From the NCBI RefSeq assembly GCF_000011085.1, contig NC_006396.1, positions 620,001-684,000 of the forward strand: DNA of 64,000 nt, in the 5' to 3' direction. Both the position numbers and the translations under genes were made by a program. This stretch comes from Haloarcula marismortui ATCC 43049 (GTDB taxonomy: Archaea > Halobacteriota > Halobacteria > Halobacteriales > Haloarculaceae). Each line of letters starts with the position of its first letter. The first letter of the stretch is position 1. Positions 1 to 64,000 of the stretch are shown one piece after another. Below the pieces are notes generated by a model, which was given only the letters and a program-made list of their open reading frames with translations, did no database searches and was not told where the DNA came from.

Positions 1-124
1 AACATACGGGTGATTATGCCGGTTTTCACTCGAAACTACCCCGGAATTCACTCAAAAGCGAGTAGTGCGCGCGCGGGCGGTTACGGAAGGCTTTTCCTAC
101 CACGCTGGCTACCCGAGGGATATA

Positions 125-1885
125 ATGCCAGAGGACCTGAACTGGGCCATCGGCGGCGAAGCCGGCGATGGAATCGACTCCACCGGGAAGATTTTCGCGC
201 AGGCACTCTCCCGGGCTGGTCGACACGTCTTCACCTCAAAGGACTTCGCCTCCCGCATCCGTGGCGGGTACACTGCCTACAAGGTACGGACGTCAGTCGA
301 CCGCGTCGAGAGTGTCGTTGACCGCCTAGACATCCTGATTGCACTCACAGAGCGCACCATCCACGAGAACGAGGACGAACTCCACGAGGATTCCGTCATC
401 ATCTACGACGGTGAGCGCTCGACGATGCAGGACGTGGAAGTCCCCGGCGACGCGACGGCACTCGAAGTACCGCTGAAACGACTCGCGGAAGACGCGGGTG
501 GGGCCATCATGCTCAACGTCGTCGCCCTCGGCGCGGCGTGTGAAGTCACTGGCTTCCCCATCGAGAACCTCGACGAAAGCCTCGAAAAGCGCTTCGGCGA
601 CAAGGGCGAGGCCATCGTCGAGAACAACAAGGAAGCCGCCCGGAAGGGACAGCACTACGTCCAGGAGGAGTACGGCGAGTTCGACTACGACATGGAGACG
701 ACCGACGAGGACTACGTGCTTCTCAACGGCGACGAGGCCATCGGCATGGGTGCCATCGCCGCCGGCTGTCGCTTCTACTCCGGCTACCCAATCACGCCAG
801 CGACGGACGTGATGGAATACATGACCGGCCGTGTCGACCAGTTCGGTGGCAAAGTCGTTCAGGCCGAAGACGAACTCTCCGCGATCAACATGGCGCTTGG
901 CGCGGCACGTGCCGGTGCCCGAGCCATGACCGCCACGTCCGGTCCGGGTATCGACCTGATGACCGAGACGTTCGGGCTGGTCGCCACCAGCGAGACGCCG
1001 CTGGTCATCTGTGACGTGATGCGTTCCGGTCCGTCGACCGGGATGCCGACCAAGCAGGAGCAGGGCGACCTCAACATGACACTGTACGGCGGCCACGGCG
1101 AAATTCCGCGGTTCGTCGTCGCTCCGACGACTGTCTCGGAGTGCTTCTGGAAGACCGTCGAGGCGTTCAACCTCGCCGAAAAATACCAGACGCCGGTCTT
1201 CCTCGTCTCGGACCTCGCAATGGCCGTGACGGAACAGACCTTCTCCCCCGAGACCTTCGACATGGACGAAGTCGAAATCGACCGCGGGAAGGTCGTCGAC
1301 GAGAACGAGATCGACGCCTGGCTGGACGAGAAGGGGCGCTTCCAGGCCCACTTCGCGGCCGCAGACGGGGTCTCGCCGCGTGCGTTCCCCGGCACGACCG
1401 ACGGCGCGCACATGACGACCGGCCTCGAACACGACGAACTCGGCCGGCGGACCGAAGACACGGACGTGCGTATCGAGCAGGTCGACAAGCGCCAGCGGAA
1501 AGTCGAGACCGCCCGCGAGCAGGAGGACTTCGACTACCGCGAGTTCGGCGACTCCGACGCCGATACGCTCGTCATCTCCTGGGGCTCCAACGAAGGAGCC
1601 CTGCGCGAGGGGCTGACGCTGCTGGAGGAAGACGGCTACGACGTGCGGTTCCTCTCGGTGCCGTACATCTTCCCGCGGCCGGACCTCTCCGAAGAGATCG
1701 AAGCCGCAGAGGACGTTATTGTCGTCGAGTGTAACGCCACTGGCCAGTTTGCGGATGTCATTGAGCACGACGTCCTCGAACGGGTACAGCGCATCAACAA
1801 GTACAACGGCGTGCGGTTCAAAGCAGACGAACTGGCAACCGAGATCAAGCAAACGCTTGACACACCCCCGGAGGCAACACAATGA
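125..1885 (+). CDS. korA: 2-oxoacid:ferredoxin oxidoreductase, alpha subunit
   Basis: Large subunit of a CoA-dependent 2-oxoacid:ferredoxin oxidoreductase, which oxidatively decarboxylates a 2-oxoacid to acyl-CoA and reduces ferredoxin in the cytoplasm. At 586 aa it has the fused gamma-alpha layout: gamma-type domain near residues 1-190 (IGGEAGDGIDSTGK) and alpha pyrimidine-binding domain from about 210 (FYSGYPITPATDVMEY, then TATSGPGIDLM). The start at MPEDLNW matches where the gamma domain should begin; an upstream in-frame GTG/ATG would add about 20 unconserved residues. It overlaps the beta gene by 4 nt, so the two are translationally coupled. The length suits the haloarchaeal Kor (2-oxoglutarate) rather than the longer Por enzyme, but substrate is inference. 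Confidence 0.9.
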   Translation: MPEDLNWAIGGEAGDGIDSTGKIFAQALSRAGRHVFTSKDFASRIRGGYTAYKVRTSVDRVESVVDRLDILIALTERTIHENEDELHEDSVIIYDGERSTMQDVEVPGDATALEVPLKRLAEDAGGAIMLNVVALGAACEVTGFPIENLDESLEKRFGDKGEAIVENNKEAARKGQHYVQEEYGEFDYDMETTDEDYVLLNGDEAIGMGAIAAGCRFYSGYPITPATDVMEYMTGRVDQFGGKVVQAEDELSAINMALGAARAGARAMTATSGPGIDLMTETFGLVATSETPLVICDVMRSGPSTGMPTKQEQGDLNMTLYGGHGEIPRFVVAPTTVSECFWKTVEAFNLAEKYQTPVFLVSDLAMAVTEQTFSPETFDMDEVEIDRGKVVDENEIDAWLDEKGRFQAHFAAADGVSPRAFPGTTDGAHMTTGLEHDELGRRTEDTDVRIEQVDKRQRKVETAREQEDFDYREFGDSDADTLVISWGSNEGALREGLTLLEEDGYDVRFLSVPYIFPRPDLSEEIEAAEDVIVVECNATGQFADVIEHDVLERVQRINKYNGVRFKADELATEIKQTLDTPPEATQ

Positions 1886-2745
1886 GTTCCGACGTTCGCT
1901 TCACAGACTTCAAATCCGACAAGCAACCGACCTGGTGTCCCGGCTGCGGTGACTTCGGGACGATGAACGGCATGATGAAGGCACTGGCAGAGACGGGCAA
2001 CGACCCCGACAACACCTTCATCGTCGCCGGTATCGGCTGTTCCGGTAAGATCGGGACGTACATGCACAGCTACGCGCTCCACGGCGTCCACGGCCGCGCG
2101 CTGCCGGTGGGCATCGGCGTGAAGATGGCCAACCCGGACCTCGAAGTGATGGTCTCGGGCGGTGACGGTGACGGGTACTCCATCGGTGCCGGCCACTTCA
2201 TCCACGCGGTGCGGCGCAACGTCGACATGAGCTACGTCGTGATGGACAACCGGATTTACGGGCTGACCAAGGGGCAGGCCTCGCCGACCTCGCGTGAGGA
2301 CTTCGAGACCTCGACCTCACCTGACGGGCCGAACCAGCCGCCGGTCAATCCGAAGGCGCTGGCGCTGGCTTCCGGTGCGACGTTCATCGCGCAGTCGTTC
2401 TCCTCGAACGCACAGCGACACGCCGAGATTGTCCAGAAGGCCGTCGAACACGACGGCTTCGGCTTCGTGAACGTCTACTCACCGTGTGTGACGTTCAACG
2501 ACGTGGACACCTACGACTACTTCCGCGACGCCATCGTGGACCTCGACGAGACCGACCACGACCCGGCGGACCGCGACCAGGCCAAGGACAAGATCCTCGA
2601 AAGCGAGAAGGAGTACATGGGCGTCCTGTATCAGGATGAAGACTCCGTTCCCTTCGAGGAACGCGAGGGCGTCGAGGGCTCGATGGCTGAGATTCCGGAC
2701 GGCGCGCCTGAGGGCGCGATGGATCTCGTCCGCGAGTTCTACTAA
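1882..2745 (+). CDS. korB: 2-oxoacid:ferredoxin oxidoreductase, beta subunit
   Basis: Thiamine-diphosphate-binding beta subunit (287 aa) that completes the heterodimer encoded with korA. Visible signatures are the N-terminal WCPGCGDFG, the IGCSGKIG segment, and the ThDP/Mg motif GGDGDGYSIGAGH followed by MDNRIYGLTKGQASPT. The cysteines in the first two segments are expected Fe-S ligands in this family. The ATG lies inside the end of korA (ATGA overlap). Three strong hairpins follow the stop codon and probably end the transcript. Family assignment is secure; 2-oxoglutarate rather than pyruvate as substrate is inferred from length. Confidence 0.9.
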   Translation: MSSDVRFTDFKSDKQPTWCPGCGDFGTMNGMMKALAETGNDPDNTFIVAGIGCSGKIGTYMHSYALHGVHGRALPVGIGVKMANPDLEVMVSGGDGDGYSIGAGHFIHAVRRNVDMSYVVMDNRIYGLTKGQASPTSREDFETSTSPDGPNQPPVNPKALALASGATFIAQSFSSNAQRHAEIVQKAVEHDGFGFVNVYSPCVTFNDVDTYDYFRDAIVDLDETDHDPADRDQAKDKILESEKEYMGVLYQDEDSVPFEEREGVEGSMAEIPDGAPEGAMDLVREFY

Positions 2746-2750
2746 GTACC

Positions 2751-2863
2751 TTTTTGCGCCTCGGGTGCGCTTCGCGCACCACTCGGCGCAAAAATCTACG
2801 CTAAAAAGGCCGGAATCGAGGCCACAGCCTCGATTCCGGTGAAACGGCGGCCTGCGGCCGCCG
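2751..2863. terminator. Three consecutive stem-loops after korB
   Basis: Three inverted repeats follow korB within about 115 bases. The first (2751-2794) pairs a T5 run and GCGCC with GGCGC and A5 around an inner GGTGCGC/GCGCACC stem. The second (2810-2839) is a perfect 13-bp stem, CCGGAATCGAGGC with its complement. The third (2845-2863) is a GC-only CGGCGGC hairpin. Position and structure suggest a terminator or transcript-stabilising end, but archaeal termination relies mainly on U-runs, so the role of the GC hairpins is unproven. Confidence 0.5.
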
Positions 2864-2994
2864 TATGCTACCTGCTGTTTCTATTGGCTTACCGAGGGGG
2901 CCGTTTTTACTAACGGACCCTGGCAGCGAGTTGTGGCGAGTGTAACGCTGCCGAATGGTTTCATTTATGACAACCGAATGAGAACTGTGCGGAG

Positions 2995-3789
2995 ATGGGT
3001 GGCACGCTTGACTACGACGAAGCGGAAGCCCGGCAGGAGGAAGCGATATACAGAACACCGGCCGCAGCGGCGCGTCGGGAGCGAGTCCGGGGCCTGCTCG
3101 CACCCGAACCAGGCGACACCGTTCTTTCTATTGGCTGTGGGCCGGGCTTCGAGCCGGCGGAGATTGGCTGGGCGGTCGGCAACGAGGGACACGTTCACGG
3201 TATCGACCGGAGCCAGGCGATGCTTGAACTCGCCCGAGAACGCTGTGCCTCGCTCCCGCAGGTGACCGTGTCACAGGGAGACGCCGGTGACCTTCCAGTG
3301 GCCGACGAATCGGTCGATGCGGCCGTTGCGGTGCAGGTGTTCGAGTACCTCGAAACAGTTTCTTCGGCGGTTGCAGAACTGGCCCGAGTCCTGCGGCCCG
3401 GCGGGTCCGCTGTCGTCTGTGACGCTGATTTCGCGTCGCTTGTCTGGCGCAGTCCCAATCCAGAGCGAATGGCCCGCGTCCTCAGGGCGTTCGACGACCA
3501 CTGCCCGCAGCCACGGCTCGGCTCCCGTCTGGCCCCTGTTCTCCGTGAGGCTGGGCTGACGGTCGACCGGGTCGAACCGAACACTATTGTCAACACCCGA
3601 CTCGAAGAAGAGACGTTCGCGTATCATCTCATGCAGTTCATTGAGGACTATGCGGCCGACCATGGAGCTATCGGGCGGATGGCGGCACAGGCCTGGGCGA
3701 ACGACCTCCGGGAGCAGGAGGTCGCCGGGGAGACGTTTTTCAGTTTCACACAGTACTGCTATTTCGTTCGCAAACCTGTGTCGCGGTAG
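2995..3789 (+). CDS. Class I SAM-dependent methyltransferase
   Basis: A 264-aa Rossmann-fold methyltransferase of the UbiE/Methyltransf_11 type. Motif I is VLSIGCGPGFEPAEIG near residues 43-58, the acidic motif II follows (GIDRSQAMLELAR), and the post-I region has QGDAGDLPVADESVDAAVAVQVFEY-like sequence typical of this class. A TATA-like CATTTATG lies about 30 nt upstream of the ATG, consistent with a leaderless transcript. The acceptor substrate cannot be read from the sequence; relatives act on quinones, small molecules or proteins. It appears monocistronic. Confidence 0.8.
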   Translation: MGGTLDYDEAEARQEEAIYRTPAAAARRERVRGLLAPEPGDTVLSIGCGPGFEPAEIGWAVGNEGHVHGIDRSQAMLELARERCASLPQVTVSQGDAGDLPVADESVDAAVAVQVFEYLETVSSAVAELARVLRPGGSAVVCDADFASLVWRSPNPERMARVLRAFDDHCPQPRLGSRLAPVLREAGLTVDRVEPNTIVNTRLEEETFAYHLMQFIEDYAADHGAIGRMAAQAWANDLREQEVAGETFFSFTQYCYFVRKPVSR

Positions 3790-3892
3790 GTCGGCGATAT
3801 GGTGGAGGCGAAGCGCCAGACACCATGTCCTCCGGGCCCACACACAATAGAATCGGGTTCGGACCCATATGCTGGTATCCCTAACAAAATGC

Positions 3893-5263
3893 ATGCACGT
3901 TTTCTGGCATCAGCGGGACCTCCGAATACCGGACAATCGAGGGTTGACTGCCGCCGCCGCGGACGACGAAGTACTGCCGGTGTACGTTCTCGACACGGAC
4001 CTGCTGGCAAACATCGGGAAGCGGCAAAAAGCGTTTCTGCTGGCTGGTGTCCGGGCGCTGAAACAGGCGTATCGGGACCACGGCGGGGAGTTACTCGTCA
4101 AGAAGGGGACCGCCGTTGATGTGCTTTCGAATGTTGTCGATGAGTACGATGCCGACCGGGTGTACTACAACGAGCATTACCGGCCCGCGCGGCGGAACCG
4201 CCAGCGGCGAGTCGACGAAGCGCTCCCGACGAAATCGCTGACCGACCTCGTGCTCGTCGACCCGGCGGGGCTCGATAGCCAGTACGAGAACCACAGTCGC
4301 TTTTACGACGACTGGCAGGCCCACCACAAGCTGCCGCCGGTCGGCAGTCCGGACTCGGGCTCACTCGTCGACGTGTCGGACCCGACGACAGCGCCGACCA
4401 TTGAGACGGAGATGGACCTGCCGACGCCCGGCTACGAGGGCGCACGGCAGCGGTACGACGACTTCCTCACCGGCGGCATCGAGACGTACAACGATACCCG
4501 AGATGATATGCAGGCCGCCGTCGAGCGGCCGACCAGCGCTGTCTCGCGTATGTCGCCGTACCTCGCAGCGGGGATGATCGGCATCCGCGAGATGTGGCGC
4601 GATGCCTCTGACCGACATACAGAAGCCACCGGCGACGCCCAGCGGAACATCCAGAAGTACCGCTACGAACTCTCGTGGCGCGAACAGAGCTACCACCTGC
4701 TGTACTACAACCCAACGCTGCTGTCGGAGAACTACAAGACGTTCCCGAACCGTATCGAGTGGGAAAACGACGAGGACAACTTCGAGGCTTGGAAGCACGG
4801 CGAGACGGGGTATCCATTCATCGACGCCGGGATGCGCCAGCTCGAACAGGAGGGGTACATCCACAACCGGCCGCGCCAGAACGTCGCGTCCTTCCTCACA
4901 AAGCATCTCCTCGTCGACTGGCGCGAGGGGGCGCGACACTTCCGGAAGCGACTGGTCGACCACGACCCGGCTAACAACGCCGCCAGCTGGCAGTGGACGG
5001 CCTCGACCGGGACCGACTCCGTGGACGTGCGAATCTTCGACCCGGTCGCACAGATGAGCAAGTACGACAGTGGGGCGGACTACGTCACCGAGTACGTTCC
5101 GGAACTTCGTGGCGTTCCGTCGACCAAGATCGTCGACTGGCCGACGCTCTCGGACGGCGAACGCGAGGAACTGGCCCCGGACTACTACCACCCAATCGTT
5201 GACCGGAACGCCGCCTACGAGCGCGCACAGCGCGTGTTCGAGACAGCGCTGGGGAAGCGGTAG
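3893..5263 (+). CDS. phr2: Deoxyribodipyrimidine photolyase (cryptochrome/photolyase family)
   Basis: Flavoprotein that uses blue light to repair UV-induced pyrimidine dimers in DNA, a useful function for a surface-brine organism. The N-terminal antenna domain opens with HVFWHQRDLRIPDNRGL and the C-terminal FAD domain carries family motifs such as ELSWREQSYHLLYY, FIDAGMRQL, and NNAASWQWTASTGTD then RIFDPVAQMSKYD. I place the start at the ATG just before HVFWHQ (456 aa), the usual N terminus; an ATG 24 nt earlier is possible. CPD class I photolyase is likely; a cryptochrome role cannot be excluded. Confidence 0.9.
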   Translation: MHVFWHQRDLRIPDNRGLTAAAADDEVLPVYVLDTDLLANIGKRQKAFLLAGVRALKQAYRDHGGELLVKKGTAVDVLSNVVDEYDADRVYYNEHYRPARRNRQRRVDEALPTKSLTDLVLVDPAGLDSQYENHSRFYDDWQAHHKLPPVGSPDSGSLVDVSDPTTAPTIETEMDLPTPGYEGARQRYDDFLTGGIETYNDTRDDMQAAVERPTSAVSRMSPYLAAGMIGIREMWRDASDRHTEATGDAQRNIQKYRYELSWREQSYHLLYYNPTLLSENYKTFPNRIEWENDEDNFEAWKHGETGYPFIDAGMRQLEQEGYIHNRPRQNVASFLTKHLLVDWREGARHFRKRLVDHDPANNAASWQWTASTGTDSVDVRIFDPVAQMSKYDSGADYVTEYVPELRGVPSTKIVDWPTLSDGEREELAPDYYHPIVDRNAAYERAQRVFETALGKR

Positions 5264-5292
5264 TCGGTTCGAGCGCGTTGCTGACGCCGTTT

Positions 5293-5502
5293 TCAGTCCT
5301 TGTCGACCATCACTTCACTGGCCTTGATTACCGCCGACACCTCGTCGCCTTCGGCAAGGTCGAGTCGGTCGGCGGACCCGCGTGTGATCGTCGACGTGAC
5401 CGTCTCGCCGCCGTCCAGTTCGATGACGATCTCCGCCATCACTTCGTCCGTCGTCACCGAGCGAATCGTCCCGCTGAGATTGTTCCGGGCACTGAGTGCC
5501 AT
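5293..5502 (-). CDS. TOBE-domain molybdenum-binding protein (Mop-like)
   Basis: A 69-aa stand-alone TOBE/Mop domain that binds molybdate or tungstate oxyanions. Evidence is the N terminus ALSARNNLSGTIRSV, the central DGGETVTSTITRGSADRL and the C-terminal EGDEVSAVIKASEVMV, all typical of molbindin. Such proteins form oligomeric rings that store or sense molybdate. No molybdate transporter is adjacent. It converges with the photolyase gene. Confidence 0.85.
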   Translation of the reverse strand: MALSARNNLSGTIRSVTTDEVMAEIVIELDGGETVTSTITRGSADRLDLAEGDEVSAVIKASEVMVDKD

Positions 5503-5587
5503 ACGAATTAGTTAGGTAGGTAACGGTAATACAGTTGTCATCCCGGGAAGTATGGCCGCGGGGCTGGCAGGCAGACAGCCGGTATAG

Positions 5588-6070
5588 TCATGATTCGGCC
5601 GTGAACAGCCATGCCGACACCGCGATAGCTCCGGTGACGCCCGTGAGCCAGATGTCCGTACTCAGATACAGCCCCGGCGTTGGCGGGTGGTACTGTGTCA
5701 GGGGCCACAGCACTTCGTACGACCGTCCAGAGGCCTTCAGCAGGAGCGCATCGGCAAACAGGTGACTGGCCGCCCCGAGCGACAGCAACCCGACCACGCG
5801 CCGTCGGTCGGAGCGGTTCACGACGACCGCCCCTACGAGAACGGCGACGAACGCGCCGCCGAGCGTGTGGACGCCCAGCCAGTCAAAGGGGATGTCCAGC
5901 GCCGCCTCGACGGTCGCGGAGTCCACTAGGAGCTTGATTTTCGCCATATCCGGAATAAACGCGCCCGCCATACCCACAGTCACATACTCGCCAGTGAGCC
6001 AGTCGTACCGCAGTGACAGGAGGGTACAGATGGTGAACGCGATGAAAGCGTGCGAGAGCAGGTCCGGCAT
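5588..6070 (-). CDS. YdjM/DUF457-like integral membrane protein (putative metal-dependent hydrolase)
   Basis: 160-aa membrane protein opening with MPDLLSHAFIAFTIC, the histidine-containing N terminus of the YdjM-like membrane-bound hydrolase family, followed by about four hydrophobic segments and a conserved HLFADALLL segment. These proteins are annotated as membrane-bound metal-dependent hydrolases but their reaction is unknown. Its ATG overlaps the stop of the upstream gene by one base (TGATG), so the two form a coupled pair. A second family member lies at 58968-59660. Confidence 0.7.
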   Translation of the reverse strand: MPDLLSHAFIAFTICTLLSLRYDWLTGEYVTVGMAGAFIPDMAKIKLLVDSATVEAALDIPFDWLGVHTLGGAFVAVLVGAVVVNRSDRRRVVGLLSLGAASHLFADALLLKASGRSYEVLWPLTQYHPPTPGLYLSTDIWLTGVTGAIAVSAWLFTAES

Positions 6071-6618
6071 CAGGCACGCACCTCCTGCACCTGTGTGCGG
6101 AGAGCCCGTATCGGCCGGAGTGGCTCCTCACGCCGGCATAGTGCCCCTGTCTGCCAGTTCAGCCGCCAACCACAGACTAGCCGTCCGAGGGTCCACAGGC
6201 CGGCGAGGGCAGAAACGAGGTACATCGCAACGTAGTTTGTCGCGGGCACACTCACGCTGTTCTCCGCGGTGATGGTCCAATCCGGGCCGAGCGTCCCGTA
6301 CACCTGCAGCGATTCGCCTTCGTCGACGGCTCTGTCGACGTTCCGGACCACGATCGCGAGTGTGCCGCTGTAGCGTTTGCCGTTGGCAGCGTACTCGTAC
6401 TCGACGGCGATTTCAACCGGCTCAGTTCCGGTGACCGTGCCAGTCACCTGAACAGACTCGCCGACGTACCTGTCGTAGTCCGCAGCTAGTGCGTCCTCTG
6501 CGGGATAATCGCCCAGTTCGGAGGCCGGCGTGGCGGTGCCGAATCCGACCATGAGTGCGAACAGCACGGCCAGCAATCCGCAGATAGCTGCGGCCCTGCC
6601 CACCCACGAGTGAAGCAT
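6070..6618 (-). CDS. Membrane-anchored protein of unknown function
   Basis: 182 aa. A hydrophobic N-terminal segment (about residues 8-30) is followed by an extracellular-looking acidic domain containing VGESVQVTGTVTGTEPVEI and LQVYGTLGPDW, which resembles a small OB-like beta-barrel. A second hydrophobic segment lies near 125-148 and a basic C-terminal tail follows. I do not recognise the family. It is the first gene of a two-gene unit with the YdjM-like protein, translationally coupled through TGATG, so the two products probably act at the membrane together. Confidence 0.65.
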   Translation of the reverse strand: MLHSWVGRAAAICGLLAVLFALMVGFGTATPASELGDYPAEDALAADYDRYVGESVQVTGTVTGTEPVEIAVEYEYAANGKRYSGTLAIVVRNVDRAVDEGESLQVYGTLGPDWTITAENSVSVPATNYVAMYLVSALAGLWTLGRLVCGWRLNWQTGALCRREEPLRPIRALRTQVQEVRA

Positions 6619-6686
6619 TCAAATCTCGGTGCGGGCGGCGGGATATAAACTCTGGCGCTTGGGTCGAATCGATATCGCTCGTGCGC

Positions 6687-7856
6687 CTACTCAGGCTTGC
6701 CGGGCAGGACGTCCGGGTCGCCGGAGCGGTAGATGTACTCGACAGCGACGCCGGTCAACGGCGAGTCGGCGGCCGTTGCGTAGGACTTCGCGAGGTCGAG
6801 GTACTGTTCGGTCACGTCGACGACGCGCCGATAGGCGGCTTCGTCGTCGGGCGCGAGCAGGTACTCGGCGGTAACGGGTGTCAGTTGCCCCTCCGCGCGG
6901 TCGTCGTCGTAGTCGTCGACGTCGTCGAGCCACACCTGTGCGCCGATGATGGCGAGGACGATGGCCTTGGCGAACTCGTCGTCGATATCGAGGCCAGCGA
7001 GTCGGTAGAGGTCAAGCATCCCGTCGTAAAGGACGCCGACACGGGCGTACTGGGTCTTGCTGTAGGGGAGTTCCTTCTCCGTCTCCGTGAGTGTCGCTGG
7101 CTCCTCGTCGTACTCGGCGAACTTGTACGCCTCGCGGATATCAGTCAGGGCATCGGCGTCACCGTCCTCGGCCGCGGTCATCAGCTCCCGGAAGTAGTCG
7201 TCACGGTCCTGATGGGCTTCGCTGTAGTCGACGGCCCACTGGTACGCGTTCTCGACAACAGGTGGCATGTCTTCCAACAGACCGTCAAGATGGGACTGTA
7301 GCGCGGATTGGGCGACCTCGGCGACGCGGCGGCGGTCGGCCTCGCTCGCGTCAAAGTCCACCTCGAAATCTTCGAACTCGTCGTCATTGATGGCGTCGCG
7401 CATGTCACCGTCGATGAGCGCCTCAATGGAGAGACGGGTCATCTGCTCGGCGCGGACGACCATCTCGCGGGGGGCGAGGTCCTGTGCCGGCCCCTGTTCC
7501 AGCGCCGTCTCGTCGACTGTTGGAACCCCGTTGGCGATAGCGTCAATGACAGGGTCACCGGGTGCTTGCTGACGAGCGTTGCGGTAGACGTAGCCCAGCG
7601 TTAGCTGTGCGGGCAGAATAAGTTTCGTGTCATAGGAGAACTCGACTGGCCGGCCGAACTCGTCTTCGAGGGCGTCCTCGATGCGGTCGGTTACGTCGTT
7701 GACCATCGCCTCTGTGCGCTCGTCGATCTCGGATTTCAGCGAGAGACTGCCGGCGTCGAACACGCCGGTGTCCGCGTAGTATCCCAGCACTGCCCGTAGT
7801 GCCGTGGGAAGCCGCCGCCTGTCCGCGAGCACGCCCGCGCCTGTCTTGAGAACCAT
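6687..7856 (-). CDS. Haloarchaeal conserved protein of unknown function (389 aa)
   Basis: A long, strongly acidic, cysteine-free, mostly alpha-helical soluble protein. The start MVLKTGAGVLADRRRLP is preceded by a divergent promoter region shared with the flavoprotein gene at 7968. Internal sequence such as EAMVNDVTDRIEDALEDEF and helical stretches in the C-terminal half give no enzyme motif I know. Length and codon use are fully consistent with a native expressed gene. Function unknown. Confidence 0.7.
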   Translation of the reverse strand: MVLKTGAGVLADRRRLPTALRAVLGYYADTGVFDAGSLSLKSEIDERTEAMVNDVTDRIEDALEDEFGRPVEFSYDTKLILPAQLTLGYVYRNARQQAPGDPVIDAIANGVPTVDETALEQGPAQDLAPREMVVRAEQMTRLSIEALIDGDMRDAINDDEFEDFEVDFDASEADRRRVAEVAQSALQSHLDGLLEDMPPVVENAYQWAVDYSEAHQDRDDYFRELMTAAEDGDADALTDIREAYKFAEYDEEPATLTETEKELPYSKTQYARVGVLYDGMLDLYRLAGLDIDDEFAKAIVLAIIGAQVWLDDVDDYDDDRAEGQLTPVTAEYLLAPDDEAAYRRVVDVTEQYLDLAKSYATAADSPLTGVAVEYIYRSGDPDVLPGKPE

Positions 7857-7967
7857 TGTATGTCGCCCCGGGTGTTCCCGTCATGGTAGTGGGGCCGTCT
7901 TTACCCTTTCGAGAGCGCCCTCGGTGGATTCGGAAAGACTGATTACCGACAGGAAATACTCACAACC

Positions 7968-9203
7968 ATGCGCGAGCGCTTTGACGTGGTAATAGCCGGA
8001 GCCGGGCCTGCCGGGGCGCAGTGTGCCCGTGATCTAGCGGAGCGAAACTACGAGGTGCTCGTTCTCGAAAGCGAGCCCGAAGACGGGTTCCCGCGTCAGA
8101 GCAACAAGTCCACCGCCGGGACATTCATGTCGGCGATGACGGGCTTTGCCATTCCCGATGACGTGGTGATGAACTACACGGACAACGTCGTCCTTGAGTC
8201 CCCTAACGACCACTACGTCCGCAATCAGACCGGAGCCGTTCTGGAGTTTGCGGAGTTCAAACAGTGGCTTGTCTCGGAGGGACGAGACAAGGGCGCGACC
8301 TACCGCTTTGACTCCCGCGTCTCGGCCCCCATCATGGAAAACGGTGAGATCGTCGGTGTCCGCTATGACGGCGACGAAGAGGTGTATGCGGACATCGTCA
8401 TCGACGCCACCGGCCCTGCCGCGCCGCTGGCGAAGGAACTTGACGTGTGTAACCTCCAGCGGAATCATCAGGCTATCGGCGTCGAGTACGAGTTTGAGGG
8501 CGTCGAAGTCGACCACGACGACTACGCTGACCTCCGAGATGCGATGATGCTCCGCCTGGATCACGACCTCGCCCCGGGTGGCTACTCCTGGATTTTCCAC
8601 ACCGGCGAAGACACGGCGAAAGTCGGCCTCTGTTACATCCAGAACGGCTCCCACCAGAAGTACGCAAAAGACGGGATGGGCATCGACGACTATCTCGAGT
8701 ACTGGCTCGATTCGGACCCCCGGTTCGACGACGCCGAGCGAATCGAGGGCACACAGGCCCACCGCGGGTCGGCCCACATCCAGCCCCCTGACTCGATGAG
8801 CACGGACAACTTCATGGCTATCGGCGATACTGTTCCGACCGTCGACCCGCTGTGGGGCGAGGGGATTCATAAAGGGATGAAGTCGGCCCGCGCCGCCGCC
8901 GCAACGGCTGATTCGGCGCTCAAACCAGACGAACCCGACACCTCGGCGGAGAACCTCTCTGTCTACGACCAACTCTGGCACAGCGAGGTGGCCCCGAAAC
9001 ACAACGCCCGCCTGATGATGACGGAACTGCTGTATCTCGCCCCGAACGAGCGGTACGACCAGCTGATGGACGACCTCCGGAGCACCGGACAGGACACCCT
9101 TCGGCAGATCAACGGCGGCGACCGTCGGGCGATTGCGAAGCTAACCCACCTCTCGGATATGCCGATTCTCGTCGAATACGCGCGCCGCCGCCTCGATATT
9201 TGA
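7968..9203 (+). CDS. FAD-dependent oxidoreductase, geranylgeranyl reductase family
   Basis: 411-aa flavoprotein with an N-terminal dinucleotide-binding motif VVIAGAGPAGAQCARDLAE and the later FAD motif FMAIGDTVPTVDPLWGEGIH. This arrangement is that of the geranylgeranyl reductase/digeranylgeranylglycerophospholipid reductase family, which saturates isoprenoid chains of archaeal lipids. Haloarchaea carry several paralogues, some acting on menaquinone or other isoprenoids, so the exact substrate is open. It is transcribed divergently from the 389-aa unknown and followed 54 nt later by the NAD-kinase-like gene. Confidence 0.8.
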   Translation: MRERFDVVIAGAGPAGAQCARDLAERNYEVLVLESEPEDGFPRQSNKSTAGTFMSAMTGFAIPDDVVMNYTDNVVLESPNDHYVRNQTGAVLEFAEFKQWLVSEGRDKGATYRFDSRVSAPIMENGEIVGVRYDGDEEVYADIVIDATGPAAPLAKELDVCNLQRNHQAIGVEYEFEGVEVDHDDYADLRDAMMLRLDHDLAPGGYSWIFHTGEDTAKVGLCYIQNGSHQKYAKDGMGIDDYLEYWLDSDPRFDDAERIEGTQAHRGSAHIQPPDSMSTDNFMAIGDTVPTVDPLWGEGIHKGMKSARAAAATADSALKPDEPDTSAENLSVYDQLWHSEVAPKHNARLMMTELLYLAPNERYDQLMDDLRSTGQDTLRQINGGDRRAIAKLTHLSDMPILVEYARRRLDI

Positions 9204-9257
9204 GGCGACCGCGCGAAGTGCGGCAGGTTTTTTTCCGCCGGCCCGGAGTTTCAGACG

Positions 9258-9971
9258 ATGGGAACCCCCGTTGGTGTAGTCGGTGACGACGCCCTGGCAG
9301 ATGTGCTTCGAGACGCCGGCGTGGCAGTTGAACGGGGTAGTGACGGCGCTGTTCCGAAGGCCGACCGAGTCGTCGCTGTTGGCGAGGACGCCGTCGCTAC
9401 CGTGGCACGGGCCGAGGGTGACCCGCTTGTGTTGCCGGTCGCGGCTGGTCGCGGCGTCCGGTCAGTACCACGGGACACCGCTGTCGCCGCCGTGTCGGGG
9501 CTTGCTGACGCCCGGATTGAAACGCATCCCGTTCTCCATGTGACGATGCCTGATGGGACGGTCGAGCAGGCATTCTGGGACGTGACCCTCGTCACTGCTG
9601 ACGCCGCCCGCATCTCCGAGTTCACTATCGCGTCGACAGCCGACCGCATCGGACAGTTTCGGGCCGACGGTGTCGTCATTGCGACGGCCGCTGGCTCACC
9701 GGGCTACGCCCACCGTGTCGACGGCCCGATTCTGGCGCCGTCGAATCAGGCAGTGGTGGCACCGATCGCACCGTTTGCGACCGACCCGGACCACTGGGTG
9801 TTGCCTGTCGACGGACTCAGTGCCTCGATTGAGCGCGACGAGGCGACTGTCGAGTTACTTGTCGATAACCGGGTTTCGCGCCACGTCAGCTATCAGGAAA
9901 GTATCACGATCTCGCTCGGGTCATCCGTTCGGACTGCTGTCGTCGACGAGAGCCAGTCCAGGTTCGAGTGA
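9258..9971 (+). CDS. NAD kinase-like protein (degenerate ATP-binding motif)
   Basis: 237-aa protein resembling the ATP-NAD kinase fold. The C-terminal half has AAGSPGYAHRVDGPILAP and then VVAPIAPF, which align with the NAD kinase segments usually written TGSTAYSLSAGGP and ITPICPH. The N-terminal GGDGT motif expected for phosphoryl transfer is replaced by VGEDAVATVAR. It may therefore be a non-canonical kinase or a regulatory paralogue. It sits between the reductase gene and the membrane protein that opens the cytochrome bc neighbourhood. Confidence 0.65.
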   Translation: MGTPVGVVGDDALADVLRDAGVAVERGSDGAVPKADRVVAVGEDAVATVARAEGDPLVLPVAAGRGVRSVPRDTAVAAVSGLADARIETHPVLHVTMPDGTVEQAFWDVTLVTADAARISEFTIASTADRIGQFRADGVVIATAAGSPGYAHRVDGPILAPSNQAVVAPIAPFATDPDHWVLPVDGLSASIERDEATVELLVDNRVSRHVSYQESITISLGSSVRTAVVDESQSRFE

Positions 9972-10012
9972 GATTGGAAAGACACTAATGGACGGTGGAC
10001 AGAGCTTTGCAT

Positions 10013-10474
10013 ATGCAGCCATCCGTAACGTTCTTTGGGCCACTGGATACCATTCTGGGGAGCCCCACAGTCGGCGGCGCGCTCCTCATCGAATACGTCA
10101 TCTTCGGAGTGGTAATTGTAAACTTCCTCACACGGCAGCTCGCCCATAGAAGCCACGTCAAACAGTACAAAAACGATGGTGCGGAGGCGGTTAGCCGACA
10201 CCCGGCACACACGTTCTCCAACATCGCACTGGTCGTGCTATCGTTTTTCTACATGACGCTCCACCATCACGGTGGGATGGTCCTGTCCGTGCTCGTGCTC
10301 GGCGCAGTCATCACTGACTTCTTCGAGTTCGAGTCCCGGAAAGTCGAAGCACGCCGTGACATTCCACTGGAACGACCGAAAGGAGCTATCGTCGCCGCTC
10401 TCGTGGTGTTCATGTACGCGGGCTACCAGAGCCTGTTCTGGGTCATCAAGGGTCCTTGGAGCGCCATCGTCTAA
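10013..10474 (+). CDS. Small membrane protein near cytochrome bc genes
   Basis: 153 aa, starting at MQPSVTFFGPLD; an in-frame ATG 18 nt upstream is less likely. About four hydrophobic segments are visible (residues ~18-36, ~67-80, ~85-100, ~125-142) with a His-rich stretch TLHHHGGM. It is, as far as I recall, a haloarchaea-specific family kept beside the bc-type complex genes, so an accessory or assembly role is an inference from context only. Confidence 0.7.
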   Translation: MQPSVTFFGPLDTILGSPTVGGALLIEYVIFGVVIVNFLTRQLAHRSHVKQYKNDGAEAVSRHPAHTFSNIALVVLSFFYMTLHHHGGMVLSVLVLGAVITDFFEFESRKVEARRDIPLERPKGAIVAALVVFMYAGYQSLFWVIKGPWSAIV

Positions 10475-10660
10475 ACACGTCCTCTCATTCTACCGGCGTC
10501 GAGTCCCTGTAATTTGCTAGCCGTGCCTATCGGAAGATGCACGCATACGGTCAGCAGCTACTTCCTAGACAGTATCAGGCGTTCGTGTGCTTCTATGCCA
10601 CTATAGCCTGCAAATGGCCAATTCGAAACAAACTCAGCGACTAATTGGACTGGAATTAGC

Positions 10661-10680
10661 CGAAATAGTTTAATACCCGC
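10661..10680 (+). promoter_or_regulatory. TATA promoter for the 58-aa small protein
   Basis: CGAAATAGTTTAATACCCGC contains a purine-rich BRE-like CGAAA followed by TTTAATA, the haloarchaeal TATA consensus, 33 nt before the ATG at 10708. The spacing predicts a leader of only several nucleotides. Confidence 0.6.
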
Positions 10681-10707
10681 ACTGTATCTGTTTCAGTGTA
10701 GACGAAA

Positions 10708-10884
10708 ATGTCACACAGGTCCCTCACTACGGCGCTGACACTGTATCGCGGGGAAACACTCACACTGAAAGAAGCGGCGACCTACAGCGGGGTGTCGCCG
10801 ACAAAATTTGCTACGGCACTTCGTTCTCGCGGAATTCAGGTACGTGACGAGGACAGCGCACCGATCGATCAGACTGCGAACTGA
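10708..10884 (+). CDS. Small helix-turn-helix-like protein (58 aa)
   Basis: An intact 58-codon frame starting at MSHRSLTTALTLYRGETLTL. The segment LKEAATYSGVSPTKFATALR (about residues 20-39) reads as a compact helix-turn-helix of the excisionase/UPF0175 type, in which a helix, a short turn and a second helix recognise DNA. A good TATA box stands at the correct distance upstream. It lies convergent to the bc-complex operon and could regulate it, but nothing in the sequence proves a target. Confidence 0.65.
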   Translation: MSHRSLTTALTLYRGETLTLKEAATYSGVSPTKFATALRSRGIQVRDEDSAPIDQTAN

Positions 10885-10929
10885 GACTAGCGTCGGTCCC
10901 AGCTAGAAAGACACGGTTACTGCGTACTA

Positions 10930-11199
10930 TTATGCCGACCGTTCGTTGAGGTACGCCTGGAATTCACTGATCAGCGGGAGCACGACCCAGAAGGTCAGTG
11001 CGCCCAGGACCGCGAACCAGAAGAACGCATCGCCCATGAACAGAGCGATCTGGTCGAACGTGGTCGGTTCCTCGATAGTAAGTTCGCCGGTGAGCTGTGC
11101 CCCCTCGAAACTCGGCGTGTTGTACCAGCCCTTGATGGTCATCCAGCCCAGTCCGCCGACCATGAGGCACGCGAACCCCTTCATGAACTCGTCAGCCAT
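10930..11199 (-). CDS. Small two-TM subunit of the cytochrome bc operon (89 aa)
   Basis: Starts at MADEFMKGFACLM. Two hydrophobic helices are visible, residues ~8-24 and ~56-78, joined by an acidic loop, with a short cytoplasmic-looking tail ending NERSA. It is the last gene of the minus-strand operon, ten bases after the 99-aa membrane protein. Likely an accessory subunit of the quinol-oxidising complex; that is inferred from operon position. Confidence 0.7.
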   Translation of the reverse strand: MADEFMKGFACLMVGGLGWMTIKGWYNTPSFEGAQLTGELTIEEPTTFDQIALFMGDAFFWFAVLGALTFWVVLPLISEFQAYLNERSA

Positions 11200-11209
11200 T
11201 ATCCGAACG

Positions 11210-11509
11210 TTAGGTAGCGTCGTCTTTAGACTTTCCCATTTCCTCGGTACGGAACCGTGTCGAAAACGCATAGACGACTGTGCCAGCGAGGATGCACGCG
11301 ATTCCGGCGATGCCGACCGGAACATCGATCTCCGAGGCGGGCGCTGACGCCCGCTGTGTTGCCACGTCGACGAGAATGAAGCCGGCGACGACGCTGGCGA
11401 CCGCAAACAGCGTTGAAAACACTGTCACGGCCTTGTACACGCGAAGCGGCACCACAACGTCCCGCCGCTCCGACCCGTCTTCAGTCCCCGCTGACTGGTC
11501 CTCTGTCAT
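11210..11509 (-). CDS. Small two-TM membrane protein of the cytochrome bc operon (99 aa)
   Basis: N-terminal acidic tail (MTEDQSAGTEDGSERRD) is followed by two hydrophobic helices, residues ~27-48 and ~64-84, and a charged C terminus. No cofactor ligands are evident. It is cotranscribed behind the two cytochrome b parts. Haloarchaea conserve such small membrane proteins around the bc genes; function unknown. Confidence 0.7.
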   Translation of the reverse strand: MTEDQSAGTEDGSERRDVVVPLRVYKAVTVFSTLFAVASVVAGFILVDVATQRASAPASEIDVPVGIAGIACILAGTVVYAFSTRFRTEEMGKSKDDAT

Positions 11510-11620
11510 CGCTACTACTACGGACGGGAGCCACTTTACTGCGGCGAGACGAAGTCACTACGCTTGCGGTGGAATGGAACGGCGGATGCAAAGAAACGAC
11601 AGAGAAACTGGCCGAGTCGG

Positions 11621-12385
11621 TTACTTCGGCGGTCGCAGCCGGTAGTACCGACGGTTGAGGTCGAACATGTAGCCCTCGCGCATCGTCTTGAGCACCGCGT
11701 AGGTGATCGTCGCGCTGATGATGGGGACGAGGAACGTCAGGTCGAACAGCAGGTGGGAGTCCATCGGAACGAGGTTCTTGATGGACAGTGCAGCGATGGT
11801 CAGGCTGAAGATGACGCCGGACATCCCGACCGCAGCCCAGAACGGCTGCTCGACGGGACGGCGTGCAGACCCCTTGTTCAGGAAGGGGACGATCGCGACG
11901 AAGCCGACGACCACGACGTTTGCCAGCACACCGTAGGTTCGGTCAGCCATGAGCTTCGAGCCGCCGAGGATGCTCAGGTCCGGGTTCAACGGACCGAGCT
12001 TGAGCAGGCCAAAGGACCAGTAGAGATACCAGTCCGGCAGAATGATCGCCGGCGTCACGCTGGAGTTGGCGGGGTTCGGCATTTCCGGTGGCAGTGTCGC
12101 CGAGACGAACAGAATCATGCCCACAAAGAAGGAAGTCAGCGCAATGTTGCGCATCATCTCGTGGGGCCAAGCCGGGAACGCGAGCACGTCACGCTCGACG
12201 TAGTCCGACTGCTGGCGAAGGTCCTGGTCCTCGCGGCGCGCCCGCTCGAAGTACTCGTAGGTCAGCCGGGAGAGCCCCTGGGTCCGCTCTTTGCGTTCGG
12301 ACCATGCGGGGGTCTCGTCGTCCGGCGAGACGATACCGGTGCCGGAACCGTCCGTGCGAACGTCGTCTGTGTCGTTGTCGCTCAT
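11621..12385 (-). CDS. Cytochrome b C-terminal part (subunit IV-like)
   Basis: 254-aa membrane protein corresponding to the C-terminal helices of cytochrome b. After a ~85-residue hydrophilic extension, helices appear near residues 85-105, 150-172, 185-205 and 215-235. The quinol-oxidation (Qo) motif reads ILPDWYLYWSFGLLKLGP, so the usual PEWY is PDWY here. Together with the heme-bearing N-terminal part encoded just upstream it forms a split, b6f-like cytochrome b that oxidises menaquinol. The long acidic N-terminal extension is typical of haloarchaeal membrane proteins. Confidence 0.88.
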   Translation of the reverse strand: MSDNDTDDVRTDGSGTGIVSPDDETPAWSERKERTQGLSRLTYEYFERARREDQDLRQQSDYVERDVLAFPAWPHEMMRNIALTSFFVGMILFVSATLPPEMPNPANSSVTPAIILPDWYLYWSFGLLKLGPLNPDLSILGGSKLMADRTYGVLANVVVVGFVAIVPFLNKGSARRPVEQPFWAAVGMSGVIFSLTIAALSIKNLVPMDSHLLFDLTFLVPIISATITYAVLKTMREGYMFDLNRRYYRLRPPK

Positions 12386-12389
12386 AGTA

Positions 12390-13193
12390 TTAGTGTGGTT
12401 CAGCGATCCCCTGCATCCAGACGATGCCGATGTGGACCGCGATGATGGCAGTCGTGATGAACGGCAGGAAGAACACGTGCAGGATGTACATCCGCTGTAG
12501 CGTGGCCTGCGAAAGCGTGAACCCGCCGAACATCAGCTGTGCAACCCACTCACCGATAAGCGGGATGGAGAGGGACATCTCGACACCGATCTGGCCGGCC
12601 CAGAACGATAGCTGGCTCCACGGCAGCAGGTAGCCGGTGTATCCGAACACCAGCGTCAGCGAGATCAGGACGATGCCGATGAGCCAGTTCAGCTCGCGCG
12701 GTTCCTTGTATGCCCCGGTGAAGTACACACGGAGCATGTGGAGGAACACCGCGGCAACCATAATCTGCGCGGCCCAGCGGTGGACCGAGCGCAGGAAGTA
12801 GCCGAGGTTGAGCTGGCCCATGATAAGCATCACTGAGTCGTACGCGACCGTCGGCGACCCGTCAGCAGCCGCGGCGGCCGGAGCGTAGTAGAAGCCCAGC
12901 AGCGCGCCTGATATCGCGGCAACGATGTACGCAACTGTCGAGAACGACCCGAGTGCATACAGTGGGTACCAGTACCAGAATTTGTTGTCGAGGTTGTACT
13001 GTTCCGTGTGGCTCTTCGGCATCTGCATGTTGACCTTGTAGTAGAGATCCTCGAGGATCTCCAGATAGTCAACAACGCGCAGCCGTTTGTCGAGCCAGAT
13101 GAGCACGGTCAGGTACACCGATTCGATCGGTGTCAGCTCGCGCGATTCCATCCAGCCTTTGTGATCGTGTTCGTCTTTGCGTTCGAGACTCAT
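12390..13193 (-). CDS. Cytochrome b N-terminal part (b6-like, diheme)
   Basis: 267-aa integral membrane protein that binds the two b hemes of a bc-type quinol oxidase. Two His pairs fit the axial ligands: VHRW...FLHMLR, with 13 residues between the histidines, and LHVFFLPF...AVHIGIV, with 14 between. The 14-residue spacing in the second pair is the b6-type signature. It is spaced 3 nt from the Rieske gene and 4 nt from subunit IV, so all three are cotranscribed. Confidence 0.9.
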   Translation of the reverse strand: MSLERKDEHDHKGWMESRELTPIESVYLTVLIWLDKRLRVVDYLEILEDLYYKVNMQMPKSHTEQYNLDNKFWYWYPLYALGSFSTVAYIVAAISGALLGFYYAPAAAAADGSPTVAYDSVMLIMGQLNLGYFLRSVHRWAAQIMVAAVFLHMLRVYFTGAYKEPRELNWLIGIVLISLTLVFGYTGYLLPWSQLSFWAGQIGVEMSLSIPLIGEWVAQLMFGGFTLSQATLQRMYILHVFFLPFITTAIIAVHIGIVWMQGIAEPH

Positions 13194-13196
13194 TGG

Positions 13197-14063
13197 TTAA
13201 TCCGTCTGTGGTGGGCGTGGCAGCGCCACGAACGTCGATTGCACGGGACTGAACGGGTCGTACACTGATTGGTGGCACTGACAGTAAATAGAGTTTGCGC
13301 CGCCGAAGTTTGCACTCCCTTCCTGCGTCTTGAATCCCGGCACACAGCAGAAGTGTGTACATTTGTTTAGCCAGGCGATGAAGCCTTGATCAGTCGCCTC
13401 TGAAATGAATGACTGGACGTTTCCGGGAAGGTCTCCGTACTCGCCCTCGCCGTTGGCCATCTTTTCGACTTCGACTGATCGGATTATCTGCACCGGAGCG
13501 CCGTTCTTTCCGTCGCTGTTGGTCCGCCAGACGACGCTTGCAGGCTTCCCGACGCCGGGGTCGCCGATGCCGTTGCCCCACTCCTTGTAGTCCTCAAACA
13601 TATCGACCGTGAGTGGTTTGCCGGATTCATACTCTCCCTGCCAGGAGAAGGTCCCGGTGTCGTTGAGAAACGTGCTGTTCCGGTCTGACTGAGGGTAGAT
13701 AGCGGCAGTGCTCTGGATACCACAGTACTGGAACCACTGCGAGGAGTAGTCGATACCGCTCCCGCCGAAGTCAGGTGCAACGGCCGCCCCGGCGTTCTCG
13801 TCGTACTCTGGCCAAAGCCCACTGATCTCGCCACCGTTTATCTCGATCGGGATGATCGGCATTCCCCGTGGTGCCGGTCCGGAGGTATTTTCGACAGCGA
13901 CGAACGGGGTTGTCCCGCCACCTTCGCCGGCGGCGTCTGTTGTCGCGTCAACGGCTGCTGCGCCACCGACGCCAACGCCTGAGAGTGCTGCACTCCCGAC
14001 GACGCCCTTTACAAAGCGACGACGGCCTGTTTCAGCCGGATATTTGTCTTCATCAAGTGGCAT
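13197..14063 (-). CDS. Rieske [2Fe-2S] protein of the bc-type complex
   Basis: 288-aa electron carrier taking electrons from quinol at the Qo site. The N-terminal TGRRRFVKGVVG followed by a hydrophobic stretch is a twin-arginine signal/anchor. Cluster ligands are in CTHFCCVPGF (Cys, His) and CQCHQSVYDPF (Cys, His) near residues 237-270, with extra Cys for the stabilising disulfide. The protein is longer than typical Rieske proteins because of an inserted acidic domain between anchor and cluster. Cotranscribed with both cytochrome b parts. Confidence 0.92.
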   Translation of the reverse strand: MPLDEDKYPAETGRRRFVKGVVGSAALSGVGVGGAAAVDATTDAAGEGGGTTPFVAVENTSGPAPRGMPIIPIEINGGEISGLWPEYDENAGAAVAPDFGGSGIDYSSQWFQYCGIQSTAAIYPQSDRNSTFLNDTGTFSWQGEYESGKPLTVDMFEDYKEWGNGIGDPGVGKPASVVWRTNSDGKNGAPVQIIRSVEVEKMANGEGEYGDLPGNVQSFISEATDQGFIAWLNKCTHFCCVPGFKTQEGSANFGGANSIYCQCHQSVYDPFSPVQSTFVALPRPPQTD

Positions 14064-14064
14064 A

Positions 14065-14484
14065 TTATTTCTTGTAGTATGGGTACACTGCGCGTTTGAA
14101 TGTCTCTGCGAGCTTGTCGCCGTCCGCCATCGTCGTGCCGTCGACGTCTTCCTGACGGATGTAGAGGTCTTCCCACTTGCGACGGCGCTTCTTGACGATC
14201 ATCACGTCGGGAAGGAACTCCTTGCGGTACAGCAGCATGATGAACGACAGGTCGATGAATATCGCCGTCAACACGCCGCCCATGAACATATTGGCCTCGA
14301 TGAGGCGGACCGTCAACGTCGTCCCGATACCGGACGCCCACCCGGCAATCATGCCGTAGGTGAAGAGCCCGACAAGGCCGACCTGAATGATCGTCAGGAG
14401 CACGATGCCGACAGCCGCTGCCGTGCTCTCGCGTGGCGGTTCGTACCGGTGAATATCGCCGTAGGTGGAGCCTTCGGATGCCAT
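14065..14484 (-). CDS. Two-TM membrane protein of the cytochrome bc operon (139 aa)
   Basis: Two hydrophobic helices (about residues 21-48 and 62-84) are followed by a basic region with KKRRRKWEDLYIRQ and a C-terminal PYYKK. No heme-binding CXXCH or metal motif is present. The gene lies between halocyanin (overlap TGATG) and the Rieske gene (1-nt gap), so its product is probably a structural or docking subunit of the complex. Function otherwise unknown. Confidence 0.72.
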   Translation of the reverse strand: MASEGSTYGDIHRYEPPRESTAAAVGIVLLTIIQVGLVGLFTYGMIAGWASGIGTTLTVRLIEANMFMGGVLTAIFIDLSFIMLLYRKEFLPDVMIVKKRRRKWEDLYIRQEDVDGTTMADGDKLAETFKRAVYPYYKK

Positions 14485-15140
14485 CAGTTGTTCCCTCCGC
14501 TAGTGTGGGGCGACTCGCCGTACTTCAGCTGGAAGAAGGTGAAGATCAGCGGGATGATGACTGCAAGTCCAGCGCCGAACCCAACGAAGTGGGGCTGAAT
14601 CGGGACGCCGGCGTAGTGTGGGTCGACCTCAACCGGGCCGCCGCCGCCGATTGTCTGTGTCGGGTACTCCTCGCCGACAACAATCGCCCCTTTCATGTTG
14701 AGTCCCTCGTGGGGGACACAGAGGTACGGGTAAATGCCGTCCTCCTCGAAGGTGTGCTCGTAGTTGACGCCGGCACTGGAGGCCGTGCTGCCGGAGTCCA
14801 GCGGACCGTCGCCGTCAGAGACGACGTTGTGGCCGCCACCGTTACCCGTCCATTCGAACTGGACGGTCGCGCCGTTGTCCACGTGGACGGCTGGCGGACC
14901 GAATCCGTACGCGCCGCCGTTGGCCTGCACGCCGACCTCGACAGTTACTGTGTCCTGCCCGGTCGCGTCGACGGTCGACCCGTCGAAGTTCCCGACCGAA
15001 TCCAGGAAACCGCCGTAGTCCGGGACGGTTTTGGCACCGTCACCGCCTTCCTCCTGTGCGGCGGCCGCGCCGGTGGCGCTGAGGGTCGCCGCAGCACCGG
15101 CGGCCCCCCCTGCTGTCCGGACGAACTCCCGTCTATTCAT
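14484..15140 (-). CDS. Halocyanin-type blue copper protein with C-terminal membrane anchor
   Basis: 218-aa secreted cupredoxin. It starts at MNRREFVRTAGGAAG, a twin-arginine signal. The copper ligands are visible: His in GGGHNVVSDG, then Cys, His and Met in YLCVPHEGLNM, the order expected of plastocyanin-like proteins. A C-terminal helix (VGFGAGLAVIIPLIFTFF) anchors it to the membrane. No cytochrome c1 or f gene is present in the operon, so this protein is the likely electron acceptor from the Rieske centre. Confidence 0.88.
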   Translation of the reverse strand: MNRREFVRTAGGAAGAAATLSATGAAAAQEEGGDGAKTVPDYGGFLDSVGNFDGSTVDATGQDTVTVEVGVQANGGAYGFGPPAVHVDNGATVQFEWTGNGGGHNVVSDGDGPLDSGSTASSAGVNYEHTFEEDGIYPYLCVPHEGLNMKGAIVVGEEYPTQTIGGGGPVEVDPHYAGVPIQPHFVGFGAGLAVIIPLIFTFFQLKYGESPHTSGGNN

Positions 15141-15204
15141 ATACACTCTGGAATCAGGACTGAGTTTGTATAAACCCACCGAATACCACCCGCAGGAACC
15201 GTCA

Positions 15205-16128
15205 TTACCCGGCTTCGTCAGTTTCGCCAGCCCCCTCTTCAGACCCCGAATTCTGCGGGCTCAGCTCCGGAACGAACTCCGGTCGTTCGCCATCCTCGAG
15301 TCCGATTGCCCGCAGTCTGTCCCGGTACTCCTCAGAGCGGAACGTGTCCGAGAGCCGCGCGTTTGCGACGGTGAAAAAGAGGACAAGCGACACACCGATG
15401 AAGGCAACACCAGCCACGACTAGCAGCGCGATGCTGGTCCCCCTGTTGCCGATGACGCCACCGGTCGCCAGTGCTGCACCCCCGAGCAGGGCAACCCCAG
15501 CAAGGAACTGTGCCCCGGCAATCGCCTGTAACATCCAGTTTCCGAGTTCGCCACCGCCCTCGGGGACCTCTTCCGGCTGGGGGAGGGGCCTGTCAGGGAC
15601 GTTCTCAGGTACGTCGTAGGAATCCATGGAACACAGCGCGACCGTGGGCTTTACGTCACGCATGACGGTCCCCTCACCTTCGAGGCTCCCATCGGGATAG
15701 ACGATTGCGTAGCCCTCGTCGGAGTACGCGAGCACCCGCGGCGGGTCCTGATGCCGCTCGATGCGAGCGAACACATCACGGTTCGCCACGCGGTTTCGCA
15801 GGTCCCGCGCAACTCGGTCGAGGAGTTCGTCGCCAATGATCCAGGATTCCTCGTCGAAGGCAACGTCCCACTCCTCGGCGGTCATCTCGGCCATGTCCGC
15901 CGGGCCGAAGTTGTCGAAGTCGTACTTTTCTTCGACCTGCTTCCGGAGCGCCTCCGTATCAAGTGCCTCGCCCGACTCGCCATCATCGCCCGACTCGCCA
16001 GCACCGGCCGTCTCAGCGCTGTCGCCCGTAGCTCCGGGTTCGCCAGGCTCGGTTTCGGCAGCTACCGCATCCGCAGGGGTGTTCCCGCGCTCGTCCTCCG
16101 TGGGAGACGTCGAGTCCGGGTCGGCCAT
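15205..16128 (-). CDS. Acidic membrane protein, first gene of the cytochrome bc operon
   Basis: 307 aa. Residues 1-75 are an extremely acidic Glu/Asp/Ala/Gly-rich segment; residues ~75-190 form a soluble domain with repeated Trp/Asp motifs such as EEWDVAFDEESWIIGDE; two helices follow near 210-230 and 240-262, then an acidic tail. I do not know a function. It starts the operon that runs through halocyanin, Rieske and cytochrome b, which suggests a role in assembly or in electron-donor docking. Confidence 0.7.
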   Translation of the reverse strand: MADPDSTSPTEDERGNTPADAVAAETEPGEPGATGDSAETAGAGESGDDGESGEALDTEALRKQVEEKYDFDNFGPADMAEMTAEEWDVAFDEESWIIGDELLDRVARDLRNRVANRDVFARIERHQDPPRVLAYSDEGYAIVYPDGSLEGEGTVMRDVKPTVALCSMDSYDVPENVPDRPLPQPEEVPEGGGELGNWMLQAIAGAQFLAGVALLGGAALATGGVIGNRGTSIALLVVAGVAFIGVSLVLFFTVANARLSDTFRSEEYRDRLRAIGLEDGERPEFVPELSPQNSGSEEGAGETDEAG

Positions 16129-16215
16129 TGCTCGGGTGTAGGGACCGCGACGGCTTACAAGTTCTGACCTTCGGCATCCGGCAGTCTTTAGCGAGCACTG
16201 TCCCTAGGTCGGCCC

Positions 16216-16698
16216 ATGGTGTCGGACGGCCTCGTGGCCACAGTCGTGTTACTGTCGGTGAGCCTCAGCCTCCCCTGTTTCCTGTATGGTGCGTACTACA
16301 TCATCGAGACGGAGCCAGTCACCTGGGACGTGCTGATACATCACCTGAAGTTCGTCACAACAGGGCTGGTGTTGACCACCGTCCCAATGGTGTTCTGGAT
16401 GATCCCGCGCCTGCCGGACCAGCTTGGTGGCCTGTCTGCTGTCCACGCGATGCTCGGCCTGCAAGCCTACGCGCTGCTTGCCTTCGGTGGCACAGGAATC
16501 GTCCGCATCTTCCGCGCGAAGCGAGAGCACGACCTCTACAACGAGTACGACGAGGACCTGTTGCTGGACGAAATCGGCGACGAGACGTTCAGCCACTGGC
16601 GTTCTCGGCTCCGCATCGGGGTGTTCGGCTACGTCATCTTCTGGCTGCTGGCGTATCTGGTCGGTATCGCCCGGTACGCCCTCCGGTACGTGGCGTGA
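16216..16698 (+). CDS. Four-TM membrane protein divergent from the bc operon
   Basis: 160 aa with helices near residues 7-28, 44-64, 74-96 and 132-152. Histidines occur at the membrane edge of helices 2 and 3 (LIHHLKF, SAVHAML), reminiscent of b-heme or quinone-site proteins but not diagnostic. It is divergently transcribed from the cytochrome bc operon 87 nt away, so they may share a control region. Conserved in haloarchaea to my recollection; function unknown. Confidence 0.7.
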   Translation: MVSDGLVATVVLLSVSLSLPCFLYGAYYIIETEPVTWDVLIHHLKFVTTGLVLTTVPMVFWMIPRLPDQLGGLSAVHAMLGLQAYALLAFGGTGIVRIFRAKREHDLYNEYDEDLLLDEIGDETFSHWRSRLRIGVFGYVIFWLLAYLVGIARYALRYVA

Positions 16699-16785
16699 GT
16701 GCCGACAGCGGGTCTGATTCTCGGTTTCTGCGAACAGGCTAGATGTTTCATTAGCCTTGCATGTCCATCTCTAGTTGTGGTTCCA

Positions 16786-17292
16786 ATGTACGAACACATC
16801 CTCTTTCCAACCGACGGTAGTGACGGAGCAGCAGCCGCACTCGCGCATGCACGCAATCTCGCCGAGACGCACGACGCGACGTTACACATCATGACGGTGC
16901 TCGATACGTCGTCGCCGCACATTGGGATGACCTCCGCAGGCCCGGAGGGAGCGACGACTGGCATGATTGCGGAGGAACACGACGAGTCGGAGCCGGGCAT
17001 GGTCGGTGAAGACCACAACATCGAATCGTCGCTACAGGAGCGGTCACAGGCCATCGTCGAGGCAGCGGCGGACGAGGTCGACACAGTCGACACCGTCACC
17101 GCCATTGAGCGCGGTCCCCCGCACAGAGCAATCCTCGACTACGCGGACGAGAACGCCATCGACCTCATCGTCATGGGGACCCACGGCCGGACGGGCATTG
17201 AACGGTATTTGCTCGGTAGCGTCGCCGAAAAAGTCGTTCGCACGTCCGACGTGCCAGTGCTCACTGCGCGTTTCAGTGACGACGAAAGCTGA
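16786..17292 (+). CDS. Universal stress protein (UspA family)
   Basis: 168-aa cytoplasmic nucleotide-binding protein. It begins MYEHILFPTDGSDGA, the standard UspA strand 1, and ends with the ATP-binding motif GTHGRTGIERYLLGSV, which fits G-2x-G-9x-G-S. The middle loop (residues ~50-85) is longer than usual and rich in Glu and Met. The start is set by homology to the MYxxILxPTDGS opening. Monocistronic, convergent with endonuclease III. Confidence 0.9.
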   Translation: MYEHILFPTDGSDGAAAALAHARNLAETHDATLHIMTVLDTSSPHIGMTSAGPEGATTGMIAEEHDESEPGMVGEDHNIESSLQERSQAIVEAAADEVDTVDTVTAIERGPPHRAILDYADENAIDLIVMGTHGRTGIERYLLGSVAEKVVRTSDVPVLTARFSDDES

Positions 17293-17308
17293 GTCGCTCG
17301 GCGCGGGG

Positions 17309-17992
17309 CTACCATGCCTCGCCGCTGGCGAGGTCGACCTCGCTGTCGCCCTTCTCCGAGGGACAGATGTCCGCGAGCACGCACGCCTCGCAGTCGGCCG
17401 AGCGCGCACCACACACGGCTCGCCCGTGGTCGATGAGCAGGTGCGTAAACTGTTGCCACTCGCTCTCCGGCACCACGTCGAGCAGGTCCTGCTCGATGGC
17501 TTCCGGGCGCTCTTCTTCGGTGAGCTCCAGCCGCCGCGAGAGCCGCTGGACGTGCGTGTCGACCACGATGCCCTCGACGATGTCGTGGCCATGCTGGAGG
17601 ACGACGTTCGCCGTTTTACGGCCGACACCCGGGAGGTCAGTGAGGGCGGACATCGTGTCCGGGACCTCGCCGTCGTGTTCTTCGGTCAGAATCTCACCGA
17701 TTCCCTGGAGATAGCCGCCCTTGTTGTTGTGGAACGTTATGCCGTAGATGTCCTCAGCGAGTTGCTCCTCGGAGGCCGCAGCGTAGTCCTCGGCACCCTG
17801 GTACTTCTCGAATAGGTCTGCTGTGACCTCATTGACTCGCTCATCGGTACACTGCGCCGAAAGGACGACGGCAATTAGCAGTTCCAGGCGGCTACTGTAG
17901 TTCAGTGAAATCGTCGAGTCGGGGTATTCCTCATGTAGTCGGTCGACGACCTCTGTTGCCTGTTCCTCGCGTGACTCCAGCGGCGTTCCCAT
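17309..17992 (-). CDS. nth: Endonuclease III (DNA glycosylase/AP lyase)
   Basis: 227-aa base-excision repair enzyme that removes oxidised pyrimidines and cleaves abasic sites. The helix-hairpin-helix LPGVGRKTANVVL holds the catalytic Lys, and the catalytic Asp is in VVDTHVQRLSRR. The C-terminal iron-sulfur cluster ligands are CGARSADCEACVLADIC (C-x6-C-x2-C-x5-C). Length and motif order are standard. Confidence 0.95.
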   Translation of the reverse strand: MGTPLESREEQATEVVDRLHEEYPDSTISLNYSSRLELLIAVVLSAQCTDERVNEVTADLFEKYQGAEDYAAASEEQLAEDIYGITFHNNKGGYLQGIGEILTEEHDGEVPDTMSALTDLPGVGRKTANVVLQHGHDIVEGIVVDTHVQRLSRRLELTEEERPEAIEQDLLDVVPESEWQQFTHLLIDHGRAVCGARSADCEACVLADICPSEKGDSEVDLASGEAW

Positions 17993-18109
17993 ACCGCAGG
18001 GCAGTGCTGGGTTCCCTTTGGCGTGTCGTTCTCAACTGCCTAGTATGTGTATGGTGTCACTTCACATACCACGACAACACCCTTGTATCATCTGCGAGTG
18101 GTTTCACGC

Positions 18110-18628
18110 GTGTCAGGACCAGCGTTCATCCACGGTGAGCGCGTGACGCTCCACCCGCAGCAAGCAACCGATAGCGACCTGCTACAGCAGCTATTAAACG
18201 AGCCGCAGGTCCGGCACAACATCGGGTTCAACGAGCCACTCTCCGAGCCAGCCGCCGAAGACCTCAACGCCCGTGGTGCTGACACGCACTTCGTCGTCTG
18301 TGTGGACGATGATCCGGTGGGAACGTGTATGTTGCACGAAGACCACCACCCGTGGGGATTCGGTGTGCTCGGGTACTCGATCTGTCCGGACCACTGGGGC
18401 AACGGCTACGCGACCGATGCTGTGGACTGTCTCGCACAGTATGCGTTTCAGGAACTGCGACTGAACAAACTCGGTGCGGACTGCTACGCCACCAACCCGG
18501 CCTCCGCACGTGTGCTGGAAAAAGTGGGATTCCAGCAGGAGGGACGACGGCGCGACCACGCCTTCGTCAACGGCGACTACGTAGATCTGCTGGAGTACGG
18601 CCTGCTCGCCGATAACTGGGCTCCATGA
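18110..18628 (+). CDS. GNAT acetyltransferase (RimJ/RimL-like), copy 1
   Basis: 172-aa N-acetyltransferase. The acetyl-CoA site is marked by DHWGNGYATDAVDCLAQYAF, followed by NPASARVLEKVGFQQEG, typical of RimJ/RimL-type enzymes that modify protein N termini or small amines. I choose the GTG at 18110 because the encoded VSGPAFIHGERVTL aligns with the N terminus of the next gene (MPGPAFLRGETVTL); an in-frame ATG lies 63 nt upstream. It is the upstream half of a tandem duplicate pair. Confidence 0.8.
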   Translation: MSGPAFIHGERVTLHPQQATDSDLLQQLLNEPQVRHNIGFNEPLSEPAAEDLNARGADTHFVVCVDDDPVGTCMLHEDHHPWGFGVLGYSICPDHWGNGYATDAVDCLAQYAFQELRLNKLGADCYATNPASARVLEKVGFQQEGRRRDHAFVNGDYVDLLEYGLLADNWAP

Positions 18629-18683
18629 AGCTCACTCACACACCTTCCGAAGCTTCTTTCAGCACCCCTTCGTCGGGTTACAT

Positions 18684-19223
18684 ATGCCCGGACCAGCATT
18701 CCTCCGGGGCGAAACAGTAACGCTCCGAACGGTCGAAGGCGAAGATGTCGAGTTCCTGCAAGAGACAGTCAACAATCCGGATGTCAGGCACGGTCTCTCG
18801 GCCACAGAGCCGATCTCCGAACAGGCTGAGCGTGAGTGGGTCGAATCCGTCACCAGCGGCGAGACTGATGACGTGCATCTGCTCATCTGCGTCGACGGCG
18901 AGGCGGTCGGTATAATCGGTCTGAACGATGTCACAGACCGGATCGGAATGGCCGAACTTGGCTACTGGCTCACGCCGGATGCGTGGGGCAACGGCTACGC
19001 GACCGACGCCGCCCGGAGGCTCACCGAGTACGCCTTTCAGGAGCGTCGATTCCATCGAGTGTACGCGAAGGTCTTCGTCGGCAACGAGGGCTCCCAGCGC
19101 GTGCTTGAAAAGACGGGGTTCCAGCGAGAGGGGACGCTGCGGGACCACTGGTTCCGCGATGGCCGCTACGAAGACGTGTACATCTACGGTCTGTTAGAGG
19201 GCGAACTGGACCACGGTGAGTAG
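18684..19223 (+). CDS. GNAT acetyltransferase (RimJ/RimL-like), copy 2
   Basis: 179-aa paralogue of the preceding gene. The two share opening sequence, the DAWGNGYATDAARRLTEYAF acetyl-CoA loop, RVLEKTGFQREGTLRDHWF and overall length. The acceptor is unknown. It lies 55 nt after copy 1 and its stop codon abuts the stop of the convergent redoxin-like gene with no spacer. Divergence between the copies is moderate, so the duplication is not recent. Confidence 0.85.
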   Translation: MPGPAFLRGETVTLRTVEGEDVEFLQETVNNPDVRHGLSATEPISEQAEREWVESVTSGETDDVHLLICVDGEAVGIIGLNDVTDRIGMAELGYWLTPDAWGNGYATDAARRLTEYAFQERRFHRVYAKVFVGNEGSQRVLEKTGFQREGTLRDHWFRDGRYEDVYIYGLLEGELDHGE

Positions 19224-19679
19224 CTACAACTCAGCAAGGCCACGCAGAACCGTGTCGATGGCCGGCATGGTCCCGTCGGTGTCGTCGAACACAGTTGCCA
19301 CCTGAACACGACATCGCTGGTCGACGACGAACGCCGCTCGTTGGATACTCCCGCCCTGTTTTCGGACGCCGAACTGCGTAGCGACGCCGTGAGTGTCGGC
19401 CAGCAGCGGGTAGGGAAGCGACAACGCCGCCGCGAGCGACCGGCAGTCGTCGATACCTGCTGGGAGAACGCCAAAGACAGCCACGGCATCCGATACGCTC
19501 GCCCAGTCTGCATCGGCCAGCGCACTGAGGACGGTCCGCGACTCGGGGTCGTCGCCGGGAACGAACGCCACGACCGCCGGCGCGCGGTTCGTCGCAGCCG
19601 ACAACCGATAGGCACCAGCACCTCCGTCCGCGGTCCCTTGCAGGTCGAAATCCGGGGCAGGGTCACCAGGGGAGAGCAT
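19224..19679 (-). CDS. Redoxin-domain protein lacking the peroxidatic cysteine
   Basis: 151 aa with the thioredoxin-fold outline of a peroxiredoxin: MLSPGDPAPDFDL at the N terminus, then APAVVAFVPGDDPESRTVL where AhpC/Bcp proteins have the PxxxTxxC active site. The cysteine is absent (DPESRT). Two other Cys occur, in GIDDCRSLAA and QRCRVQV. Later segments (YPLLADTHGVATQFGV, RAAFVVDQ) keep the fold. It is thus probably a non-peroxidase member of the family or a binding protein. Confidence 0.7.
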   Translation of the reverse strand: MLSPGDPAPDFDLQGTADGGAGAYRLSAATNRAPAVVAFVPGDDPESRTVLSALADADWASVSDAVAVFGVLPAGIDDCRSLAAALSLPYPLLADTHGVATQFGVRKQGGSIQRAAFVVDQRCRVQVATVFDDTDGTMPAIDTVLRGLAEL

Positions 19680-19876
19680 ACCGAGCGAACGGGAAAGCAG
19701 GGTAAAAGTCCCGCGGCCCGAACAGACGACTGGTACCCGTGTGCCGGTAGTGCTACTGGGAAGACAGAATTAGCCCGACAATCGGTTTCGGAAGTGCTGC
19801 ATGGTACTGACTCCCCGCGCCGCGGACGTTTCAGTCGCAAAGAAGCTTTATAAGCCATCCGACCAACCACCGTCGT

Positions 19877-20182
19877 ATGGGAATGGAGAATCTACCACAA
19901 GAGATTACAGCCCTCGTGGGTCGCGAGGTGTATTCGAAAAACGGCGTGTTCGTCGGCGAAGTCGAGGACCTTCGGCTGGAACTCGACCGCAAGGAAGTGA
20001 CAGGGCTGGCACTCCACCAGCTTAACACGGAGCTGTTTGACGAAGAGGTGAACGCGTCGCGAGGCGTCATCATTCCGTACCGGTGGGTCCAGGCTGTCGG
20101 CGATGTCGTTATCGTCAGCGACATTGTCGAACGGCTCCGCCAGCCCGAGGCCGGCGACGAAGAAGAAGAAGTCCCCGCCTAG
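19877..20182 (+). CDS. PRC-barrel domain protein
   Basis: 101-aa protein consisting of a single PRC-barrel: ITALVGREVYSKNGVFVGEV, a central acidic stretch, and RGVIIPYRWVQAVGDVVIVSD. Archaeal stand-alone PRC-barrel proteins are linked to RNA processing and, in haloarchaea, to cell division (CdpB family); which applies here is not decidable. A second ATG six bases in is an alternative start. TATA-like CTTTATAAG stands upstream at about 19846-19854. Its stop codon overlaps that of the convergent DHH gene. Confidence 0.8.
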   Translation: MGMENLPQEITALVGREVYSKNGVFVGEVEDLRLELDRKEVTGLALHQLNTELFDEEVNASRGVIIPYRWVQAVGDVVIVSDIVERLRQPEAGDEEEEVPA

Positions 20183-21645
20183 TTACCGTTCGAACTCTCG
20201 CTACTGGAACTGTCGACACCCATTGCTTCGAACAGTTTCCGCTTAACTGCTTCTTCAGTGAGTTCCAGCAGTGTATCTCTGTTGTCATCGCTGGTATCGA
20301 GGCCAGTGAAGATGCCCAGCGGTATCTCGACGCTGGCGTCGGTGGAGTGGCCCGCTGTCTCGCCCATCCCGCCGAACGCGTCTGATAGTACTTTGCCGAT
20401 GTTCATCCGGATGTCCTTGGACCGAGCGGCGAGATAGATTGTATCATCGGCGATAGCGAACACCGCTGTGGTCGTGATGCCCTCCAGATTGAGGAGGTGC
20501 TGGGCCGCCTGTGCCAGCGCATCGCGGTCCCGAATGAACCCGGCGTTGGAGACGAGGTGGCTTCCCTGCACCTCGCGGTTCCGAATCGCTTCGGCAAGCA
20601 CGTCCAGCGTTTCCGGACTCATCGACGGCGATTCGACCTGTTCGAGCGTGTCGTGGTCGGCGAACGGATACAGGTACGCCGCGGCAGTCAGGTCCGCCGG
20701 CGTCGTATCTCGCTTGAAATCCAGCGTCTCGGCGCGGATGCCATACAGCAGTGCCGTGGCGACGCTCTGGTCGAGGTTGAGGTCCAGTTCCTGAATGTAC
20801 TTCGTCAGGATCGTCGACGTGGCCGAGATATTCGGCCGGATATCGGAGAAGGCGGCGTCGTGTTCCAGTTCGTGCTCGTGCTCGTAGTGGTCGATGACGA
20901 TATCGACCGACTCGACAGCCGGTTCGCCTCCCTTGGCAACGTCCACCAGCGCGAACGTGTCGTACTCATCGAGGTTGACATCCTCGTTCGAGGTTAGCTC
21001 GATACCGAGGAGATTAACGAACGCGCGGTTCTCCTGATGCCCGATCTCGCCCTCGTAGATGATGTCGGCGTCCACGTCGCGGCTTGCGGCGATGGCCCGC
21101 AACGCCGCCGCCGAGGCGATGGAGTCCGGGTCCGGCGACCGGTGGATAAGTATCGCCATGCGTTCTTCGGTCCCGTCAATGACATCCCCCAGCTGTGAGG
21201 CCTTGTACTCCAGTTCACCCGTTTCCAGCGCTCGAAGCGCCGAATCGGCGATGACCGCGGAGGGATTGATGACCACGTCCGCACCGAGTTCCGTGAGGTC
21301 GTCGGCAGACACCGGGTCGTCGGCGCGGGCGACGATGAACTGCTCGCCGCCGGACTCCCGGATGTTCCGGACCGCTTCGGCGTTGGCGTTCACGTCCGGT
21401 GACATGATGAGCACCACGTCGCGGTCGGCGACCGTCTGGGCGACGTCAGTCTCGCAGATGTCTGCCTGCTGTGCGTTGAGGTCCTGATCGCGGAGCGCCT
21501 CGACTCGCCCCTCGTCCGCGTCGAGGATGAGGACGTCTTTCCCCTCCTCGACGAGTTCTTCCGCCACGGCGTGGCCAACACTCCCACACCCGAGGATGGC
21601 GTAGGTCGACATAGAGGCCATCGTGATGCCGCTGGCTGTACTCAT
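20179..21645 (-). CDS. TrkA-N plus DHH/DHHA1 phosphoesterase protein
   Basis: 488-aa protein. Residues ~12-130 are a TrkA-N (RCK) Rossmann domain with AILGCGSVGHAVAEELVEEG. Residues ~165-330 form a DHH domain: HRSPDPDSIASAAAL provides the DxD metal motif, and the eponymous motif reads IDHYEHEHE rather than DHH. The C terminus has the DHHA1 glycine segment (FGGMGETAGHSTDASVEIPL). Such proteins are thought to hydrolyse cyclic dinucleotides or short oligonucleotides under nucleotide or ion control. Its end overlaps the PRC-barrel gene by four bases. Confidence 0.82.
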   Translation of the reverse strand: MSTASGITMASMSTYAILGCGSVGHAVAEELVEEGKDVLILDADEGRVEALRDQDLNAQQADICETDVAQTVADRDVVLIMSPDVNANAEAVRNIRESGGEQFIVARADDPVSADDLTELGADVVINPSAVIADSALRALETGELEYKASQLGDVIDGTEERMAILIHRSPDPDSIASAAALRAIAASRDVDADIIYEGEIGHQENRAFVNLLGIELTSNEDVNLDEYDTFALVDVAKGGEPAVESVDIVIDHYEHEHELEHDAAFSDIRPNISATSTILTKYIQELDLNLDQSVATALLYGIRAETLDFKRDTTPADLTAAAYLYPFADHDTLEQVESPSMSPETLDVLAEAIRNREVQGSHLVSNAGFIRDRDALAQAAQHLLNLEGITTTAVFAIADDTIYLAARSKDIRMNIGKVLSDAFGGMGETAGHSTDASVEIPLGIFTGLDTSDDNRDTLLELTEEAVKRKLFEAMGVDSSSSESSNGN

Positions 21646-21900
21646 TAGTGTCTGTATCGCTTGGCGTCAAGCCTCTTTAATGCCAGCTATTTCTCCAACA
21701 ACTGGGAACGGCTTCCTGAAAAGCCGGCCCGAGGGGCCGTCAATCGCCATCTAACACGGTCACAGTCGTGCCCCAAACGACACCGATGATAGCCGATCGC
21801 CGCTAGCCGACTGGTGTGTGCAAGAAACGTGGGACCAACCGACACGAGGCGTTCGAATGAAAACCTATTTTACCGGGCCGTCCAGAGAACTGAGTGCACT

Positions 21901-21974
21901 GGGCCGGTAGCTCAGTCTGGCAGAGCGACGGCCTCTTAAGCCGTCGGTCGAGGGTTCAAATCCCTTCCGGCCCG
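21901..21974 (+). tRNA. tRNA-Lys (CTT)
   Basis: Complete cloverleaf of 74 nt. The acceptor stem pairs GGGCCGG with CCGGCCC, discriminator G. The D arm has TAGCTCAGTCTGGCAGAGC. The anticodon stem GACGGC/GCCGTC encloses CTCTTAA with anticodon CTT. The T arm is AGGGTTCAAATCCCT. A TATA-like CTATTTTAC lies about 31 nt upstream (21867-21875). No CCA is encoded. Copies of its 3' 22 nt follow downstream. Confidence 0.95.
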
Positions 21975-22315
21975 CTTTTGCGACGAACACTTCGTGAGGA
22001 GCAAAGCGGCTACGAAGCGGTTTTGAACGATGGAACGAGCGACCTGTGGGAGCGAAGTTCCGGTGGTTCAAATCCCTTCCGGCCCGTTTTCCTGCGAACG
22101 ACAGCGAGCAGTGAAAACGTTCGAAGGATTTGAATCAGGGAGGTCGCGCGGAGCGAAGCGAGCACGTCCGACCGTGGTTCAAATCCCTTCCGGCCCGCTA
22201 TTACTGTGGCTCGCAAATCCGCGAGCCACTGGTGTAGTAGGAGACATTTGAGCCAGAGAGGGCGCGAAGCCCGAAGCGAACACGCCCGACCGTGATTTGG
22301 CTCTCTTCCGACCCG
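21953..22315 (+). repeat. Array of repeated tRNA-Lys 3' ends with hairpin spacers
   Basis: The 22-nt tRNA tail GGTTCAAATCCCTTCCGGCC(CG) occurs inside the tRNA (21953-21974), then exactly at 22065-22086 and 22176-22197, and as a degenerate copy at 22294-22315. Intervals are 112, 111 and 118 nt. Ahead of each extra copy lies an inverted partner (for example GGATTTGAATCA at 22127-22138 facing TGGTTCAAATCC), with a purine-rich GAGCGAAGCGAGC-type core between. The units have no 5' tRNA half, so they are not tRNA genes. This 354-nt gap contains no convincing protein gene. Confidence 0.85.
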
Positions 22316-22328
22316 TTAGGCAGGCCAG

Positions 22329-22769
22329 TTAGCCGTCCAGTTGCTTTCGCATCTTGACGTGTGGGATGCCTGCTTCCTCGAATTCGTCGCTAACCGTCTC
22401 ATAGCCGAGCTGCTGGTAAAATGGTTCAACGTGGGTCTGTGCGTGGAGTTTGAGTTCGGTTGCGCCGTCGTCCCGAGCGGCGTCTTCGACAGCCCGCATC
22501 AGCGCTGCGCCGACGCCATCGCCCCGATATGGCTCGCGGACCGCAACTCGCTCAACCTTGCCGACCGTGGACTCGGGAAACCGGAGCCGAGCAGTCCCGA
22601 CAGGATACTCGTCATCACGGGCCAGAAACTGGACCGCATCCGAGTCGTTTCCATCGAGTTCCTCGTCCTCGGAGACGCCTTGTTCCTCGACGAACACTGC
22701 TGTTCTGACGGCTGTTGCCGCATCTTCGAACGCATCCCAGGTGCCGGCACTGATTTCCAAGTCGCCCAT
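22329..22769 (-). CDS. GNAT acetyltransferase (ElaA/YitI-like)
   Basis: 146-aa acetyltransferase from the ATG at 22769; an in-frame ATG 39 nt upstream is possible. Family features are AVFVEEQGVSEDEELDGNDS near the N terminus (common in ElaA-like enzymes), FLARDDEYPVGTARLRF, and the acetyl-CoA loop VREPYRGDGVGAALMRAVE followed by HAQTHVEPFYQQLGYE. The substrate is unknown. It is divergent from a small acidic zinc-type protein gene. Confidence 0.8.
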   Translation of the reverse strand: MGDLEISAGTWDAFEDAATAVRTAVFVEEQGVSEDEELDGNDSDAVQFLARDDEYPVGTARLRFPESTVGKVERVAVREPYRGDGVGAALMRAVEDAARDDGATELKLHAQTHVEPFYQQLGYETVSDEFEEAGIPHVKMRKQLDG

Positions 22770-22856
22770 GTCCGCGACTTCGAGCGGGTCCCCTGTATGT
22801 GCTGTCACTGGGAATCGCCGAAACCATCAACACAGATGCGGGTGAAGCGGGCACGT

Positions 22857-23081
22857 ATGACGTACGACTACGCTCGCGACCACGAGCACGAACTGTCGGC
22901 GGAGTATCTGTACGCCTCTGACGCGGAGGTTCTGGGAATCTACGACGCCGATGACTCTCTTCAGGTCGACGTGGCGGTCATCTGTCCCGAGTGCAGTGAG
23001 ACACTCCGTCTGGAGACGACTGTCGACAAAGTCACGTCGTCCGGGACGGAACTGCCGCTGGACGAAGACTACTACGACTGA
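22857..23081 (+). CDS. Small acidic protein with a CxxC pair
   Basis: 74 aa starting MTYDYARDHEHELSAEYLY; an in-frame ATG 21 nt upstream is an alternative. One CPEC motif (VICPECSETLRLE) suggests a half zinc knuckle, with His residues near the N terminus as possible further ligands. The rest is acidic and beta-rich. Function unknown. It lies ahead of another short cysteine protein and the convergent guaB gene. Confidence 0.65.
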   Translation: MTYDYARDHEHELSAEYLYASDAEVLGIYDADDSLQVDVAVICPECSETLRLETTVDKVTSSGTELPLDEDYYD

Positions 23082-23131
23082 CGGACACTCCCGAAATGAT
23101 TTTTTTCGCGGCGCGAGTATATTGGGCCGCT

Positions 23132-23248
23132 ATGTCCGACTTCGACACGTTCGAGTGTGCGAGCTGTGGTGCGTCGTTCAAAGCGTATCCCGACGCAAAT
23201 GCGGCACAGAAAGAAGCGTGTAGTCCGGCCTGCGAAACCACATTATAG
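23132..23248 (+). CDS. 38-residue zinc-finger protein
   Basis: A very short frame, MSDFDTFECASCGASFKAYP onward, with two cysteine pairs: ECASCG and, 19 residues after its second Cys, CSPAC. This is a minimal zinc ribbon of the kind abundant in haloarchaea. GAGTATATT, a TATA element, sits about 20-28 nt before the ATG, implying a leaderless message. It runs towards guaB. Function unknown; such mini-proteins are often regulators or subunit stabilisers. Confidence 0.65.
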   Translation: MSDFDTFECASCGASFKAYPDANAAQKEACSPACETTL

Positions 23249-23285
23249 TCGGCTTCGACTTTCTTGCGTTCCTCGGTCAACAGCG

Positions 23286-24770
23286 TTAGTTGTCGGGGCT
23301 GTAGTTGGGTGCTTCGTCCGTAATCATCACGTCGTGTGGGTGGCTCTCCTGCTGTCCCGCGGCAGAGACCCGAACAAACTCGGCGCGTTGCTTGAACTCG
23401 GGTATCGTCTCGGCTCCGACGTAGCCCATCCCGGACTGCATCCCGCCGACGAGCTGGTGGAGTTCGGAGGCCAGCGAGCCCTTGTACGGTGTCGCGGCTT
23501 CGACGCCTTCGGGGACGAACTCCTCGCCCTCTTCGTCGTCCTTGAGGTAGCGTTCGCCGCCGCCCTCGTTCATCGCGCCGACGCTGCCCATGCCGCGGTA
23601 CTGCTTGTACTTCTTGCCGTTCATCGTGATGACGCGGCCCGGAGCCTCGTCGGTCCCGGCGAAGTACGAACCGAGCATCACCGCGTCAGCGCCCGCGGCG
23701 ATGGCCTTGATGGCGTCGCCGGAGTACCGGATGCCGCCGTCGGCGATGACCGGCACGTCGTGCTGGCTCGCCACGTCGGCGACCTGCGCAACGGCGGTGA
23801 TCTGTGGCATCCCCGACCCGGTGACCACACGAGTCGTACAGATGGAGCCGGGGCCGATACCCACCTTGACGCCGTCGGCGAAGTCGACGACGGCCTCAGC
23901 GGCTTCCCGGGTCCCGATGTTGCCGACGACCACGTCAGCGTCTACTTCGGCCTTGATCTCGCGGGCGCTCTCGATGACGTTCGCGTTGTGGGCGTGCGCA
24001 CAGTCGATGAACAGGATGTCAGCACCGGCCTCGTCGGCGACCTGCGCGCGGTCCATCTCGAAGGGGCCGACGGCGGCACCACAGCGGAGCGAGCCGTCGT
24101 CTGCGCGGGCAGCCTGGTCGTACTCGCGACGTTGGAGGATGCCCTGCATCGTGACCAGTCCGACGAGTCGGTTCTCGCCATCGACAATAGGGACGCGCTC
24201 GATCTTGTGGTCGTACATCAGTTCCAGCGCCTCGCGGGGCGTCACATCTTCGGGGGCGGTGACGACTTCGTCAGTCATCGCATCCGTGACGGCGTCGTCC
24301 TCGCCGACCTCCAGATACGGCCGGATGTCCGTCCCGGAGATGATGCCCAGCACTTCGCCGTTGTCGTCGTCGACGACCGGCGCGCCGGAAACGCCCTCGT
24401 GTTCCATCATCTCGTCGACCTCGCGGACGGTCTGGTTCGGGCTGGCCGTCACGACATCGCGGATAATGAGCTCGTCGGCGCGTTTGACCCGCTCGATCTC
24501 GGTCGCCATCTGGTCGGCGTTCATGTTGCGGTGGAGGACGCCAATGCCGCCCTGGCGTGCCATCGCGATCGCCATGTCACTCTCGGTGACGGTGTCCATT
24601 GCCGCGGAGACAACGGGGACGGTCAGTTCGACCGATTTCGAGACCCGCGTTGTGGTATCTGCCTCGTCGGGTTCGACACGGGACTCCTTGGGTCTGAGGA
24701 GTACGTCGTCGAACGTCAGCGCCTCCGGCACTCGGAGCTTCTCTGAGAAAGGCTCGGAATCGTTCGCCAT
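23286..24770 (-). CDS. guaB: IMP dehydrogenase
   Basis: 494-aa enzyme that oxidises IMP to XMP, the committed step of GMP synthesis. The N terminus LRVPEALTFDDVLLRP is diagnostic. Two CBS domains occupy about residues 90-215. The catalytic loop is GPGSICTTRVVTGSG with the active-site Cys, the phosphate site is MGSYFAGTDEAPG, and the flap has YRGMGSVGAM. The start is fixed at MANDSEPFSEK. Regulation through the CBS domains by purine nucleotides is known for the family. Confidence 0.96.
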   Translation of the reverse strand: MANDSEPFSEKLRVPEALTFDDVLLRPKESRVEPDEADTTTRVSKSVELTVPVVSAAMDTVTESDMAIAMARQGGIGVLHRNMNADQMATEIERVKRADELIIRDVVTASPNQTVREVDEMMEHEGVSGAPVVDDDNGEVLGIISGTDIRPYLEVGEDDAVTDAMTDEVVTAPEDVTPREALELMYDHKIERVPIVDGENRLVGLVTMQGILQRREYDQAARADDGSLRCGAAVGPFEMDRAQVADEAGADILFIDCAHAHNANVIESAREIKAEVDADVVVGNIGTREAAEAVVDFADGVKVGIGPGSICTTRVVTGSGMPQITAVAQVADVASQHDVPVIADGGIRYSGDAIKAIAAGADAVMLGSYFAGTDEAPGRVITMNGKKYKQYRGMGSVGAMNEGGGERYLKDDEEGEEFVPEGVEAATPYKGSLASELHQLVGGMQSGMGYVGAETIPEFKQRAEFVRVSAAGQQESHPHDVMITDEAPNYSPDN

Positions 24771-25183
24771 GTAAATCGTCAACGACGGCCCGGCAAAAAC
24801 GTTGCGAGACTCGGCGCTACGTGAGGTTCGATGCCACACGTCTCTCTGGCACCCCGTTCCAGAAATCCGCTATCGGTCTCTCATTTGTCACTCCCTGGTC
24901 CCGAAGGTGAGACATTCGTCCACAAACAACGGGCTATTCCGGAGAAACGGTGGCGTATGTGCGCAGTTCTCACGCAACGGTTATGTGCGAATGAAGGATA
25001 ATTAAAAACATGCGACTCACCGAACCCGCACGGAACGGTACTGCCCGTCAGATGACGTCCACAGCGTCGGGCAATACAGCGTTCACGTGGTTCGGTAAGA
25101 AGTTCTGGCAATTCTGTCGTGTTCGTCAGGACCGAGTGAGAACCTCCCGACGGGAGTTGGGTTACGCTCAACCGTAGCACGAC
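24771..25183. other. 413-nt intergenic region between guaB and the DUF5794 gene
   Basis: Divergent control region. No RNA or clear protein gene is visible. A TATA-like ATAATTAAAA ends at about 25008, directly before an ATG at 25010 that opens a 55-codon frame (MRLTEPARNGTARQM, ending 25177) of basic, non-haloarchaeal composition. Because haloarchaeal proteins are normally acidic and the TATA is too close for transcription of that ATG, I do not call a gene. The remainder holds the guaB promoter. Confidence 0.4.
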
Positions 25184-26071
25184 ATGAGTAGCTCCAGACA
25201 CCCGATTGCACTCGACATCGAGCGGCAGGTCGGCCGCGGTGGCCGGTTGCTGGCGACCGTTATGGGTCTGCCGCTCGTCGACGGCATCTTCCCAGTGCTC
25301 GTCCTCGCGGGGGCACTCTCGACCTGGATGGGCGTCCTCGAAGTGGGCTTGCTCGTCTTCGGCGGGTCGGCCACCGTCGCTGTCGTGTTAGCCGAACTCG
25401 AAGGCGGCCCCCGGCAGCAGGCGCGCTCTGTACTCATCATCGGAGCCGTGTTGATGCCGATCGCGCTCGTCGAAGCGGCCCTTGCGCCGACGGTTGCGGG
25501 ACTCGTCGAACTGGGGACCCTCGAACGGTTCGCCGGCCTCGTCATCCTCGCCATCGCAGCACAGACCGCGAGCGCCCGAATCGGCGAGTACCTGCCGCGG
25601 CCAGCCGTCATCGTCGTCCTCGGCCTCCTGGCGAGCCTTGACCCCGCCGGCGCAACGCTGGTCACCGCTATCGAACCCGGTGTCTTGCTCCGCGCGGCCG
25701 CCACCACGGGCGTCGGTATCGGCTTCGCCCTCGCCGTCGCACTGGCGAGCCCGTGGCTGCGTAACGCCGTCGACATCGACCGCTTTCGCTTCGGTAGCGC
25801 TGTCGCGCTCGGCGTCCTCGCCCTTTCGGTCCTCGGCGTGATGCCGACCGACGCGCCCGTGGCGCTGGCCGTGCTCGCTGTCACGGCGCTGCTGTCGTTC
25901 GACCCGGAGAACGCCCGCACGCGTCACACGGAATACCGACCGGACGCCGTGGACCTCACCGCCGCCTTCGCCGACGGCGGCGCGTCCCAGGGCGTTGCCG
26001 CCGACGAGCAGACCGACGAAGGGGCCGCGGTCGAGTACGAACCGGATCAAGAACGCGCCCCGTGGCTGTGA
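25184..26071 (+). CDS. DUF5794-type multi-spanning membrane protein
   Basis: 295 aa, opening MSSSRHPIALDIERQVGRGG and LLATVMGLPLVDGIFPVLVL, which I recognise as the haloarchaeal DUF5794 family. Roughly six to seven hydrophobic segments cover residues 30-245; the final 50 residues form an acidic cytoplasmic tail. No transporter or enzyme motif is apparent. It is followed 41 nt later by the DUF5795 zinc-ribbon gene, a pairing common in haloarchaea, so a shared function is likely but unknown. Confidence 0.75.
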   Translation: MSSSRHPIALDIERQVGRGGRLLATVMGLPLVDGIFPVLVLAGALSTWMGVLEVGLLVFGGSATVAVVLAELEGGPRQQARSVLIIGAVLMPIALVEAALAPTVAGLVELGTLERFAGLVILAIAAQTASARIGEYLPRPAVIVVLGLLASLDPAGATLVTAIEPGVLLRAAATTGVGIGFALAVALASPWLRNAVDIDRFRFGSAVALGVLALSVLGVMPTDAPVALAVLAVTALLSFDPENARTRHTEYRPDAVDLTAAFADGGASQGVAADEQTDEGAAVEYEPDQERAPWL

Positions 26072-26112
26072 CGAGGGAGAACTTTTAGGCCTCCCAGGCC
26101 CGGTCGTCCGGT

Positions 26113-26340
26113 ATGAGCGACAATCGCGTGGTCCAGGGTCGGATGCAAACCCCCGAGAGCCTGGCCGAACTCATCGAAGGAGACGGTGTTATGGACGCAG
26201 AGCCTATCGAAGACGCCGATGACGACTGCCCGGAATGCGGCGAGAACGTCATCTCCGTGGGGTACATGCCCTCTGCGCTAGAATTCGTTACTGGATACAA
26301 GTGCCAGGAATGCGACTGGTCTGACACCGACCGCGACTGA
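26113..26340 (+). CDS. DUF5795-type zinc-ribbon protein
   Basis: 75 aa: MSDNRVVQGRMQTPESLAEL, an acidic middle, then CPECGENV and CQECDWSD separated by a GYMPSALEFVTGYK segment. The four cysteines form a classic zinc ribbon. Probably cotranscribed with the DUF5794 membrane protein. Role unknown. Confidence 0.8.
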   Translation: MSDNRVVQGRMQTPESLAELIEGDGVMDAEPIEDADDDCPECGENVISVGYMPSALEFVTGYKCQECDWSDTDRD

Positions 26341-26394
26341 GCGCCGTCTGCCAATCGAAATCCCTTTAATGCGAGTCGGCTTACGCCGGAGTGC

Positions 26395-26575
26395 GGGGTC
26401 GTGGCCTAGTCCGGGAAGGCGGCTGACTCCAGAGGCCACGCGCCTGGGACGACACTCCAAGGGCTGATATACTGAGCGGCCGGCTGATCACCGGTTCGCG
26501 ACGATGACCCTCTGGAGTTCCGAGGCGCAGGACGGAGATATCAGCCGATCGGGGGTTCAAATCCCTCCGACCCCA
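26395..26575 (+). tRNA. tRNA-Trp (CCA) with a ~107-nt intron
   Basis: The acceptor stem pairs GGGGTCG (26395-26401) with CGACCCC (26568-26574), discriminator A. The anticodon stem GCTGA/TCAGC encloses CTCCAG...A with anticodon CCA at 26429-26431. An intron of about 107 nt (26433-26539) is inserted after position 37, the canonical archaeal site. The T arm is GGGTTCAAATCCC. A CTTTAATG element at 26364-26371 is a well-placed TATA. Intron-exon borders may shift by a base or two depending on the bulge-helix-bulge. Confidence 0.93.
26433..26539 (+). ncRNA. Box C/D guide RNA within the tRNA-Trp intron
   Basis: Two antisense guides to the tRNA itself are readable. GGCTGATAT (26462-26470) is the exact complement of exon positions 26538-26546 and is followed after one base by a CTGA box; the fifth base upstream of the box pairs with U39. 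CCTCTGGAGT (26509-26518) complements 26426-26435 and is followed after one base by CCGA; its fifth base pairs with C34. ACGATGA (26501-26507) is a near-consensus box C/C'. This matches the known haloarchaeal system that directs 2'-O-methylation of C34 and U39. Box assignments are mine. Confidence 0.88.
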
Positions 26576-26950
26576 TTTCCTGCCGCGAGCTACAACGCGA
26601 GCGGCAGAACTGTTGAGAGGGGGATTTGAACCACGCGAGACGAACGAAGTGAGTCTCGCAGTCAGGTGAAAATCCCTCCGACCCCATTTCTCGCGTTTCA
26701 CGCTCCAGAAGTGCCAGCAGAGGCTCTTTTGCTCAAGTCTCTCCGACCACATACCGTTACCCTTTCAGACCGGTCTGTTCGCTGGCTTGCATCACAGTAG
26801 GACGTCGCAACCGGCTATATCTGGCTCTAAACCCATCCTCAGCACTGCCAGAGCATTCTGAAAGCACGGACCTGTAGTCAGTGCCGAGTTGCAGACGCCA
26901 ACACTGCCCAAGTCCAATGAGTTTACTGCATGGCGGCTATCTGCCCACGC
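26576..26950. repeat. tRNA-Trp 3'-end copy and hairpins, otherwise no gene
   Basis: 375 nt with no protein gene. AATCCCTCCGACCCCATTTC from the tRNA end (26560 onward) recurs at 26671-26690, an interval of 111 nt. Between them are a CTGCCGC/GCGGCAG hairpin (26580-26607) and a perfect GCGAGAC/GTCTCGC hairpin (26635-26659). A third, partial copy (CTCCGACC) is at 26741-26748. The right end carries AGTTTACT near 26918, about 30 nt before the carbonic anhydrase ATG, the likely TATA box. Confidence 0.75.
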
Positions 26951-27631
26951 ATGAGTCAGTTATTACGTGATTTACTTGCCGGAAACGCCGACCACGCGGC
27001 GGCGTTCCGGGACCGGTTCGACAGCGTCCAGAACTCACAAACACCCGATGCTGTCACGGTCTGTTGCTCCGACTCGCGGGTGCTGCAGGACCATATGTGG
27101 GGCAACAGCGAGCCGGGACATCTCTTTACCTGTAGCAACATCGGGAACCGAGTTATCCAGCAGACCGCGTCCGGCGAGGCGGTCTCGGGTGACGTGTTGT
27201 ACCCCATCGAGCACACGATGACCGAAACCGCCATCGTCGTCGGCCACACCGGCTGTGGAGCGGTGACGGCGACCTACGACGACCTGACGGACGGCCTCGA
27301 TGAGCCGGCCGGTATCGAGCACTGTCTCGGTGTTCTCAAGCCCCATCTCGAGCCTGCGCTGGAACATCTCCCGGAGGATATCGAGCGGGCGGCAGCCATC
27401 AACCGGCTTGTCGAGTACAATGTCGATAGACAAGTCGAGTTCCTCCGAGACAGCGATGACGTGCCCGACGCCGTCGACGTGTTCGGTGTCGTCTACGACT
27501 TTCAGGACGTGTACGGGGGGCAACGGGGTGAGGTCCACGTAATCAACGTCGACGGCGAAACCGATGTCGACGCGCTCCGGGCAGCCCATCCCGATATCGA
27601 CTCACGGATCAACCGTCTCTGGGAGTACTAA
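26951..27631 (+). CDS. Beta-class carbonic anhydrase
   Basis: 226-aa zinc enzyme interconverting CO2 and bicarbonate in the cytoplasm. Zinc ligands are the Cys in VTVCCSDSRV and the His and Cys in VVGHTGCGAV; the Asp and Arg of the CSDSR dyad are present. The start is at MSQLLRDLLAG; an ATG 21 nt upstream encodes a poor extension. A TATA-like element 30 nt upstream suggests a leaderless transcript. Confidence 0.92.
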   Translation: MSQLLRDLLAGNADHAAAFRDRFDSVQNSQTPDAVTVCCSDSRVLQDHMWGNSEPGHLFTCSNIGNRVIQQTASGEAVSGDVLYPIEHTMTETAIVVGHTGCGAVTATYDDLTDGLDEPAGIEHCLGVLKPHLEPALEHLPEDIERAAAINRLVEYNVDRQVEFLRDSDDVPDAVDVFGVVYDFQDVYGGQRGEVHVINVDGETDVDALRAAHPDIDSRINRLWEY

Positions 27632-27706
27632 CAGGGCGGTGAAGGTGGTGAGTGAGCGTTAAAACCGAGTCTCGGACTATACCGACCACATCAAAACAGG
27701 TTCTTA

Positions 27707-28000
27707 CTATCTGTTCTCTCGCTGTTCGACCTTGTTCAGTTCGATCAGGAGCCGGAAGATCGCTTTGACGAGATTCTGGTCAACGTCGAACTGCTCCGCG
27801 TTGTCGCCGGCGCGGTCCATGACGGCCTGCTCCTGTTGCTCGTCGGTCGTCGGCAACCCCTTCTCGTCTTTGACCTGTGCGATGGTGTCGGCCACGTAGG
27901 TTCGCTGTGCGATCTTCTCAACGATCTCGCGGTCGATTGTCCGGATTTCGTCGCGCAGTTCGTCCAGCGACATATCCTCTGGGTTTGAATTCGTGCTCAT
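27707..28000 (-). CDS. Chorismate mutase (AroQ class)
   Basis: 97-aa all-helical protein, starting MSTNSNPEDMSLDELRDEI. It shows the AroQ pattern: RTIDREIVEKIAQRTYVADTI with Arg and Lys active-site residues, VKDEKGLPTTDEQQEQAVMD, and FRLLIELNKVEQRENR. It converts chorismate to prephenate for Phe and Tyr synthesis. The ATG overlaps the end of the shikimate kinase gene by four bases, giving a coupled shikimate/aromatic unit. Confidence 0.9.
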   Translation of the reverse strand: MSTNSNPEDMSLDELRDEIRTIDREIVEKIAQRTYVADTIAQVKDEKGLPTTDEQQEQAVMDRAGDNAEQFDVDQNLVKAIFRLLIELNKVEQRENR

Positions 28001-28875
28001 ACTGTGTGTGTTCCCTCTGTTTGTGTCGTCGTCAGCCAGGTCGCCCCGGGTCGCTTGTCCCAAGCGTCCTGTACAGCTTCGAGTGCCGCCCGTTCGCCGA
28101 CGGCGGTAAACGACGGCCCCGTTCCGGACAGTGAGACGCCCTCGACGTGCTGGAGTGCGTCGAGAACCGGGTCCGTCTCGAAATCCAGCGCGGCCGAGAA
28201 CGCGAGGCCGTTGACGGTCATGGCCCGCTGGTAGTCGCCATCGAGTGCGAGGTCCTCGACGAGGCGGGCCATCGGTGCGATCTGCCGGCATCGCTCGACA
28301 TCCGCGTCAGCACTGAAAGACTGTTCCGGCGGCGTCCAGACGAGCACATCCCAGTCGATTTCCTCGCGGGCAAGGAGCGCGTCGTCCTCGTTGTCGGTGA
28401 CGGTGACGCCGCCGAGCATCGACGCCGACGCGTCGTCGAAGGCCCCGGTGACGGTGACACCCACGTCGCGGGCGGCCATGACGCCGAGACGGGCCATGTC
28501 CTCGCGGCTCATCCGCTCGGTCGCGTCAAGCGCGTCGAGCGTCGCCATGACAGTCGCGTTTGCGGCCGCACTGGAGCTTTTGAGCCCCGACGCCATCGGG
28601 ACCTCGCTCTCGGTGCGGACGGTCCCGCCGGAGACTGCCGGGACACCCACGTTCTGTGGGCCGCCGTGGGCGTCGATGACGTACTCGACACAGCGTTCGA
28701 TGAGCCGCGTGTCGGCGTCCGGCGCACCGTCCACCTCACCGGTGACGCCGTCGGTCTCGGTCGAGAGCGTGACGGTCGCTGTCGTGTACTCGTCGATAGC
28801 AAACGCCGCGCCGCGGCCGGTCGCGAGCGCGTTGAGGACCGTCCCTGCTGCGGGCGCTGCTGCCTTCCCTTCCAT
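27997..28875 (-). CDS. Archaeal shikimate kinase (GHMP family)
   Basis: 292-aa kinase phosphorylating shikimate at the 3-hydroxyl, replacing the bacterial P-loop enzyme. GHMP features: EGKAAAPAAGTVLNALATGR, the ATP loop EVPMASGLKSSSAAANAT, and the C-terminal GVSLSGTGPSFTAVG. I set the start at MEGKAAAPAAG, the usual N terminus, rather than the longer frame upstream. It precedes chorismate mutase with an ATGA overlap. Confidence 0.93.
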   Translation of the reverse strand: MEGKAAAPAAGTVLNALATGRGAAFAIDEYTTATVTLSTETDGVTGEVDGAPDADTRLIERCVEYVIDAHGGPQNVGVPAVSGGTVRTESEVPMASGLKSSSAAANATVMATLDALDATERMSREDMARLGVMAARDVGVTVTGAFDDASASMLGGVTVTDNEDDALLAREEIDWDVLVWTPPEQSFSADADVERCRQIAPMARLVEDLALDGDYQRAMTVNGLAFSAALDFETDPVLDALQHVEGVSLSGTGPSFTAVGERAALEAVQDAWDKRPGATWLTTTQTEGTHTV

Positions 28876-29003
28876 CGACGTGTACTCCCACACGGACCTA
28901 TTTACTAACTGCGATACCCCTGTAGCGGTCATATTGACCGCAGCAGCCGATGTGGTTCTGTCTAGTAATGCGATACACCGGCGTCCGGCTGCAGTACCCC
29001 GTC

Positions 29004-29138
29004 TTAGGCTGGGAACAGGAGATACGGCAGAATAAACAGCAACAGGAACATGAATAGGAGGATGATGCCATAGCCGGCCAGCGTCCCGGCGGCCGTCAGC
29101 CACGCTGGATGGTCGAACTGCTCGGTGAGAGTTGCCAT
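29004..29138 (-). CDS. 44-residue single-TM protein
   Basis: Small frame MATLTEQFDHPAWLTAAGTL followed by one strongly hydrophobic helix rich in Leu and Phe (GIILLFMFLLLFILPYLLFP). The hydrophobic profile and frame integrity support a real membrane miniprotein. It lies between shikimate kinase and the TrkA gene, in opposite orientation to the latter, with 124 nt between their starts. Function unknown. Confidence 0.55.
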   Translation of the reverse strand: MATLTEQFDHPAWLTAAGTLAGYGIILLFMFLLLFILPYLLFPA

Positions 29139-29262
29139 ACCGTGGGATTCAGTCGGGGACAGTATAGTGGTTTGGGAGCGGGACTGCCCCGAATTACCGC
29201 AATGGCCTCCCTGTGACTGGGAACGGTAGGCTTTCAACCATCGGTTCAGTACACTGGCAAAA

Positions 29263-29946
29263 ATGTATATTGTCATCGTTGGTGCCGGTGATATCGGGTC
29301 GCCGTTGCTTGAGATTGCGACAGCAGGGGGCAACGAGGTCGTCGTTATCGAACGCGACGCGGAACGAGCGGAACGCGCGTCGAGACAGTACGACTGTCTC
29401 GTTATCAACGACGACGCGACGGTGAAGGATACGCTAGAGGACGCCGGTGCAGACCGTGCCGACGCGCTCATCTCGACAACCGATCAGGACGCGACCAACA
29501 TCATGGTCTGTCTGCTGGCACAGGAACTCGAAGTGCCGGACATCGTCTCAGTTGTCCACAATCCCGAGCACATGAACGTGTTCCGCCAGATCGGCGTCAA
29601 CACGATGCAGAACCCACAGCGGCTCATCGCCGAGTATCTCTATCGGGCCGTCAAACGGCCGTCTATCGTTGACTTCATGCGCATTGGCGATCACGCGGAA
29701 GTGTTCGAAATAACGGTCACCCCAGGTGCTCCGATTGCTGGCAAGACGCTACAGGAAGCCAACTCGGAGGGCCTCATCGGTGGCCAGACGCTCATCGTAG
29801 CTATCGAGCGTAATGGCGATGGTGACCCAATAACGCCCCGCGGCGATACGCGTATCGAGGCGGACGACCTCCTCACGGTCTACTCGGGAGAGGGTGCGAC
29901 GCCGGAGGTGACCGACATCTTTGGTCACTCCGAGGACCACAACTGA
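29263..29946 (+). CDS. trkA: TrkA-type K+ channel regulatory subunit
   Basis: 227-aa cytoplasmic RCK protein with an N-terminal Rossmann fold (YIVIVGAGDIGSPLLEIATA, then the acidic NAD-binding VVVIERDAERAERA) and a C-terminal TrkA-C domain from about residue 140 (FEITVTPGAPIAGKTLQEAN). It gates a TrkH pore in response to NAD(H) or ATP. It directly precedes trkH with one intervening base pair (TGATATG), so the pair is an operon. Potassium uptake is central to haloarchaeal salt-in osmoadaptation. Confidence 0.92.
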   Translation: MYIVIVGAGDIGSPLLEIATAGGNEVVVIERDAERAERASRQYDCLVINDDATVKDTLEDAGADRADALISTTDQDATNIMVCLLAQELEVPDIVSVVHNPEHMNVFRQIGVNTMQNPQRLIAEYLYRAVKRPSIVDFMRIGDHAEVFEITVTPGAPIAGKTLQEANSEGLIGGQTLIVAIERNGDGDPITPRGDTRIEADDLLTVYSGEGATPEVTDIFGHSEDHN

Positions 29947-29947
29947 T

Positions 29948-31642
29948 ATGTCACGACGGAACGGCGGGCTGTTCCCGACAGACCTGCAGACAATCGCCCG
30001 CGATATCGGGTCCCTCCTGCTGATGGAGGCCGGGTTGATGACGATTACAGCCGCGGTTGCGCTGGGCTTTCAAGAGTTCTACGCCGCGTTTGGGTTCTTT
30101 ACCGCGGCCGGGATGACCGCTGGCGTCGGCGGTCTCGCGAACCGCGGGTTCTCCGATGCTCCAGCCCCACAGATGAAACACGGCATGGTCATCGCCGCCG
30201 GCGGGTGGCTGCTGGTCGCCGCGTTCGGCTCGTTGCCGTTCCTGTTGACCGCGTGGTTCACGCCTCCTGCTGTCATGGATACGTTCGTTCCGGTCGGAAC
30301 GGACACGAGTACGTGGGCGCCGATCAGGGTCGGCGGAACGACGACGCTTTCCAGTCTGGCGTACTTCCGGAATCCGCTCCATGCCTTTTTCGAGAGCATG
30401 AGCGGATGGACCGGGAGCGGCCTGACGATGGCGATTCACGAGCCCTCGCTCCCCCGCGCAGTCCAGTGGTGGCGGTCGTTCATCCAGTACGTCGGCGGCG
30501 TCGGCGTCATCGTCCTGACCGTGTCTATCCTTTCACGACCCGGCAGCGGTAGTTACGCCCTTTACCAGAGCGAGGCCCGAGAGGAAAAGATCCATCCAAG
30601 CGTCGTCTCTACCGTCCGAACGGTCTGGAAACTCGTTGTCGGCTACACAGTCCTTTCGTTCGCGCTGCTGTTCGGTGCTATCCTCGCCAGCGACAGCGAG
30701 TACGCGGAGTCGCTGCCGCTGTGGGAGGTCGCCTGGCAGGCACTCAACCATGCCATGACTGGGCTCACGACCGGCGGGTTCTCGGTCACTGACAACTCGA
30801 TTGCAACGTACAACTCGCCGCTTGTCGAGACCGTCCTGTTGCCGATTATGATTCTCGGTGCGATTGCGTTCCCGGTCCACTACGTCGTCTTACACGACAG
30901 GCAGGTTCGTGAACTGGTGACGGACCTGCAGACCCGCTGGCTGTTTATCCTGCTCACGGTCGGCGTCGTTGGTCTCTCAGTACAAAACGCGTGGTCCGTT
31001 CCTGCGACGACTGAGGCGTTTGCCACCCAGTCGTTCCTGCCGGTTTCCGTGCCGATGCTCAACGCCGCACAGCTCGATGCGGTCCGGGACTCGACGTTCC
31101 AGTGGGTCAGCGCCCTCAGCTGTACCGGCTTCCAGTCGGCACCAATCGGTCGCTGGCTCGCCGGCGGCAAGGTACTCGTGGCCGGTGCGATGGTGCTTGG
31201 CGGCGCTGCGGGGTCCACTGTCGGAGGCATCAAAATCATCCGGGGCTACACCATCGTTCGCGGCATCATCTGGCAGTTCTCGCGGGTGTTCCTCCCGACA
31301 AACGCGGTGATTACGGCCCGTATTGGCAACCGGACGCTCGACCGTGAGTCGATGGAGCGGGAGTTCAGCGAAGCGGCCATCGTCACGCTGCTGTGGCTCA
31401 TCATTCTCATCATCAGCAGCGTCGTCCTCACCAACGTCGCAGGACCAGCGTTCGGCTACGCCGATGCCCTGTTCGAAGTCGCCAGCGCGCAGGGGAACGT
31501 CGGCCTTTCATCGGGCATCACCGGCCCGTCGATGCCCGCGATTGCGGAGGGGATGTTCGTGTTGAATATGTGGGTCGGCCGACTGGAGATTATCCCGATA
31601 CTCGTGTTCATCCGAGCCGGGCTGTACGGGCTCGACCCGTAG
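29948..31642 (+). CDS. trkH: TrkH-family potassium uptake pore, copy 1
   Basis: 564-aa membrane protein with about ten or more hydrophobic segments and the four pore-loop repeats of the Trk/Ktr family: FESMSGWTGSGLTM, MTGLTTGGFSVTDNS, SALSCTGFQSAPIG and SAQGNVGLSSGIT. Gly in each P-loop provides the K+ filter. GGAAGSTVGGIKIIRG is the conserved cytoplasmic segment. The start MSRRNGG is one base after trkA. Works with TrkA at the cytoplasmic membrane. Confidence 0.92.
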   Translation: MSRRNGGLFPTDLQTIARDIGSLLLMEAGLMTITAAVALGFQEFYAAFGFFTAAGMTAGVGGLANRGFSDAPAPQMKHGMVIAAGGWLLVAAFGSLPFLLTAWFTPPAVMDTFVPVGTDTSTWAPIRVGGTTTLSSLAYFRNPLHAFFESMSGWTGSGLTMAIHEPSLPRAVQWWRSFIQYVGGVGVIVLTVSILSRPGSGSYALYQSEAREEKIHPSVVSTVRTVWKLVVGYTVLSFALLFGAILASDSEYAESLPLWEVAWQALNHAMTGLTTGGFSVTDNSIATYNSPLVETVLLPIMILGAIAFPVHYVVLHDRQVRELVTDLQTRWLFILLTVGVVGLSVQNAWSVPATTEAFATQSFLPVSVPMLNAAQLDAVRDSTFQWVSALSCTGFQSAPIGRWLAGGKVLVAGAMVLGGAAGSTVGGIKIIRGYTIVRGIIWQFSRVFLPTNAVITARIGNRTLDRESMEREFSEAAIVTLLWLIILIISSVVLTNVAGPAFGYADALFEVASAQGNVGLSSGITGPSMPAIAEGMFVLNMWVGRLEIIPILVFIRAGLYGLDP

Positions 31643-31665
31643 CTGAGCGGTCGCCTCGCAGTCTT

Positions 31666-32022
31666 TCACTCTTCATCAGGGTAGACTTCGCCGAGGAACA
31701 TCCAGTGGACTTTCGTACCGCCCTCGGGTCTGGTCTCCTCCTTGACGTGGTAGAGATACGGACCGTGTGGGCAGTCACCACAGTCTTCAGCACAGGTCGT
31801 CCGCTTCACCACCTCGGTGTAGCCGTCGCGTTTGGTCGCACGAAGGATTTCCTCGTTGGGGCCCGGCTCTACCGGTGAGGCCGTCTCGTCGTGGAATTGT
31901 AACAGCTCCTGCGCATAGATGATCGTATTGCGGAGTTCATCAGGCGTCAACTGTGGCAGTTCCGCTGCTACTTCATCCGGGAGCCCCTCAGGCGGTGTCG
32001 GCTCGTTTTCATGACTAGACAT
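31666..32022 (-). CDS. Small cysteine-containing conserved protein (DUF6788-like)
   Basis: 118 aa starting MSSHENEPTPPEGLPDEV. The N-terminal half is an acidic helix-rich region; the C-terminal half has TTCAEDCGDCPHGPYLYHVK and KVHWMFLGEV, a short metal-knuckle pattern resembling DUF6788, in which a CG-x-CxxGxxHGPY motif occurs. Function unknown. It lies between two trkH genes and convergent with trkH copy 1. Confidence 0.65.
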   Translation of the reverse strand: MSSHENEPTPPEGLPDEVAAELPQLTPDELRNTIIYAQELLQFHDETASPVEPGPNEEILRATKRDGYTEVVKRTTCAEDCGDCPHGPYLYHVKEETRPEGGTKVHWMFLGEVYPDEE

Positions 32023-32095
32023 ACTCACATCTCTATCTGGGAGGAATATAACTGAACTGGCAGCTACAAACAACGGCAGAAGGTGTTTCCCGGAC

Positions 32096-33634
32096 TCACT
32101 CGTTCCAGAACGCACCCGTGAATAGCACGAACACCGGGATTATCTCCAGTCGACCGATCCACATCAGGAATATCATCAGCAGTTTGCTGGTTTCCGGGAA
32201 GAGTTCGTAGGTCCCGAACGGCCCCAGAAACCCGAACCCGGGGCCGATATTCCCGATAGTCGCAAGACTTGCGCTGATGGCCTCGAAGACAGTTAGTTCG
32301 AGTCCGACACGGCCCGCATCAAGGAGGAGAAACACCGTCGCGATGCCGAACGTGAGCAGGTACAAAAGCGTGAATCCGTATATCGCGTTGATAACGTCCT
32401 CATCGATAACCTGCCCGCCGAGCCGAACTGGTCTGACGGCACTGGGATGGGCAGTCGTGAACAGTTGCCGTCGGATGCTCTTGAGGACGACGAGCCAGCG
32501 AACGATCTTGACACCGCCACCGGTCGACCCTGCGGAGCCGCCGATGAACATCGCGAACAACAGGACTCCCTGTGCGGTGTTGCCCCACTCAGCGAAGTTA
32601 CTCGTCGCGTACCCGGTCGAGTTCAGCAGCGAGGCGACCTGGAATGTGGCTTGCCTGAGCGAGTTCTCCAGCGCACCCTGCGTGATGCCACCGAGTTCGA
32701 GCGGCGGTGCGGACCCGGTAAACAGCAGGCCCCAGAGGATGACGGCCACGCCGGCGTTTGCACCGAGGTACGCCTGGAGTTCACGGTCCTGGAGGAAGGC
32801 GGCATACTCGTCCTGCAACAGGAGGTAAAACAACGCGAAGTTCATCCCGGCAATGAGCATGAACGGGATGACGGCCCACTGGACGGCCGGTGAGAAGTAG
32901 GCGATGCTCTCAGCCTGTGGCGAGAAGCCGCCGGTCGGCAGCGTTGTGAACCCGTGGGCAACGGCGTTGTAAGCGTCCATATTCGGTGCGTAGCCTGTGT
33001 AATGGAGGCCAAGCAGAATGAGGATATACAGAACGGTAAAGCCCAGATAGAACAGCCAGAGGAGTCGGGCAGTCTCGGCTATCTTCGGCGTCAGTTTCTG
33101 CAGTTCGGGGCCGGGTGCCTCCGATTCGATCAACTGTGCCCCGTTGACGGCTGCCTCTGGGAGAATGGCGACCATCAGGACGATGATACCCATCCCGCCG
33201 AGCCACTGGGTGAGCTGTCGCCACATCAGCAGCGCGTGAGAGTGGCGAGCAAACGATATTTCATCGGTAGCAGTCGCGCCAGTGGTTGTAAACCCGGACA
33301 TCGACTCGAACAGTGCGTTCACAGGCTCACCGAGCGCTGATTCGGTCCCGTACCCGGCGATAACGTAGGGAATCGCACCGATGACTGCGACAGCCCCCCA
33401 CGAGAGCCCGACGAACAGCAGCGCTTCGCGTGGCCCGAGTTCGTGGCTATCGCTGACTTGCTCCAGTGCAAGGCCGACCACGATGGCAATTGCGATAGAA
33501 ATCAGGAACACGACGGTATCTTCTCCGTACACGAAACTGATTCCCAGCGGGACCAGCATTGCCACAGCGAGATACTTGGTTACAGTGCCGGTCAGGGCGA
33601 CGCTCTGTCGCCAGTCGACGCGAACCGACATCAC
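32096..33634 (-). CDS. trkH: TrkH-family potassium uptake pore, copy 2
   Basis: 512-aa Trk pore protein on the opposite strand to copy 1. P-loops read SMSGFTTTGATAT, FTTLPTGGFSPQAES, LLNSTGYATSNFAE and SLATIGNIGPGFG; GGSAGSTGGGVKIVRWLV matches the cytoplasmic repeat. It is closer in style to bacterial TrkH than copy 1. Two consecutive ATGs occur at the start. It has no adjacent TrkA on its own strand and may share the regulator at 29263. Confidence 0.9.
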   Translation of the reverse strand: MMSVRVDWRQSVALTGTVTKYLAVAMLVPLGISFVYGEDTVVFLISIAIAIVVGLALEQVSDSHELGPREALLFVGLSWGAVAVIGAIPYVIAGYGTESALGEPVNALFESMSGFTTTGATATDEISFARHSHALLMWRQLTQWLGGMGIIVLMVAILPEAAVNGAQLIESEAPGPELQKLTPKIAETARLLWLFYLGFTVLYILILLGLHYTGYAPNMDAYNAVAHGFTTLPTGGFSPQAESIAYFSPAVQWAVIPFMLIAGMNFALFYLLLQDEYAAFLQDRELQAYLGANAGVAVILWGLLFTGSAPPLELGGITQGALENSLRQATFQVASLLNSTGYATSNFAEWGNTAQGVLLFAMFIGGSAGSTGGGVKIVRWLVVLKSIRRQLFTTAHPSAVRPVRLGGQVIDEDVINAIYGFTLLYLLTFGIATVFLLLDAGRVGLELTVFEAISASLATIGNIGPGFGFLGPFGTYELFPETSKLLMIFLMWIGRLEIIPVFVLFTGAFWNE

Positions 33635-33914
33635 TGAACACCGACCATTACCTGACGCTCACACTCCCGATATGAAAAAGCCCCACGTTCCAACAGCGCT
33701 GCTTCCGGCGGAAATGCCCGAAGCAGCGTTGCTGTGGGATTGTGCCCCCACGCCGGGATACCAACATGTACACACCACGGCCTTCCTGGTACTGGTGTAG
33801 CGGTTCCGGCGATACCCGATATATTTTCCGAATCAGGATGTATACGTTTAAATTAGATTCGGATATGCGAATTGTGTGGATACATTCTTACCTATCCATA
33901 TGCTTCTTCAGTGT

Positions 33915-34355
33915 ATGAGTAGTAGCCACAACGACACACCCACGGACATTCTTGAACATGTCTTGCTGCCGGTTGCCACCGAAGACGACGCGCTTGCCAC
34001 CGTGACTGCGCTCGAACCATACGAGCCGGAGCAGGTGACGGCGCTACACGTCGTCGAGAAAGGCGAGGGGGTTCCGGACAAGACACCAGTCGCACAGTCG
34101 GAGGAGGTGGCGGCCGAGTCGTACGCGGCCGTCAGGACGGTGTTCCCTGATGCTGACGACCACACCGCATACTCTCGGAACGTTGTCGAGGCTATCTTCC
34201 ATGCCGCGGACGAGGTCGGAGCGAGCGCCATCGCATACCGGTCCCGCGGTGGCGGCCGTCTCATGCAGTTCCTCTCCGGCGACCTCTCGCTGAAACTCGT
34301 CACGAACGCAGCGATACCGGTAATTGCACTTCCGCGAGCGGACTCGGACGAATGA
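33915..34355 (+). CDS. UspA-family protein upstream of an APC transporter
   Basis: 146 aa from MSSSHNDTPTDILEHVLLPV. The first strand and the VTALHVVEKGEG segment fit UspA, but the C-terminal ATP motif is altered (SRGGGRLMQFLSGDLSLKLV), so nucleotide binding is uncertain. It overlaps the next gene by four bases (ATGA), indicating cotranslation with the transporter, which itself carries Usp domains. Upstream lies an AT-rich promoter region with TTTAAATTAG near 33849. Confidence 0.8.
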   Translation: MSSSHNDTPTDILEHVLLPVATEDDALATVTALEPYEPEQVTALHVVEKGEGVPDKTPVAQSEEVAAESYAAVRTVFPDADDHTAYSRNVVEAIFHAADEVGASAIAYRSRGGGRLMQFLSGDLSLKLVTNAAIPVIALPRADSDE

Positions 34356-36616
34356 GCGACGACGAACTGGCGAAAGACCTCGGGCTGGTGTCGGCGATGA
34401 CCATCGGCATTGGAACGATGATCGGTGCCGGAATCTTCGTCCTTCCTGGTGTGGCCGCGAACGCGGCTGGCCCGGTTGTCGTGGTCTCCTTCGTCGTCGG
34501 GGGACTGATTGCGATGGTAAACGCACTCTCAGTGTCGGAACTCGGCACAGCGATGCCGAAAGCCGGCGGCGGGTACTACTACATCAACAAGTCTCTCGGG
34601 CCGCTGTTTGGCTCGATAGCTGGGATGGGTGACTGGATGGGGTTGGCCTTCGCCTCGGCCTTCTACTGTATCGGGTTCGGCCAGTATCTCGCCGTCTTCG
34701 TCCCGCTGCCGGAAGTCGCATTCCTCAATCCCATCCAGATAGGAGCGCTCATCGCGGGGGCAATATTCGTCGCTGTCAACTACATCGGCGCGAAGGAAAC
34801 CGGTGGTGTTCAGACGGTCATTGTCTTTATTCTGCTCTCGATTCTCACTGTCTTTGCCGTTGCGGGCTTTTTCGCCTTCGACTACGCGACGCTCGCCGGC
34901 GCAGACGGCTTAGCACCGTTCGGGACCGGCGCGATTCTTCCGGCGACGGCACTCGTGTTCGTCTCCTTCCTAGGGTACGCAAAGATCGCGACCGTGGCTG
35001 AGGAACTCAAGAATCCGGGGCGGAACCTCCCAATCGCTATCATCGGCAGTGTCGGCATCGTGACGGTCATCTACGCTATCCTCGTGTCGATGATGCTGGG
35101 CGTCGTTCCGTGGCCGGAGCTTAGTCAGGACGCGCCGGTTGCACAGGCCGCACAACTCGCGTTCCCGGAATCCATCGGTCCAATCGGTGGTGTCGCCGCC
35201 GGTGCGGCAGCGGTGATGACGGTTGGCGCGTTATTGGCAACGGCGTCCTCTGCGAACGCGTCGATTCTCGCCTCGGCTCGTATCAATTTCGCGATGGGCC
35301 GGGATAAGATCGTCACGAACTGGCTCAACGAGATTCACCCGAACTACGCCACGCCATATCGCTCGATCCTCGTCACCGGCGGACTCATCATCGTGTTCAT
35401 CGCGTTCCTCGGGCGGGACATCGAGGTGCTGGCGAAGGCGGCTAGCGTCCTGCACCTCATCGTTTACGCCCTGCTGAACGTGGGGCTCATCGTCTTCCGC
35501 GAGACCGATGCGCCGGAGTACGACCCGGATTTCACGGTGCCACTGTACCCCATCACCCCGATACTCGGTGCGGTCCTCTCGCTCGGCCTCGTCGCATTCA
35601 TGGATAGCATCGAAATCGCACTGTCGGCCGGTTTCGTGCTCGTCGCGGTCGTGTGGTACTTCGTCTACGCGCGCGGGAAAACCACGCAAAAAGGCGTGCT
35701 CTCTGACTATATCAGCGACCGGGAGGAACAGCTCCCGGACCAAGTGGTGAACGCGGCCGACGCGGTCGCACCGAACGGAGCTGGCGGACCGACTATCATG
35801 GTCGCTCTGGCGAACCCACGTACCGAGAGCGCACTGATTACCCTCGCAAGCGCGCTGGCGCAACACGAGGACGGCCGGGTACTCGCAACCCACATCGCGA
35901 CTGTCCCGGACCAGACCGCGCTCGAAACCGCCGCCGCGAACAGAGACCGGATCGACGCAACATCAGAGAGCCTGCTGGACACCGCGAAGGCCGATGCCGA
36001 GGCGTTCGATGTTCCGATAGAGACGAAGACGATTCTCTCACACCGGGGTATCGAGGAAGTGTTTGATGCGGCCCGGACGAACCACGCCGACACCGTTGTC
36101 ATGGGCTACGGCGGGACTCAGTTTGCCGGCGGCCGCGCCGAAGGCACGCTGGATGAACTGGCCCACGACTTGCCCTGTGATTTCCTCGTGCTGGACGGGC
36201 AGGACCTCGACCTCAGTGATGTCTTGGTTCCGACCGCTGGTGGTCTCTCATCAGACCTCTCGGCTGCGGTCGCCAAAGCTCTCGAAGAAACGTTCGGTGT
36301 GGCCGTCTCACTGCTCCACGTTGTCGACCCCGGCGAGGAGGAGAGCGGCCGCCAGTTCATGTACGAGTGGGCGGCTGAGCACGGCCTGTCGGACGCCGAA
36401 CTCCGTATCGAGACCGGTGACATCGAAGCCACTATTGAACGTCTCGGTCGTGACTACAGTCTGGTTATTGTTGGTGCCACAGAGCGGGGATTGCTGTCAC
36501 GTATTGTCCGTGGCTCGCTGGTGTTCGATGTCATCGAGACGCTCGATACACCAGTATTACTGGCCGAGCGCCCGTCGTCGCGGTCCCTCCGGGAGCGGCT
36601 GTTTGGTCGGGAGTAA
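34352..36616 (+). CDS. APC-family transporter fused to two UspA domains
   Basis: 754 aa. Residues 1-~430 are an amino acid/polyamine/cation (APC) permease with about 12 helices, starting with the consensus MTIGIGTMIGAGIFVLPG and including FLGYAKIATVAEELKNPGRN. Residues ~470-610 and ~620-740 are two UspA-like domains, the second with VGATERGLLSRIVRGSL close to the ATP-binding pattern. This fusion suggests transport gated by nucleotide or stress signals. Substrate is unknown; amino acid or cation:chloride are possible. Confidence 0.87.
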   Translation: MSDDELAKDLGLVSAMTIGIGTMIGAGIFVLPGVAANAAGPVVVVSFVVGGLIAMVNALSVSELGTAMPKAGGGYYYINKSLGPLFGSIAGMGDWMGLAFASAFYCIGFGQYLAVFVPLPEVAFLNPIQIGALIAGAIFVAVNYIGAKETGGVQTVIVFILLSILTVFAVAGFFAFDYATLAGADGLAPFGTGAILPATALVFVSFLGYAKIATVAEELKNPGRNLPIAIIGSVGIVTVIYAILVSMMLGVVPWPELSQDAPVAQAAQLAFPESIGPIGGVAAGAAAVMTVGALLATASSANASILASARINFAMGRDKIVTNWLNEIHPNYATPYRSILVTGGLIIVFIAFLGRDIEVLAKAASVLHLIVYALLNVGLIVFRETDAPEYDPDFTVPLYPITPILGAVLSLGLVAFMDSIEIALSAGFVLVAVVWYFVYARGKTTQKGVLSDYISDREEQLPDQVVNAADAVAPNGAGGPTIMVALANPRTESALITLASALAQHEDGRVLATHIATVPDQTALETAAANRDRIDATSESLLDTAKADAEAFDVPIETKTILSHRGIEEVFDAARTNHADTVVMGYGGTQFAGGRAEGTLDELAHDLPCDFLVLDGQDLDLSDVLVPTAGGLSSDLSAAVAKALEETFGVAVSLLHVVDPGEEESGRQFMYEWAAEHGLSDAELRIETGDIEATIERLGRDYSLVIVGATERGLLSRIVRGSLVFDVIETLDTPVLLAERPSSRSLRERLFGRE

Positions 36617-36628
36617 CCGCCTACTGTG

Positions 36629-37051
36629 TCAGACGTGGCCCTGTTCTTTCGCCCCCTCGCGGATTTTCTTCGACCGCTTACGGACGCGTGACACGTACCG
36701 TTCGATTTTCTCCGGTTTCTCGCCGTAGAACGACGCGGCCCAGTGAACGTCGACGCCGTCTTGCGTGAGGAAGTACGCGACGAGCGTATCACGGCCCGCC
36801 TGTATGACTGTCGGCGGCACGCCGCGGTCGCCGGTCCCGGCCTCCTGAAAGCCGTTTACGTCGAAGTACACATCAGCGTACAGCGTCGCCATGTCCGGGT
36901 CGTCGAATGCAATTCTCTGGTGATCTGGGGCCTCAAAGCGATACCGTGTCTCGCCGTCAGCAGTGGTCCGTTCGGTGATTCGGACGCCGAGGATATACTC
37001 ACGATACGTCTCTAAGTCGGTTACAGTGTTTGAGTTGTCAGTCTGAGCCAT
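36629..37051 (-). CDS. 140-aa conserved protein linked to PhoX, copy A
   Basis: Soluble protein MAQTDNSNTVTDLETYREYI with TRYRFEAPDHQRIAFDDPDM and a C-terminal half, PPTVIQAGRDTLVAYFLTQ through a basic YVSRVRKRSKKIREGAKEQG helix. It is unusually basic at the C terminus for a haloarchaeon. A paralogue of identical length lies at 39534-39956. Both follow a phoX gene on the same strand, so they probably belong to the same functional cassette. No known domain recognised. Confidence 0.75.
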   Translation of the reverse strand: MAQTDNSNTVTDLETYREYILGVRITERTTADGETRYRFEAPDHQRIAFDDPDMATLYADVYFDVNGFQEAGTGDRGVPPTVIQAGRDTLVAYFLTQDGVDVHWAASFYGEKPEKIERYVSRVRKRSKKIREGAKEQGHV

Positions 37052-37114
37052 TTCTTGGGTAAAATCGAAAGCTGGGTAGCTGTCGGAGTGGTGCTTGGTC
37101 AGCGGCGTGCCTCG

Positions 37115-39274
37115 TTAGCTGTTGCTCCCGTTGCCGCTGTGGCCATTCTCGTTACCGTTGTTGCTATTTTCGTTGCCGTTGTTACCGTTGCCGCTGTTGC
37201 CGTTACCGCTATTCCCGTTTCTCGTCTTTTCTTCGGGCTCCTGTGGCTCGTAGACGTAGAGCCCGTCGTTCGGGTACGAACGCGCGGGGCCGCCGAAGCC
37301 GTCCTCACAGCAGAGGACGCGTCCGTCGTCCATCACGTAGACGTTATCGACGTTCCGGAGCGCGTCGTCGGCGTCTTCTGGCTCGTCGGTGAAGTCGGGG
37401 CCGACAATGACCGGTTCGAGCGTCGAGATGTTGTAGTCCGATTCCAGCACACCGCGATAGACGACGCCACCGTCGACGCGGTCCATCTGGATGTCGCCCT
37501 CGTCGTTTGCGAGGTCGTCGTTGAACTCCGAAATACCGAAGTAGACTGGGTCGCCCGGTCCGGCACCGTCCTTGCTGTCGACACCCTCTGCTTTGTTGAA
37601 CTCGATCGATACGCCGACTTCCTTTGCCGCCGCACGGGTTTCGAGGAACGGAACCCGGCGGAGTTCCTCGTCAACGCCGTCAGGACCTTCGGCGTAGTAC
37701 TGGTCGGCCCACTCGACAATTTCCTCGTTGGTGATGTAGTTCTGGTTGCCGTTCTCGATGACTTCTCGGTCAGCCTCCTCGAGGGCGGCCTCGCGGTCCT
37801 CCATCCAGTCAGACCCGGCGTGGACTCGGAGATAGTCAGATTGCGTGATGTCGTCGTATTCGGCAATCCACTCTTCGATTTCCGCGTTGCTTGCACTACC
37901 CAGCGGAATCCACTCGATGTCGAGCGAGTACTCAGCCGGAGACTTCCGTGTGCCAACCGTCGACGCGTCCGCCTGTGGGTTCGTAATCTTCGGCGCGTAC
38001 AGCGTGCCCGACACGTCCATCGGGTCGTCGTACTTCGGAATCCGCTCGTCGGCGACGAACTTGTAGATGCCCTTGCTGTCGCCGTCCGAGCACATATAGA
38101 CAGTTTGCTCGTCGGCCTGAATGTTCGGTGCCTCCCATGAGGCCCGCCCCATCACGTAGTACTTGACTGGCTGTGGCGGGTCGGCGGTCGGCTCGCGGAA
38201 GTCGACGTGGTAGCCATATCGGTACGGGTTCGGATACGTATCAGAGATCGGTTCGGTGCTATTGCTGTTTGAGTTCTGATATGACTGCTCAGAACCGAGA
38301 TAATACGCGAGGAATTCCACGCCGTCCAGCGCCCAGTATCCCTGGATGCTCCAAGCTTCGTCGCCGTAGTAGTCGTCGACGGCGCTCTGAATCTCAGTCG
38401 GGTTCGGTCGGTTCCAGAACTGCGCACCACCGATGCGTCCCTTTCCGGTGCCGGCGTCGACGATGTCACCGACTTGGTTGGTCAGCGACACACGGGGGTG
38501 GGCGTAGTTCTCCTCTGAAGAGATCATTGTTCCCCACGGGCTAAGATCGCCGTAACAGTTGATCCGCGTGCCACCGATCTCACGGAACGGCTCCGTGTTC
38601 GCCAGGTTGATCGCGTCATCGAGGTCGGCTTCCCACTCGCCGTCGAAAGTCTGGCGCAACGGGATTCGACTGACGTTGCCCGGACTGTTCTCCCAGTTGG
38701 TAAACAGGTACCCTTCAGTTCCGTCCTCGTCTGTCGGGACAAACTGATTACAGTCAGGGTTCGTCCCAGCCGCACCGTACTGCGTCCCTTCGAAATTGTC
38801 TAGCGTGATGTCCGTTCCGTCCGGCGTCTGCGTCACGCCGAGGCGCTCTTCGCCGTCGTTGATTTTGTCCCGACCGTGTGCGAGGATTTCGTATTCCCCG
38901 TCGCCTGACCGGACCTGACGCTGCTCCGCCTCGGTCTGTGGCGTCGACAGCTCGTCGAAGTCGTCGTTAGTCCCATCAAGTTCGAACTGGAAACCACTGA
39001 AATAGCCGATTCCAGCAGTGTCGAACGGCTCCGGATTTTCCTCCTCAGGATGCTGGAGACTGTACAGGAGTGCCCCGTTCTGGAAGACAAACGGCCCTGT
39101 CACCTCCGCCCCGAACGCTGTCGTCGAAAATCGTTTGAGGTCACCCTTGACAGTCCCCGAGCCGACTGTCTCAGATTCTGCGACCTCATCACCACTTGCC
39201 ACACCGATGACACTGGCCCCAAGCGCAGCTGCCACCGATTTCGAGAGTACCTGTCGTCGACTAAAATCGACCAT
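37115..39274 (-). CDS. phoX: PhoX-family secreted phosphatase, copy 1
   Basis: 719-aa exported protein of the PhoX/DUF839 family (Ca/Fe alkaline phosphatases that release phosphate from organic esters). The twin-arginine signal is FSRRQVLSKSVAAALGASVI. Family segments include NCYGDLSPWGTMISSEENY with the conserved iron-ligand Cys, CSDGDSKGIYKFVADERIP, and VYVMDDGRVLCCEDGFGGP. The C terminus after YVYEPQEPEEK is a ~36-residue Asn/Gly/Ser repeat tail. Start is at MVDFSRRQ, four codons after another ATG. Function as phosphatase is inferred from family. Confidence 0.88.
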   Translation of the reverse strand: MVDFSRRQVLSKSVAAALGASVIGVASGDEVAESETVGSGTVKGDLKRFSTTAFGAEVTGPFVFQNGALLYSLQHPEEENPEPFDTAGIGYFSGFQFELDGTNDDFDELSTPQTEAEQRQVRSGDGEYEILAHGRDKINDGEERLGVTQTPDGTDITLDNFEGTQYGAAGTNPDCNQFVPTDEDGTEGYLFTNWENSPGNVSRIPLRQTFDGEWEADLDDAINLANTEPFREIGGTRINCYGDLSPWGTMISSEENYAHPRVSLTNQVGDIVDAGTGKGRIGGAQFWNRPNPTEIQSAVDDYYGDEAWSIQGYWALDGVEFLAYYLGSEQSYQNSNSNSTEPISDTYPNPYRYGYHVDFREPTADPPQPVKYYVMGRASWEAPNIQADEQTVYMCSDGDSKGIYKFVADERIPKYDDPMDVSGTLYAPKITNPQADASTVGTRKSPAEYSLDIEWIPLGSASNAEIEEWIAEYDDITQSDYLRVHAGSDWMEDREAALEEADREVIENGNQNYITNEEIVEWADQYYAEGPDGVDEELRRVPFLETRAAAKEVGVSIEFNKAEGVDSKDGAGPGDPVYFGISEFNDDLANDEGDIQMDRVDGGVVYRGVLESDYNISTLEPVIVGPDFTDEPEDADDALRNVDNVYVMDDGRVLCCEDGFGGPARSYPNDGLYVYEPQEPEEKTRNGNSGNGNSGNGNNGNENSNNGNENGHSGNGSNS

Positions 39275-39307
39275 GCACCTGTTCAAGCGGAGGGTGCTTT
39301 AAAACCG

Positions 39308-39318
39308 GTTTATAATAT
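39308..39318 (-). promoter_or_regulatory. Promoter of phoX copy 1 (TATA)
   Basis: Plus-strand GTTTATAATAT (minus-strand ATATTATAAAC) begins 34 nt upstream of the phoX ATG and is repeated identically at the same spacing before phoX copy 2. It fits an archaeal TATA box giving a leader of about ten bases. Confidence 0.7.
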
Positions 39319-39399
39319 GTGCGTATAAGGATATTTTCTGCACAGAGATATCTCGGTTGCAGGGTAACAGACAGTTTGTGAATAAATCACGATGCAGCG

Positions 39400-39415
39400 C
39401 TATTTTTGCCGAATA
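39400..39415 (-). promoter_or_regulatory. Distal element upstream of phoX copy 1
   Basis: CTATTTTTGCCGAATA lies 126 nt from the start codon. Fifteen of sixteen bases recur 124 nt before phoX copy 2 (43559-43574). The surrounding DNA is otherwise diverged, so the element is a candidate operator. Confidence 0.5.
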
Positions 39416-39533
39416 TATTATCTATTAAATATACGAGCCAGATGGCACAGTGCTACAGGAGCAGGACGCTTGTGAGGGGTCTGTCTGCTCCATCAGTGGA
39501 CTCGGCCCGCAGTCTGTCACAGTGTAGCGGTAC

Positions 39534-39956
39534 TCAGGCGTGGCCCTGTTCTTTTGCCCCCTCGCGGATTTTCTTCGACCGCTTGCGGACGCGTGAGACG
39601 TATCGTTCAATTTTCTCCGGTTTCTCGCCGTAGAACGACGCCGCCCAGTGAACGTCGACGCCCGCTTGGGTGAGAAAGTAGGCGACCAGCGTATCACGGC
39701 CAGCCTGTATGACTGTCGGTGGCACGCCGCGCTCGCCGGTCCCGGCCTCTTGGAAGCCGTTCACATCGAAGTACACATCAGCGTATAGCGTTGCCATCTC
39801 GGGGTCATCGAACTCGACGCCCTCGTGGTCTGGGGCCTCGAACCGATAGCGTGTGTCACCCTCGCCTGTCGGTCGTTCTGCGATGCGTATGCCGAGGATG
39901 TACTCGCGATAGGTCGAACTGTCCATCGGTGCAACAGTGGTGTCTGATTGTGGCAT
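39534..39956 (-). CDS. 140-aa conserved protein linked to PhoX, copy B
   Basis: Paralogue of the protein at 36629-37051. The last ~70 residues are almost identical between copies (for instance DVHWAASFYGEKPEKIERYV), while the N-terminal ~35 differ (MPQSDTTVAPMDSSTYREYI). It is the final gene of the phoX2-cohesin-140aa operon, 16 nt behind the cohesin gene. The uneven divergence suggests gene conversion or strong constraint on the C-terminal half. Function unknown. Confidence 0.75.
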   Translation of the reverse strand: MPQSDTTVAPMDSSTYREYILGIRIAERPTGEGDTRYRFEAPDHEGVEFDDPEMATLYADVYFDVNGFQEAGTGERGVPPTVIQAGRDTLVAYFLTQAGVDVHWAASFYGEKPEKIERYVSRVRKRSKKIREGAKEQGHA

Positions 39957-39972
39957 GGATAGGTTGGTGATG

Positions 39973-40713
39973 CTACGGTTGTCGGCTCGTTCTAGCTGCG
40001 AGCGCCGCCACCGCAGCGAGTGCGGCGATGGCCAGCGCTATTGGGAGTGGCCCGTTCGCGCTAGTCGTCGACCGGTCGCCGCTATCCGCTGTGGTACCTG
40101 CGGCGTTTGCGGTGCCCGCTGACTCGGCTGTGGACTCGCTGGCGGATGACGATGCGTCGGTCATAGCGGTCGCTGTCTCCGTCGATGCGCTCGGAGAGAC
40201 TGCGACCGCCGTCGGCTCGGTCGCAGGTTCGACCACGCCGCCGCCGTCCGCGTCGACCTGACTCGACGCGACGGTCACCTGTGTCTCGCCGCCGGCGACA
40301 CCGGTGAGTTGGACCGTCGCGAGCGTCACGTCGCTCGCGCCGGGTTCTATCTGCCCGTCGAGGTCAGCCGCCTCAAGCGTGACTGTCCCACCGTCTGAAC
40401 TAATGACAGGGTCAGTCGTGAGGCCGAGGCGGTCGGGGTAGCTTGCGTTCTCAAATCGGGCGACTGCGGGGTCATCAACGGAGAGTTCGAGCTGGTAGCC
40501 GGCCAGTCCGTCCGGTGCGCTGGTGAGAACGACCGGCACGGCCATCGTTTCACCGGCAGCGACGGAGCCGGTCTCGATGCTGATTGCTGGCGTACTCTGC
40601 CCTGCAGCGAGCGCGGGGACCGTCCCCGCGAGGAGGACGAGCGCGACGAGCGCGAGCGGGGTGCCAGCGGTTCTGACGCAACCGCGTATCGAAAGGGGGC
40701 TGTCGTCTGTCAT
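39973..40713 (-). CDS. Membrane-anchored cohesin-like protein
   Basis: 246 aa. A signal peptide/TM occupies about residues 12-37 (TPLALVALVLLAGTVPALA). Residues ~42-165 form a cohesin-like beta-sandwich: ISIETGSVAAGETMAVPVVL, LAGYQLELSVDDPAVARFEN, then PGASDVTLATVQLTGVAGGE. A Ser/Thr/Ala-rich stalk follows, and a C-terminal helix (LPIALAIAALAAVAALAA) with a basic end anchors it outward. Its module resembles the one inside PhoX copy 2, whose gene ends 43 nt upstream and which also has a dockerin-like end. It may dock that enzyme to the surface. Confidence 0.78.
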   Translation of the reverse strand: MTDDSPLSIRGCVRTAGTPLALVALVLLAGTVPALAAGQSTPAISIETGSVAAGETMAVPVVLTSAPDGLAGYQLELSVDDPAVARFENASYPDRLGLTTDPVISSDGGTVTLEAADLDGQIEPGASDVTLATVQLTGVAGGETQVTVASSQVDADGGGVVEPATEPTAVAVSPSASTETATAMTDASSSASESTAESAGTANAAGTTADSGDRSTTSANGPLPIALAIAALAAVAALAARTSRQP

Positions 40714-40756
40714 TGTGTTCCTGTATGGAAAGATGAGAGGGGGTCGGTTGCGGCCG

Positions 40757-43435
40757 TCAGTTGACCTCTTCGTAGAGCGCCGTCACATCCGCGAAGTCGA
40801 GTTTGCCGTTCTCATTGAAGTCGTACGCGCCGGTGTTCAGCTGCACGCTGTCGGAGTCCATATTCGAGAACAGCACCTGCACGTCCTCGTAGTCGAGACG
40901 GCCGTTGCCGTTGAGGTCCTCGAAGTGACCGTCGCCGTCGGGGTCGGTCGGCGCGGCGTCGCCGACGACCGTCTGCGGGCCACCCACAACGATGCCGTTT
41001 CGAGCTTCTGCCTCGATGGCGTTCCCGTTTTCGTCATCCATCTGCTCGATGGAGACAGTCAGGTCGGTCGTGCCGCCGCCGTTGGCGCGGACATCGAGCG
41101 TTGCGAGCGACACATCCCTCGCGCCGGACTGGACGTTCGTGTTGACATCGGCCACGCGAATCGTCGCCGACGAGCCGTCATCGCTGACGGAACTCTCGGT
41201 GAGTCCGAGTGCGTCGGGGAATGAGACGCCGGTGATAGACGCGATTTCGGGGTTCGAGACGTTGACGGTGAGCCGAGCGCCGGAGAAGCCAGCAGGGAGC
41301 GACGAGGCAGTCAGCGAGACGGTACCCGTCGACCCACTCCCGACCGCGGCGGAGTTGGCGCTGACGGTGACGGTCGGCTGGTAGACATAGAGCCCGTCGT
41401 TCGGGTACGAGCGCGCGGGGCCGCCGAAGCCGTCCTCACAGCAGAGGACGCGACCATCACGCATCGTGTAGACGTTGTCGATGTTCCGGAGTGCGTCGTT
41501 TGCGTCTTCTGGCTCGTCGGTGAAGTCGGGGCCGGTGATGACCGGTTCGAGCGTCGAGACGTTGTAATCCGATTCCAGCACACCGCGATAGACGACGCCG
41601 CCGTCGACGCGGTCCATCTGGATGTCGCCGGTGTCGTTTGCGAGGTCGTCGTTGAACTCCGAAATGCCGAAGTAGATGAAATCGCCGGGCTGTGAGTTAT
41701 CCACGGTGTCGACACCCTCGGCCTTGTTGAACTCGATGGTCGCACCGATCTCCTTGGCGGCTGCGCGGGTCTCAAGGAACGGGATGCGACGGAGTTCCTC
41801 GTCGACGCCGTCTGGGCCGTTCGCCTCGTACTGTTCGGCCCACTCGACGATGTCCTCGTTCGTGATGTAACTCTGATTGCCGCTTGCGCTCTGGAGGACT
41901 GTAAGGTCGGCTTCTCTGACCGCGTCGGACACCGAGACGTCCGTCCCGATTTCGTCCACACTGTATTCGGTGTGCTCCGTGATATAGTCGGCCTGCGTGA
42001 CGTCGTCGTACTCCGCGATCCACTCGGCAGCCTCGCCGTTCGTGGCGTGACCGAGCTCCATCCATTCGATTTCCAGCGGAGTCTGTGCGGGAGAGTTACG
42101 TTGGCCGGCTTCGGCGGCGTTGGCCGCGTCGTTTGTAATCTTTGGCGCGTACAGCGTGCCTGCGATGTCGTCGGTGTTGTCGTACTCCGGAATTGGCTCG
42201 TCGGCGACGAACTTGTAGATGCCCTTGCTATCGCCGTCCGAACAGCCGTAGACAGTCCGCTGGTCGCCCTGGATATCGGGTGCTTCCCAGGCGGCCCGAC
42301 CCATGACGTAGTACTTCATCGGACTCGGCGTCTCGGCAGCCGGTTCCCGGATGTCGACGAAGTACCCGTAGCGGTACGGGTTCGGGTAGACGTCATCGAT
42401 TAGCGTCATATCGTTCCCGTCCTCAGTCTGGTCGACCGTGTCCGCACCGAGGTAGTACGCCGCCTTCTCGACACCGGCCTGAGACCAGTAGCCCTGAATA
42501 GTGAACTCTTCCTCAATGTCACCGGCCTCAACGTAGTCACCGAGTGCCTCCCCGATCTCCGACGGATTCGGACGGTTCCAGAACTGACAGCCACCGATTT
42601 TTCCGACACCGGTGCCGGACTCCACGATGTCGCCCACTGTGTGCGTGTATGAGACGCGCGGGTGGCTGTAGTTCTCCTCGGCGGAAATCATCGTCTCCCA
42701 CGGGCTGAGGTCACCGTAGCAGTTGACCCACGTCCCGCCGATATCGCGGAACGGCTCAGTGTTGACGACGTTGAGTGTCATGTCCGAACCGACATCGGCA
42801 CTCCACTCACCACTCTCATCCTGACTTATTGGGACTCGCGAGATGCAACCGGGGTAGTTCTCCCAGTTTGTGAACAGATATCCTTCGGTGCCCTCGTCGT
42901 CTGTTGCGACGAACTGGTTGCAGTCCGGATTTTGCCCATAGCCACCACTGCTTCCATTGAGCGCAGTAAGGTCGACGCCATCGGGTGTCTGTGGGACACC
43001 GAGGCGCTCCTCGCCGCCCTGAATCTCTTCGCGGCCCTGAATAAGGACCTCGTAGTCACCGGCCGCTGACCGGACTTGACGCTGTTTCTCTTCGGTGTCC
43101 GGAATCCCCACCTCCGAGAAATCGTCGTTACTCCCGTCGAACTCGAACTGGAAGCCGCTGAAATAGCCCACCGCGGCCCGTCCGAACGGTTCGGGGTTCT
43201 CTCCTTCCGGGTGCTGGAGGCTGTACAGCAGTGACCCGTCCTCGAAGACGAACGGTCCCGTCACCTCCGCGCCGAATGCCGTCGTCGAGAAGCGTTTGAG
43301 ACTTCCGGCGACGCTCGGTGCCCCGGGTGTGTCTGTTTCTTCGACCTCTTCCCCACTTGCCACGCCGATGACGCTGGCCCCAAGTGCAGCAGCCACCGAC
43401 TGTGAAAGTACCTGCCGTCGAGTGAAATCGACCAT
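40757..43435 (-). CDS. phoX: PhoX-family phosphatase with cohesin-like and dockerin-like modules, copy 2
   Basis: 892-aa exported protein. TAT signal FTRRQVLSQSVAAALGASVI; PhoX catalytic core to about residue 687, with NCYGDLSPWETMISAEENY and CSDGDSKGIYKFVADEPIP closely matching copy 1. Residues ~688-824 are a cohesin-like domain (TVSANSAAVGSGSTGTVSL ... GARDVSLATLDVRANGGG). Residues ~825-892 are dockerin-like with duplicated Ca-binding F-hands, DLNGNGRLDYEDVQVLF and DFNENGKLDFADVTALY. It heads an operon with the cohesin protein and the 140-aa protein. Module identities are from motif reading. Confidence 0.87.
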   Translation of the reverse strand: MVDFTRRQVLSQSVAAALGASVIGVASGEEVEETDTPGAPSVAGSLKRFSTTAFGAEVTGPFVFEDGSLLYSLQHPEGENPEPFGRAAVGYFSGFQFEFDGSNDDFSEVGIPDTEEKQRQVRSAAGDYEVLIQGREEIQGGEERLGVPQTPDGVDLTALNGSSGGYGQNPDCNQFVATDDEGTEGYLFTNWENYPGCISRVPISQDESGEWSADVGSDMTLNVVNTEPFRDIGGTWVNCYGDLSPWETMISAEENYSHPRVSYTHTVGDIVESGTGVGKIGGCQFWNRPNPSEIGEALGDYVEAGDIEEEFTIQGYWSQAGVEKAAYYLGADTVDQTEDGNDMTLIDDVYPNPYRYGYFVDIREPAAETPSPMKYYVMGRAAWEAPDIQGDQRTVYGCSDGDSKGIYKFVADEPIPEYDNTDDIAGTLYAPKITNDAANAAEAGQRNSPAQTPLEIEWMELGHATNGEAAEWIAEYDDVTQADYITEHTEYSVDEIGTDVSVSDAVREADLTVLQSASGNQSYITNEDIVEWAEQYEANGPDGVDEELRRIPFLETRAAAKEIGATIEFNKAEGVDTVDNSQPGDFIYFGISEFNDDLANDTGDIQMDRVDGGVVYRGVLESDYNVSTLEPVITGPDFTDEPEDANDALRNIDNVYTMRDGRVLCCEDGFGGPARSYPNDGLYVYQPTVTVSANSAAVGSGSTGTVSLTASSLPAGFSGARLTVNVSNPEIASITGVSFPDALGLTESSVSDDGSSATIRVADVNTNVQSGARDVSLATLDVRANGGGTTDLTVSIEQMDDENGNAIEAEARNGIVVGGPQTVVGDAAPTDPDGDGHFEDLNGNGRLDYEDVQVLFSNMDSDSVQLNTGAYDFNENGKLDFADVTALYEEVN

Positions 43436-43468
43436 GCGAGTGAGGGGTAGCAGTGATTGTTAAAGCAA

Positions 43469-43479
43469 GTTTATAATAT
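43469..43479 (-). promoter_or_regulatory. Promoter of phoX copy 2 (TATA)
   Basis: GTTTATAATAT, identical to and at the same 34-nt distance as the element before phoX copy 1, in an AT-rich intergenic stretch. Confidence 0.7.
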
Positions 43480-43558
43480 TTGTATGATGTATTAAGAGAG
43501 GTCTTGGTACATCGGATACACACGTACTGCTAATTTTCCAGATGTATAAGAAATAGTA

Positions 43559-43574
43559 CTATTTTTGCGGAATA
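43559..43574 (-). promoter_or_regulatory. Distal element upstream of phoX copy 2
   Basis: CTATTTTTGCGGAATA, one mismatch from the copy-1 element and placed 124 nt (versus 126 nt) before the start codon. Confidence 0.5.
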
Positions 43575-43726
43575 CGTACTGAATAGCTCTGACAACATCC
43601 GCTCACGGACCTGTTGGAGCCCACCTACTTACCAGTAAGCGCTACGGGGAGCTGACACTGCCCGATACCACGATATGTCAGGTTGAAAATTAAACAGGTC
43701 GTCGCCGTGGAGCGCGGGACGAACGG

Positions 43727-44014
43727 CTACATCCCCATGTCGGCGGCCGGGTCGGGGACCGGAAGCACGTTCGGGGACACACCGAGCAGTTCCGCCGCGT
43801 GGTCAAGCGCCATGTCGAAGCCGTAGTACCGCTCCAGTTCGTCGCCGTCAGCGGTCGGGCGGACCTTCAGCATCGCGTACCCCTCGATGTTCTGTGCGAC
43901 CGCAGCGCTCCCGCCGTTGCTCTCGAATATCAGTAGCCGTTCCTCGTCGGTCTCTCGGTACGTGGCCGTGATGCCGTCGGCCGACGCCTCGACGGGGAGT
44001 TCGGAATCGGTCAT
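43727..44014 (-). CDS. Small conserved haloarchaeal protein (95 aa)
   Basis: Starts at MTDSELPVEASADGITATYR; a longer in-frame start exists but adds atypical basic sequence. Beta-rich with SNGGSAAVAQNIEGYAML, then a helical ERYYGFDMALDHAAELLGV and a proline-rich tail VLPVPDPAADMGM. I recognise no catalytic motif. It is divergent from the PadR regulator gene, 86 nt away. Function unknown. Confidence 0.7.
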   Translation of the reverse strand: MTDSELPVEASADGITATYRETDEERLLIFESNGGSAAVAQNIEGYAMLKVRPTADGDELERYYGFDMALDHAAELLGVSPNVLPVPDPAADMGM

Positions 44015-44100
44015 CAGCGGTACTATGAACCGGGGGCATGCGAACCTGACGGTCCGTTCGAAATCATAAACGCGAAGCGGACGGCCCGCCACGAACGCCT

Positions 44101-44391
44101 ATGTCGAAGTGGCTCCAGAGTGGTCGCCGACGCGATATGTGTGTCCTGCTGGCCGCCGCCGAAGACGGGGAACTCTCCGGCCAGCGGCTGAAGACACGGC
44201 TCGAACGCCGGTATGACACACGGATCGAACCGAAGAGCTTCTACGGTGCGCTTGACGCCCTAGAGTCGGCCGGGTTCGTCGAACACCGCGAGGACGGCAT
44301 CGCCGACAAGTACTCGCTGACCGACGCCGGCAAGCGACGACTTCGAGCCCAGTTCGAGTGGATGCGTGAGGCGCTCAACGAAGACGGCTGA
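44101..44391 (+). CDS. PadR-family transcriptional regulator
   Basis: 96-aa winged helix protein: RRRDMCVLLAAAEDGELSGQ, LKTRLERRYDTRIEPKSFYG, ALDALESAGFVEHREDG and YSLTDAGKRRLRAQFEWM match the PadR core (helix, recognition helix, wing, C-terminal helix). Acts as a dimeric DNA-binding regulator. Target unknown; the divergent 95-aa gene is an obvious candidate. Confidence 0.85.
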   Translation: MSKWLQSGRRRDMCVLLAAAEDGELSGQRLKTRLERRYDTRIEPKSFYGALDALESAGFVEHREDGIADKYSLTDAGKRRLRAQFEWMREALNEDG

Positions 44392-44480
44392 CGCCGCTGA
44401 CCGTCGACACCTGCTGCATTTCGTTCGCCGGCACTGGTGAATGGGATATTCTTTTGTGACCGCTCCCACAGAACACAGGT

Positions 44481-44735
44481 ATGTCCCTGTCCCGCTCGCT
44501 CCTCCTGGCAGGCCTGGACGCCCTCCCGTTCGCGGCGCTCGCCAGCGTCGCAACGTACGTCTTCGCACGCACAGCTGTTCAGCCGTCGGAAGTTGTCGGG
44601 ATGCTCGCCGGGACCGTCGGCGTGGCGGTACTCCTCGCGCTCGGAACAATCAGTGCGAACTGCTACCGTGCGAACCGAAAGCCGTTTTACTTCACGCGTG
44701 CGGTGGTCGTCGAAGCGCTCCTCTCGCTTCCCTAA
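44481..44735 (+). CDS. Small two-TM membrane protein (84 aa)
   Basis: MSLSRSLLLAGLDALPFAAL begins a first hydrophobic helix (residues ~5-28), and a second covers ~37-60 (EVVGMLAGTVGVAVLLALG). The remainder is a basic loop and a short hydrophobic end. It overlaps the convergent acyl-CoA dehydrogenase by four bases at the stop codons. Function unknown. Confidence 0.6.
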   Translation: MSLSRSLLLAGLDALPFAALASVATYVFARTAVQPSEVVGMLAGTVGVAVLLALGTISANCYRANRKPFYFTRAVVVEALLSLP

Positions 44736-45880
44736 TCGAGAAGTTCGCTGGCAATCGTGTTGCGGAGGACCTCGCTGGTCCCTTCGTAAATCTCGTTGAG
44801 TTTGGCGTCGCGGTAGAACCGCTCGGCCGGGAAGTCCTTCGTGTAGCCGTAGCCGCCGTGGACCTGAATGCCCTCGTTCGCCACTTCCCGGGACACCTCT
44901 GAGGCGTACAGTTTGGCCTGAGCAGCCTCCTTGACAAAGGATTCGCCGGCCATCTTCTTATCGGCTGCCTGGTGCATCAGCAGGCGAGCGGCCTGCGTCT
45001 TCGTGTCCATGTCGGCGAGTTTGTGCTGGATGGCCTGAAAGTCGCTGATTGGCTGGTCGAACTGCTCGCGGTCCTGGGCGTATTGTAGCGCCTCGTCCAG
45101 CGCCGCCTGGGCGATGCCGACACCGCGGGCCGCAATGGTGATGCGGCCGCCGTTGAGTGTCTTGAGCGCGTGGACGAATCCGCGGCCTTCCTCTCCGAGC
45201 ATCCGGTCGGCGGGGATACGCATCTCGTCGAAGCGGAGTTCGGCGGTCGGACAGCCCTTATCGCCGAGTTTGTGCTCGGTTCCTTCGACGATGAAGCCGT
45301 CGTCCTCCTCGGGACGGACGATGAACGAGGAGATGCCCTTGTTGCCGGCCTCGGGGTCGGTCTTGGCGAACAGGACAACAGTGTCGGCGACGGAGCCGTT
45401 GGAAATCCAGAGCTTGCCGCCGTTGACCAGATAGGCGTCACCGCCGTCAACCGGTTCGGCGGTGGTGTCCATCGCCGGTACGTCACTGCCTGCGCCCGCT
45501 TCGGAGAGGGCGAACGCGCCGATTTCCTCACCCGCTGCCAGCGGCGTGAGGTAGGTCTCCTTCTGGGCCTCGTTGCCGAACTCGTAGATCATGTTGCAGG
45601 CCAGCGAGATGTGTGCGGCGACGATTGTGCCGAGCCCGCCGCTTCCCCGCGAAATCTCTTCGAGGGCCATGGCGTAGCTGTGATAGTCTAGTTCGGCCCC
45701 GCCGTACTCCTCCGGAATCGGCATCCCCATCAGGCCGAGGTCGGCCATCTCGTCAACGAGGTCCCACGGGAACTCGTCGGTTTCGTCGATCTCCGCTGCC
45801 CGCGGCTTGACCTCGTCGTCGACGAACTCCGCGACCATGTCCTGTATCTGGCGTTGTTCCTGTGTGGGGCTAAAGTCCAT
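44732..45880 (-). CDS. Acyl-CoA dehydrogenase
   Basis: 382-aa FAD enzyme introducing the alpha-beta double bond in acyl-CoA. Signatures are IGAFALSEAGAGSDVPAM, KLWISNGSVADTVVLF and the C-terminal GIQVHGGYGYTKDFPAERFYRD-type segment, with the catalytic Glu expected in NEIYEGTSEVLRN. It sits with 3-hydroxyacyl-CoA dehydrogenase (105 nt upstream, same strand), consistent with fatty-acid or short-chain beta-oxidation. Confidence 0.93.
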   Translation of the reverse strand: MDFSPTQEQRQIQDMVAEFVDDEVKPRAAEIDETDEFPWDLVDEMADLGLMGMPIPEEYGGAELDYHSYAMALEEISRGSGGLGTIVAAHISLACNMIYEFGNEAQKETYLTPLAAGEEIGAFALSEAGAGSDVPAMDTTAEPVDGGDAYLVNGGKLWISNGSVADTVVLFAKTDPEAGNKGISSFIVRPEEDDGFIVEGTEHKLGDKGCPTAELRFDEMRIPADRMLGEEGRGFVHALKTLNGGRITIAARGVGIAQAALDEALQYAQDREQFDQPISDFQAIQHKLADMDTKTQAARLLMHQAADKKMAGESFVKEAAQAKLYASEVSREVANEGIQVHGGYGYTKDFPAERFYRDAKLNEIYEGTSEVLRNTIASELLD

Positions 45881-45985
45881 GACAGATTCTAACGCGGGTT
45901 GGGTCTTTACTGTTGGCCAACGCGCGGCCCGTTGCCGGGTATCGTATTCGGCCTGCTACTGTCGGCGTTTGTCACCGCAGAGTGG

Positions 45986-46843
45986 TCAGTCGTAATCGTA
46001 GAAGCCCTGCCCGGACTTCTTCCCGAGGTCGCCGGCCGCGACTTTCCGTTTGAGCAGGTATGCGGGCTTGTAGCGGTCTCCCAGCTCTTCATACAGCGTT
46101 TCAGAGGCGTCGAGAACCACATCAAGACCGATGTGGTCGGCCAGTTCGAGCGGGCCCATCGGGACGTTCGTCCCGAGAGTCAGCCCACGGTCGATGTCGG
46201 CCTTGTCGGCGACACCCTCGTCGTACGCGCGAACGCCTTCGTTGATCCAGGGCATCAGCACACGGTTCACCACGAAGCCGGGCTTGTCGTCGGCCTCCCA
46301 GGTTTCCTTGCCGATGTCGTGGGCGAACTCCCGCCCCAGCGTCACCGTCTCGTCACTGGTTTTCTCGCCAACGACAAGCTCGACGCCTTTCATGACCGGT
46401 ACGGGATTCATGAAGTGCAATCCGAGGACCTGTTCGGGTCGCTCGGTAACACTAGCGATAGTCGTAATCGAGAGCGTGCTCGTGTTGCTGGCTAGCACTG
46501 TGTCCGGCCCACAGACGGCATCGAGATCCTCGAATACAGACTGCTTGATATCCATGTCTTCCGTCACGGCCTCAACGACGAGGTCGGCATCCGCGAGGTC
46601 GTCCATCTCGGTAGTTCCAGTGATGCGGGCTGTTGCCGCTTCTGCTTCTTGTTCTGTCACTGTATCCCGCGCAACGAGTGTCTCAAAGCTCGACTGAATC
46701 TCCTCAAACCCGGCGGCAACCAGTTCATCTGTCATATCGCGCATGACGACGTTGTAGCCGGCCGTCGCCGCGACCTGCGCGATGCCGTTGCCCATCGTTC
46801 CAGCCCCGACGACGCCGACGGTGTCTACTTTTTCGAGATGCAT
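45986..46843 (-). CDS. 3-hydroxyacyl-CoA dehydrogenase
   Basis: 285-aa NAD-dependent enzyme. Rossmann motif TVGVVGAGTMGNGIAQVAA at residues ~8-27; active-site region VLGLHFMNPVPVMKGVELV with the catalytic His; C-terminal dimer domain with PGFVVNRVLMPWINEG and GTNVPMGPLELADHIGLDV. The single-function length matches the PaaH/Hbd type rather than a fused hydratase. Probably cotranscribed with the following acyl-CoA dehydrogenase; divergent from fbp. Confidence 0.93.
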   Translation of the reverse strand: MHLEKVDTVGVVGAGTMGNGIAQVAATAGYNVVMRDMTDELVAAGFEEIQSSFETLVARDTVTEQEAEAATARITGTTEMDDLADADLVVEAVTEDMDIKQSVFEDLDAVCGPDTVLASNTSTLSITTIASVTERPEQVLGLHFMNPVPVMKGVELVVGEKTSDETVTLGREFAHDIGKETWEADDKPGFVVNRVLMPWINEGVRAYDEGVADKADIDRGLTLGTNVPMGPLELADHIGLDVVLDASETLYEELGDRYKPAYLLKRKVAAGDLGKKSGQGFYDYD

Positions 46844-46967
46844 ACCGGCGTCTTCGTCGGGTGGTCGTGTAAGTCTGCCGACGGTATCGGACTGTCACAG
46901 GACTGGAATTCTACCGAGAGAATCTGTCACAGGCTTAGCGGCAAGCACTGCCCCGCGGCTGAATATT

Positions 46968-46983
46968 CACTCGAAATGTAGTA
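46968..46983 (+). promoter_or_regulatory. TrmB-like site upstream of fbp
   Basis: CACTC-GAAATGT-AGTA differs by one base from TACTC-N7-AGTA, the reverse complement of the published haloarchaeal TrmB motif TACT-N7/8-GAGTA. It lies directly upstream of a TATA-like GATACTTATG (46998-47007), the position used by TrmB to activate gluconeogenic genes. Known motif, inferred site. Confidence 0.5.
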
Positions 46984-47111
46984 AATGTCAGCAAAAAGAT
47001 ACTTATGATGTGCCGGAGAACCAACTGGTGATGAGAGACCCTGCGGGCAGCAGGCTCGGAGAAAATTCGACTGGTCACCGGATGGCCAGTCTCTGCCCTT
47101 ACACCTGACAA

Positions 47112-47987
47112 ATGAGTAAGTCACTCGACATTTCGACCACCGAAGCCGAGCAGACAGTCACGGAAGTCATCGACACCATCGTCGCGACGACACCGGACGT
47201 CCGCCGCGCTGTTGCCGACTACCGTGGCCAGAGCAACTCCGTCAACCCCACTGGCGACGACCAGCTCGCGGCTGACCTGCGCGCCGACGAACTGTTCGAA
47301 CAGCGGGTGCTGGGCATCGACGGCGTTGCCTCCTACGCTAGCGAGGAACGCGCGGACGTGAAAACGACAGACGGTCGCCTGCATGTCGCGATGGACCCCC
47401 TCGATGGGTCGAGCAACCTCGAACCCAACAGCGGGATGGGGACGATTTTCGGCATCTACAGCGAACAGCCACCGACTGTCGGTACCAATCTCCTCGCCGC
47501 CGGGTTCGTCATCTACGGTCCGATCACCTCGATGGTCGTTGCTCGGGACGGCAGCGTCCGCGAGTATATCCTTGAAGACGGCGACAAGCGGGTCGTCGAC
47601 GACGACGTGACAGTCCCTGAAGACCCCACCGTATTCGGGTTTGGCGGCGGCGTCGACTCTTGGACCGACGAGTTCGAATCCTACGCCGAGGCGGTCCGTC
47701 ACGAACTGAAACTCCGCTACGGCGGGGCGATGGTCGCGGACATCAATCAGGTACTCACCTACGGCGGCATCTTCTCGTACCCCGCACTTGAATCACGCCC
47801 CGAGGGGAAACTCCGGGTCCAGTTCGAGGGCCACCCGATGGCCTACATCCTTGAGTCAGCCGGCGGTCGGTCCTCCGACGGCGACCAGTCGTTACTTGAG
47901 ATCGAACCCGACGAGCTACACGAGCGGACGCCGCTGTATCTCGGGAACGACGACCTGATCGACCGTCTCGAAGCGAATATCGACTGA
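47112..47987 (+). CDS. fbp: Fructose-1,6-bisphosphatase, class I
   Basis: 291-aa Mg-dependent phosphatase of gluconeogenesis. The metal/substrate motif VAMDPLDGSSNLEPNSGMG is the class I signature; SYASEERADV supplies the upstream Glu ligands and KLRYGGAMVADINQVLTYGG the sugar-phosphate site. Its leader is about 80-100 nt, longer than usual here, and contains an ACTGG-N11-CCAGT palindrome at 47070-47090. Divergent from 3-hydroxyacyl-CoA dehydrogenase. Confidence 0.94.
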   Translation: MSKSLDISTTEAEQTVTEVIDTIVATTPDVRRAVADYRGQSNSVNPTGDDQLAADLRADELFEQRVLGIDGVASYASEERADVKTTDGRLHVAMDPLDGSSNLEPNSGMGTIFGIYSEQPPTVGTNLLAAGFVIYGPITSMVVARDGSVREYILEDGDKRVVDDDVTVPEDPTVFGFGGGVDSWTDEFESYAEAVRHELKLRYGGAMVADINQVLTYGGIFSYPALESRPEGKLRVQFEGHPMAYILESAGGRSSDGDQSLLEIEPDELHERTPLYLGNDDLIDRLEANID

Positions 47988-48005
47988 CGACCCGGCTTCT
48001 GTCAT

Positions 48006-50060
48006 TTAGTAGCCGAGATAGATCGCCAGCGCTTTGAGAACGCCGTACAGCCCAACAGCGACGCCCAGTAGCCCACCGAGAACGGTTCCGACGATGCCGT
48101 CAGGCCACAGCGAGAGCGGGTTCGGAACGCCGATCGACGGGAGCGCTGGAATCGGGAGACCACCGCTGTCACCCGTCACGTTCCCGACGCGCTGCCCGTC
48201 GACCGTTAGCTCGCCGGTCCTGTTTTCCGGAACGGAGCGGGCAAACTCCGTCGTTCGCGTCTCGCCAGCAGGGACGGTGACCGTCCGCGTTGTCAGTATC
48301 GAGGTGTTGAGCGCGACGATTACGTTGTGGTCGCCGCTTGCAGTGCCCCGGTTTTCCAGATCGACAGTGATGACGGTCCGGTCGCCGGGACTGAGCGTCG
48401 ACGGAGCAGCCGTGGCGTTCGTGACCACGATATCTGGTTCTCCGGCGGTCTCTGTTTGTGTCTCGGGTTCAGGCGTCGATGTCTCAGTCGTCTCGGATTC
48501 AGATGTCGATATCCCGTTTGCCGCGGCTTCAGACGTTGCCGTCTCATTTGTCGTCGCTGTCTCCGAATCCGCGTCTGCTGCTGTCACCCGCTCGACTCCG
48601 ACAACAAACGTTGAGAGACTCGGTGATGTAGCCCGGTACACGATGTGCGATTCGGTCCGGTCGGCGACTTCAGTCGGTAACGGCGTCCATCCGTTGCTGT
48701 TCCGGAACAGTGTCACAGCTCCGGGCTCCGCGTCGACCGCCGCAAGTGTGTCGCGGTTCACAGTAAACCTAACCAGCACATCCGCAGTTGGAACTGCGCC
48801 ATTGTCGAGAGCAAACCGGCTGATACCAGTGTGGCCAGTCGCAGTCGCGAACGACGGCGGAGGCTGGCGAGAGCGGATGGTGAGCGTCGCAGATTCGTTG
48901 GACGGGAACGACGCCGTGAGTCGTTCCAGTGTTCCGTTCGGGCCGCTGGTGAGTGCACCCACTTGGGGCTGGATCACCTGTGACTGCCCAGTCCCATTCA
49001 CCGAGACACTTGCGACAGTCGCATTCGGTTGCTGCACGGTCACGTTCCCAACGGTTCCATTCCCCGTCACAGACACGACTCTGGTCACTGTTTCCGTGTT
49101 CCCAAATGGATCGGTAGCCGTCACTGCAACCTCGTGACTGCCAGGCGAGGCGAATGCCACGGTGATGTTCTCGCCGCTCAGGATCGTGTCATCACCCACC
49201 TGCCACTGGATAGACTCAACACCCTGGCCGTCTGTCGTTTCCGCTGCAGAGAACGCCACTGGTTCGCCAACTGTCGCGTTTCTCGGACCAGTAACGGTGA
49301 CGTTCGGTCCAGTCCCATCATAGAGGAACGTCTGCTGTCGGGAAAAGGAGTTGTTGTTCCCGTGCCTGTCGGTCACCGACATCAGCAACAGTGAGTACTC
49401 ACCTTCTTCAGGGAACGTGTATTCCCGGGTGTAGACGGCTGAGTTGCCGGTACGTTCAGTGAATGCTGAGATATTGAGCGTGTCAAGCGATGCCCCGCCG
49501 ATGGAGACGCGTAGTTGATCTAATCGTTCATGTGTCTCAACGGTGATTTCGGCGGTCGAACTGTTGACCCGCGTGACATTGAAATCCCTGTACTTCGGTA
49601 CGACGGCATCCATTCCGGTTGCGGTGACTGCCTCATCCGGGAGTTCGTTGCCTGCCGTATCGGTGATGTTCGCAGTATTGCGGAGGCTGACTGAGACATT
49701 GTTTTTGTCTACCTTGCTTTCGAGGGCGAGCGACACACGCGCCCCACTTTTATTCCCCTTCGCTGCATTGATCGACGTGACAGAGACGTTCTCTACCCGA
49801 CCCGCAGTCAGTGTAAAATCGTCTGCCTGAATCGTGTTCGTGGCTATCGACTCGTCGTCATACAGAGTGACCTCAATGGTCGTGTCGTCGCTCCGCGTCG
49901 CGTTGCCCCATTCTGGTGGTTCAGTGTCTTCGGCTACAACGGTGTCTGTCGCAATCGGCATGAGAAGCGGGACCGCGAGAAGCAAAACCAGAAGCGGGAG
50001 CCATCGGCGCGGACTCCCGGGTATCAAAGGCGTGACTCGGGAATGACCGATGGCACTCAT
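48006..50060 (-). CDS. Secreted surface protein with PKD-like, PGF-pre-PGF and CARDB-like domains
   Basis: 684 aa. A signal peptide covers residues ~18-44 (RWLPLLVLLLAVPLLMPIA). Asn-rich beta domains with many N-glycosylation sequons follow; VTVTGPRNATVGEPVAFSAA to SPGSHEVAVTATDPFGNTE is PKD-like. Residues ~415-500 (FALDNGAVPTADVLVRFTVN, then SLSTFVVGVE) resemble the PGF-pre-PGF domain. A Thr/Glu/Ser-rich linker, a CARDB-like domain (VVTNATAAPSTLSPGDRTVI) and a C-terminal hydrophobic helix complete it. Likely a glycosylated cell-surface protein; ligand unknown. Confidence 0.75.
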   Translation of the reverse strand: MSAIGHSRVTPLIPGSPRRWLPLLVLLLAVPLLMPIATDTVVAEDTEPPEWGNATRSDDTTIEVTLYDDESIATNTIQADDFTLTAGRVENVSVTSINAAKGNKSGARVSLALESKVDKNNVSVSLRNTANITDTAGNELPDEAVTATGMDAVVPKYRDFNVTRVNSSTAEITVETHERLDQLRVSIGGASLDTLNISAFTERTGNSAVYTREYTFPEEGEYSLLLMSVTDRHGNNNSFSRQQTFLYDGTGPNVTVTGPRNATVGEPVAFSAAETTDGQGVESIQWQVGDDTILSGENITVAFASPGSHEVAVTATDPFGNTETVTRVVSVTGNGTVGNVTVQQPNATVASVSVNGTGQSQVIQPQVGALTSGPNGTLERLTASFPSNESATLTIRSRQPPPSFATATGHTGISRFALDNGAVPTADVLVRFTVNRDTLAAVDAEPGAVTLFRNSNGWTPLPTEVADRTESHIVYRATSPSLSTFVVGVERVTAADADSETATTNETATSEAAANGISTSESETTETSTPEPETQTETAGEPDIVVTNATAAPSTLSPGDRTVITVDLENRGTASGDHNVIVALNTSILTTRTVTVPAGETRTTEFARSVPENRTGELTVDGQRVGNVTGDSGGLPIPALPSIGVPNPLSLWPDGIVGTVLGGLLGVAVGLYGVLKALAIYLGY

Positions 50061-50295
50061 AGTATCTAGCTATTCAGGCACCCAATATCAATGGTATGCC
50101 ACCATTATGAGAGGTGATAATCACGCGTGGGGTAGCTACGATGATATGCACTGGGACATCGAACGTGTTGTCGACGGTCGACCCCTTGGGGTCGTAGTCG
50201 TCGGGAGTATACAGCCCCTACTCCCTCCCTTTCAGTGGTAAACAGTGTGTATCTAATACGGTGGGTGAAAACGGGATAACAGACCACGTGGGGGC

Positions 50296-50679
50296 GTGGT
50301 TGCGGAGGGTGACGTGTTCACAACGGACCGAACGGTCCTGATAGGGACCATCGACGGGTGGTGTAGCGCTCTGCTCGACGAACTTGCGGCCGTCGAGCGA
50401 GAACTATGGCTTGTCGTCGCCGTGACGCTCATCGTCGACGTGTGGCTGACACACATCGGCCTCCAGCACGGTCTCCACGAAGGAAACCCCGTGATGCGGG
50501 CCGCGATAGAGACGTTTGGAATTGCCGTTCTTGGCCTGACGAAGATCGGCGTTCTCGGGCTGGCAGGGCTGACCCGCCAGTTGCTGAGCGACCAACGTGG
50601 TGTCGTCGTGCCGCTCGGGCTGGCGCTCCCGTGGGTGGCGGCCGTCGTGATCAACGCGGCCCTCTTGGTTAGCCTGTAG
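50296..50679 (+). CDS. DUF5658-like small membrane protein
   Basis: 127 aa, possible GTG start at 50296. Three hydrophobic helices (residues ~38-58, ~72-92, ~104-126). The loop THIGLQHGLHEGNPVMRAAI matches the conserved EGNP signature I associate with DUF5658 membrane proteins. No function known. It is preceded by a 235-nt region in which I see no gene. Confidence 0.6.
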   Translation: MVAEGDVFTTDRTVLIGTIDGWCSALLDELAAVERELWLVVAVTLIVDVWLTHIGLQHGLHEGNPVMRAAIETFGIAVLGLTKIGVLGLAGLTRQLLSDQRGVVVPLGLALPWVAAVVINAALLVSL

Positions 50680-50874
50680 CCGCTCTGGGATTGCGTTGTT
50701 CTCCGACGTTACCTGTTCGTTCGCTGGACCAGTATCTTGCACGTATCGTGTAGCCGTGGGCGATTCAGTCACAGACATTCCGTCTGACCGACTGGTTCCG
50801 TCGTGGGTAACTGTTATCTGGAAAATCCCATGGACGGCGGTACCCTTTTCCCCACAGTCTGAGATATTAGCCGT

Positions 50875-52131
50875 ATGTCGCCTGAGGTAAACCCATTTGA
50901 GAGTTTACAGGAGCAGATCGACGACGCGTCGGACTATCTCGAATATTCGACCGACGTGCTCGAACGGCTGAAACACCCCGAGCGAGTGCTGGAGACGAAC
51001 CTCTCCGTAGAGATGGACGACGGCTCCGTCGAGGTGTTTCGTGCCTACCGGTCACAGTTCAACGGTGACAGGGGACCGTACAAGGGCGGAATCCGGTATC
51101 ATCCACAGGTCACACGCGATGAGGTCAAAGCGCTGTCTGGCTGGATGGTGTACAAGTGCGCTGCGGTCAACATCCCCTACGGCGGCGGGAAAGGCGGTAT
51201 CGAGATCGACCCGCGCCAGTACTCGGCCAGCGAAATCGAGCGGATAACGCGGTCGTTCGCGAAAGAACTCCGGCTAATCATCGGCGAGGACCGGGACATC
51301 CCCGCGCCCGATGTCAACACCGGCCAGCGGGAAATGAACTGGATTAAGGACACCTACGAGACGCTGGAGAACACCACCGAACCCGGCGTCATCACCGGCA
51401 AGGCTCCGGAGTCGGGTGGCAGTGCGGGCCGCGTCGAAGCGACTGGCCGGTCCGTGATGCTCACGGCCCGCGAGGCGTTCGACTATCTTGGCAAGGACAT
51501 CGAGGACGCGACGGTGGCTGTCCAGGGCTACGGGAACGCCGGCTCCGTGGCGGCGAAACTCATCGAGGATCTAGGCGCGAACATCGTCGCCGTATCGGAC
51601 TCCTCAGGTGCCGTCTACAATCCCGACGGGCTCGGCGCACGCGACGCGAAGGCGTTCAAGAGCGAGACCGGGTCGCTAGCCGGCTACGAGGGCGCGACGG
51701 AGGAACTGACCAACGAAGAGCTGCTAACGATGGACGTGGACCTGCTTGTTCCGGCGGCACTCGAAAACGCTATCGACGGCGACCTCGCTCGGGATGTACA
51801 GGCCGACATCGTCGTGGAGGCGGCCAACGGCCCGCTGACACCGAACGCGGACGACGTATTCACGGAGCGCGACGTGGCCGTGTTCCCTGATATCCTCGCC
51901 AACGCCGGCGGCGTCACGGTGTCGTACTTCGAATGGGTCCAGAACCGCCAGCGGTTCTACTGGTCCGAAGAGCGGGTCAACGACGAACTGGAGACCATCA
52001 TTACGAACGCGTTTGACGACCTCGTCGAAACTTACGAGGAGACCGGCGCGCCGAACTTCCGGACGGCGATGTACGTCGTCGCTATCCAGCGCGTCGTCGC
52101 TGCGGCCGAGGAAGGCGGCATCTGGCCCTGA
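50875..52131 (+). CDS. gdhA: Glutamate dehydrogenase (Glu/Leu/Phe/Val family)
   Basis: 418-aa hexameric enzyme interconverting glutamate and 2-oxoglutarate plus ammonium. The substrate site is [15 protein letters not shown] (catalytic Lys) with [16 protein letters not shown]; the nucleotide domain starts [15 protein letters not shown] with an acidic VAVSDSSG suggesting NAD preference, which is tentative. C-terminal [17 protein letters not shown] is family-typical. Haloarchaea have several copies, and this one stands alone. Confidence 0.92.
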
Positions 52132-52194
52132 CCGCGTCCCGGAATCAGTCGCGGCTACCGCGGGTGTTTTGCCAGCGCTTCCCCTACTGTGTGT

Positions 52195-52680
52195 ATGGAC
52201 ATTTACGAGCGCCAGGTTCGCGTCGAAGCCCCGCTAGCAGAAGTCTGGAAATTCCACGCGACAGGCGACGGGCTGGTCGCACTGACCCCCGACTGGATGA
52301 ACATCCGCATCGAGGCGGAGCGGGGACCGGATGGCGAGCCGAACCCCGACGAACTAACCGCCGGGTCGGTCGTCGAATCCTCGATCAAGCCCTTTGGCGT
52401 GCCGCCGCGCCAGCAGTGGGTCTCGAACATCGTTGCTCGGGAAGAAGGCGAGGACGAAGCGATGTTCCGCGACGTGATGGAGGAAGGGCCCTTTCCCCAC
52501 TGGGAGCATACGCACACCTTCCGAGCGTTGAGCGACAGGGAGACGCTCGTCCACGACCACGTCGAGTTTGAACTACCAGGCGGACCGCTCGGCCGGGCCC
52601 TTGGCCCCTTCGGCTGTCTCGGGATGGAACCGATGTTCCGGTATCGCCATCAGCAGACGAAGAAACTACTCGAAGGGTAA
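52195..52680 (+). CDS. SRPBCC/cyclase-like lipid-binding protein
   Basis: 161 aa with the START-like fold signature DIYERQVRVEAPLAEVWKFH at the N terminus and a C-terminal helix FRYRHQQTKKLLEG. GPFPHWEHTHTFRAL lies in the cavity region. Such proteins bind small hydrophobic ligands. Start at MDIY; two codons upstream another ATG is present. Ligand unknown. Confidence 0.75.
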   Translation: MDIYERQVRVEAPLAEVWKFHATGDGLVALTPDWMNIRIEAERGPDGEPNPDELTAGSVVESSIKPFGVPPRQQWVSNIVAREEGEDEAMFRDVMEEGPFPHWEHTHTFRALSDRETLVHDHVEFELPGGPLGRALGPFGCLGMEPMFRYRHQQTKKLLEG

Positions 52681-52824
52681 CTTGGCCTGCCCGCAGACGG
52701 CACGGTCCCAACTATCGTATCCGGTGTTTCTTTATCCCCGTGTCGGATACTGCCACAGGATGAGTGGACGTGTCGTTACGATAACTGGTGTGGTCGTGAT
52801 GTCTCCGCGCCACAGCGGAGCGGA

Positions 52825-53733
52825 GTGGACGTGACCGAGCCGCGAATCGACCCGCGAATCGGGCTGGTCGTCGCAGTCCTTGCGGTCAGTACGAGCGCGA
52901 TTCTCGTCCGCTGGACCGACGCTGCGGCGTCGGTAGCGGCATTCTACCGTGTCCTGTTGACGACCGCGCTGCTGGCCCCGCTGGCGCTGGGTCGGCATCG
53001 GTCGGCGTTCGGGCGACTCGCTCGACGGGACGTACTGGCGGCCGGGGCGACGGGCGTCGCGCTCGCAGTGCACTTCGCCGCGTGGTTCGAGAGCCTGGCG
53101 TGGACGAGCGTTGCGGCGTCGGTCACGCTGGTCCAGTGCCAGCCGCTGTTCGTCGCCATCGGCGCGTGGGCGCTACTGGACGAGCGTGTCACGCGTGGCA
53201 CGACGGCGGGCATTCTGGTCGCTATCGGCGGTATCATCGTGATGTCTGTCGGCGAACTGCTCGGAAGCGGGACTGTCGGCCAGCGTCCACTGTACGGCAA
53301 CGCCTTGGCCCTCGTCGGTGGTGTCATGGCCGCCGGCTACGTGCTCGCCGGACGCTCGCTCCGCCAGCGGTTCCCCCTTATCCCCTACGTGACCGTCGTC
53401 TACGGTGTCGCCGCGGTCTGCCTGCTCGTCTTCGTCGTCGCGTCGGGCCACCCTGTGACAGGCTACCCGCCCCGGGAGTGGGCACTGTTCTTCGCGATGG
53501 CCGTTGGCCCCGGCGTATTCGGCCACACCGTCCTCAACTGGGCGCTGGCACACGTCGAATCCAGTATGGTCAGTGTCTCACTGCTCGGTGAACCGGTCGG
53601 GAGCGCGCTGCTGGCGCTGCTGTTGCTCGCGGAAATACCTGGTCCGTCGACCGTCGCCGGCGGAGCCGTCGTGCTCGTCGGTATCGGCGTTGTTGCTAGA
53701 AGCCGGTCGGTCGGAGCAGCGCCAGCGGACTGA
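52825..53733 (+). CDS. EamA/DMT-superfamily transporter
   Basis: 302 aa, GTG start likely. Ten hydrophobic helices in two EamA repeats; the first begins GLVVAVLAVSTSAILVRWTD and the second near YGNALALVGGVMAAGYVLAG. Typical features include SVAAFYRVLLTTALLAPLA and the C-terminal SLLGEPVGSALLALLLLAE. Probably an exporter of metabolites or amino acids; substrate unknown. Confidence 0.85.
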   Translation: MDVTEPRIDPRIGLVVAVLAVSTSAILVRWTDAAASVAAFYRVLLTTALLAPLALGRHRSAFGRLARRDVLAAGATGVALAVHFAAWFESLAWTSVAASVTLVQCQPLFVAIGAWALLDERVTRGTTAGILVAIGGIIVMSVGELLGSGTVGQRPLYGNALALVGGVMAAGYVLAGRSLRQRFPLIPYVTVVYGVAAVCLLVFVVASGHPVTGYPPREWALFFAMAVGPGVFGHTVLNWALAHVESSMVSVSLLGEPVGSALLALLLLAEIPGPSTVAGGAVVLVGIGVVARSRSVGAAPAD

Positions 53734-53749
53734 AACTGTTCCGGACGGC

Positions 53750-54544
53750 CTACGCGTGTTTTTCGACGGCTCCGCGGATTTCGGCGGCGGCGAAGTCGTG
53801 GTCCGGGCGAATGTTGACGAAATCGAGGAACTCCTCGGCAGCCAACAATTCAGACGTATCGTAATACTGTGCGGCAGCGGAGACAGCAGCCGGTGCACCG
53901 ATGAGCGGCTCCAGCGCGCCAAGCGCACAGGCCACGTCGTAGGCGCGAGCGTCCCTGATAGCCGCCTCGCGGACGCTCGTGGCGTCGATGAAGTACAGGT
54001 CACCGTGGGCCACGAGCACGTTCTCACAGCGGAAATCGCCGTGTGCGAGGCCGTCCTTGTGCATCCGGTTGAGGAAGTCAAACACCGTTGGACTGTGTCG
54101 CTCGACGGTCTGGGTCGGAAGGTCATCCAGCGGTTCGAAGTCGGGAATATACTCCAGCACCAGAACCCCCATTCCGTCGTACTCGAAGGCCTCAATTGGT
54201 TCGGGAGCGTTAACGCCGATCTCCCGCATCCGTCGGGTCGCCGCCAGTTCGTGTTCCGCCATCTCGTAGGGCGTCCCGAAGTGCTCAAAAAAGCCCTCGG
54301 TGCCCGACGAGAACGCGCCGATGTTGCGGCCGGCGGTCAACAGTGTATGAACCAGCGAGTTCTGCCCCGTGATGACTTTCACGAACCACTGGTCGTTGAC
54401 GACCAGCGGGGTCGAGAGCCAGTTGTCCGCCTCCAGAAACGCCACGCGAGCCGCGGGCTCGTCGTACCGCCCTATCACCGCTCGCACCACACCTTCGAGT
54501 TGCTCCCAGGGGACTGTTCCACGGAGGAGTCGCCGGAACGCCAT
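53750..54544 (-). CDS. RIO/Bud32-like protein kinase-fold protein
   Basis: 264-aa kinase-fold protein. The catalytic loop reads LAHGDFRCENVLV (Asp, Asn) and the metal-binding Asp follows in LYFIDATSV, replacing the usual DFG or IDF. FVKVITGQNSLVHTL supplies a plausible ATP-binding Lys. Overall length and loop look like RIO or aminoglycoside-phosphotransferase relatives. Target may be a protein or small molecule. Convergent with the transporter gene. Confidence 0.72.
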   Translation of the reverse strand: MAFRRLLRGTVPWEQLEGVVRAVIGRYDEPAARVAFLEADNWLSTPLVVNDQWFVKVITGQNSLVHTLLTAGRNIGAFSSGTEGFFEHFGTPYEMAEHELAATRRMREIGVNAPEPIEAFEYDGMGVLVLEYIPDFEPLDDLPTQTVERHSPTVFDFLNRMHKDGLAHGDFRCENVLVAHGDLYFIDATSVREAAIRDARAYDVACALGALEPLIGAPAAVSAAAQYYDTSELLAAEEFLDFVNIRPDHDFAAAEIRGAVEKHA

Positions 54545-54591
54545 TCCCTCTAAGAAACGCCGTGGGCGGTCAAATGGCTTGTGTCTGCCCT

Positions 54592-54606
54592 CGTGTGGTA
54601 TTTAAT
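54592..54606 (+). promoter_or_regulatory. TATA promoter of the broken acyl-CoA dehydrogenase
   Basis: GTGTGGTATTTAATA contains TATTTAATA ending about 22 nt before the ATG at 54628, the spacing of a leaderless haloarchaeal gene. The promoter looks intact although the gene carries a stop codon. Confidence 0.5.
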
Positions 54607-54627
54607 AACACAACACATAGGCTCGGT

Positions 54628-55767
54628 ATGGAGTTCGACGTTCCCGGCGAACACCGGATGATACGGGACTCGGTCCGCACGTTCTGTGAAAACGAGATTC
54701 AGCCGATAGCGCAGGACATCGAGGACGAGCACCGGTTTCCGGCAGAGATATTCGAGGAACTCGGCGAGCTGGACGTGATGGGGGTGCCGATCAGCGAGGA
54801 ATGGGGCGGGCTGGGCGGCGATACGCTGATGTATGCGCTCGTCGCCGAGGAACTCGGGCGCGTTTCCGGAAGCATCGGGCTCTCGTATGTGGCCCATACT
54901 TCTCTTGGGGCCAAGCCGATAGAGCTGTTCGGCACGGATGCCCAGAAAGAGCGCTGGCTCACACCACTCGCCTCTGGGGACCAGCTCGGCGGCTGGGCGC
55001 TGACAGAGCCGGGCAGCGGAAGCGACGCCAGCGACATGGAGACCATGGCCGAGCGTGACGGCGACGAGTACGTCATCAACGGGACCAAGCAGTTCATCAC
55101 GAACGCTTCTGTCGCCGGGTCAGTGCTGGTCAAGGCTGTCACCGACCCCGAGGCCGGCTACGATGGCATCTCGACATTCATCGTCGCTCCCGAAGACGAC
55201 GGCTGGGACGTGACGACCGAGTGGGACAAAATGGGGCTGAACGCCTCGCCGACTTGCGAACTCCAGTTCGACGACTGCCGGGTTCCCGCGGACCGACTGC
55301 TCGGCGAGGAAGGCGACGGCTGGGCACAGACCCTGAAGACGCTCAACGGCGGCCGCATCTCCATTGCTGCGCTCTCGACGGGGCTCGCACAGGGGGCGTT
55401 TGAGGCCGCGAAGTCTTACGCTACCGAACGCGAGCAGTTCGACCGACCCATCTCGAAGTTCGACGCTGTCCGGGACAAAATCGTCTAGATGGACCGCAAA
55501 ATCGAGCGCGCTCGCCTGCTGACCCACAAGGCTGCGACGATGTACGACCAGGGCGAAGACGTGACGCGTCTGTCGTCGCTAGCGAAACTCGACGCCAGCG
55601 AAATCTGTCGCGAGGTCGCCGAAGACGCCGTTCAGGTGCTTGGCGGCTACGGATACACAACGGATTTCGCCCCGCAGCGGTTCTACCGGGACGCGAAGCT
55701 CATGGAAATCGGCGAGGGAACGAGCGAGATACAGCGGATGGTGCTCGGCCGGGAGCTGGGCCTGTGA
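54628..55767 (+). pseudogene. Acyl-CoA dehydrogenase interrupted by an in-frame TAG
   Basis: The full reading frame would give a ~379-aa acyl-CoA dehydrogenase (EHRMIRDSVRTFCENEIQPI, then GGWALTEPGSGSDASDM, then VQVLGGYGYTTDFAPQRFYR and MEIGEGTSEIQRM). TAG at 55486-55488 splits it without frameshift: 286 aa, then ATG immediately after (TAGATG) with 92 aa. The paralogue at 44732 reads KLADMDTKTQAARLL where this one reads KIV-stop-MDRKIERARLL. A G to T change of GAG is the simplest origin. It may be inactive, or two chains may form by re-initiation. Confidence 0.8.
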
Positions 55768-55782
55768 TACGCCGCACGGCGT

Positions 55783-56199
55783 TCACGCGTCGACGGGACC
55801 TTCGGGGACGATAGTAACGGGCACATCGGCGGCGTCGATGACGGCGACTGCGGCGTCGCCTTCCCGGAGTCTGCCGGCCAGCCCCTTCGGCTCGTGGCCC
55901 ATGACGATGTGCTGAACATCCACATCAGCCGCGAGTTCGAGCAGTTCGTTGCCGATCCGCGTGCCCGAGCGCATTGCAGACCGGCCGACGTGTTCGATAG
56001 CGACCGTCGCCACGACGGTGGCGTCGCGGAACCGGTCGCGCATCTCGTCCCGGAGTTGCATGGCTGTGCCATCAGCGGTGTTCTCGTCGACGAGGTGGAC
56101 GACGTACAGTTCCTCGTCGAGTCCGTCGGCGAGTCGAACTGCCGTATCAATGACTGCCGGAGAGACCGAATCGTTGGCGATAGCCACAAGAATGGTCAT
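55783..56199 (-). CDS. UspA-family protein
   Basis: 138 aa beginning MTILVAIANDSVSPAVIDTA. The core Usp strands ELYVVHLVDEN and DVQHIVMGHEPKG are present, but the ATP-binding GxxG-9x-GS is degenerate (GHEPKGLAGRLREGDAAVAV). Likely an ATP-independent Usp. It is convergent with the broken acyl-CoA dehydrogenase and lies near rtcB on the same strand. Confidence 0.82.
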   Translation of the reverse strand: MTILVAIANDSVSPAVIDTAVRLADGLDEELYVVHLVDENTADGTAMQLRDEMRDRFRDATVVATVAIEHVGRSAMRSGTRIGNELLELAADVDVQHIVMGHEPKGLAGRLREGDAAVAVIDAADVPVTIVPEGPVDA

Positions 56200-56254
56200 A
56201 CCGGAGACAGGGCCTTCGTGTCCTAATCACTTTCTGCCAGACCAACAGGTTCGC

Positions 56255-57718
56255 TCACTCAGTTGCCTTCAGATTATGGACGGCGTCGACGTACTCGACG
56301 ACCTCGGCAGTGGGCTGGATAGCCGAGAGTATCGCGTCGGCGTCCTTGTACGCCATCGGCGCTTCGTCCCGGACGCCTTTGATGACGGACTCCGAGTAGA
56401 TACCGTCCATCGCTTCGGCGAACTCGTCCATATCGACCTCGCTGTGGGCCTGCCGGCGGCTCATCACACGGCCCGCACCGTGTGGCGCTGTCTGGTGGTA
56501 CTCGTCGTTGCCCTTCCCGCGTGCGATAATCGACCCGTCGGCCATGTTGAACGGGACCAGCAACCGCTGTCCGTCGCGAGCGGGCGTCGCTCCCTTGCGA
56601 ATAGTGAGGTCACGGAAGTCGATGTAATTGTGAATCGACTGGAAGCGGTCGACGGGGTCGACGCCAAGGGCGTCACAGACGGCATCGCTCATCAGTTCGC
56701 GGTTCCAGCGGGCGTACTGCTGGGCGAACAGCATATCGACGAGGTAGCCGTGGGCCTCGCGACCCTCCAGCCAGTCTAAGTCCGTGTTGCGGTCCTCGTC
56801 GTCGCTGCTGTGGATGGCATCCTGAACCTGTCCCAGCGCGTCGAAGGCGTCCTCGATCTCCTTGCCGTCCAGTTCGCGGCGGAGGCGGTCCTTCCGGATG
56901 TAGGATTCGCCCATGCCGCCAGTGACCCAGGCGTAGAGGTCGCGGGATTCGACTGTATCGGGGTCGAATTTCAGGTACTCGACGTACTCTTCGGGAAGCT
57001 GGTCGCGGATCTCGCCGATTGTTCGGCGGTCCGTCGCCGTCGACTGCCAGTACTCGGCGACGGACTTACCCAGATACCGGGAACCGCTGTGGATGACCAG
57101 CCAGTAGTCACCCGACTCGCGGGCCTGGCCGAACTCGACGAAGTGGTTCCCGCCGCCCAGCGTCCCCGCGCTCTTGATGATGTACCCCATGCCCTGGCGC
57201 TGGTCAGCTAGAACGCGGTCACACAGCGACTCGAAGTACTCTCCGTCGTAGCCGTTGAAGTCGAACTCGACGGGGTCGATGTGTTCGCCGAACCGCTCGG
57301 CGTAGGCCGTGTCGAACTGCTCGAAGATGCGGTTGGCCCGCTCGAACGGGAACGCTTCGACGAAGTGGACCGCATCGTCGTAGTCGTGGACCGACCGCCC
57401 CATCGGGACCGCCTCGCGGACGCGTCGCTCGCGCTCAGCGTCTTCTAGCGGGAGTTGCGGGCCAAGGTTCGTCGCGGCCATTCCACACCCCACGTCGACG
57501 CCGACGATGTTCGGCACGACGCGCTCGCTCAACGGCATCGTAAAGCCGATAGGTGCGCCGGCCCCCCAGTGCGTGTCCGGCATGATTCGAACCGGCTCAG
57601 TGAACGCCGGATGGTCGATGAGCGTCTCGATCTGCTCCCGACACCCGCTCTCGACGAGCGATTCGTCGTCGACCATCACCCGTGCTGTGGTGTGTTCGCC
57701 CGTCAGTTCGAGTACCAT
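56255..57718 (-). CDS. rtcB: RNA-splicing ligase RtcB
   Basis: 487-aa GTP/Mn-dependent ligase that joins tRNA exons after intron excision, such as those of the tRNA-Trp in this window. Visible metal/active-site segments are VGVDVGCGMAATNLG, GTLGGGNHFVEFG, LVIHSGSRYLGK and APHGAGRVMSRRQA, the last containing the His that becomes guanylylated. No intein and normal length. The nearest archaease gene is not visible here. Confidence 0.95.
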   Translation of the reverse strand: MVLELTGEHTTARVMVDDESLVESGCREQIETLIDHPAFTEPVRIMPDTHWGAGAPIGFTMPLSERVVPNIVGVDVGCGMAATNLGPQLPLEDAERERRVREAVPMGRSVHDYDDAVHFVEAFPFERANRIFEQFDTAYAERFGEHIDPVEFDFNGYDGEYFESLCDRVLADQRQGMGYIIKSAGTLGGGNHFVEFGQARESGDYWLVIHSGSRYLGKSVAEYWQSTATDRRTIGEIRDQLPEEYVEYLKFDPDTVESRDLYAWVTGGMGESYIRKDRLRRELDGKEIEDAFDALGQVQDAIHSSDDEDRNTDLDWLEGREAHGYLVDMLFAQQYARWNRELMSDAVCDALGVDPVDRFQSIHNYIDFRDLTIRKGATPARDGQRLLVPFNMADGSIIARGKGNDEYHQTAPHGAGRVMSRRQAHSEVDMDEFAEAMDGIYSESVIKGVRDEAPMAYKDADAILSAIQPTAEVVEYVDAVHNLKATE

Positions 57719-57940
57719 TGGTGTCGTACCGTAGTTGCATGGAGGGTTTGAACCTCACGGTGGCCCGTAGGTGGCTCTCATCCCCGCGAAAGCTCCTAAA
57801 ACCCACAGCCGAACAGGGCCCGATACACCCAGCCGCTGAAATCTGCCTTCTCAGCCGCTGAGATGGGTTTTCACTCTGTGGGAACACCCTCTCCCTTATA
57901 TGCCACCGTGGTGCGGAACTCCATATGTGAGGTGACACAG

Positions 57941-58465
57941 ATGTCCTATCAAGCGGCGAACCCCCTGGCAGACGACTTCGAGCTCAAGCTCGGCGGGGCC
58001 TGGACCGCATACTGGCTGGCGTTCCTGCGTGTCGTAACCGGCTGGTGGTTCTTCCACGCAGGCGTAACGAAGCTCATCGAAGACGGGCTGGCCTACAGCT
58101 ACGGGCCGATGTATCTCAAGCAGATGACTGGCACGGCACTCGGTCCGATCCCCGTGCTGATGGGCGAACACTTGGGCTGGCTCATTCAGGCGATGGTTCC
58201 GCTGGGCGAGACGCTCATCGGGCTGGGACTGATGGTCGGCGCGCTAGTCAGGCTCGCATCCGTGTTCGGGGTCTTCTTCATGTCCCTGTTCTGGATCGGC
58301 AACGCGGGCTTCGGCCACGGGCTGGTCAACAGCGACTTCATGGGCCTGCTGCTGTTCATGACGATGATCGTGCTGGCCACCGGTCGCTACTATGGCCTCG
58401 ACGCGATCATCGAGAAGACCAAACTGGTCAAACGACACCCGAAACTCAGGTACCTGCTCGGCTAA
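57941..58465 (+). CDS. DoxX-family membrane protein
   Basis: 174 aa with four helices. The N-terminal AYWLAFLRVVTGWWFFHAGV and a GLGLMVGALVRLASVFGVFF segment match DoxX/DoxD-like proteins, some of which form part of thiosulfate:quinone oxidoreductase or quinol oxidase systems. Start at MSYQAANPLADD, preceded by a GAGGTGA Shine-Dalgarno and a TATA-like CCTTATATG near 57895. Its stop codon overlaps the strong ribosome site of the next gene. Confidence 0.82.
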   Translation: MSYQAANPLADDFELKLGGAWTAYWLAFLRVVTGWWFFHAGVTKLIEDGLAYSYGPMYLKQMTGTALGPIPVLMGEHLGWLIQAMVPLGETLIGLGLMVGALVRLASVFGVFFMSLFWIGNAGFGHGLVNSDFMGLLLFMTMIVLATGRYYGLDAIIEKTKLVKRHPKLRYLLG

Positions 58466-58473
58466 GGAGGTGA
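58466..58473 (+). promoter_or_regulatory. Strong Shine-Dalgarno before the 98-aa gene
   Basis: GGAGGTGA, a near-perfect complement of the archaeal 16S 3' end, six bases before the ATG at 58480. Such consensus sites are uncommon in this leaderless genome and mark internal operon genes. Confidence 0.7.
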
Positions 58474-58479
58474 CCACCA

Positions 58480-58776
58480 ATGCAACAACACACCACCGTC
58501 ATCGACAAAGCGGCGATGGCACTCAGCGGCGGACTGATGCTGCTGGGAGTCGTTGTCCTCGGCATCGTGGAGATACTGGCGGGTAAGCCCTACAGCGCGG
58601 CACCGCTGACGAACGACGCGGGCGAGATCATCGCGACCCCGATGGTCGATCCGACGCTCCGGACCGGGCTGGTCTTGGCCGGCCTCCTAGTCTTGGCCCT
58701 GTACGGGGTCTACAGGCTCGTCGCCCCAATGAAGACTGAGACGGCCACGACACAGCAAGAAATCACGGCAGACTGA
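58480..58776 (+). CDS. Two-TM membrane protein after doxX
   Basis: 98 aa: helices at residues ~14-34 (GGLMLLGVVVLGIVEILAG) and ~62-82 (GLVLAGLLVLALYGVYRLV) with an extracellular loop of ~25 residues between them and a short acidic tail. Cotranscribed with the DoxX protein and translated from its own strong ribosome site. Probably its partner subunit; no independent function known. Confidence 0.65.
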   Translation: MQQHTTVIDKAAMALSGGLMLLGVVVLGIVEILAGKPYSAAPLTNDAGEIIATPMVDPTLRTGLVLAGLLVLALYGVYRLVAPMKTETATTQQEITAD

Positions 58777-58967
58777 GCAGTCCTCGTTTTCGCTGTTTTG
58801 ACCCGACGTGTCGCTCTTATCTACAGAAATGATAGTGGGTGCCGTTCCACCCCACCGATTCCCCACTGACAATGTATTTACTGTGACTATATTAATCAGG
58901 TGGGGTAGTTTCTAATTCTGATAGAGCCCACCACAACGCTCATTTCTGTGGTGGTAGTGATTATTAT

Positions 58968-59660
58968 ATGCCTTCGCTGGTGGTCCACTACGCTTTTGTT
59001 GGGTTACTCGCCGCAACGCTGCTGGGTGCTGCATTCGATAAGCGGTCGTTGCTCCTGTCGATACTCGTCGTCACGTTTCCCGATGTAGACGCGTTCCTCG
59101 GTCTCTACTGGCAGGCCGGTCACCGAGCCGCGACGACGAACCTCGTCATCCCGGCGGTGCTGGCGCTCCTCATCGGAGCCGACCTGTACCTGCGCGACAA
59201 ATCGTATATTAAGCGCCGCTGGGGGGCGTACGGTGTTCGAGTCAGCTGGTTCTGTGTTGTGGTGTATGCGGTGGGTCACGTACTGCTGGACTTGATTACT
59301 GGCGGTGCGAACCTCTTCTGGCCGCTGTACGACCAGTTCTATCAGCTCAGCGGCCATCTGGAGCTGTCGAGCCAGCGCGGTATCGTCCAGACGTTCGTCG
59401 AGCTACCCGAGCCGCGCGCTCAGACAGCCGGTGGCACCGGTACGGGCGGGAGCGGTGGCTCGACCACGCAGTCGATGGGCAACTCCAGCGAGGTGCAGAT
59501 GAGTACCGGTATCGACCCCAATCCGGGCCAGCCGGAACCCGAGACTGTCGACCGTGTGTTCCCAATCGCCCGGAGCGGCTGGGAACTGGTCGTCCTCGTC
59601 GTCGGGACGCTCGCCACCGCCATCCGTCTGCGCATCGGCCACGACCTCCCGGAGGAGTGA
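58968..59660 (+). CDS. YdjM/DUF457-like membrane-bound protein, second copy
   Basis: 230 aa starting MPSLVVHYAFVGLLAATLLG, with His near the N terminus, FPDVDAFLGLYWQAGHRAAT and HVLLDLITGGANLFWPLYD, the Asp/His pattern of YdjM-type metal-dependent hydrolases. Four to five helices, then a Gly/Thr/Ser-rich loop and a final helix. Reaction unknown. Followed by the CDP-alcohol phosphatidyltransferase gene. Confidence 0.75.
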   Translation: MPSLVVHYAFVGLLAATLLGAAFDKRSLLLSILVVTFPDVDAFLGLYWQAGHRAATTNLVIPAVLALLIGADLYLRDKSYIKRRWGAYGVRVSWFCVVVYAVGHVLLDLITGGANLFWPLYDQFYQLSGHLELSSQRGIVQTFVELPEPRAQTAGGTGTGGSGGSTTQSMGNSSEVQMSTGIDPNPGQPEPETVDRVFPIARSGWELVVLVVGTLATAIRLRIGHDLPEE

Positions 59661-59732
59661 TGGGCTGCCGGTCGGCACTGTGGAGCGTTCGCTTTCGAGT
59701 CCTTCATATACGCCGTGGCCAACCGGGGAACC

Positions 59733-60419
59733 ATGGGCTTCGAGGTACGCCGACGACTCAGTGTCGCCGACACGGTGACGTTGTTCAACGCCGTCGTCGG
59801 GTTCGTCGCCGGAGCCATCGCCTTCACTGACCCCCATCTGGCCGCTCGGCTCATTCTGCTGGCGGTTATCGCTGACGCTATCGACGGAATCGTTGCCCGG
59901 AACGGCGACAGTTCGGCGGTCGGCCCGCTGCTTGACTCCGTGACCGACGTGGTTTCGTTCGGTGCGACACCGAGCCTCTTTCTCTACGTGCTGCTGACGG
60001 ACGCCTACGGCGGTATCGAGTCCGCGCACCCGGCCGTGTTCGTCGGCCTCGCGTTGCTCGCTTCCGCGTACGTCGTGTGCTCCATCGTCCGGACCGCCTT
60101 CTACTCGACGTACTTCGATTCTCCCGACGAGCGGCCGGGCATGCCGAACACCCTCGGGAGTATCATCATCGCGACGGCGTATCTGAGCGGCATCACGAAC
60201 CCGCTCGTCCTGAGTGTCGGCGCACTCGGTCTCTCGCTGGCGATGATCGCACCCTTCGACTATCCGAAACCCGGTCCCAAACACGCGGTGCCGATGGGCG
60301 TCGTGCAGGCGGTGGCCGTCGTCGCGCCGGCGGCGCTGTTCCGGGCCGGCCCGCGGGCGATGCTCGCCATCGCGCTACTGTTTTTCGCGCTCGGCCCGTG
60401 GTTTTACCCCGGAGAGTAA
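59733..60419 (+). CDS. CDP-alcohol phosphatidyltransferase (archaetidylserine synthase type)
   Basis: 228-aa membrane enzyme that transfers an alcohol to CDP-activated archaeol. The catalytic motif is ADAIDGIVARNGDSS...GPLLDSVTDVVSFG, fitting D-x2-DG-x2-AR-x7-G-x3-D-x3-D. Helices surround it. Start at MGFEVRRR after an in-frame upstream ATG. Length and PssA-like C-terminal half make archaetidylserine synthase the best guess. Confidence 0.85.
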   Translation: MGFEVRRRLSVADTVTLFNAVVGFVAGAIAFTDPHLAARLILLAVIADAIDGIVARNGDSSAVGPLLDSVTDVVSFGATPSLFLYVLLTDAYGGIESAHPAVFVGLALLASAYVVCSIVRTAFYSTYFDSPDERPGMPNTLGSIIIATAYLSGITNPLVLSVGALGLSLAMIAPFDYPKPGPKHAVPMGVVQAVAVVAPAALFRAGPRAMLAIALLFFALGPWFYPGE

Positions 60420-60544
60420 GACGCCAGCAGCTTCAGCCGTTCAGTTCCGCTCAGGCTCGTACAACTTTCGATCTTGATCGGTATATCTGGTGGTTTAAAG
60501 TCTGTTAATCCCATGCATATGCGATACGGAGTTCAACAGCAGGA

Positions 60545-62275
60545 ATGGAATTCCAGTTCTCTTGGTACCTATATACCCCTCTTCTCTCCGCCGCAGTTTC
60601 GCTTCTTATCGCTGGTGTTGGCGTGTACTATCGCGACTGCACGGGGTCTCGCTCTCTCGTTTTTTTGATGGTTGCCATCGCCTGGTGGTCGGTGATGTCT
60701 GTGATTGAACTCGGGGCGACCGACCTTGCAACGAAGCGCCTCGCACTCAAGCTCATGTATCCCGCAATTGGGGCCGTTCCCGTCGCGTGGCTCCTGTTCG
60801 CCATCCAGTACACGGGTCAGACTCGCCTTCCGACCCGCAAAGAGCTGGCGGGCATACTCCTCGGGCCTGTCCTGATGATCTTGCTCGTGTGGACAAACCA
60901 ATACCACGGGTGGTTCTGGTCCTCGATGGAGTTGGCTTTCCAGGGCTCGCTCCTCGTTTCAGTGACGGAGCGGGGCCCCGCGTTCTGGGCATGGACCGCA
61001 TACGCGTACGTCGTGATGGCTGTGGGGACCGGCCTCATGCTGAAGCTGGCACTGTTCTCAGGACGCGTCTACCGTACCCAGGCGATCGGACTCAGCCTGG
61101 CAGCACTCCTCCCGTGGGGAGGAAACATTCTCTACCTTACCGGCGTCTCAAGCGTATTTGACCTGACCAAGATCGGATTCGTGTTCAGTGGCGTCCTTCT
61201 GGGGGGCGCTGTTTTTCGTCGGCAACTGCTTCAAGTCATTCCTGCAGCCCGAGAGATCGCCCGGGACGAGATCGTCGCGTCGATGAAAGAGGCTGTCATT
61301 GTCGTCGACGAACGCGACGTTGTCATCGATCTCAATCCACAGGCGAAAGCCATTATCGGGACACCGGGGGCAGCGTGGATCGGCCGGCCACTTGAGGATG
61401 TGCTCCCCGGTTTGATTGAGCTCCGTGACTCGCCAACCGACGACATCCCAGACCGTGCCGAAATTACCGTGCCCGTGAATGGCGAAGAGCGAGCATACGA
61501 AGTACGACAGACACCGCTGCATCGTGGCTACGGCACAGTCACGGGACAACTGATCACACTCACTGATGTAACCGAGCGCAAACAACGTGAACAACGCATC
61601 GAGCGCCAGCGCCAGCGCCTAGAGGTCGTCAACCGCGTCCTCCGCCACGACATCCGTAACGATATGCAGGTCATTCTGGGGACCACTGAGAACCTCCTCA
61701 AATCACAGCAAGCCCAGCCACAACTGAAGCGAATCAAACGGAAAGGAGAGGATATTGTCACATTAAGCGAGCGGGCTCGCGACCTTGAGCGGTTCGTCGG
61801 GGACGGCGCAGTCGAAACTACGACCGTCGATCTCAGCGCTGTCGTTGCAGACGTAATAGCTGACCTCGAACGGACGTATCCAGACGTGGAGTTTCGCGTC
61901 GAACGGCCGGACCGGGCGGAGGTATCCGCCGTAGATTTGATCGACTCCGCGCTGAGGAACGTTCTGGAAAATGCGGCCGAACACAACGACCAGTCGGTCC
62001 CAGAGGTATCGGTGACGGTTATGGGACCCACAGATGACGGGGACGTTACGGTTGCGGTCGCTGATAACGGTCCCGGACTCCCTGACCGAGAGCAGGAGGT
62101 GATCGAAACGGGGACAGAAATGGCTCTCAAGCACAGCAACGGGCTGGGTCTCTGGATCGCCTACTGGACTATCACTACCTCCGGCGGAACCATCACGTTT
62201 GCCGAGAATACGCCACGAGGTTCGGTCATCACTATTCGCCTGCCATCTGCTTCAGCAGAACAGCCGAAGCCGTGA
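60545..62275 (+). CDS. Sensor histidine kinase, 7TM-PAS-HisKA-HATPase
   Basis: 576 aa. An N-terminal seven-helix sensor domain (~1-225, beginning FSWYLYTPLLSAAVSLLIAG) is followed by a PAS domain (~250-335, IVASMKEAVIVVDERDVVID). The phospho-acceptor H-box is VVNRVLRHDIRNDMQVILG, the ATPase N box NVLENAAEHND, then VADNGPGLPD and NGLGLWIAYW. No response regulator is adjacent. The signal it senses is unknown. Haloarchaeal 7TM kinases are common. Confidence 0.92.
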   Translation: MEFQFSWYLYTPLLSAAVSLLIAGVGVYYRDCTGSRSLVFLMVAIAWWSVMSVIELGATDLATKRLALKLMYPAIGAVPVAWLLFAIQYTGQTRLPTRKELAGILLGPVLMILLVWTNQYHGWFWSSMELAFQGSLLVSVTERGPAFWAWTAYAYVVMAVGTGLMLKLALFSGRVYRTQAIGLSLAALLPWGGNILYLTGVSSVFDLTKIGFVFSGVLLGGAVFRRQLLQVIPAAREIARDEIVASMKEAVIVVDERDVVIDLNPQAKAIIGTPGAAWIGRPLEDVLPGLIELRDSPTDDIPDRAEITVPVNGEERAYEVRQTPLHRGYGTVTGQLITLTDVTERKQREQRIERQRQRLEVVNRVLRHDIRNDMQVILGTTENLLKSQQAQPQLKRIKRKGEDIVTLSERARDLERFVGDGAVETTTVDLSAVVADVIADLERTYPDVEFRVERPDRAEVSAVDLIDSALRNVLENAAEHNDQSVPEVSVTVMGPTDDGDVTVAVADNGPGLPDREQEVIETGTEMALKHSNGLGLWIAYWTITTSGGTITFAENTPRGSVITIRLPSASAEQPKP

Positions 62276-62346
62276 CCGCCACTGTCGCCCCCTCCAGTCA
62301 GTAGTTGTGTGTCTCAATAGCGCCGCTTCAGTATATCTCAAACCGC

Positions 62347-63123
62347 TCAGACCGCGTCCTTGATGAACTCCTTCAGGAGGTCGTTGAACGTCTCGGCCTG
62401 TTCGACCATCGCCAGATGGGCAGCGTCGGGGACAAACGACACCTCTCCGTCGGGGATCTCGTGAGCCAGTGTCTCGTGATACGCGCGCGGAGTCAGTTTG
62501 TCGTGTTCGCCGCAGACGGCCAGCACGGGCACGTCAATCTCGCCCAGTCGCTCGCGCACGTCGAAACCGTGACACGTCATGAAGTCGCGGCGGGTTACCG
62601 CCTGCCCGACCGCCGCCATCTGCTCGCGGGAGCGAGACGCGGCCTCGTGGCCGGTGTCGTGGAACAGGCGGTCCCGTTCGTGCAGGAACTCGACGGCGCG
62701 GTCCCAGTCATCTGCGAGCCATTCCTGCAGCCCGTCGAACACCGGGAGTTCGGGGCCGGTCCCCAGCAACACTATCGCCTCGGGCGTCCAGTCCCGCTCC
62801 AGCGCGACCCACTGGGCGACGGCCCCGCCCAGCGAATTGCCGACCAGCACATCCGCGTCTGTCTCCTGCCCCACCGCAACAACATCGTCCGCGTAGGCGT
62901 CAAGTGTCGTGGTCCCGGTCCCGCTGTCGATGTCGTCAGAGTCCCCATGGCCTGACAGATCCAGCGCGACGGCGGGATGGGTCGGTCCGGACGGGGCATA
63001 CTGGCGGCCCCACACACGGTGTGTCGCACCGCTGCCGTGGACATACAACGCTGTCGGCCCTGTGCCAGCAGACTGTGTTCGTCTGTACGCTGTGACTCGC
63101 CCATCGTGATCGACCTGTTCCAT
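62347..63123 (-). CDS. Alpha/beta-fold hydrolase
   Basis: 258 aa. The nucleophile elbow is VGNSLGGAVAQW (Ser), the oxyanion/substrate region ALYVHGSGATHRVWG, the acid HDKLTPRAYH and the catalytic His DAAHLAMVEQ. Start at MEQVDHDGRV. Broad family of esterases, lactonases and hydrolytic dehalogenases; substrate unknown. Divergent from the Hsp20-like gene. Confidence 0.88.
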   Translation of the reverse strand: MEQVDHDGRVTAYRRTQSAGTGPTALYVHGSGATHRVWGRQYAPSGPTHPAVALDLSGHGDSDDIDSGTGTTTLDAYADDVVAVGQETDADVLVGNSLGGAVAQWVALERDWTPEAIVLLGTGPELPVFDGLQEWLADDWDRAVEFLHERDRLFHDTGHEAASRSREQMAAVGQAVTRRDFMTCHGFDVRERLGEIDVPVLAVCGEHDKLTPRAYHETLAHEIPDGEVSFVPDAAHLAMVEQAETFNDLLKEFIKDAV

Positions 63124-63237
63124 GCGGCACCGTTCGGAAGCGGTGTGGATAAAAGATTGGCGCACCCATATAGAGTGTGAACCGCATTCAAGCAACTCTC
63201 CTCATTTTTCTGCAGTACGGCGTATTTCGGCGATGAG

Positions 63238-63245
63238 TTTATATA
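63238..63245 (+). promoter_or_regulatory. TATA promoter of the hsp20-cdc48 operon
   Basis: TTTATATA, a strong haloarchaeal TATA box, 33 nt upstream of the ATG at 63271, predicting a nearly leaderless transcript. Confidence 0.65.
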
Positions 63246-63270
63246 CTTATAGCACTTACTTTTGGTTAGC

Positions 63271-63516
63271 ATGACTTCAGAACAGCAGTTGTTCGACGAG
63301 ACGCCCCTCCGCCGATTCGAGTACGACGACAGCGTCGTGTTCGCGGCGGACGTGGGACCTGCCGCCGATGCGAGTGTCGATGTGGTCGACGGGACCGTCA
63401 TCGTCGTCGCTGACGGCCACCAGTACGAACAGGAGATCCCCGCTGGCGACGCACGAGCGTTTATCAACCACGGGGTTCTCACTATCGAACTGTCAGGCAG
63501 CGAGGGAGATTACTGA
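63271..63516 (+). CDS. Hsp20-like protein upstream of cdc48
   Basis: 81 aa, MTSEQQLFDETPLRRFEYDD. Beta-rich with FAADVGPAADASVDVVDG, VIVVADGHQYEQEIP and HGVLTIELSGSEGDY, a trimmed alpha-crystallin fold. The start follows a TATA box. Its stop overlaps the CDC48 ATG (TGATG), so the two proteins are coupled; a substrate-handling partner of the ATPase is a reasonable inference. Confidence 0.75.
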   Translation: MTSEQQLFDETPLRRFEYDDSVVFAADVGPAADASVDVVDGTVIVVADGHQYEQEIPAGDARAFINHGVLTIELSGSEGDY

Positions 63517-64000
63517 TGAGACTCACTGTTAAACCACTCAAACAGAAAGACGCTGGCCGAGGCCTCGCGGCTATCGACCGCGCCGCGATGGACGAACTCG
63601 AACTCGAGAACGGCGACTACATCGTTCTCGAAGGGAAACAGGACAGCCGCGCAGTCGCCCGGGTCTGGCCCGGTTACCCCGAGGACGAAGGGAACGGCAT
63701 CGTCCGTATCGACGGGCAGCTCCGCCAGGAAGCTAACGTCGGCATCGACGACCCCGTCAACATCGAAAAGGCCGATGTCAACCCCGCGACATCGGTCACC
63801 GTCGCGCTGCCCCAGAACCTCCGGGTTCGGGGCAACGTCGGGCCGATGATTCGCAACAACCTCAGCGGGCAGGCCGTCACGCAGGGCCAGACGGTTCCCG
63901 TTAGCTTCGGTCTCGGACCGCTTTCCTCGATGTCCGGCCAGAAGATCCCGCTGAAGATCGCAGAGACCGAGCCCTCCGGCACGGTCGTCGTGACCGACTC
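63516..64000 (+). CDS. CDC48/p97-type AAA+ ATPase, N-terminal part
   Basis: Start of a gene cut by the window edge; 161 codons visible. MRLTVKPLKQKDAGRGLAAI and ELENGDYIVLEGKQDSRAVA are the double-psi barrel of the CDC48 N-domain, followed by VARVWPGYPEDEGNGIVRID and QNLRVRGNVGPMIRNNLSGQ of its second half. The two ATPase rings lie beyond the window. It unfolds proteins for quality control and proteasomal degradation. Confidence 0.93.
   Translation, partial: MRLTVKPLKQKDAGRGLAAIDRAAMDELELENGDYIVLEGKQDSRAVARVWPGYPEDEGNGIVRIDGQLRQEANVGIDDPVNIEKADVNPATSVTVALPQNLRVRGNVGPMIRNNLSGQAVTQGQTVPVSFGLGPLSSMSGQKIPLKIAETEPSGTVVVTD

Follow-up and report, generated by a model that had tools for sequence, protein, structure and literature searches.

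Hairpin units that end in a copy of the host tRNA tail behind haloarchaeal tRNA genes, and the case for regarding them as mobile cassettes

REP/BIME sequences, MITE-like palindromic repeats and hairpins of the IS200/IS605 type are short, gene-less imperfect palindromes that fold as single strands and are present in many copies. Integron attC cassettes are hairpin sites in ordered arrays, from which cassettes are gained and lost and in which their order changes. Archaeal tyrosine integrases use the 3′ ends of tRNA genes as sites and leave a partial copy of the tRNA behind (PMC8371274). The casposase of A. boonei has been described as reading the T-loop sequence TCAAATC at a tRNA 3′ end, upstream of a duplication of 14-15 bp, with a leader-proximal polarity like that of CRISPR (PMC6614799).

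Here, we describe a small, repeated unit directly behind the intron-bearing tRNA-Trp gene of Haloarcula marismortui ATCC 43049, a gene that was missed by ARAGORN. The window, that is, the whole stretch of DNA analysed, is 64,000 nt long, and its features are collected in Table 1. The sequence AATCCCTCCGACCCCATTTC, at the end of tRNA-Trp (26560-26579), recurs exactly at 26671-26690, 111 nt away, and an exact repeat of this 20-mer was obtained in none of 100 shuffles. The recurrence stated in the original prediction is thereby confirmed, and the parts it had described (T-run, hairpin, GGATTTGAA, GCGAGAC/GTCTCGC stem-loop, tail) are all present, in a unit whose fold beats shuffles. The tRNA lies between a DUF5794 gene (25184-26071) and a beta-type carbonic anhydrase gene (Pro_CA, 26930-27631), and the spacing from the Pro_CA gene to tRNA-Trp changes with the number of units. 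A second array, of two good units and one decayed unit, is found 4.6 kb upstream behind tRNA-Lys(CTT), with tail spacings of 112 and 111. The equal interval claimed for the two tRNAs is not supported as such: 111 is only the mode of unit lengths that spread from 65 to 158 in this genome, and its standing as a meaningful constant was rejected on that spread. Elsewhere in the window, Tandem Repeats Finder reports tandem repeats of 15 and 21 nt at 37129-37219.

Table 1. Positions of the tRNA-Trp and tRNA-Lys(CTT) genes and of the units behind them (window coordinates).
Feature	Position	Strand	Basis or remark
tRNA-Trp, host gene, intron-bearing; discriminator A73 = 26575	26395..26575	+	Rfam RF00005, 46.6 bits
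tRNA-Trp 3′ tail (copied segment, T-loop to A73), TTCAAATCCCTCCGACCCCA	26556..26575	+	direct repeat 26554-26579 / 26665-26690; exact 20-mer
Tail-copying Trp unit, 111 nt, directly after A73	26576..26686	+	filled here, empty in G005 and G313
Trp unit, first hairpin (hp1), CTGCCGC-GA-GC..GC-GA-GCGGCAG, tandem G.A	26580..26607	+	fold; tandem GA motif
Trp unit, inverted tail (anti-tail), pairs with tail copy; GGGATTTGAACC at 26621-26632	26612..26632	+	inverted repeat I8; fold
Trp unit, core hairpin GCGAGAC-GA-AC-GAA-GT-GA-GTCTCGC, tandem G.A, GAA triloop	26635..26659	+	fold; tandem GA match at 26640
Trp unit, host tail copy TGAAAATCCCTCCGACCCCA; last 16 nt (26671-26686) exact	26667..26686	+	tail comparison
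Trp, decayed second fragment, 65 nt, ending in degenerate tail copy CTCAAGTCTCTCCGACCACA (4 mismatches)	26687..26751	+	absent from single-unit allele L468
tRNA-Lys(CTT), host gene	21901..21974	+	
Lys unit K1, 112 nt; tail copy 22067-22086	21975..22086	+	absent in G005, where K2 is directly behind the tRNA
Lys unit K2, 111 nt; tail copy 22178-22197	22087..22197	+	core 95% identical to core of Arg-CCT unit 1
Decayed Lys unit K3, ending in degenerate tail GATTTGGCTCTCTTCCGACCCG	22198..22315	+	homologous to second unit of G005

The units resemble elements moved by tyrosine integrases in their tRNA 3′-end target, precise border, duplicated 3′ part and intact tRNA, and comparison with empty sites indeed places the insertion border at a tRNA that is left whole. 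They differ in having no gene, a length of about 110 nt, arrays behind many tRNAs, an inverted tail and two hairpins; an integrase-bearing element bounded by a partial tRNA copy is not found in them. Casposons likewise go into tRNA 3′ ends and duplicate their target, but in casposons the duplicated stretch lies downstream of TCAAATC, whereas in the units it includes the motif. Moreover, units have neither genes nor inverted termini: the two outer ends of the 111-nt Trp unit do not form an inverted repeat, its length leaves no room for genes such as that of a polymerase, and Cas1 (PF01867) was detected in 6 of 12 unit-bearing genomes, so that it was rejected as an obligatory enzyme. As the duplicated stretch is placed differently relative to the motif and casposon parts are missing, the likeness is one of working and not of membership.

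As in CRISPR arrays, a repeat (the tail) alternates with inserts, growth is by the leader (here the tRNA) and the older end is decayed. Unlike the identical repeats and unique foreign spacers of uniform length in CRISPR, the repeat here is specific to its locus, and the inserts are related hairpins that vary in length and have cores common across loci. The units share short, gene-less, imperfect palindromes, a folded single strand and a multi-copy state with the REP/BIME, MITE-like and IS200/IS605 kinds, yet they occur only at tRNA ends and carry a copy of the host tail. Y1 transposase (PF01797), found in 10 of the 12 unit-bearing genomes, was also rejected as an obligatory enzyme, being missing from the other two. 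Integron cassettes are comparable in their hairpin sites and in the gain, loss and reordering of members of an ordered array; the units differ from them in having no open reading frames and a repeat derived from the host.

Such units form a class that exists behind many haloarchaeal tRNAs. When the last 20 nt of 46 distinct tRNA genes of this genome were searched for within 900 nt downstream, allowing at most 5 mismatches (a cut-off that hides older copies), 31 copies were found at 19 genes and none with reversed tails, while tails of other tRNAs were matched in 7% of comparisons. These counts treat the second tRNA-Asp gene as a copy of the first; after removal of the array common to the tandem tRNA-Asp genes, 29 copies at 18 of the 46 genes are left. 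The corrected figures for three further genomes are 18/42, 22/43 and 16/45 tRNA genes with units, and a fourth (G058) has units at 9 of the 29 tRNA genes examined (30 loci of 46 matches). When 294 genomes of the phylum were screened with a strict hairpin pattern, it turned up in 41, all of them among the 53 from the order of the window and none among the 241 others, and its reversed form was never found in the same 294 genomes; the misses of the strict pattern mean little, as it recovers just 1 of the approximately 29 real units in this genome.

Among the strict-pattern matches listed from other haloarchaeal loci, 35 of 36 hairpins stand behind a tRNA on the same strand, 20-352 nt away, and the remaining one starts at base 1 of its contig. 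The tails of these 35 listed hairpins are exact in 19 cases and have at most two mismatches in 28, with one (L116) having 9. Together with the 18 genes in this genome, these loci bear out the proposal that each unit copies the end of the particular tRNA that it follows. A broad scan of genome contigs, for which chance matches are expected given the size of the pattern and the very large collection, listed 80 of at least 120 stretches; 22 of the listed loci were taken as haloarchaeal (one is titled only Euryarchaeota), and the other 58, nine of them with a tRNA, were set aside. A plasmid match (C7, L001) was rejected as a chance occurrence in a coding stretch with no tRNA. No haloarchaeal tRNA unit was seen in the 80 viral stretches examined of 109 matching the strict pattern, and no unit was recognised when plasmid and phage records were searched by blastn with the Trp unit.

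In the genome itself, the tandem-GA hairpin motif CGARCGNAGYGAG has 46 occurrences, against 20 for the reversed pattern, and it is often found away from tRNA units (for example, G000:C8:1356053, 1488598 and 2797037). Some older units have a second recurrent end type beside TTCAAATCC, a tail start of GCTCA-GTCCC/ACTCCC after a GC-rich hairpin, as at L015/L256 (tRNA-Gly GCC) and L008/L249 (tRNA-Arg CCT). Five viral contigs (L343, L354, L358, L376 and L379) hold long, near-perfect and recurrent palindromes, GGATTTGAACCGTGGACC/GTTCC..CGGTTCAAATCC, that are not beside tRNAs and possibly correspond to matches in Hyphomicrobiales genomes.

The original prediction took the two tRNAs to carry one element type. 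A common plan and class are indeed evident, but the Trp and Lys(CTT) bodies are not alike: in direct alignments of the Trp body with the three Lys(CTT) units, 58, 14 and 60 of 200 shuffles score as well, and only the GGATTTGAA arm and the tail are detectably common to both. As such, this pair comes close to the outcome, no common sequence beyond the tail, that had been named as speaking against the prediction; its observation is confirmed and its interpretation is supported in part. The closer kin of the Trp unit are found elsewhere. Its homology with the Arg-TCG unit is clear (score 78, versus a shuffled mean of 16, reached by 0 of 200 shuffles); the two have the odd T-loop variant TGAAAATCC in common although the host tails at their ends differ. 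The Trp unit is likewise homologous to the Leu-TAG and Val-GAC units. The units belong to several core lineages, which recur across tRNAs.

Near-identical cores are present behind different tRNAs while the tails are host-specific. When the cores of 109 units from four genomes were compared, identity reached 85% or more in 29 of 5621 pairs with different host tRNAs and in 15 of 265 with the same host tRNA, as compared to 0 of 3000 pairs of shuffled cores. Where two units of one genome lie behind different tRNAs and their cores reach 88% identity or more, each of the 26 unit ends is nearer to its own host tail, with a mean of 0.73 mismatches to it versus 5.8 to that of the partner. The clearest recent spread is seen in G065, in which near-identical first hairpins lie behind Val-GAC, Leu-TAG and Leu-GAG. 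In this genome, the unit at Leu-TAG has the tail of that tRNA, yet its anti-tail fits Leu-GAG, as expected if the tail of a new host is taken at once and the anti-tail lags. Most anti-tails fit their own host too (the mean rank of the own tail is 10.1 among 44 others), and in some cross-tRNA pairs the core alone is alike and both arms are host-fitted, which resembles loop exchange and not insertion of a whole unit. These two observations argue against a simple version in which the tail comes first and the anti-tail follows. Furthermore, the hp1 and core modules shuffle independently of each other.

Between close relatives, entire units may be there or missing, and the join then falls directly behind the discriminator base. 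Compared with the close relative G005, this is seen at Trp, Val-GAC, Gly-GCC, Gly-CCC, Lys-CTT (K1) and Lys-TTT (two units); at Val-GAC, Lys-CTT and Gly-CCC, the left border falls directly after base 73 with no bases common at the join. The Tyr locus differs from G005 by presence and absence as well, with a duplication that extends 10 nt further. At Met the order of units is swapped, Asp carries another unit, and the differences at Leu-TAG and Arg-CCT fall within the array. In Haloarcula, 8 of 28 tRNA-Trp loci have a unit and 20 are empty, including that of the nearest relative of this genome at the locus, so both of the states that the original prediction proposed to compare are available. 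G005 and G313 have the flank TACTGTTACCC directly after A73, and in L468 one unit of 111 nt stands between the tRNA and the flank that adjoins the tRNA in the empty genomes. In one Haloarcula genome (G312), two tRNA-Trp gene matches of equal score were found. Presence and absence cannot by themselves separate gain from loss by tail-tail recombination, and a tree of the Trp loci, which has weak nodes, does not polarise the two. Trp units are 95-96% identical between species and the adjoining intergenic flanks 73-81%, a difference that would mean recent exchange or constraint while the unit is present.

The arrays are also polarised. Tail copies farther from the tRNA tend to have more mismatches (Spearman 0.23, p 0.005; 154 copies in five genomes), and among 43 arrays the outermost copy is poorer than the innermost in 22 and better in 5 (p 0.0005), both figures having been obtained on the uncorrected arrays in which the second tRNA-Asp gene counts as a copy. 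Since detection ends at 5 mismatches, the trend is weakened and not created by the cut-off. The decay is as would be seen in polarised, CRISPR-like growth with novelty near the leader and older units decayed, but not all differences are tRNA-proximal (Leu-TAG, Arg-CCT and Met), some of them being internal.

The fold of the Trp unit exceeds that of shuffled sequences both as RNA (z -6.0) and as DNA (z -4.1). Tandem G.A hairpins, often with GNA loops, number 86 in sense and 6 in antisense (68 and 5 of 116 units, respectively); this bias to the tRNA strand argues that the sense strand folds as a single strand. In the arm formed by tail and anti-tail, 22 G.T-type and 25 A.C-type changes give no G.U excess, as expected for DNA pairing rather than RNA pairing. 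The ratio is 10:16 in stems outside the tail arm, 25:8 in stems containing it and 48:26 over all stems, the last of which leans to RNA. We read these counts, inconsistent among stem classes, as holding no consistent RNA signature. Identity with a known RNA family was rejected, as the Rfam covariance search returned only tRNA at the gathering score and nothing convincing at E 1.

To bring these observations together, we favour, at about even confidence, the reading that gene-less hairpin DNA cassettes enter mature tRNA 3′ ends, duplicate the T-loop-to-73 segment of the host and later turn over by tail-tail recombination. The cassette would be a segment of about 90-160 nt consisting of a T-run, first hairpin, inverted tail, core hairpin and the last 16-20 nt of the host. 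It would enter just after base 73, probably as a folded sense single strand with its tandem G.A hairpins and GNA loops, and the host T-loop-to-73 segment would be duplicated, leaving the tRNA whole and producing an additional tail. Incoming units would mostly settle beside the tRNA, pushing older ones outward to decay there, and recombination between tail repeats could bring about later loss, changes of order and allelic spread. The anti-tail may subsequently be matched to the host through hairpin (quasi-palindrome) correction or through selection. Counting against this reading are Cas1 and Y1 transposase, which some unit-bearing genomes lack, the viral stretches, plasmids and phages in which the searches described above recognised no unit, the pairs alike in the core alone, the G.T surplus over all stems, and the differences away from the tRNA. 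More tentatively, and with somewhat less than even confidence, these elements could constitute a new class of mobile DNA: haloarchaeal tRNA 3′-end cassettes that read the T-loop GGTTCAAATCC, take a fresh copy of the acceptor tail with each jump and build polarised, CRISPR-like arrays with the tRNA as leader, moved by a hypothetical dedicated single-strand recombinase.

The units could instead arise without any enzyme of their own, by a replication error in which nascent strands switch template at the tRNA end and return at the conserved GGTTCAAATCC, re-copying the host tail; hairpins would stall the fork, the anti-tail would be matched by quasi-palindrome correction, and the units would be by-products kept by concerted evolution. 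The T-loop does offer 9-11 nt of homology common to all hosts and unit ends, the arms of most units match the host both ways, and the independent shuffling of modules and the tail arm free of G.U excess are in keeping with such an origin. We nevertheless regard it as unlikely, though a serious competitor, given that the exact border after base 73 at the three loci with no common bases is unlike random microhomology and that the system is restricted to one order although T-loops are universal. A functional role is also conceivable, in which units are transcribed with the tRNA as trailers and act as RNA (in termination, protection, as 3′ processing decoys or as small RNAs), the tail and its complement being held by selection on RNA structure. 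The strong RNA fold, the placing of every unit on the tRNA strand, the sense-only tandem G.A hairpins, the T-run behind each tail and the conservation of Trp units above their flanks would all suit such trailers. Set against this are the majority of tRNAs, and of Trp loci, that do without a unit, the turnover between close relatives, and the G.T to A.C ratios in the tail arm (22:25) and in the stems outside it (10:16), and we consider this role rather improbable, if likewise a serious competitor.

Far less probable is that the units are remnants of ordinary integrative elements, each being the attR that stayed behind when an element integrated at the tRNA was deleted, despite the known habit of archaeal tyrosine integrases at tRNA 3′ ends (PMC8371274). 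All own tails were searched for in 858 kb (40 stretches behind tRNAs and the window), which gave two far copies in addition to the arrays and a few matches that look like chance. One lies 7 kb downstream of tRNA-Val(CAC), where an element of ~7 kb (L436 1-7100, G000:C8:1302523 onward) ends in an exact tail copy adjoining an integrase-family ORF (PF00589, 1.2e-6), and the other 14.5 kb downstream of tRNA-Phe, where an element of ~14.5 kb has a tail copy with 3 mismatches (L434 about 13885-15200, far copy G000:C8:2078512) beside an integrase-family ORF (PF00589, 2.1e-14). No hairpin unit is present at the far copies or at the tRNAs of these two elements, so ordinary integrated elements and units are separate things, and att scars were rejected on this ground; the recurrent anatomy and length of the units and the cores common across tRNAs also speak against them. 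Decay of tandem tRNA gene copies is hardly credible. The tRNA-Asp genes are truly tandem here, with a unit behind the second gene, but the tail, in either orientation, is the only part of a tRNA in the units, and the anti-tail and core are not tRNA sequence, an anatomy that contradicts such decay.

No description of such units was recognised in the open-licence literature as covered by titles and the starts of abstracts. In passages of haloarchaeal papers, partial tRNA copies are mentioned only as marks of prophages or the matter is not treated. The gain, loss and swapping of cassettes among close relatives points to a little-noticed kind of mobile DNA. Even if the units were functional trailers, they would make up an order-wide, tRNA-linked class of RNA that is new to the RNA libraries searched. 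If the mobile reading is true, a third to half of the tRNA genes in these archaea would carry arrays of mobile non-coding cassettes that have been overlooked in annotation, and an insertion mode that copies the host tail would join the known uses of tRNA genes as landing sites. Such arrays would also be a natural comparison for the origin of polarised, CRISPR-like arrays and a convenient marker for recent changes in the genomes of closely related strains.

Follow-up and report, generated by a model that had tools for sequence, protein, structure and literature searches.

Introduction

Bacterial PhoX alkaline phosphatases are exported by the Tat pathway. Cohesins and dockerins that are not part of cellulosomes are already known in archaea, so far without a defined biological role, and archaeal cohesin-dockerin pairs have been described (PMC9012536 and references therein). 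In papers on haloarchaeal polysaccharide enzymes the type I dockerin is regarded as a substrate-binding domain (PMC10963439, PMC13260240). A preliminary description of a locus of Haloarcula marismortui ATCC 43049 proposed that a PhoX phosphatase is held by its dockerin in an anchored cohesin encoded by the next gene, and that no such system had been described. The literature that we searched agrees as far as haloarchaeal phosphatases are concerned, but cohesin-dockerin pairs as such are no novelty in archaea. The apparent novelty lies in the role, in the occurrence of the operon across the class and in the evidence on who binds whom.

Layout of the locus

The features below lie in the window (the whole stretch of 64,000 nucleotides analysed).

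40757..43435, minus strand: PhoX alkaline phosphatase, 892 aa (ORF; Pfam PhoX E=3.7e-19; twin-arginine signal RRQVL; cohesin-like domain and dockerin tail at the C-terminus)
40988..41368, minus strand: cohesin-fold domain of PhoX, codons 690-816 (family HMM E=7e-45; AlphaFold model)
40760..40951, minus strand: PhoX dockerin, codons 829-892 (family HMM E=1e-30; acidic DPDGDG loop, then two F-hand calcium loops)
40883..40918, minus strand: F-hand loop 1 of the PhoX dockerin, DLNGNGRLDYED, with Arg18 and Tyr21 (dockerin numbering; the Tyr is codon 849)
40787..40822, minus strand: F-hand loop 2 of the PhoX dockerin, DFNENGKLDFAD (calcium-ligand positions identical in 68/68; kept in anchorless PhoX)
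39973..40713, minus strand: cohesin anchor protein, 246 aa (ORF; signal peptide, one cohesin, Ser/Thr-rich stalk, C-terminal TM helix)
40198..40584, minus strand: anchor cohesin domain, codons 44-172, predicted dockerin receptor (AlphaFold, Foldseek, Pfam Cohesin E=4e-4)
39994..40050, minus strand: C-terminal TM helix of the anchor, codons about 222-240 (hydropathy; PGF-CTERM-like in position, motif degraded in Haloarcula)
39534..39956, minus strand: 140-aa protein, third gene of the PhoX cluster (ORF; no Pfam family)
37115..39286, minus strand: second PhoX paralogue without cohesin or dockerin (ORF, Pfam; 69% identical over the catalytic part)
36629..37051, minus strand: paralogue of the 140-aa protein, 83% identical (ORF; 3' of the second PhoX)

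The phosphatase passes the Pfam PhoX cut-off easily (69.7 bits against 24) and shows a weak match (E=0.0011) to 3zwu/4amf, crystal structures of PhoX, along the conserved NC..EEN motifs. The ORF coordinates place the anchor 43 bp downstream, with its signal peptide, single cohesin-like domain, stalk and TM helix in the order first described. Predicted receptors of this type are annotated as hypothetical proteins. On the anchors of a related genus we found PGF-CTERM surface-sorting signals (TIGR04126, 38.8 and 35.7 bits; cut-off 24.5); the window anchor has no match to TIGR04126. The gene-neighbourhood comparison shows the 140-aa gene directly after PhoX in clusters without an anchor, and a Pfam scan assigns its product to no family. 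The promoters of the two PhoX genes are alike, but since the genes are paralogous tandem duplicates this does not establish a shared regulatory motif. A phage search gave no matches.

Identity of the cohesin and dockerin modules

Since both window modules score just below their Pfam cut-offs, we did not rely on these thresholds alone. A whole-protein scan can moreover miss a strong cohesin: one domain that reaches 48 bits by itself was absent from it. The anchor domain matches Pfam Cohesin with 21.0 bits (cut-off 24.1; E=4e-4 when scanned by itself, E=0.0018 as part of the whole protein), and 4 of 17 members of its family match at E<=0.01 (best 1.5e-7). Its AlphaFold model (pLDDT 83) is a nine-stranded jelly roll of the cohesin fold, with 49 of the 50 best PDB matches being cohesins or cohesin-containing structures at a TM of about 0.7; Foldseek matches include the cohesins 2jh2 (6e-8) and 2xdh (2.2e-6).

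For the domain carried by PhoX, initially placed at codons 688-824, the profiles give 690-816, and the best 50 PDB matches of the AlphaFold2 model of residues 676-892 are all cohesin structures, including Archaeoglobus 2xdh. It has no match to the Pfam Cohesin profile at E<=1, so we name it cohesin-like only and do not claim that it binds a dockerin. The two domains belong to one homologous family, in which anchors of the PhoX type group together (100/98) and the PhoX cohesins make up a second clade (99/91).

The tail alone scores 22.6 bits against Pfam Dockerin_1 (cut-off 22.9), but 31 of the 34 members of the tail family match this profile, several above the cut-off and the best with 5.8e-11. 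A profile built from the 34 tails finds solved dockerins (2mte 7.5e-7, 1daq 8.1e-7, 6kgc_B 3.1e-5, 1ohz_B 9.7e-5), and EF-hand proteins as well. The pLDDT of the dockerin is low (about 50-70 in the AlphaFold model of the PhoX tail). The duplicated 22-residue F-hand is present, with the ligands D/N/N/D/D at positions 1, 3, 5, 9 and 12 of both loops, and these ten positions are identical in all 68 PhoX/anchor pairs, which argues against a chance resemblance. The two F-hands claimed at the outset are thus borne out, and by fold and profile both modules fall in the cohesin and dockerin families.

The match to EF-hand proteins, together with the substrate-binding role given to haloarchaeal dockerins in the papers cited above, would suit a calcium-stabilised or substrate- or glycan-binding appendage next to an unrelated, adhesin-like surface protein. 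We regard this as very unlikely: the neighbour has a cohesin fold, the pairing is nearly invariant, and the recognition site is lost along with the anchor whereas the calcium-ligand positions stay intact (see below).

Conservation across Halobacteria

As anticipated, the gene pair is conserved in relatives. In a class-wide scan of Halobacteria, a dockerin ORF, mostly PhoX, lies directly upstream of 66 of the 68 strong anchor-type cohesins. About 70 species, from at least four families, keep the order of PhoX and anchor; the two genes overlap slightly or lie roughly 3-120 bp apart. In one case (L097) the PhoX cluster runs on into genes for a PstS-like protein and a permease. A second operon of a dockerin-phosphoesterase and a cohesin (Pfam Cohesin 48 bits against 24.1) is found in the same genome, the genes overlapping by 4 bp. 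In most genomes with an anchor there is just one dockerin, borne by PhoX. The number of genomes with both modules (n=131, Fisher 8e-65) is an inflated measure, because one protein can bear both. Some genomes, for example G071 and G072, have dockerins with no cohesin detected, and several anchorless genomes have no detectable cohesin besides that of PhoX itself.

Loss of the anchor and of dockerin Tyr21

The best evidence for docking is evolutionary. In anchor-paired PhoX, Tyr21 of the dockerin is invariant (68/68) and Arg18 nearly so (67/68). Eight PhoX proteins lack an anchor, representing four independent lineages in the PhoX tree. Two of them have no dockerin, and in the other six Tyr21 is replaced (by H, R, D, D, D and D), so that all eight have lost either this residue or the whole module. 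Counted by lineage, the association between Tyr21 and the anchor is significant (Fisher p=2.4e-6). Five of the eight cases first drew attention to the pattern; the remaining three, examined later, agreed. The dockerins of anchorless PhoX keep their calcium-ligand positions, and the cohesin of PhoX itself is retained in 8/8, including the two proteins without a dockerin. The change at Tyr21 therefore seems specific to recognition.

These observations also bear on self-assembly, in which the PhoX dockerin would bind the cohesin of another or the same PhoX, giving polymers or a closed clasp, with the anchor tethering only the end of a chain. Polymerisation of this kind had been suggested earlier, and the architecture invites it: cohesin and dockerin sit in one protein, joined by a constant stretch of about 10-18 residues, and, as noted, that cohesin is sometimes the only one detectable. 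Nonetheless, it is precisely the PhoX proteins without an anchor whose dockerin is altered or lost, while their own cohesin persists. In addition, one beta-strand position holds Glu in every anchor (68/68) but Arg in 60/68 PhoX cohesins, so that the two surfaces are not equivalent. The conserved Glu/Ala strand of the anchor probably corresponds to the known dockerin face; we mapped it by strand order, as the anchor profile aligns to the Clostridium thermocellum cohesin over only about 38 columns. Judged from sequence comparison, the co-loss strongly supports docking of the dockerin to the anchor, as initially proposed, and weakens self-polymerisation, which we consider unlikely.

After removal of the signal of the catalytic domain, distances of the dockerin correlate with those of the anchor cohesin (partial r 0.40, permutation p=0.0005). 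The partial correlation with the PhoX cohesin is higher (0.52) and would suit self-assembly, but these two modules share one polypeptide. As a test of partners this mirror-tree approach was rejected because it does not discriminate between the cohesins. A salt bridge between Arg18 of the dockerin and Glu71 of the anchor would suit PhoX but not the glycoside-hydrolase pairs, and is left as a conjecture.

Proposed system and wider reach

Overall, we consider it likely that PhoX and its neighbour form a two-gene surface-display system in which the PhoX dockerin docks in the anchored cohesin. PhoX would be exported by the Tat pathway, and its calcium-loaded C-terminal dockerin would plug into the single cohesin of the presumably co-transcribed, membrane-anchored neighbour. 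Held at the cell surface, the phosphatase would release phosphate where the cell can capture it. The cohesin-like domain of PhoX is most likely a structural module beside the dockerin, in the manner of an X-module dyad, and not the main receptor.

PhoD, 5'-nucleotidases and a secreted nuclease carry the same cohesin-dockerin tail as PhoX, which suggests a phosphorus-scavenging surface system in Halobacteria. The PhoD of this genome has no adjacent anchor gene and probably shares that of PhoX. Its dockerin is 71% identical to the PhoX dockerin, and where PhoD bears this tail, the genome mostly encodes the PhoX anchor too. One could even argue that the anchor mainly receives such other dockerin proteins and lies next to PhoX for operon convenience. 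This seems extremely improbable, given that most anchor genomes have no dockerin besides that of PhoX and that the PhoX dockerin is the one altered upon anchor loss. A counter-case to the Tyr21 pattern is L268, in which the tail of PhoD keeps Tyr21 and no anchor was detected in the genome.

More tentatively, docking might be class-wide: nuclease, 5'-nucleotidases, PhoD and PhoX could use their interchangeable tails on small anchored cohesins for the stepwise degradation of extracellular DNA and nucleotides at the surface. If true, these archaea would have their own equivalent of the cellulosome, devoted to phosphorus. The losses described above serve as a mutational experiment made by nature and point to a contact residue, and the role of an archaeal dockerin becomes directly testable in genetically tractable haloarchaea. 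Docking would furthermore correct the substrate-binding reading of haloarchaeal tails, explain many 'hypothetical proteins' and offer a salt-tolerant pair for protein engineering.

Comparison with known systems

To our knowledge, the cohesin/dockerin pair of Archaeoglobus fulgidus is not tied to a conserved phosphatase-anchor operon. Like the present one it is archaeal, with a single cohesin and no cellulosome, and both our models match its structure (2xdh). Here, however, a phosphatase is the partner, and conservation of the pair extends across a class.

With the surface scaffoldins OlpA/OlpC and ScaE (single or few cohesins) the system shares an enzyme-borne dockerin, a membrane- or wall-anchored cohesin and the F-hand calcium loops. 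It differs in having one cohesin per anchor, a phosphatase in place of a glycoside hydrolase, an archaeal TM or PGF-CTERM anchor, acidic high-salt proteins and a cohesin-like domain on the enzyme too. Multi-cohesin proteins do occur in other haloarchaeal genomes, but the PhoX system is not a cellulosome as defined by a multi-cohesin scaffoldin and dockerin-bearing glycoside hydrolases.

The domain before the PhoX dockerin is a cohesin homologue and, as far as we know, none of the known X modules. Its position as a beta-sandwich directly before the dockerin is shared with the X-module/dockerin dyads of type II and Ruminococcus (5m0y, 4iu2). Bacterial PhoX (Pseudomonas, 3zwu/4amf) has the same catalytic family and Tat-type export, but its PDB chains (588-592 residues) lack a dockerin tail; here a docking tail and a receptor gene are added. 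Finally, the ANME proteins (PMC9012536) likewise form dockerin/cohesin networks in archaea, some of them with links to S-layer domains. Whereas these are mostly ABC-transporter binding and multi-cohesin proteins without defined pairs, the haloarchaeal locus holds a fixed enzyme-receptor pair.

Gene organization in the window

The genes concerned lie together on one strand:

40757-43435, minus strand: ORF, PhoX (892 aa)
39973-40713, minus strand: ORF, anchor protein (246 aa), 43 bp downstream of PhoX
39534-39956, minus strand: ORF, 140-aa protein
37115-39286, minus strand: ORF, second PhoX, without docking tail
36629-37051, minus strand: ORF, second 140-aa gene

The catalytic parts of the two PhoX proteins are 69% identical and the two 140-aa proteins 83%, so that PhoX and the 140-aa gene form a tandem duplication. 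Docking tail and anchor gene are present in only one copy. Among relatives that bear a name, Haloarcula species are the nearest. The upstream regions of both PhoX genes have a AAAAATAGC block and a TATTATAAAC box in common. A Pfam search matched the 140-aa protein to no family; its gene is found widely 3' of PhoX across Halobacteria, with or without an anchor.

Identity of the modules

In iterated profile searches PhoX showed a cohesin-like domain (codons 690-816) and a dockerin (codons 829-892), and the anchor a single cohesin (codons 44-172). The window PhoX tail scores 22.6 bits against Dockerin_1 (cut-off 22.9) and the window anchor domain 21.0 bits against Cohesin (cut-off 24.1). Across the family, Dockerin_1 is matched by 31 of 34 tails (best 5.8e-11), and Cohesin gives good matches to some of the anchors (best 1.5e-7). 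The dockerin profile matches the solved dockerins 2mte, 1daq, 6kgc and 1ohz chain B, though ordinary EF-hands are matched too. No match to the Pfam Cohesin profile was obtained for the PhoX-borne domain. In PDB searches with AlphaFold2 models, the top 50 matches of the PhoX tail were cohesin structures only, including the Archaeoglobus non-cellulosomal cohesin 2xdh (the dockerin part of this model has low confidence), and cohesins made up 49 of the top 50 matches of the anchor. Judged by its predicted fold and its kinship with the anchor domain, the PhoX-borne domain is a cohesin homologue.

Conservation of the pair

The pair is conserved in relatives: for 66 of 68 strong anchor-type cohesins a dockerin ORF lies immediately upstream in the right orientation. 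Anchor and PhoX tail adjoin in many genera of the same family, and a scan of the class Halobacteria (342 genomes) gave an anchor-profile match in 137 and a dockerin in 150. PhoX is the upstream partner at nearly all anchor loci read, the two genes being about 3-120 bp apart or slightly overlapping. PhoX-type anchors form one clade of the tree (100/98) and PhoX cohesins another (99/91). Anchors of a related genus terminate in PGF-CTERM, scoring above the cut-off. The annotation of Salarchaeum plasmid pJOR178 names PhoX and lists the anchor as 'hypothetical protein'.

Proposed partner of the PhoX dockerin

Among 68 PhoX/anchor pairs all calcium-ligand positions of both F-hand loops are invariant. 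Tyr21 of loop 1 (PhoX codon 849) is found in 68/68 and Arg18 in 67/68; Tyr21 is loop position 10, a position that serves recognition in type I dockerins. On the anchor side Tyr49-Pro50, Glu71-Ala72, Asp111 and Gly115 are each present in 68/68, and PhoX cohesins carry Arg at the position matching anchor Glu71 in 60/68.

Some genomes have a tailed PhoX and no anchor detected by profile at the thresholds used. The 140-aa gene directly follows such an anchorless PhoX in the five loci read for gene order. In the first five of these proteins the Tyr21 position holds His, Arg, Asp, Asp and Asp; three more, checked afterwards as a test, showed Asp in one and loss of the dockerin in two. In the PhoX tree the eight represent four lineages, of which well-supported branches force at least three, and the association of Tyr21 state or dockerin loss with anchor absence is significant when counted by lineage (Fisher p 2.4e-6). 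Since the Tyr21-substituted dockerins keep their calcium-ligand positions, the change goes beyond simple decay. All eight keep the PhoX cohesin. The simplest reading of these comparisons is that the anchor would be the partner of the PhoX dockerin and that the PhoX cohesin would have a job other than dockerin receptor; perhaps it stabilises the dockerin, as X modules do. A minor exception is one tailed PhoD that keeps Tyr21 though its genome has no detected anchor.

Enzymes carrying the tail

Whole-genome scans of H. marismortui detected two more dockerins and one more strong cohesin. A PhoD phosphatase ends in the same cohesin-dockerin tail as PhoX, with no cohesin gene adjoining. A calcineurin-type phosphoesterase ends in a dockerin, and its gene overlaps by 4 bp a gene whose product combines a cohesin with a Thr-rich stalk and a C-terminal TM; the two genes, a putative operon, lie at L007:4672-7844 (= C8:2117671-2120843). 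This cohesin domain scores 48 bits against Pfam Cohesin and is present in 9 of 32 Haloarcula genomes; the protein's C-terminus is PGF-like, without a family match. All three detected dockerins of the genome are thus on phosphoesterases, of three different families.

Besides PhoX, the cohesin-dockerin tail is carried by PhoD, 5'-nucleotidases and a secreted staphylococcal-nuclease-domain protein, the latter adjoining its own anchor in at least 4 species. Loci L090, L091, L247 and L248 encode secreted SNase/ABC-auxiliary proteins with this tail and their own anchor cohesin downstream. At locus L097 the PhoX cluster continues into phosphate-type binding protein and ABC permease genes. We infer that tailed enzymes and anchors form a surface system for phosphorus scavenging. 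Several enzymes might plausibly share one anchor, because PhoD and 5'-nucleotidase dockerins keep Tyr21.

Dockerins that lack an adjoining cohesin-like domain belong to another set of proteins: glycoside hydrolases, malectin proteins and subtilases. A few proteins of still other kinds (one GH5 enzyme, one cadherin-like protein) nevertheless carry both modules. The S8 subtilases of loci L262-L266, with a C-terminal dockerin, have recognition residues Asn18 and Leu21, unlike the phosphatase type.

Relation to other cohesin-dockerin systems

In genome G063, of the same taxonomic family, a 1032-aa protein (L092:8102-11200) has five cohesins and a C-terminal dockerin, and adjoins two GH5 enzymes with dockerins as well as an anchored cohesin; this cluster is a candidate haloarchaeal scaffoldin/cellulosome. 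The single-contig 2.7-Mb haloarchaeal genome G045 (contig C1; L093, L099-L101) encodes at least 41 dockerins, 14 cohesin matches and several multi-cohesin proteins. Two congeners (L104:2975-14000, L105:2271-13000) contain gene arrays of a 3-cohesin, two 2-cohesin+dockerin and one malectin+dockerin protein. Their dockerin loops are internally symmetric, VGDAQ/VGDAQ versus VVDVQ/VVDVQ, suggesting separate specificities. Beyond Halobacteria, a similar tail occurs in a Methanofollis MAG (L073:1-5006), where the gene of a PKD-like/cohesin/dockerin protein overlaps by 4 bp that of a papain-like protease bearing an anchor-type cohesin; related PKD proteins are encoded on Methanosarcina plasmids too.

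Our literature searches on haloarchaeal cohesin or phosphatase-dockerin systems found none. Papers on haloarchaeal polysaccharide enzymes read the dockerin as substrate-binding (PMC10963439, PMC13260240). Archaea are already known to have non-cellulosomal cohesins and dockerins, and for some of these, binding is reported in earlier work that PMC9012536 cites.
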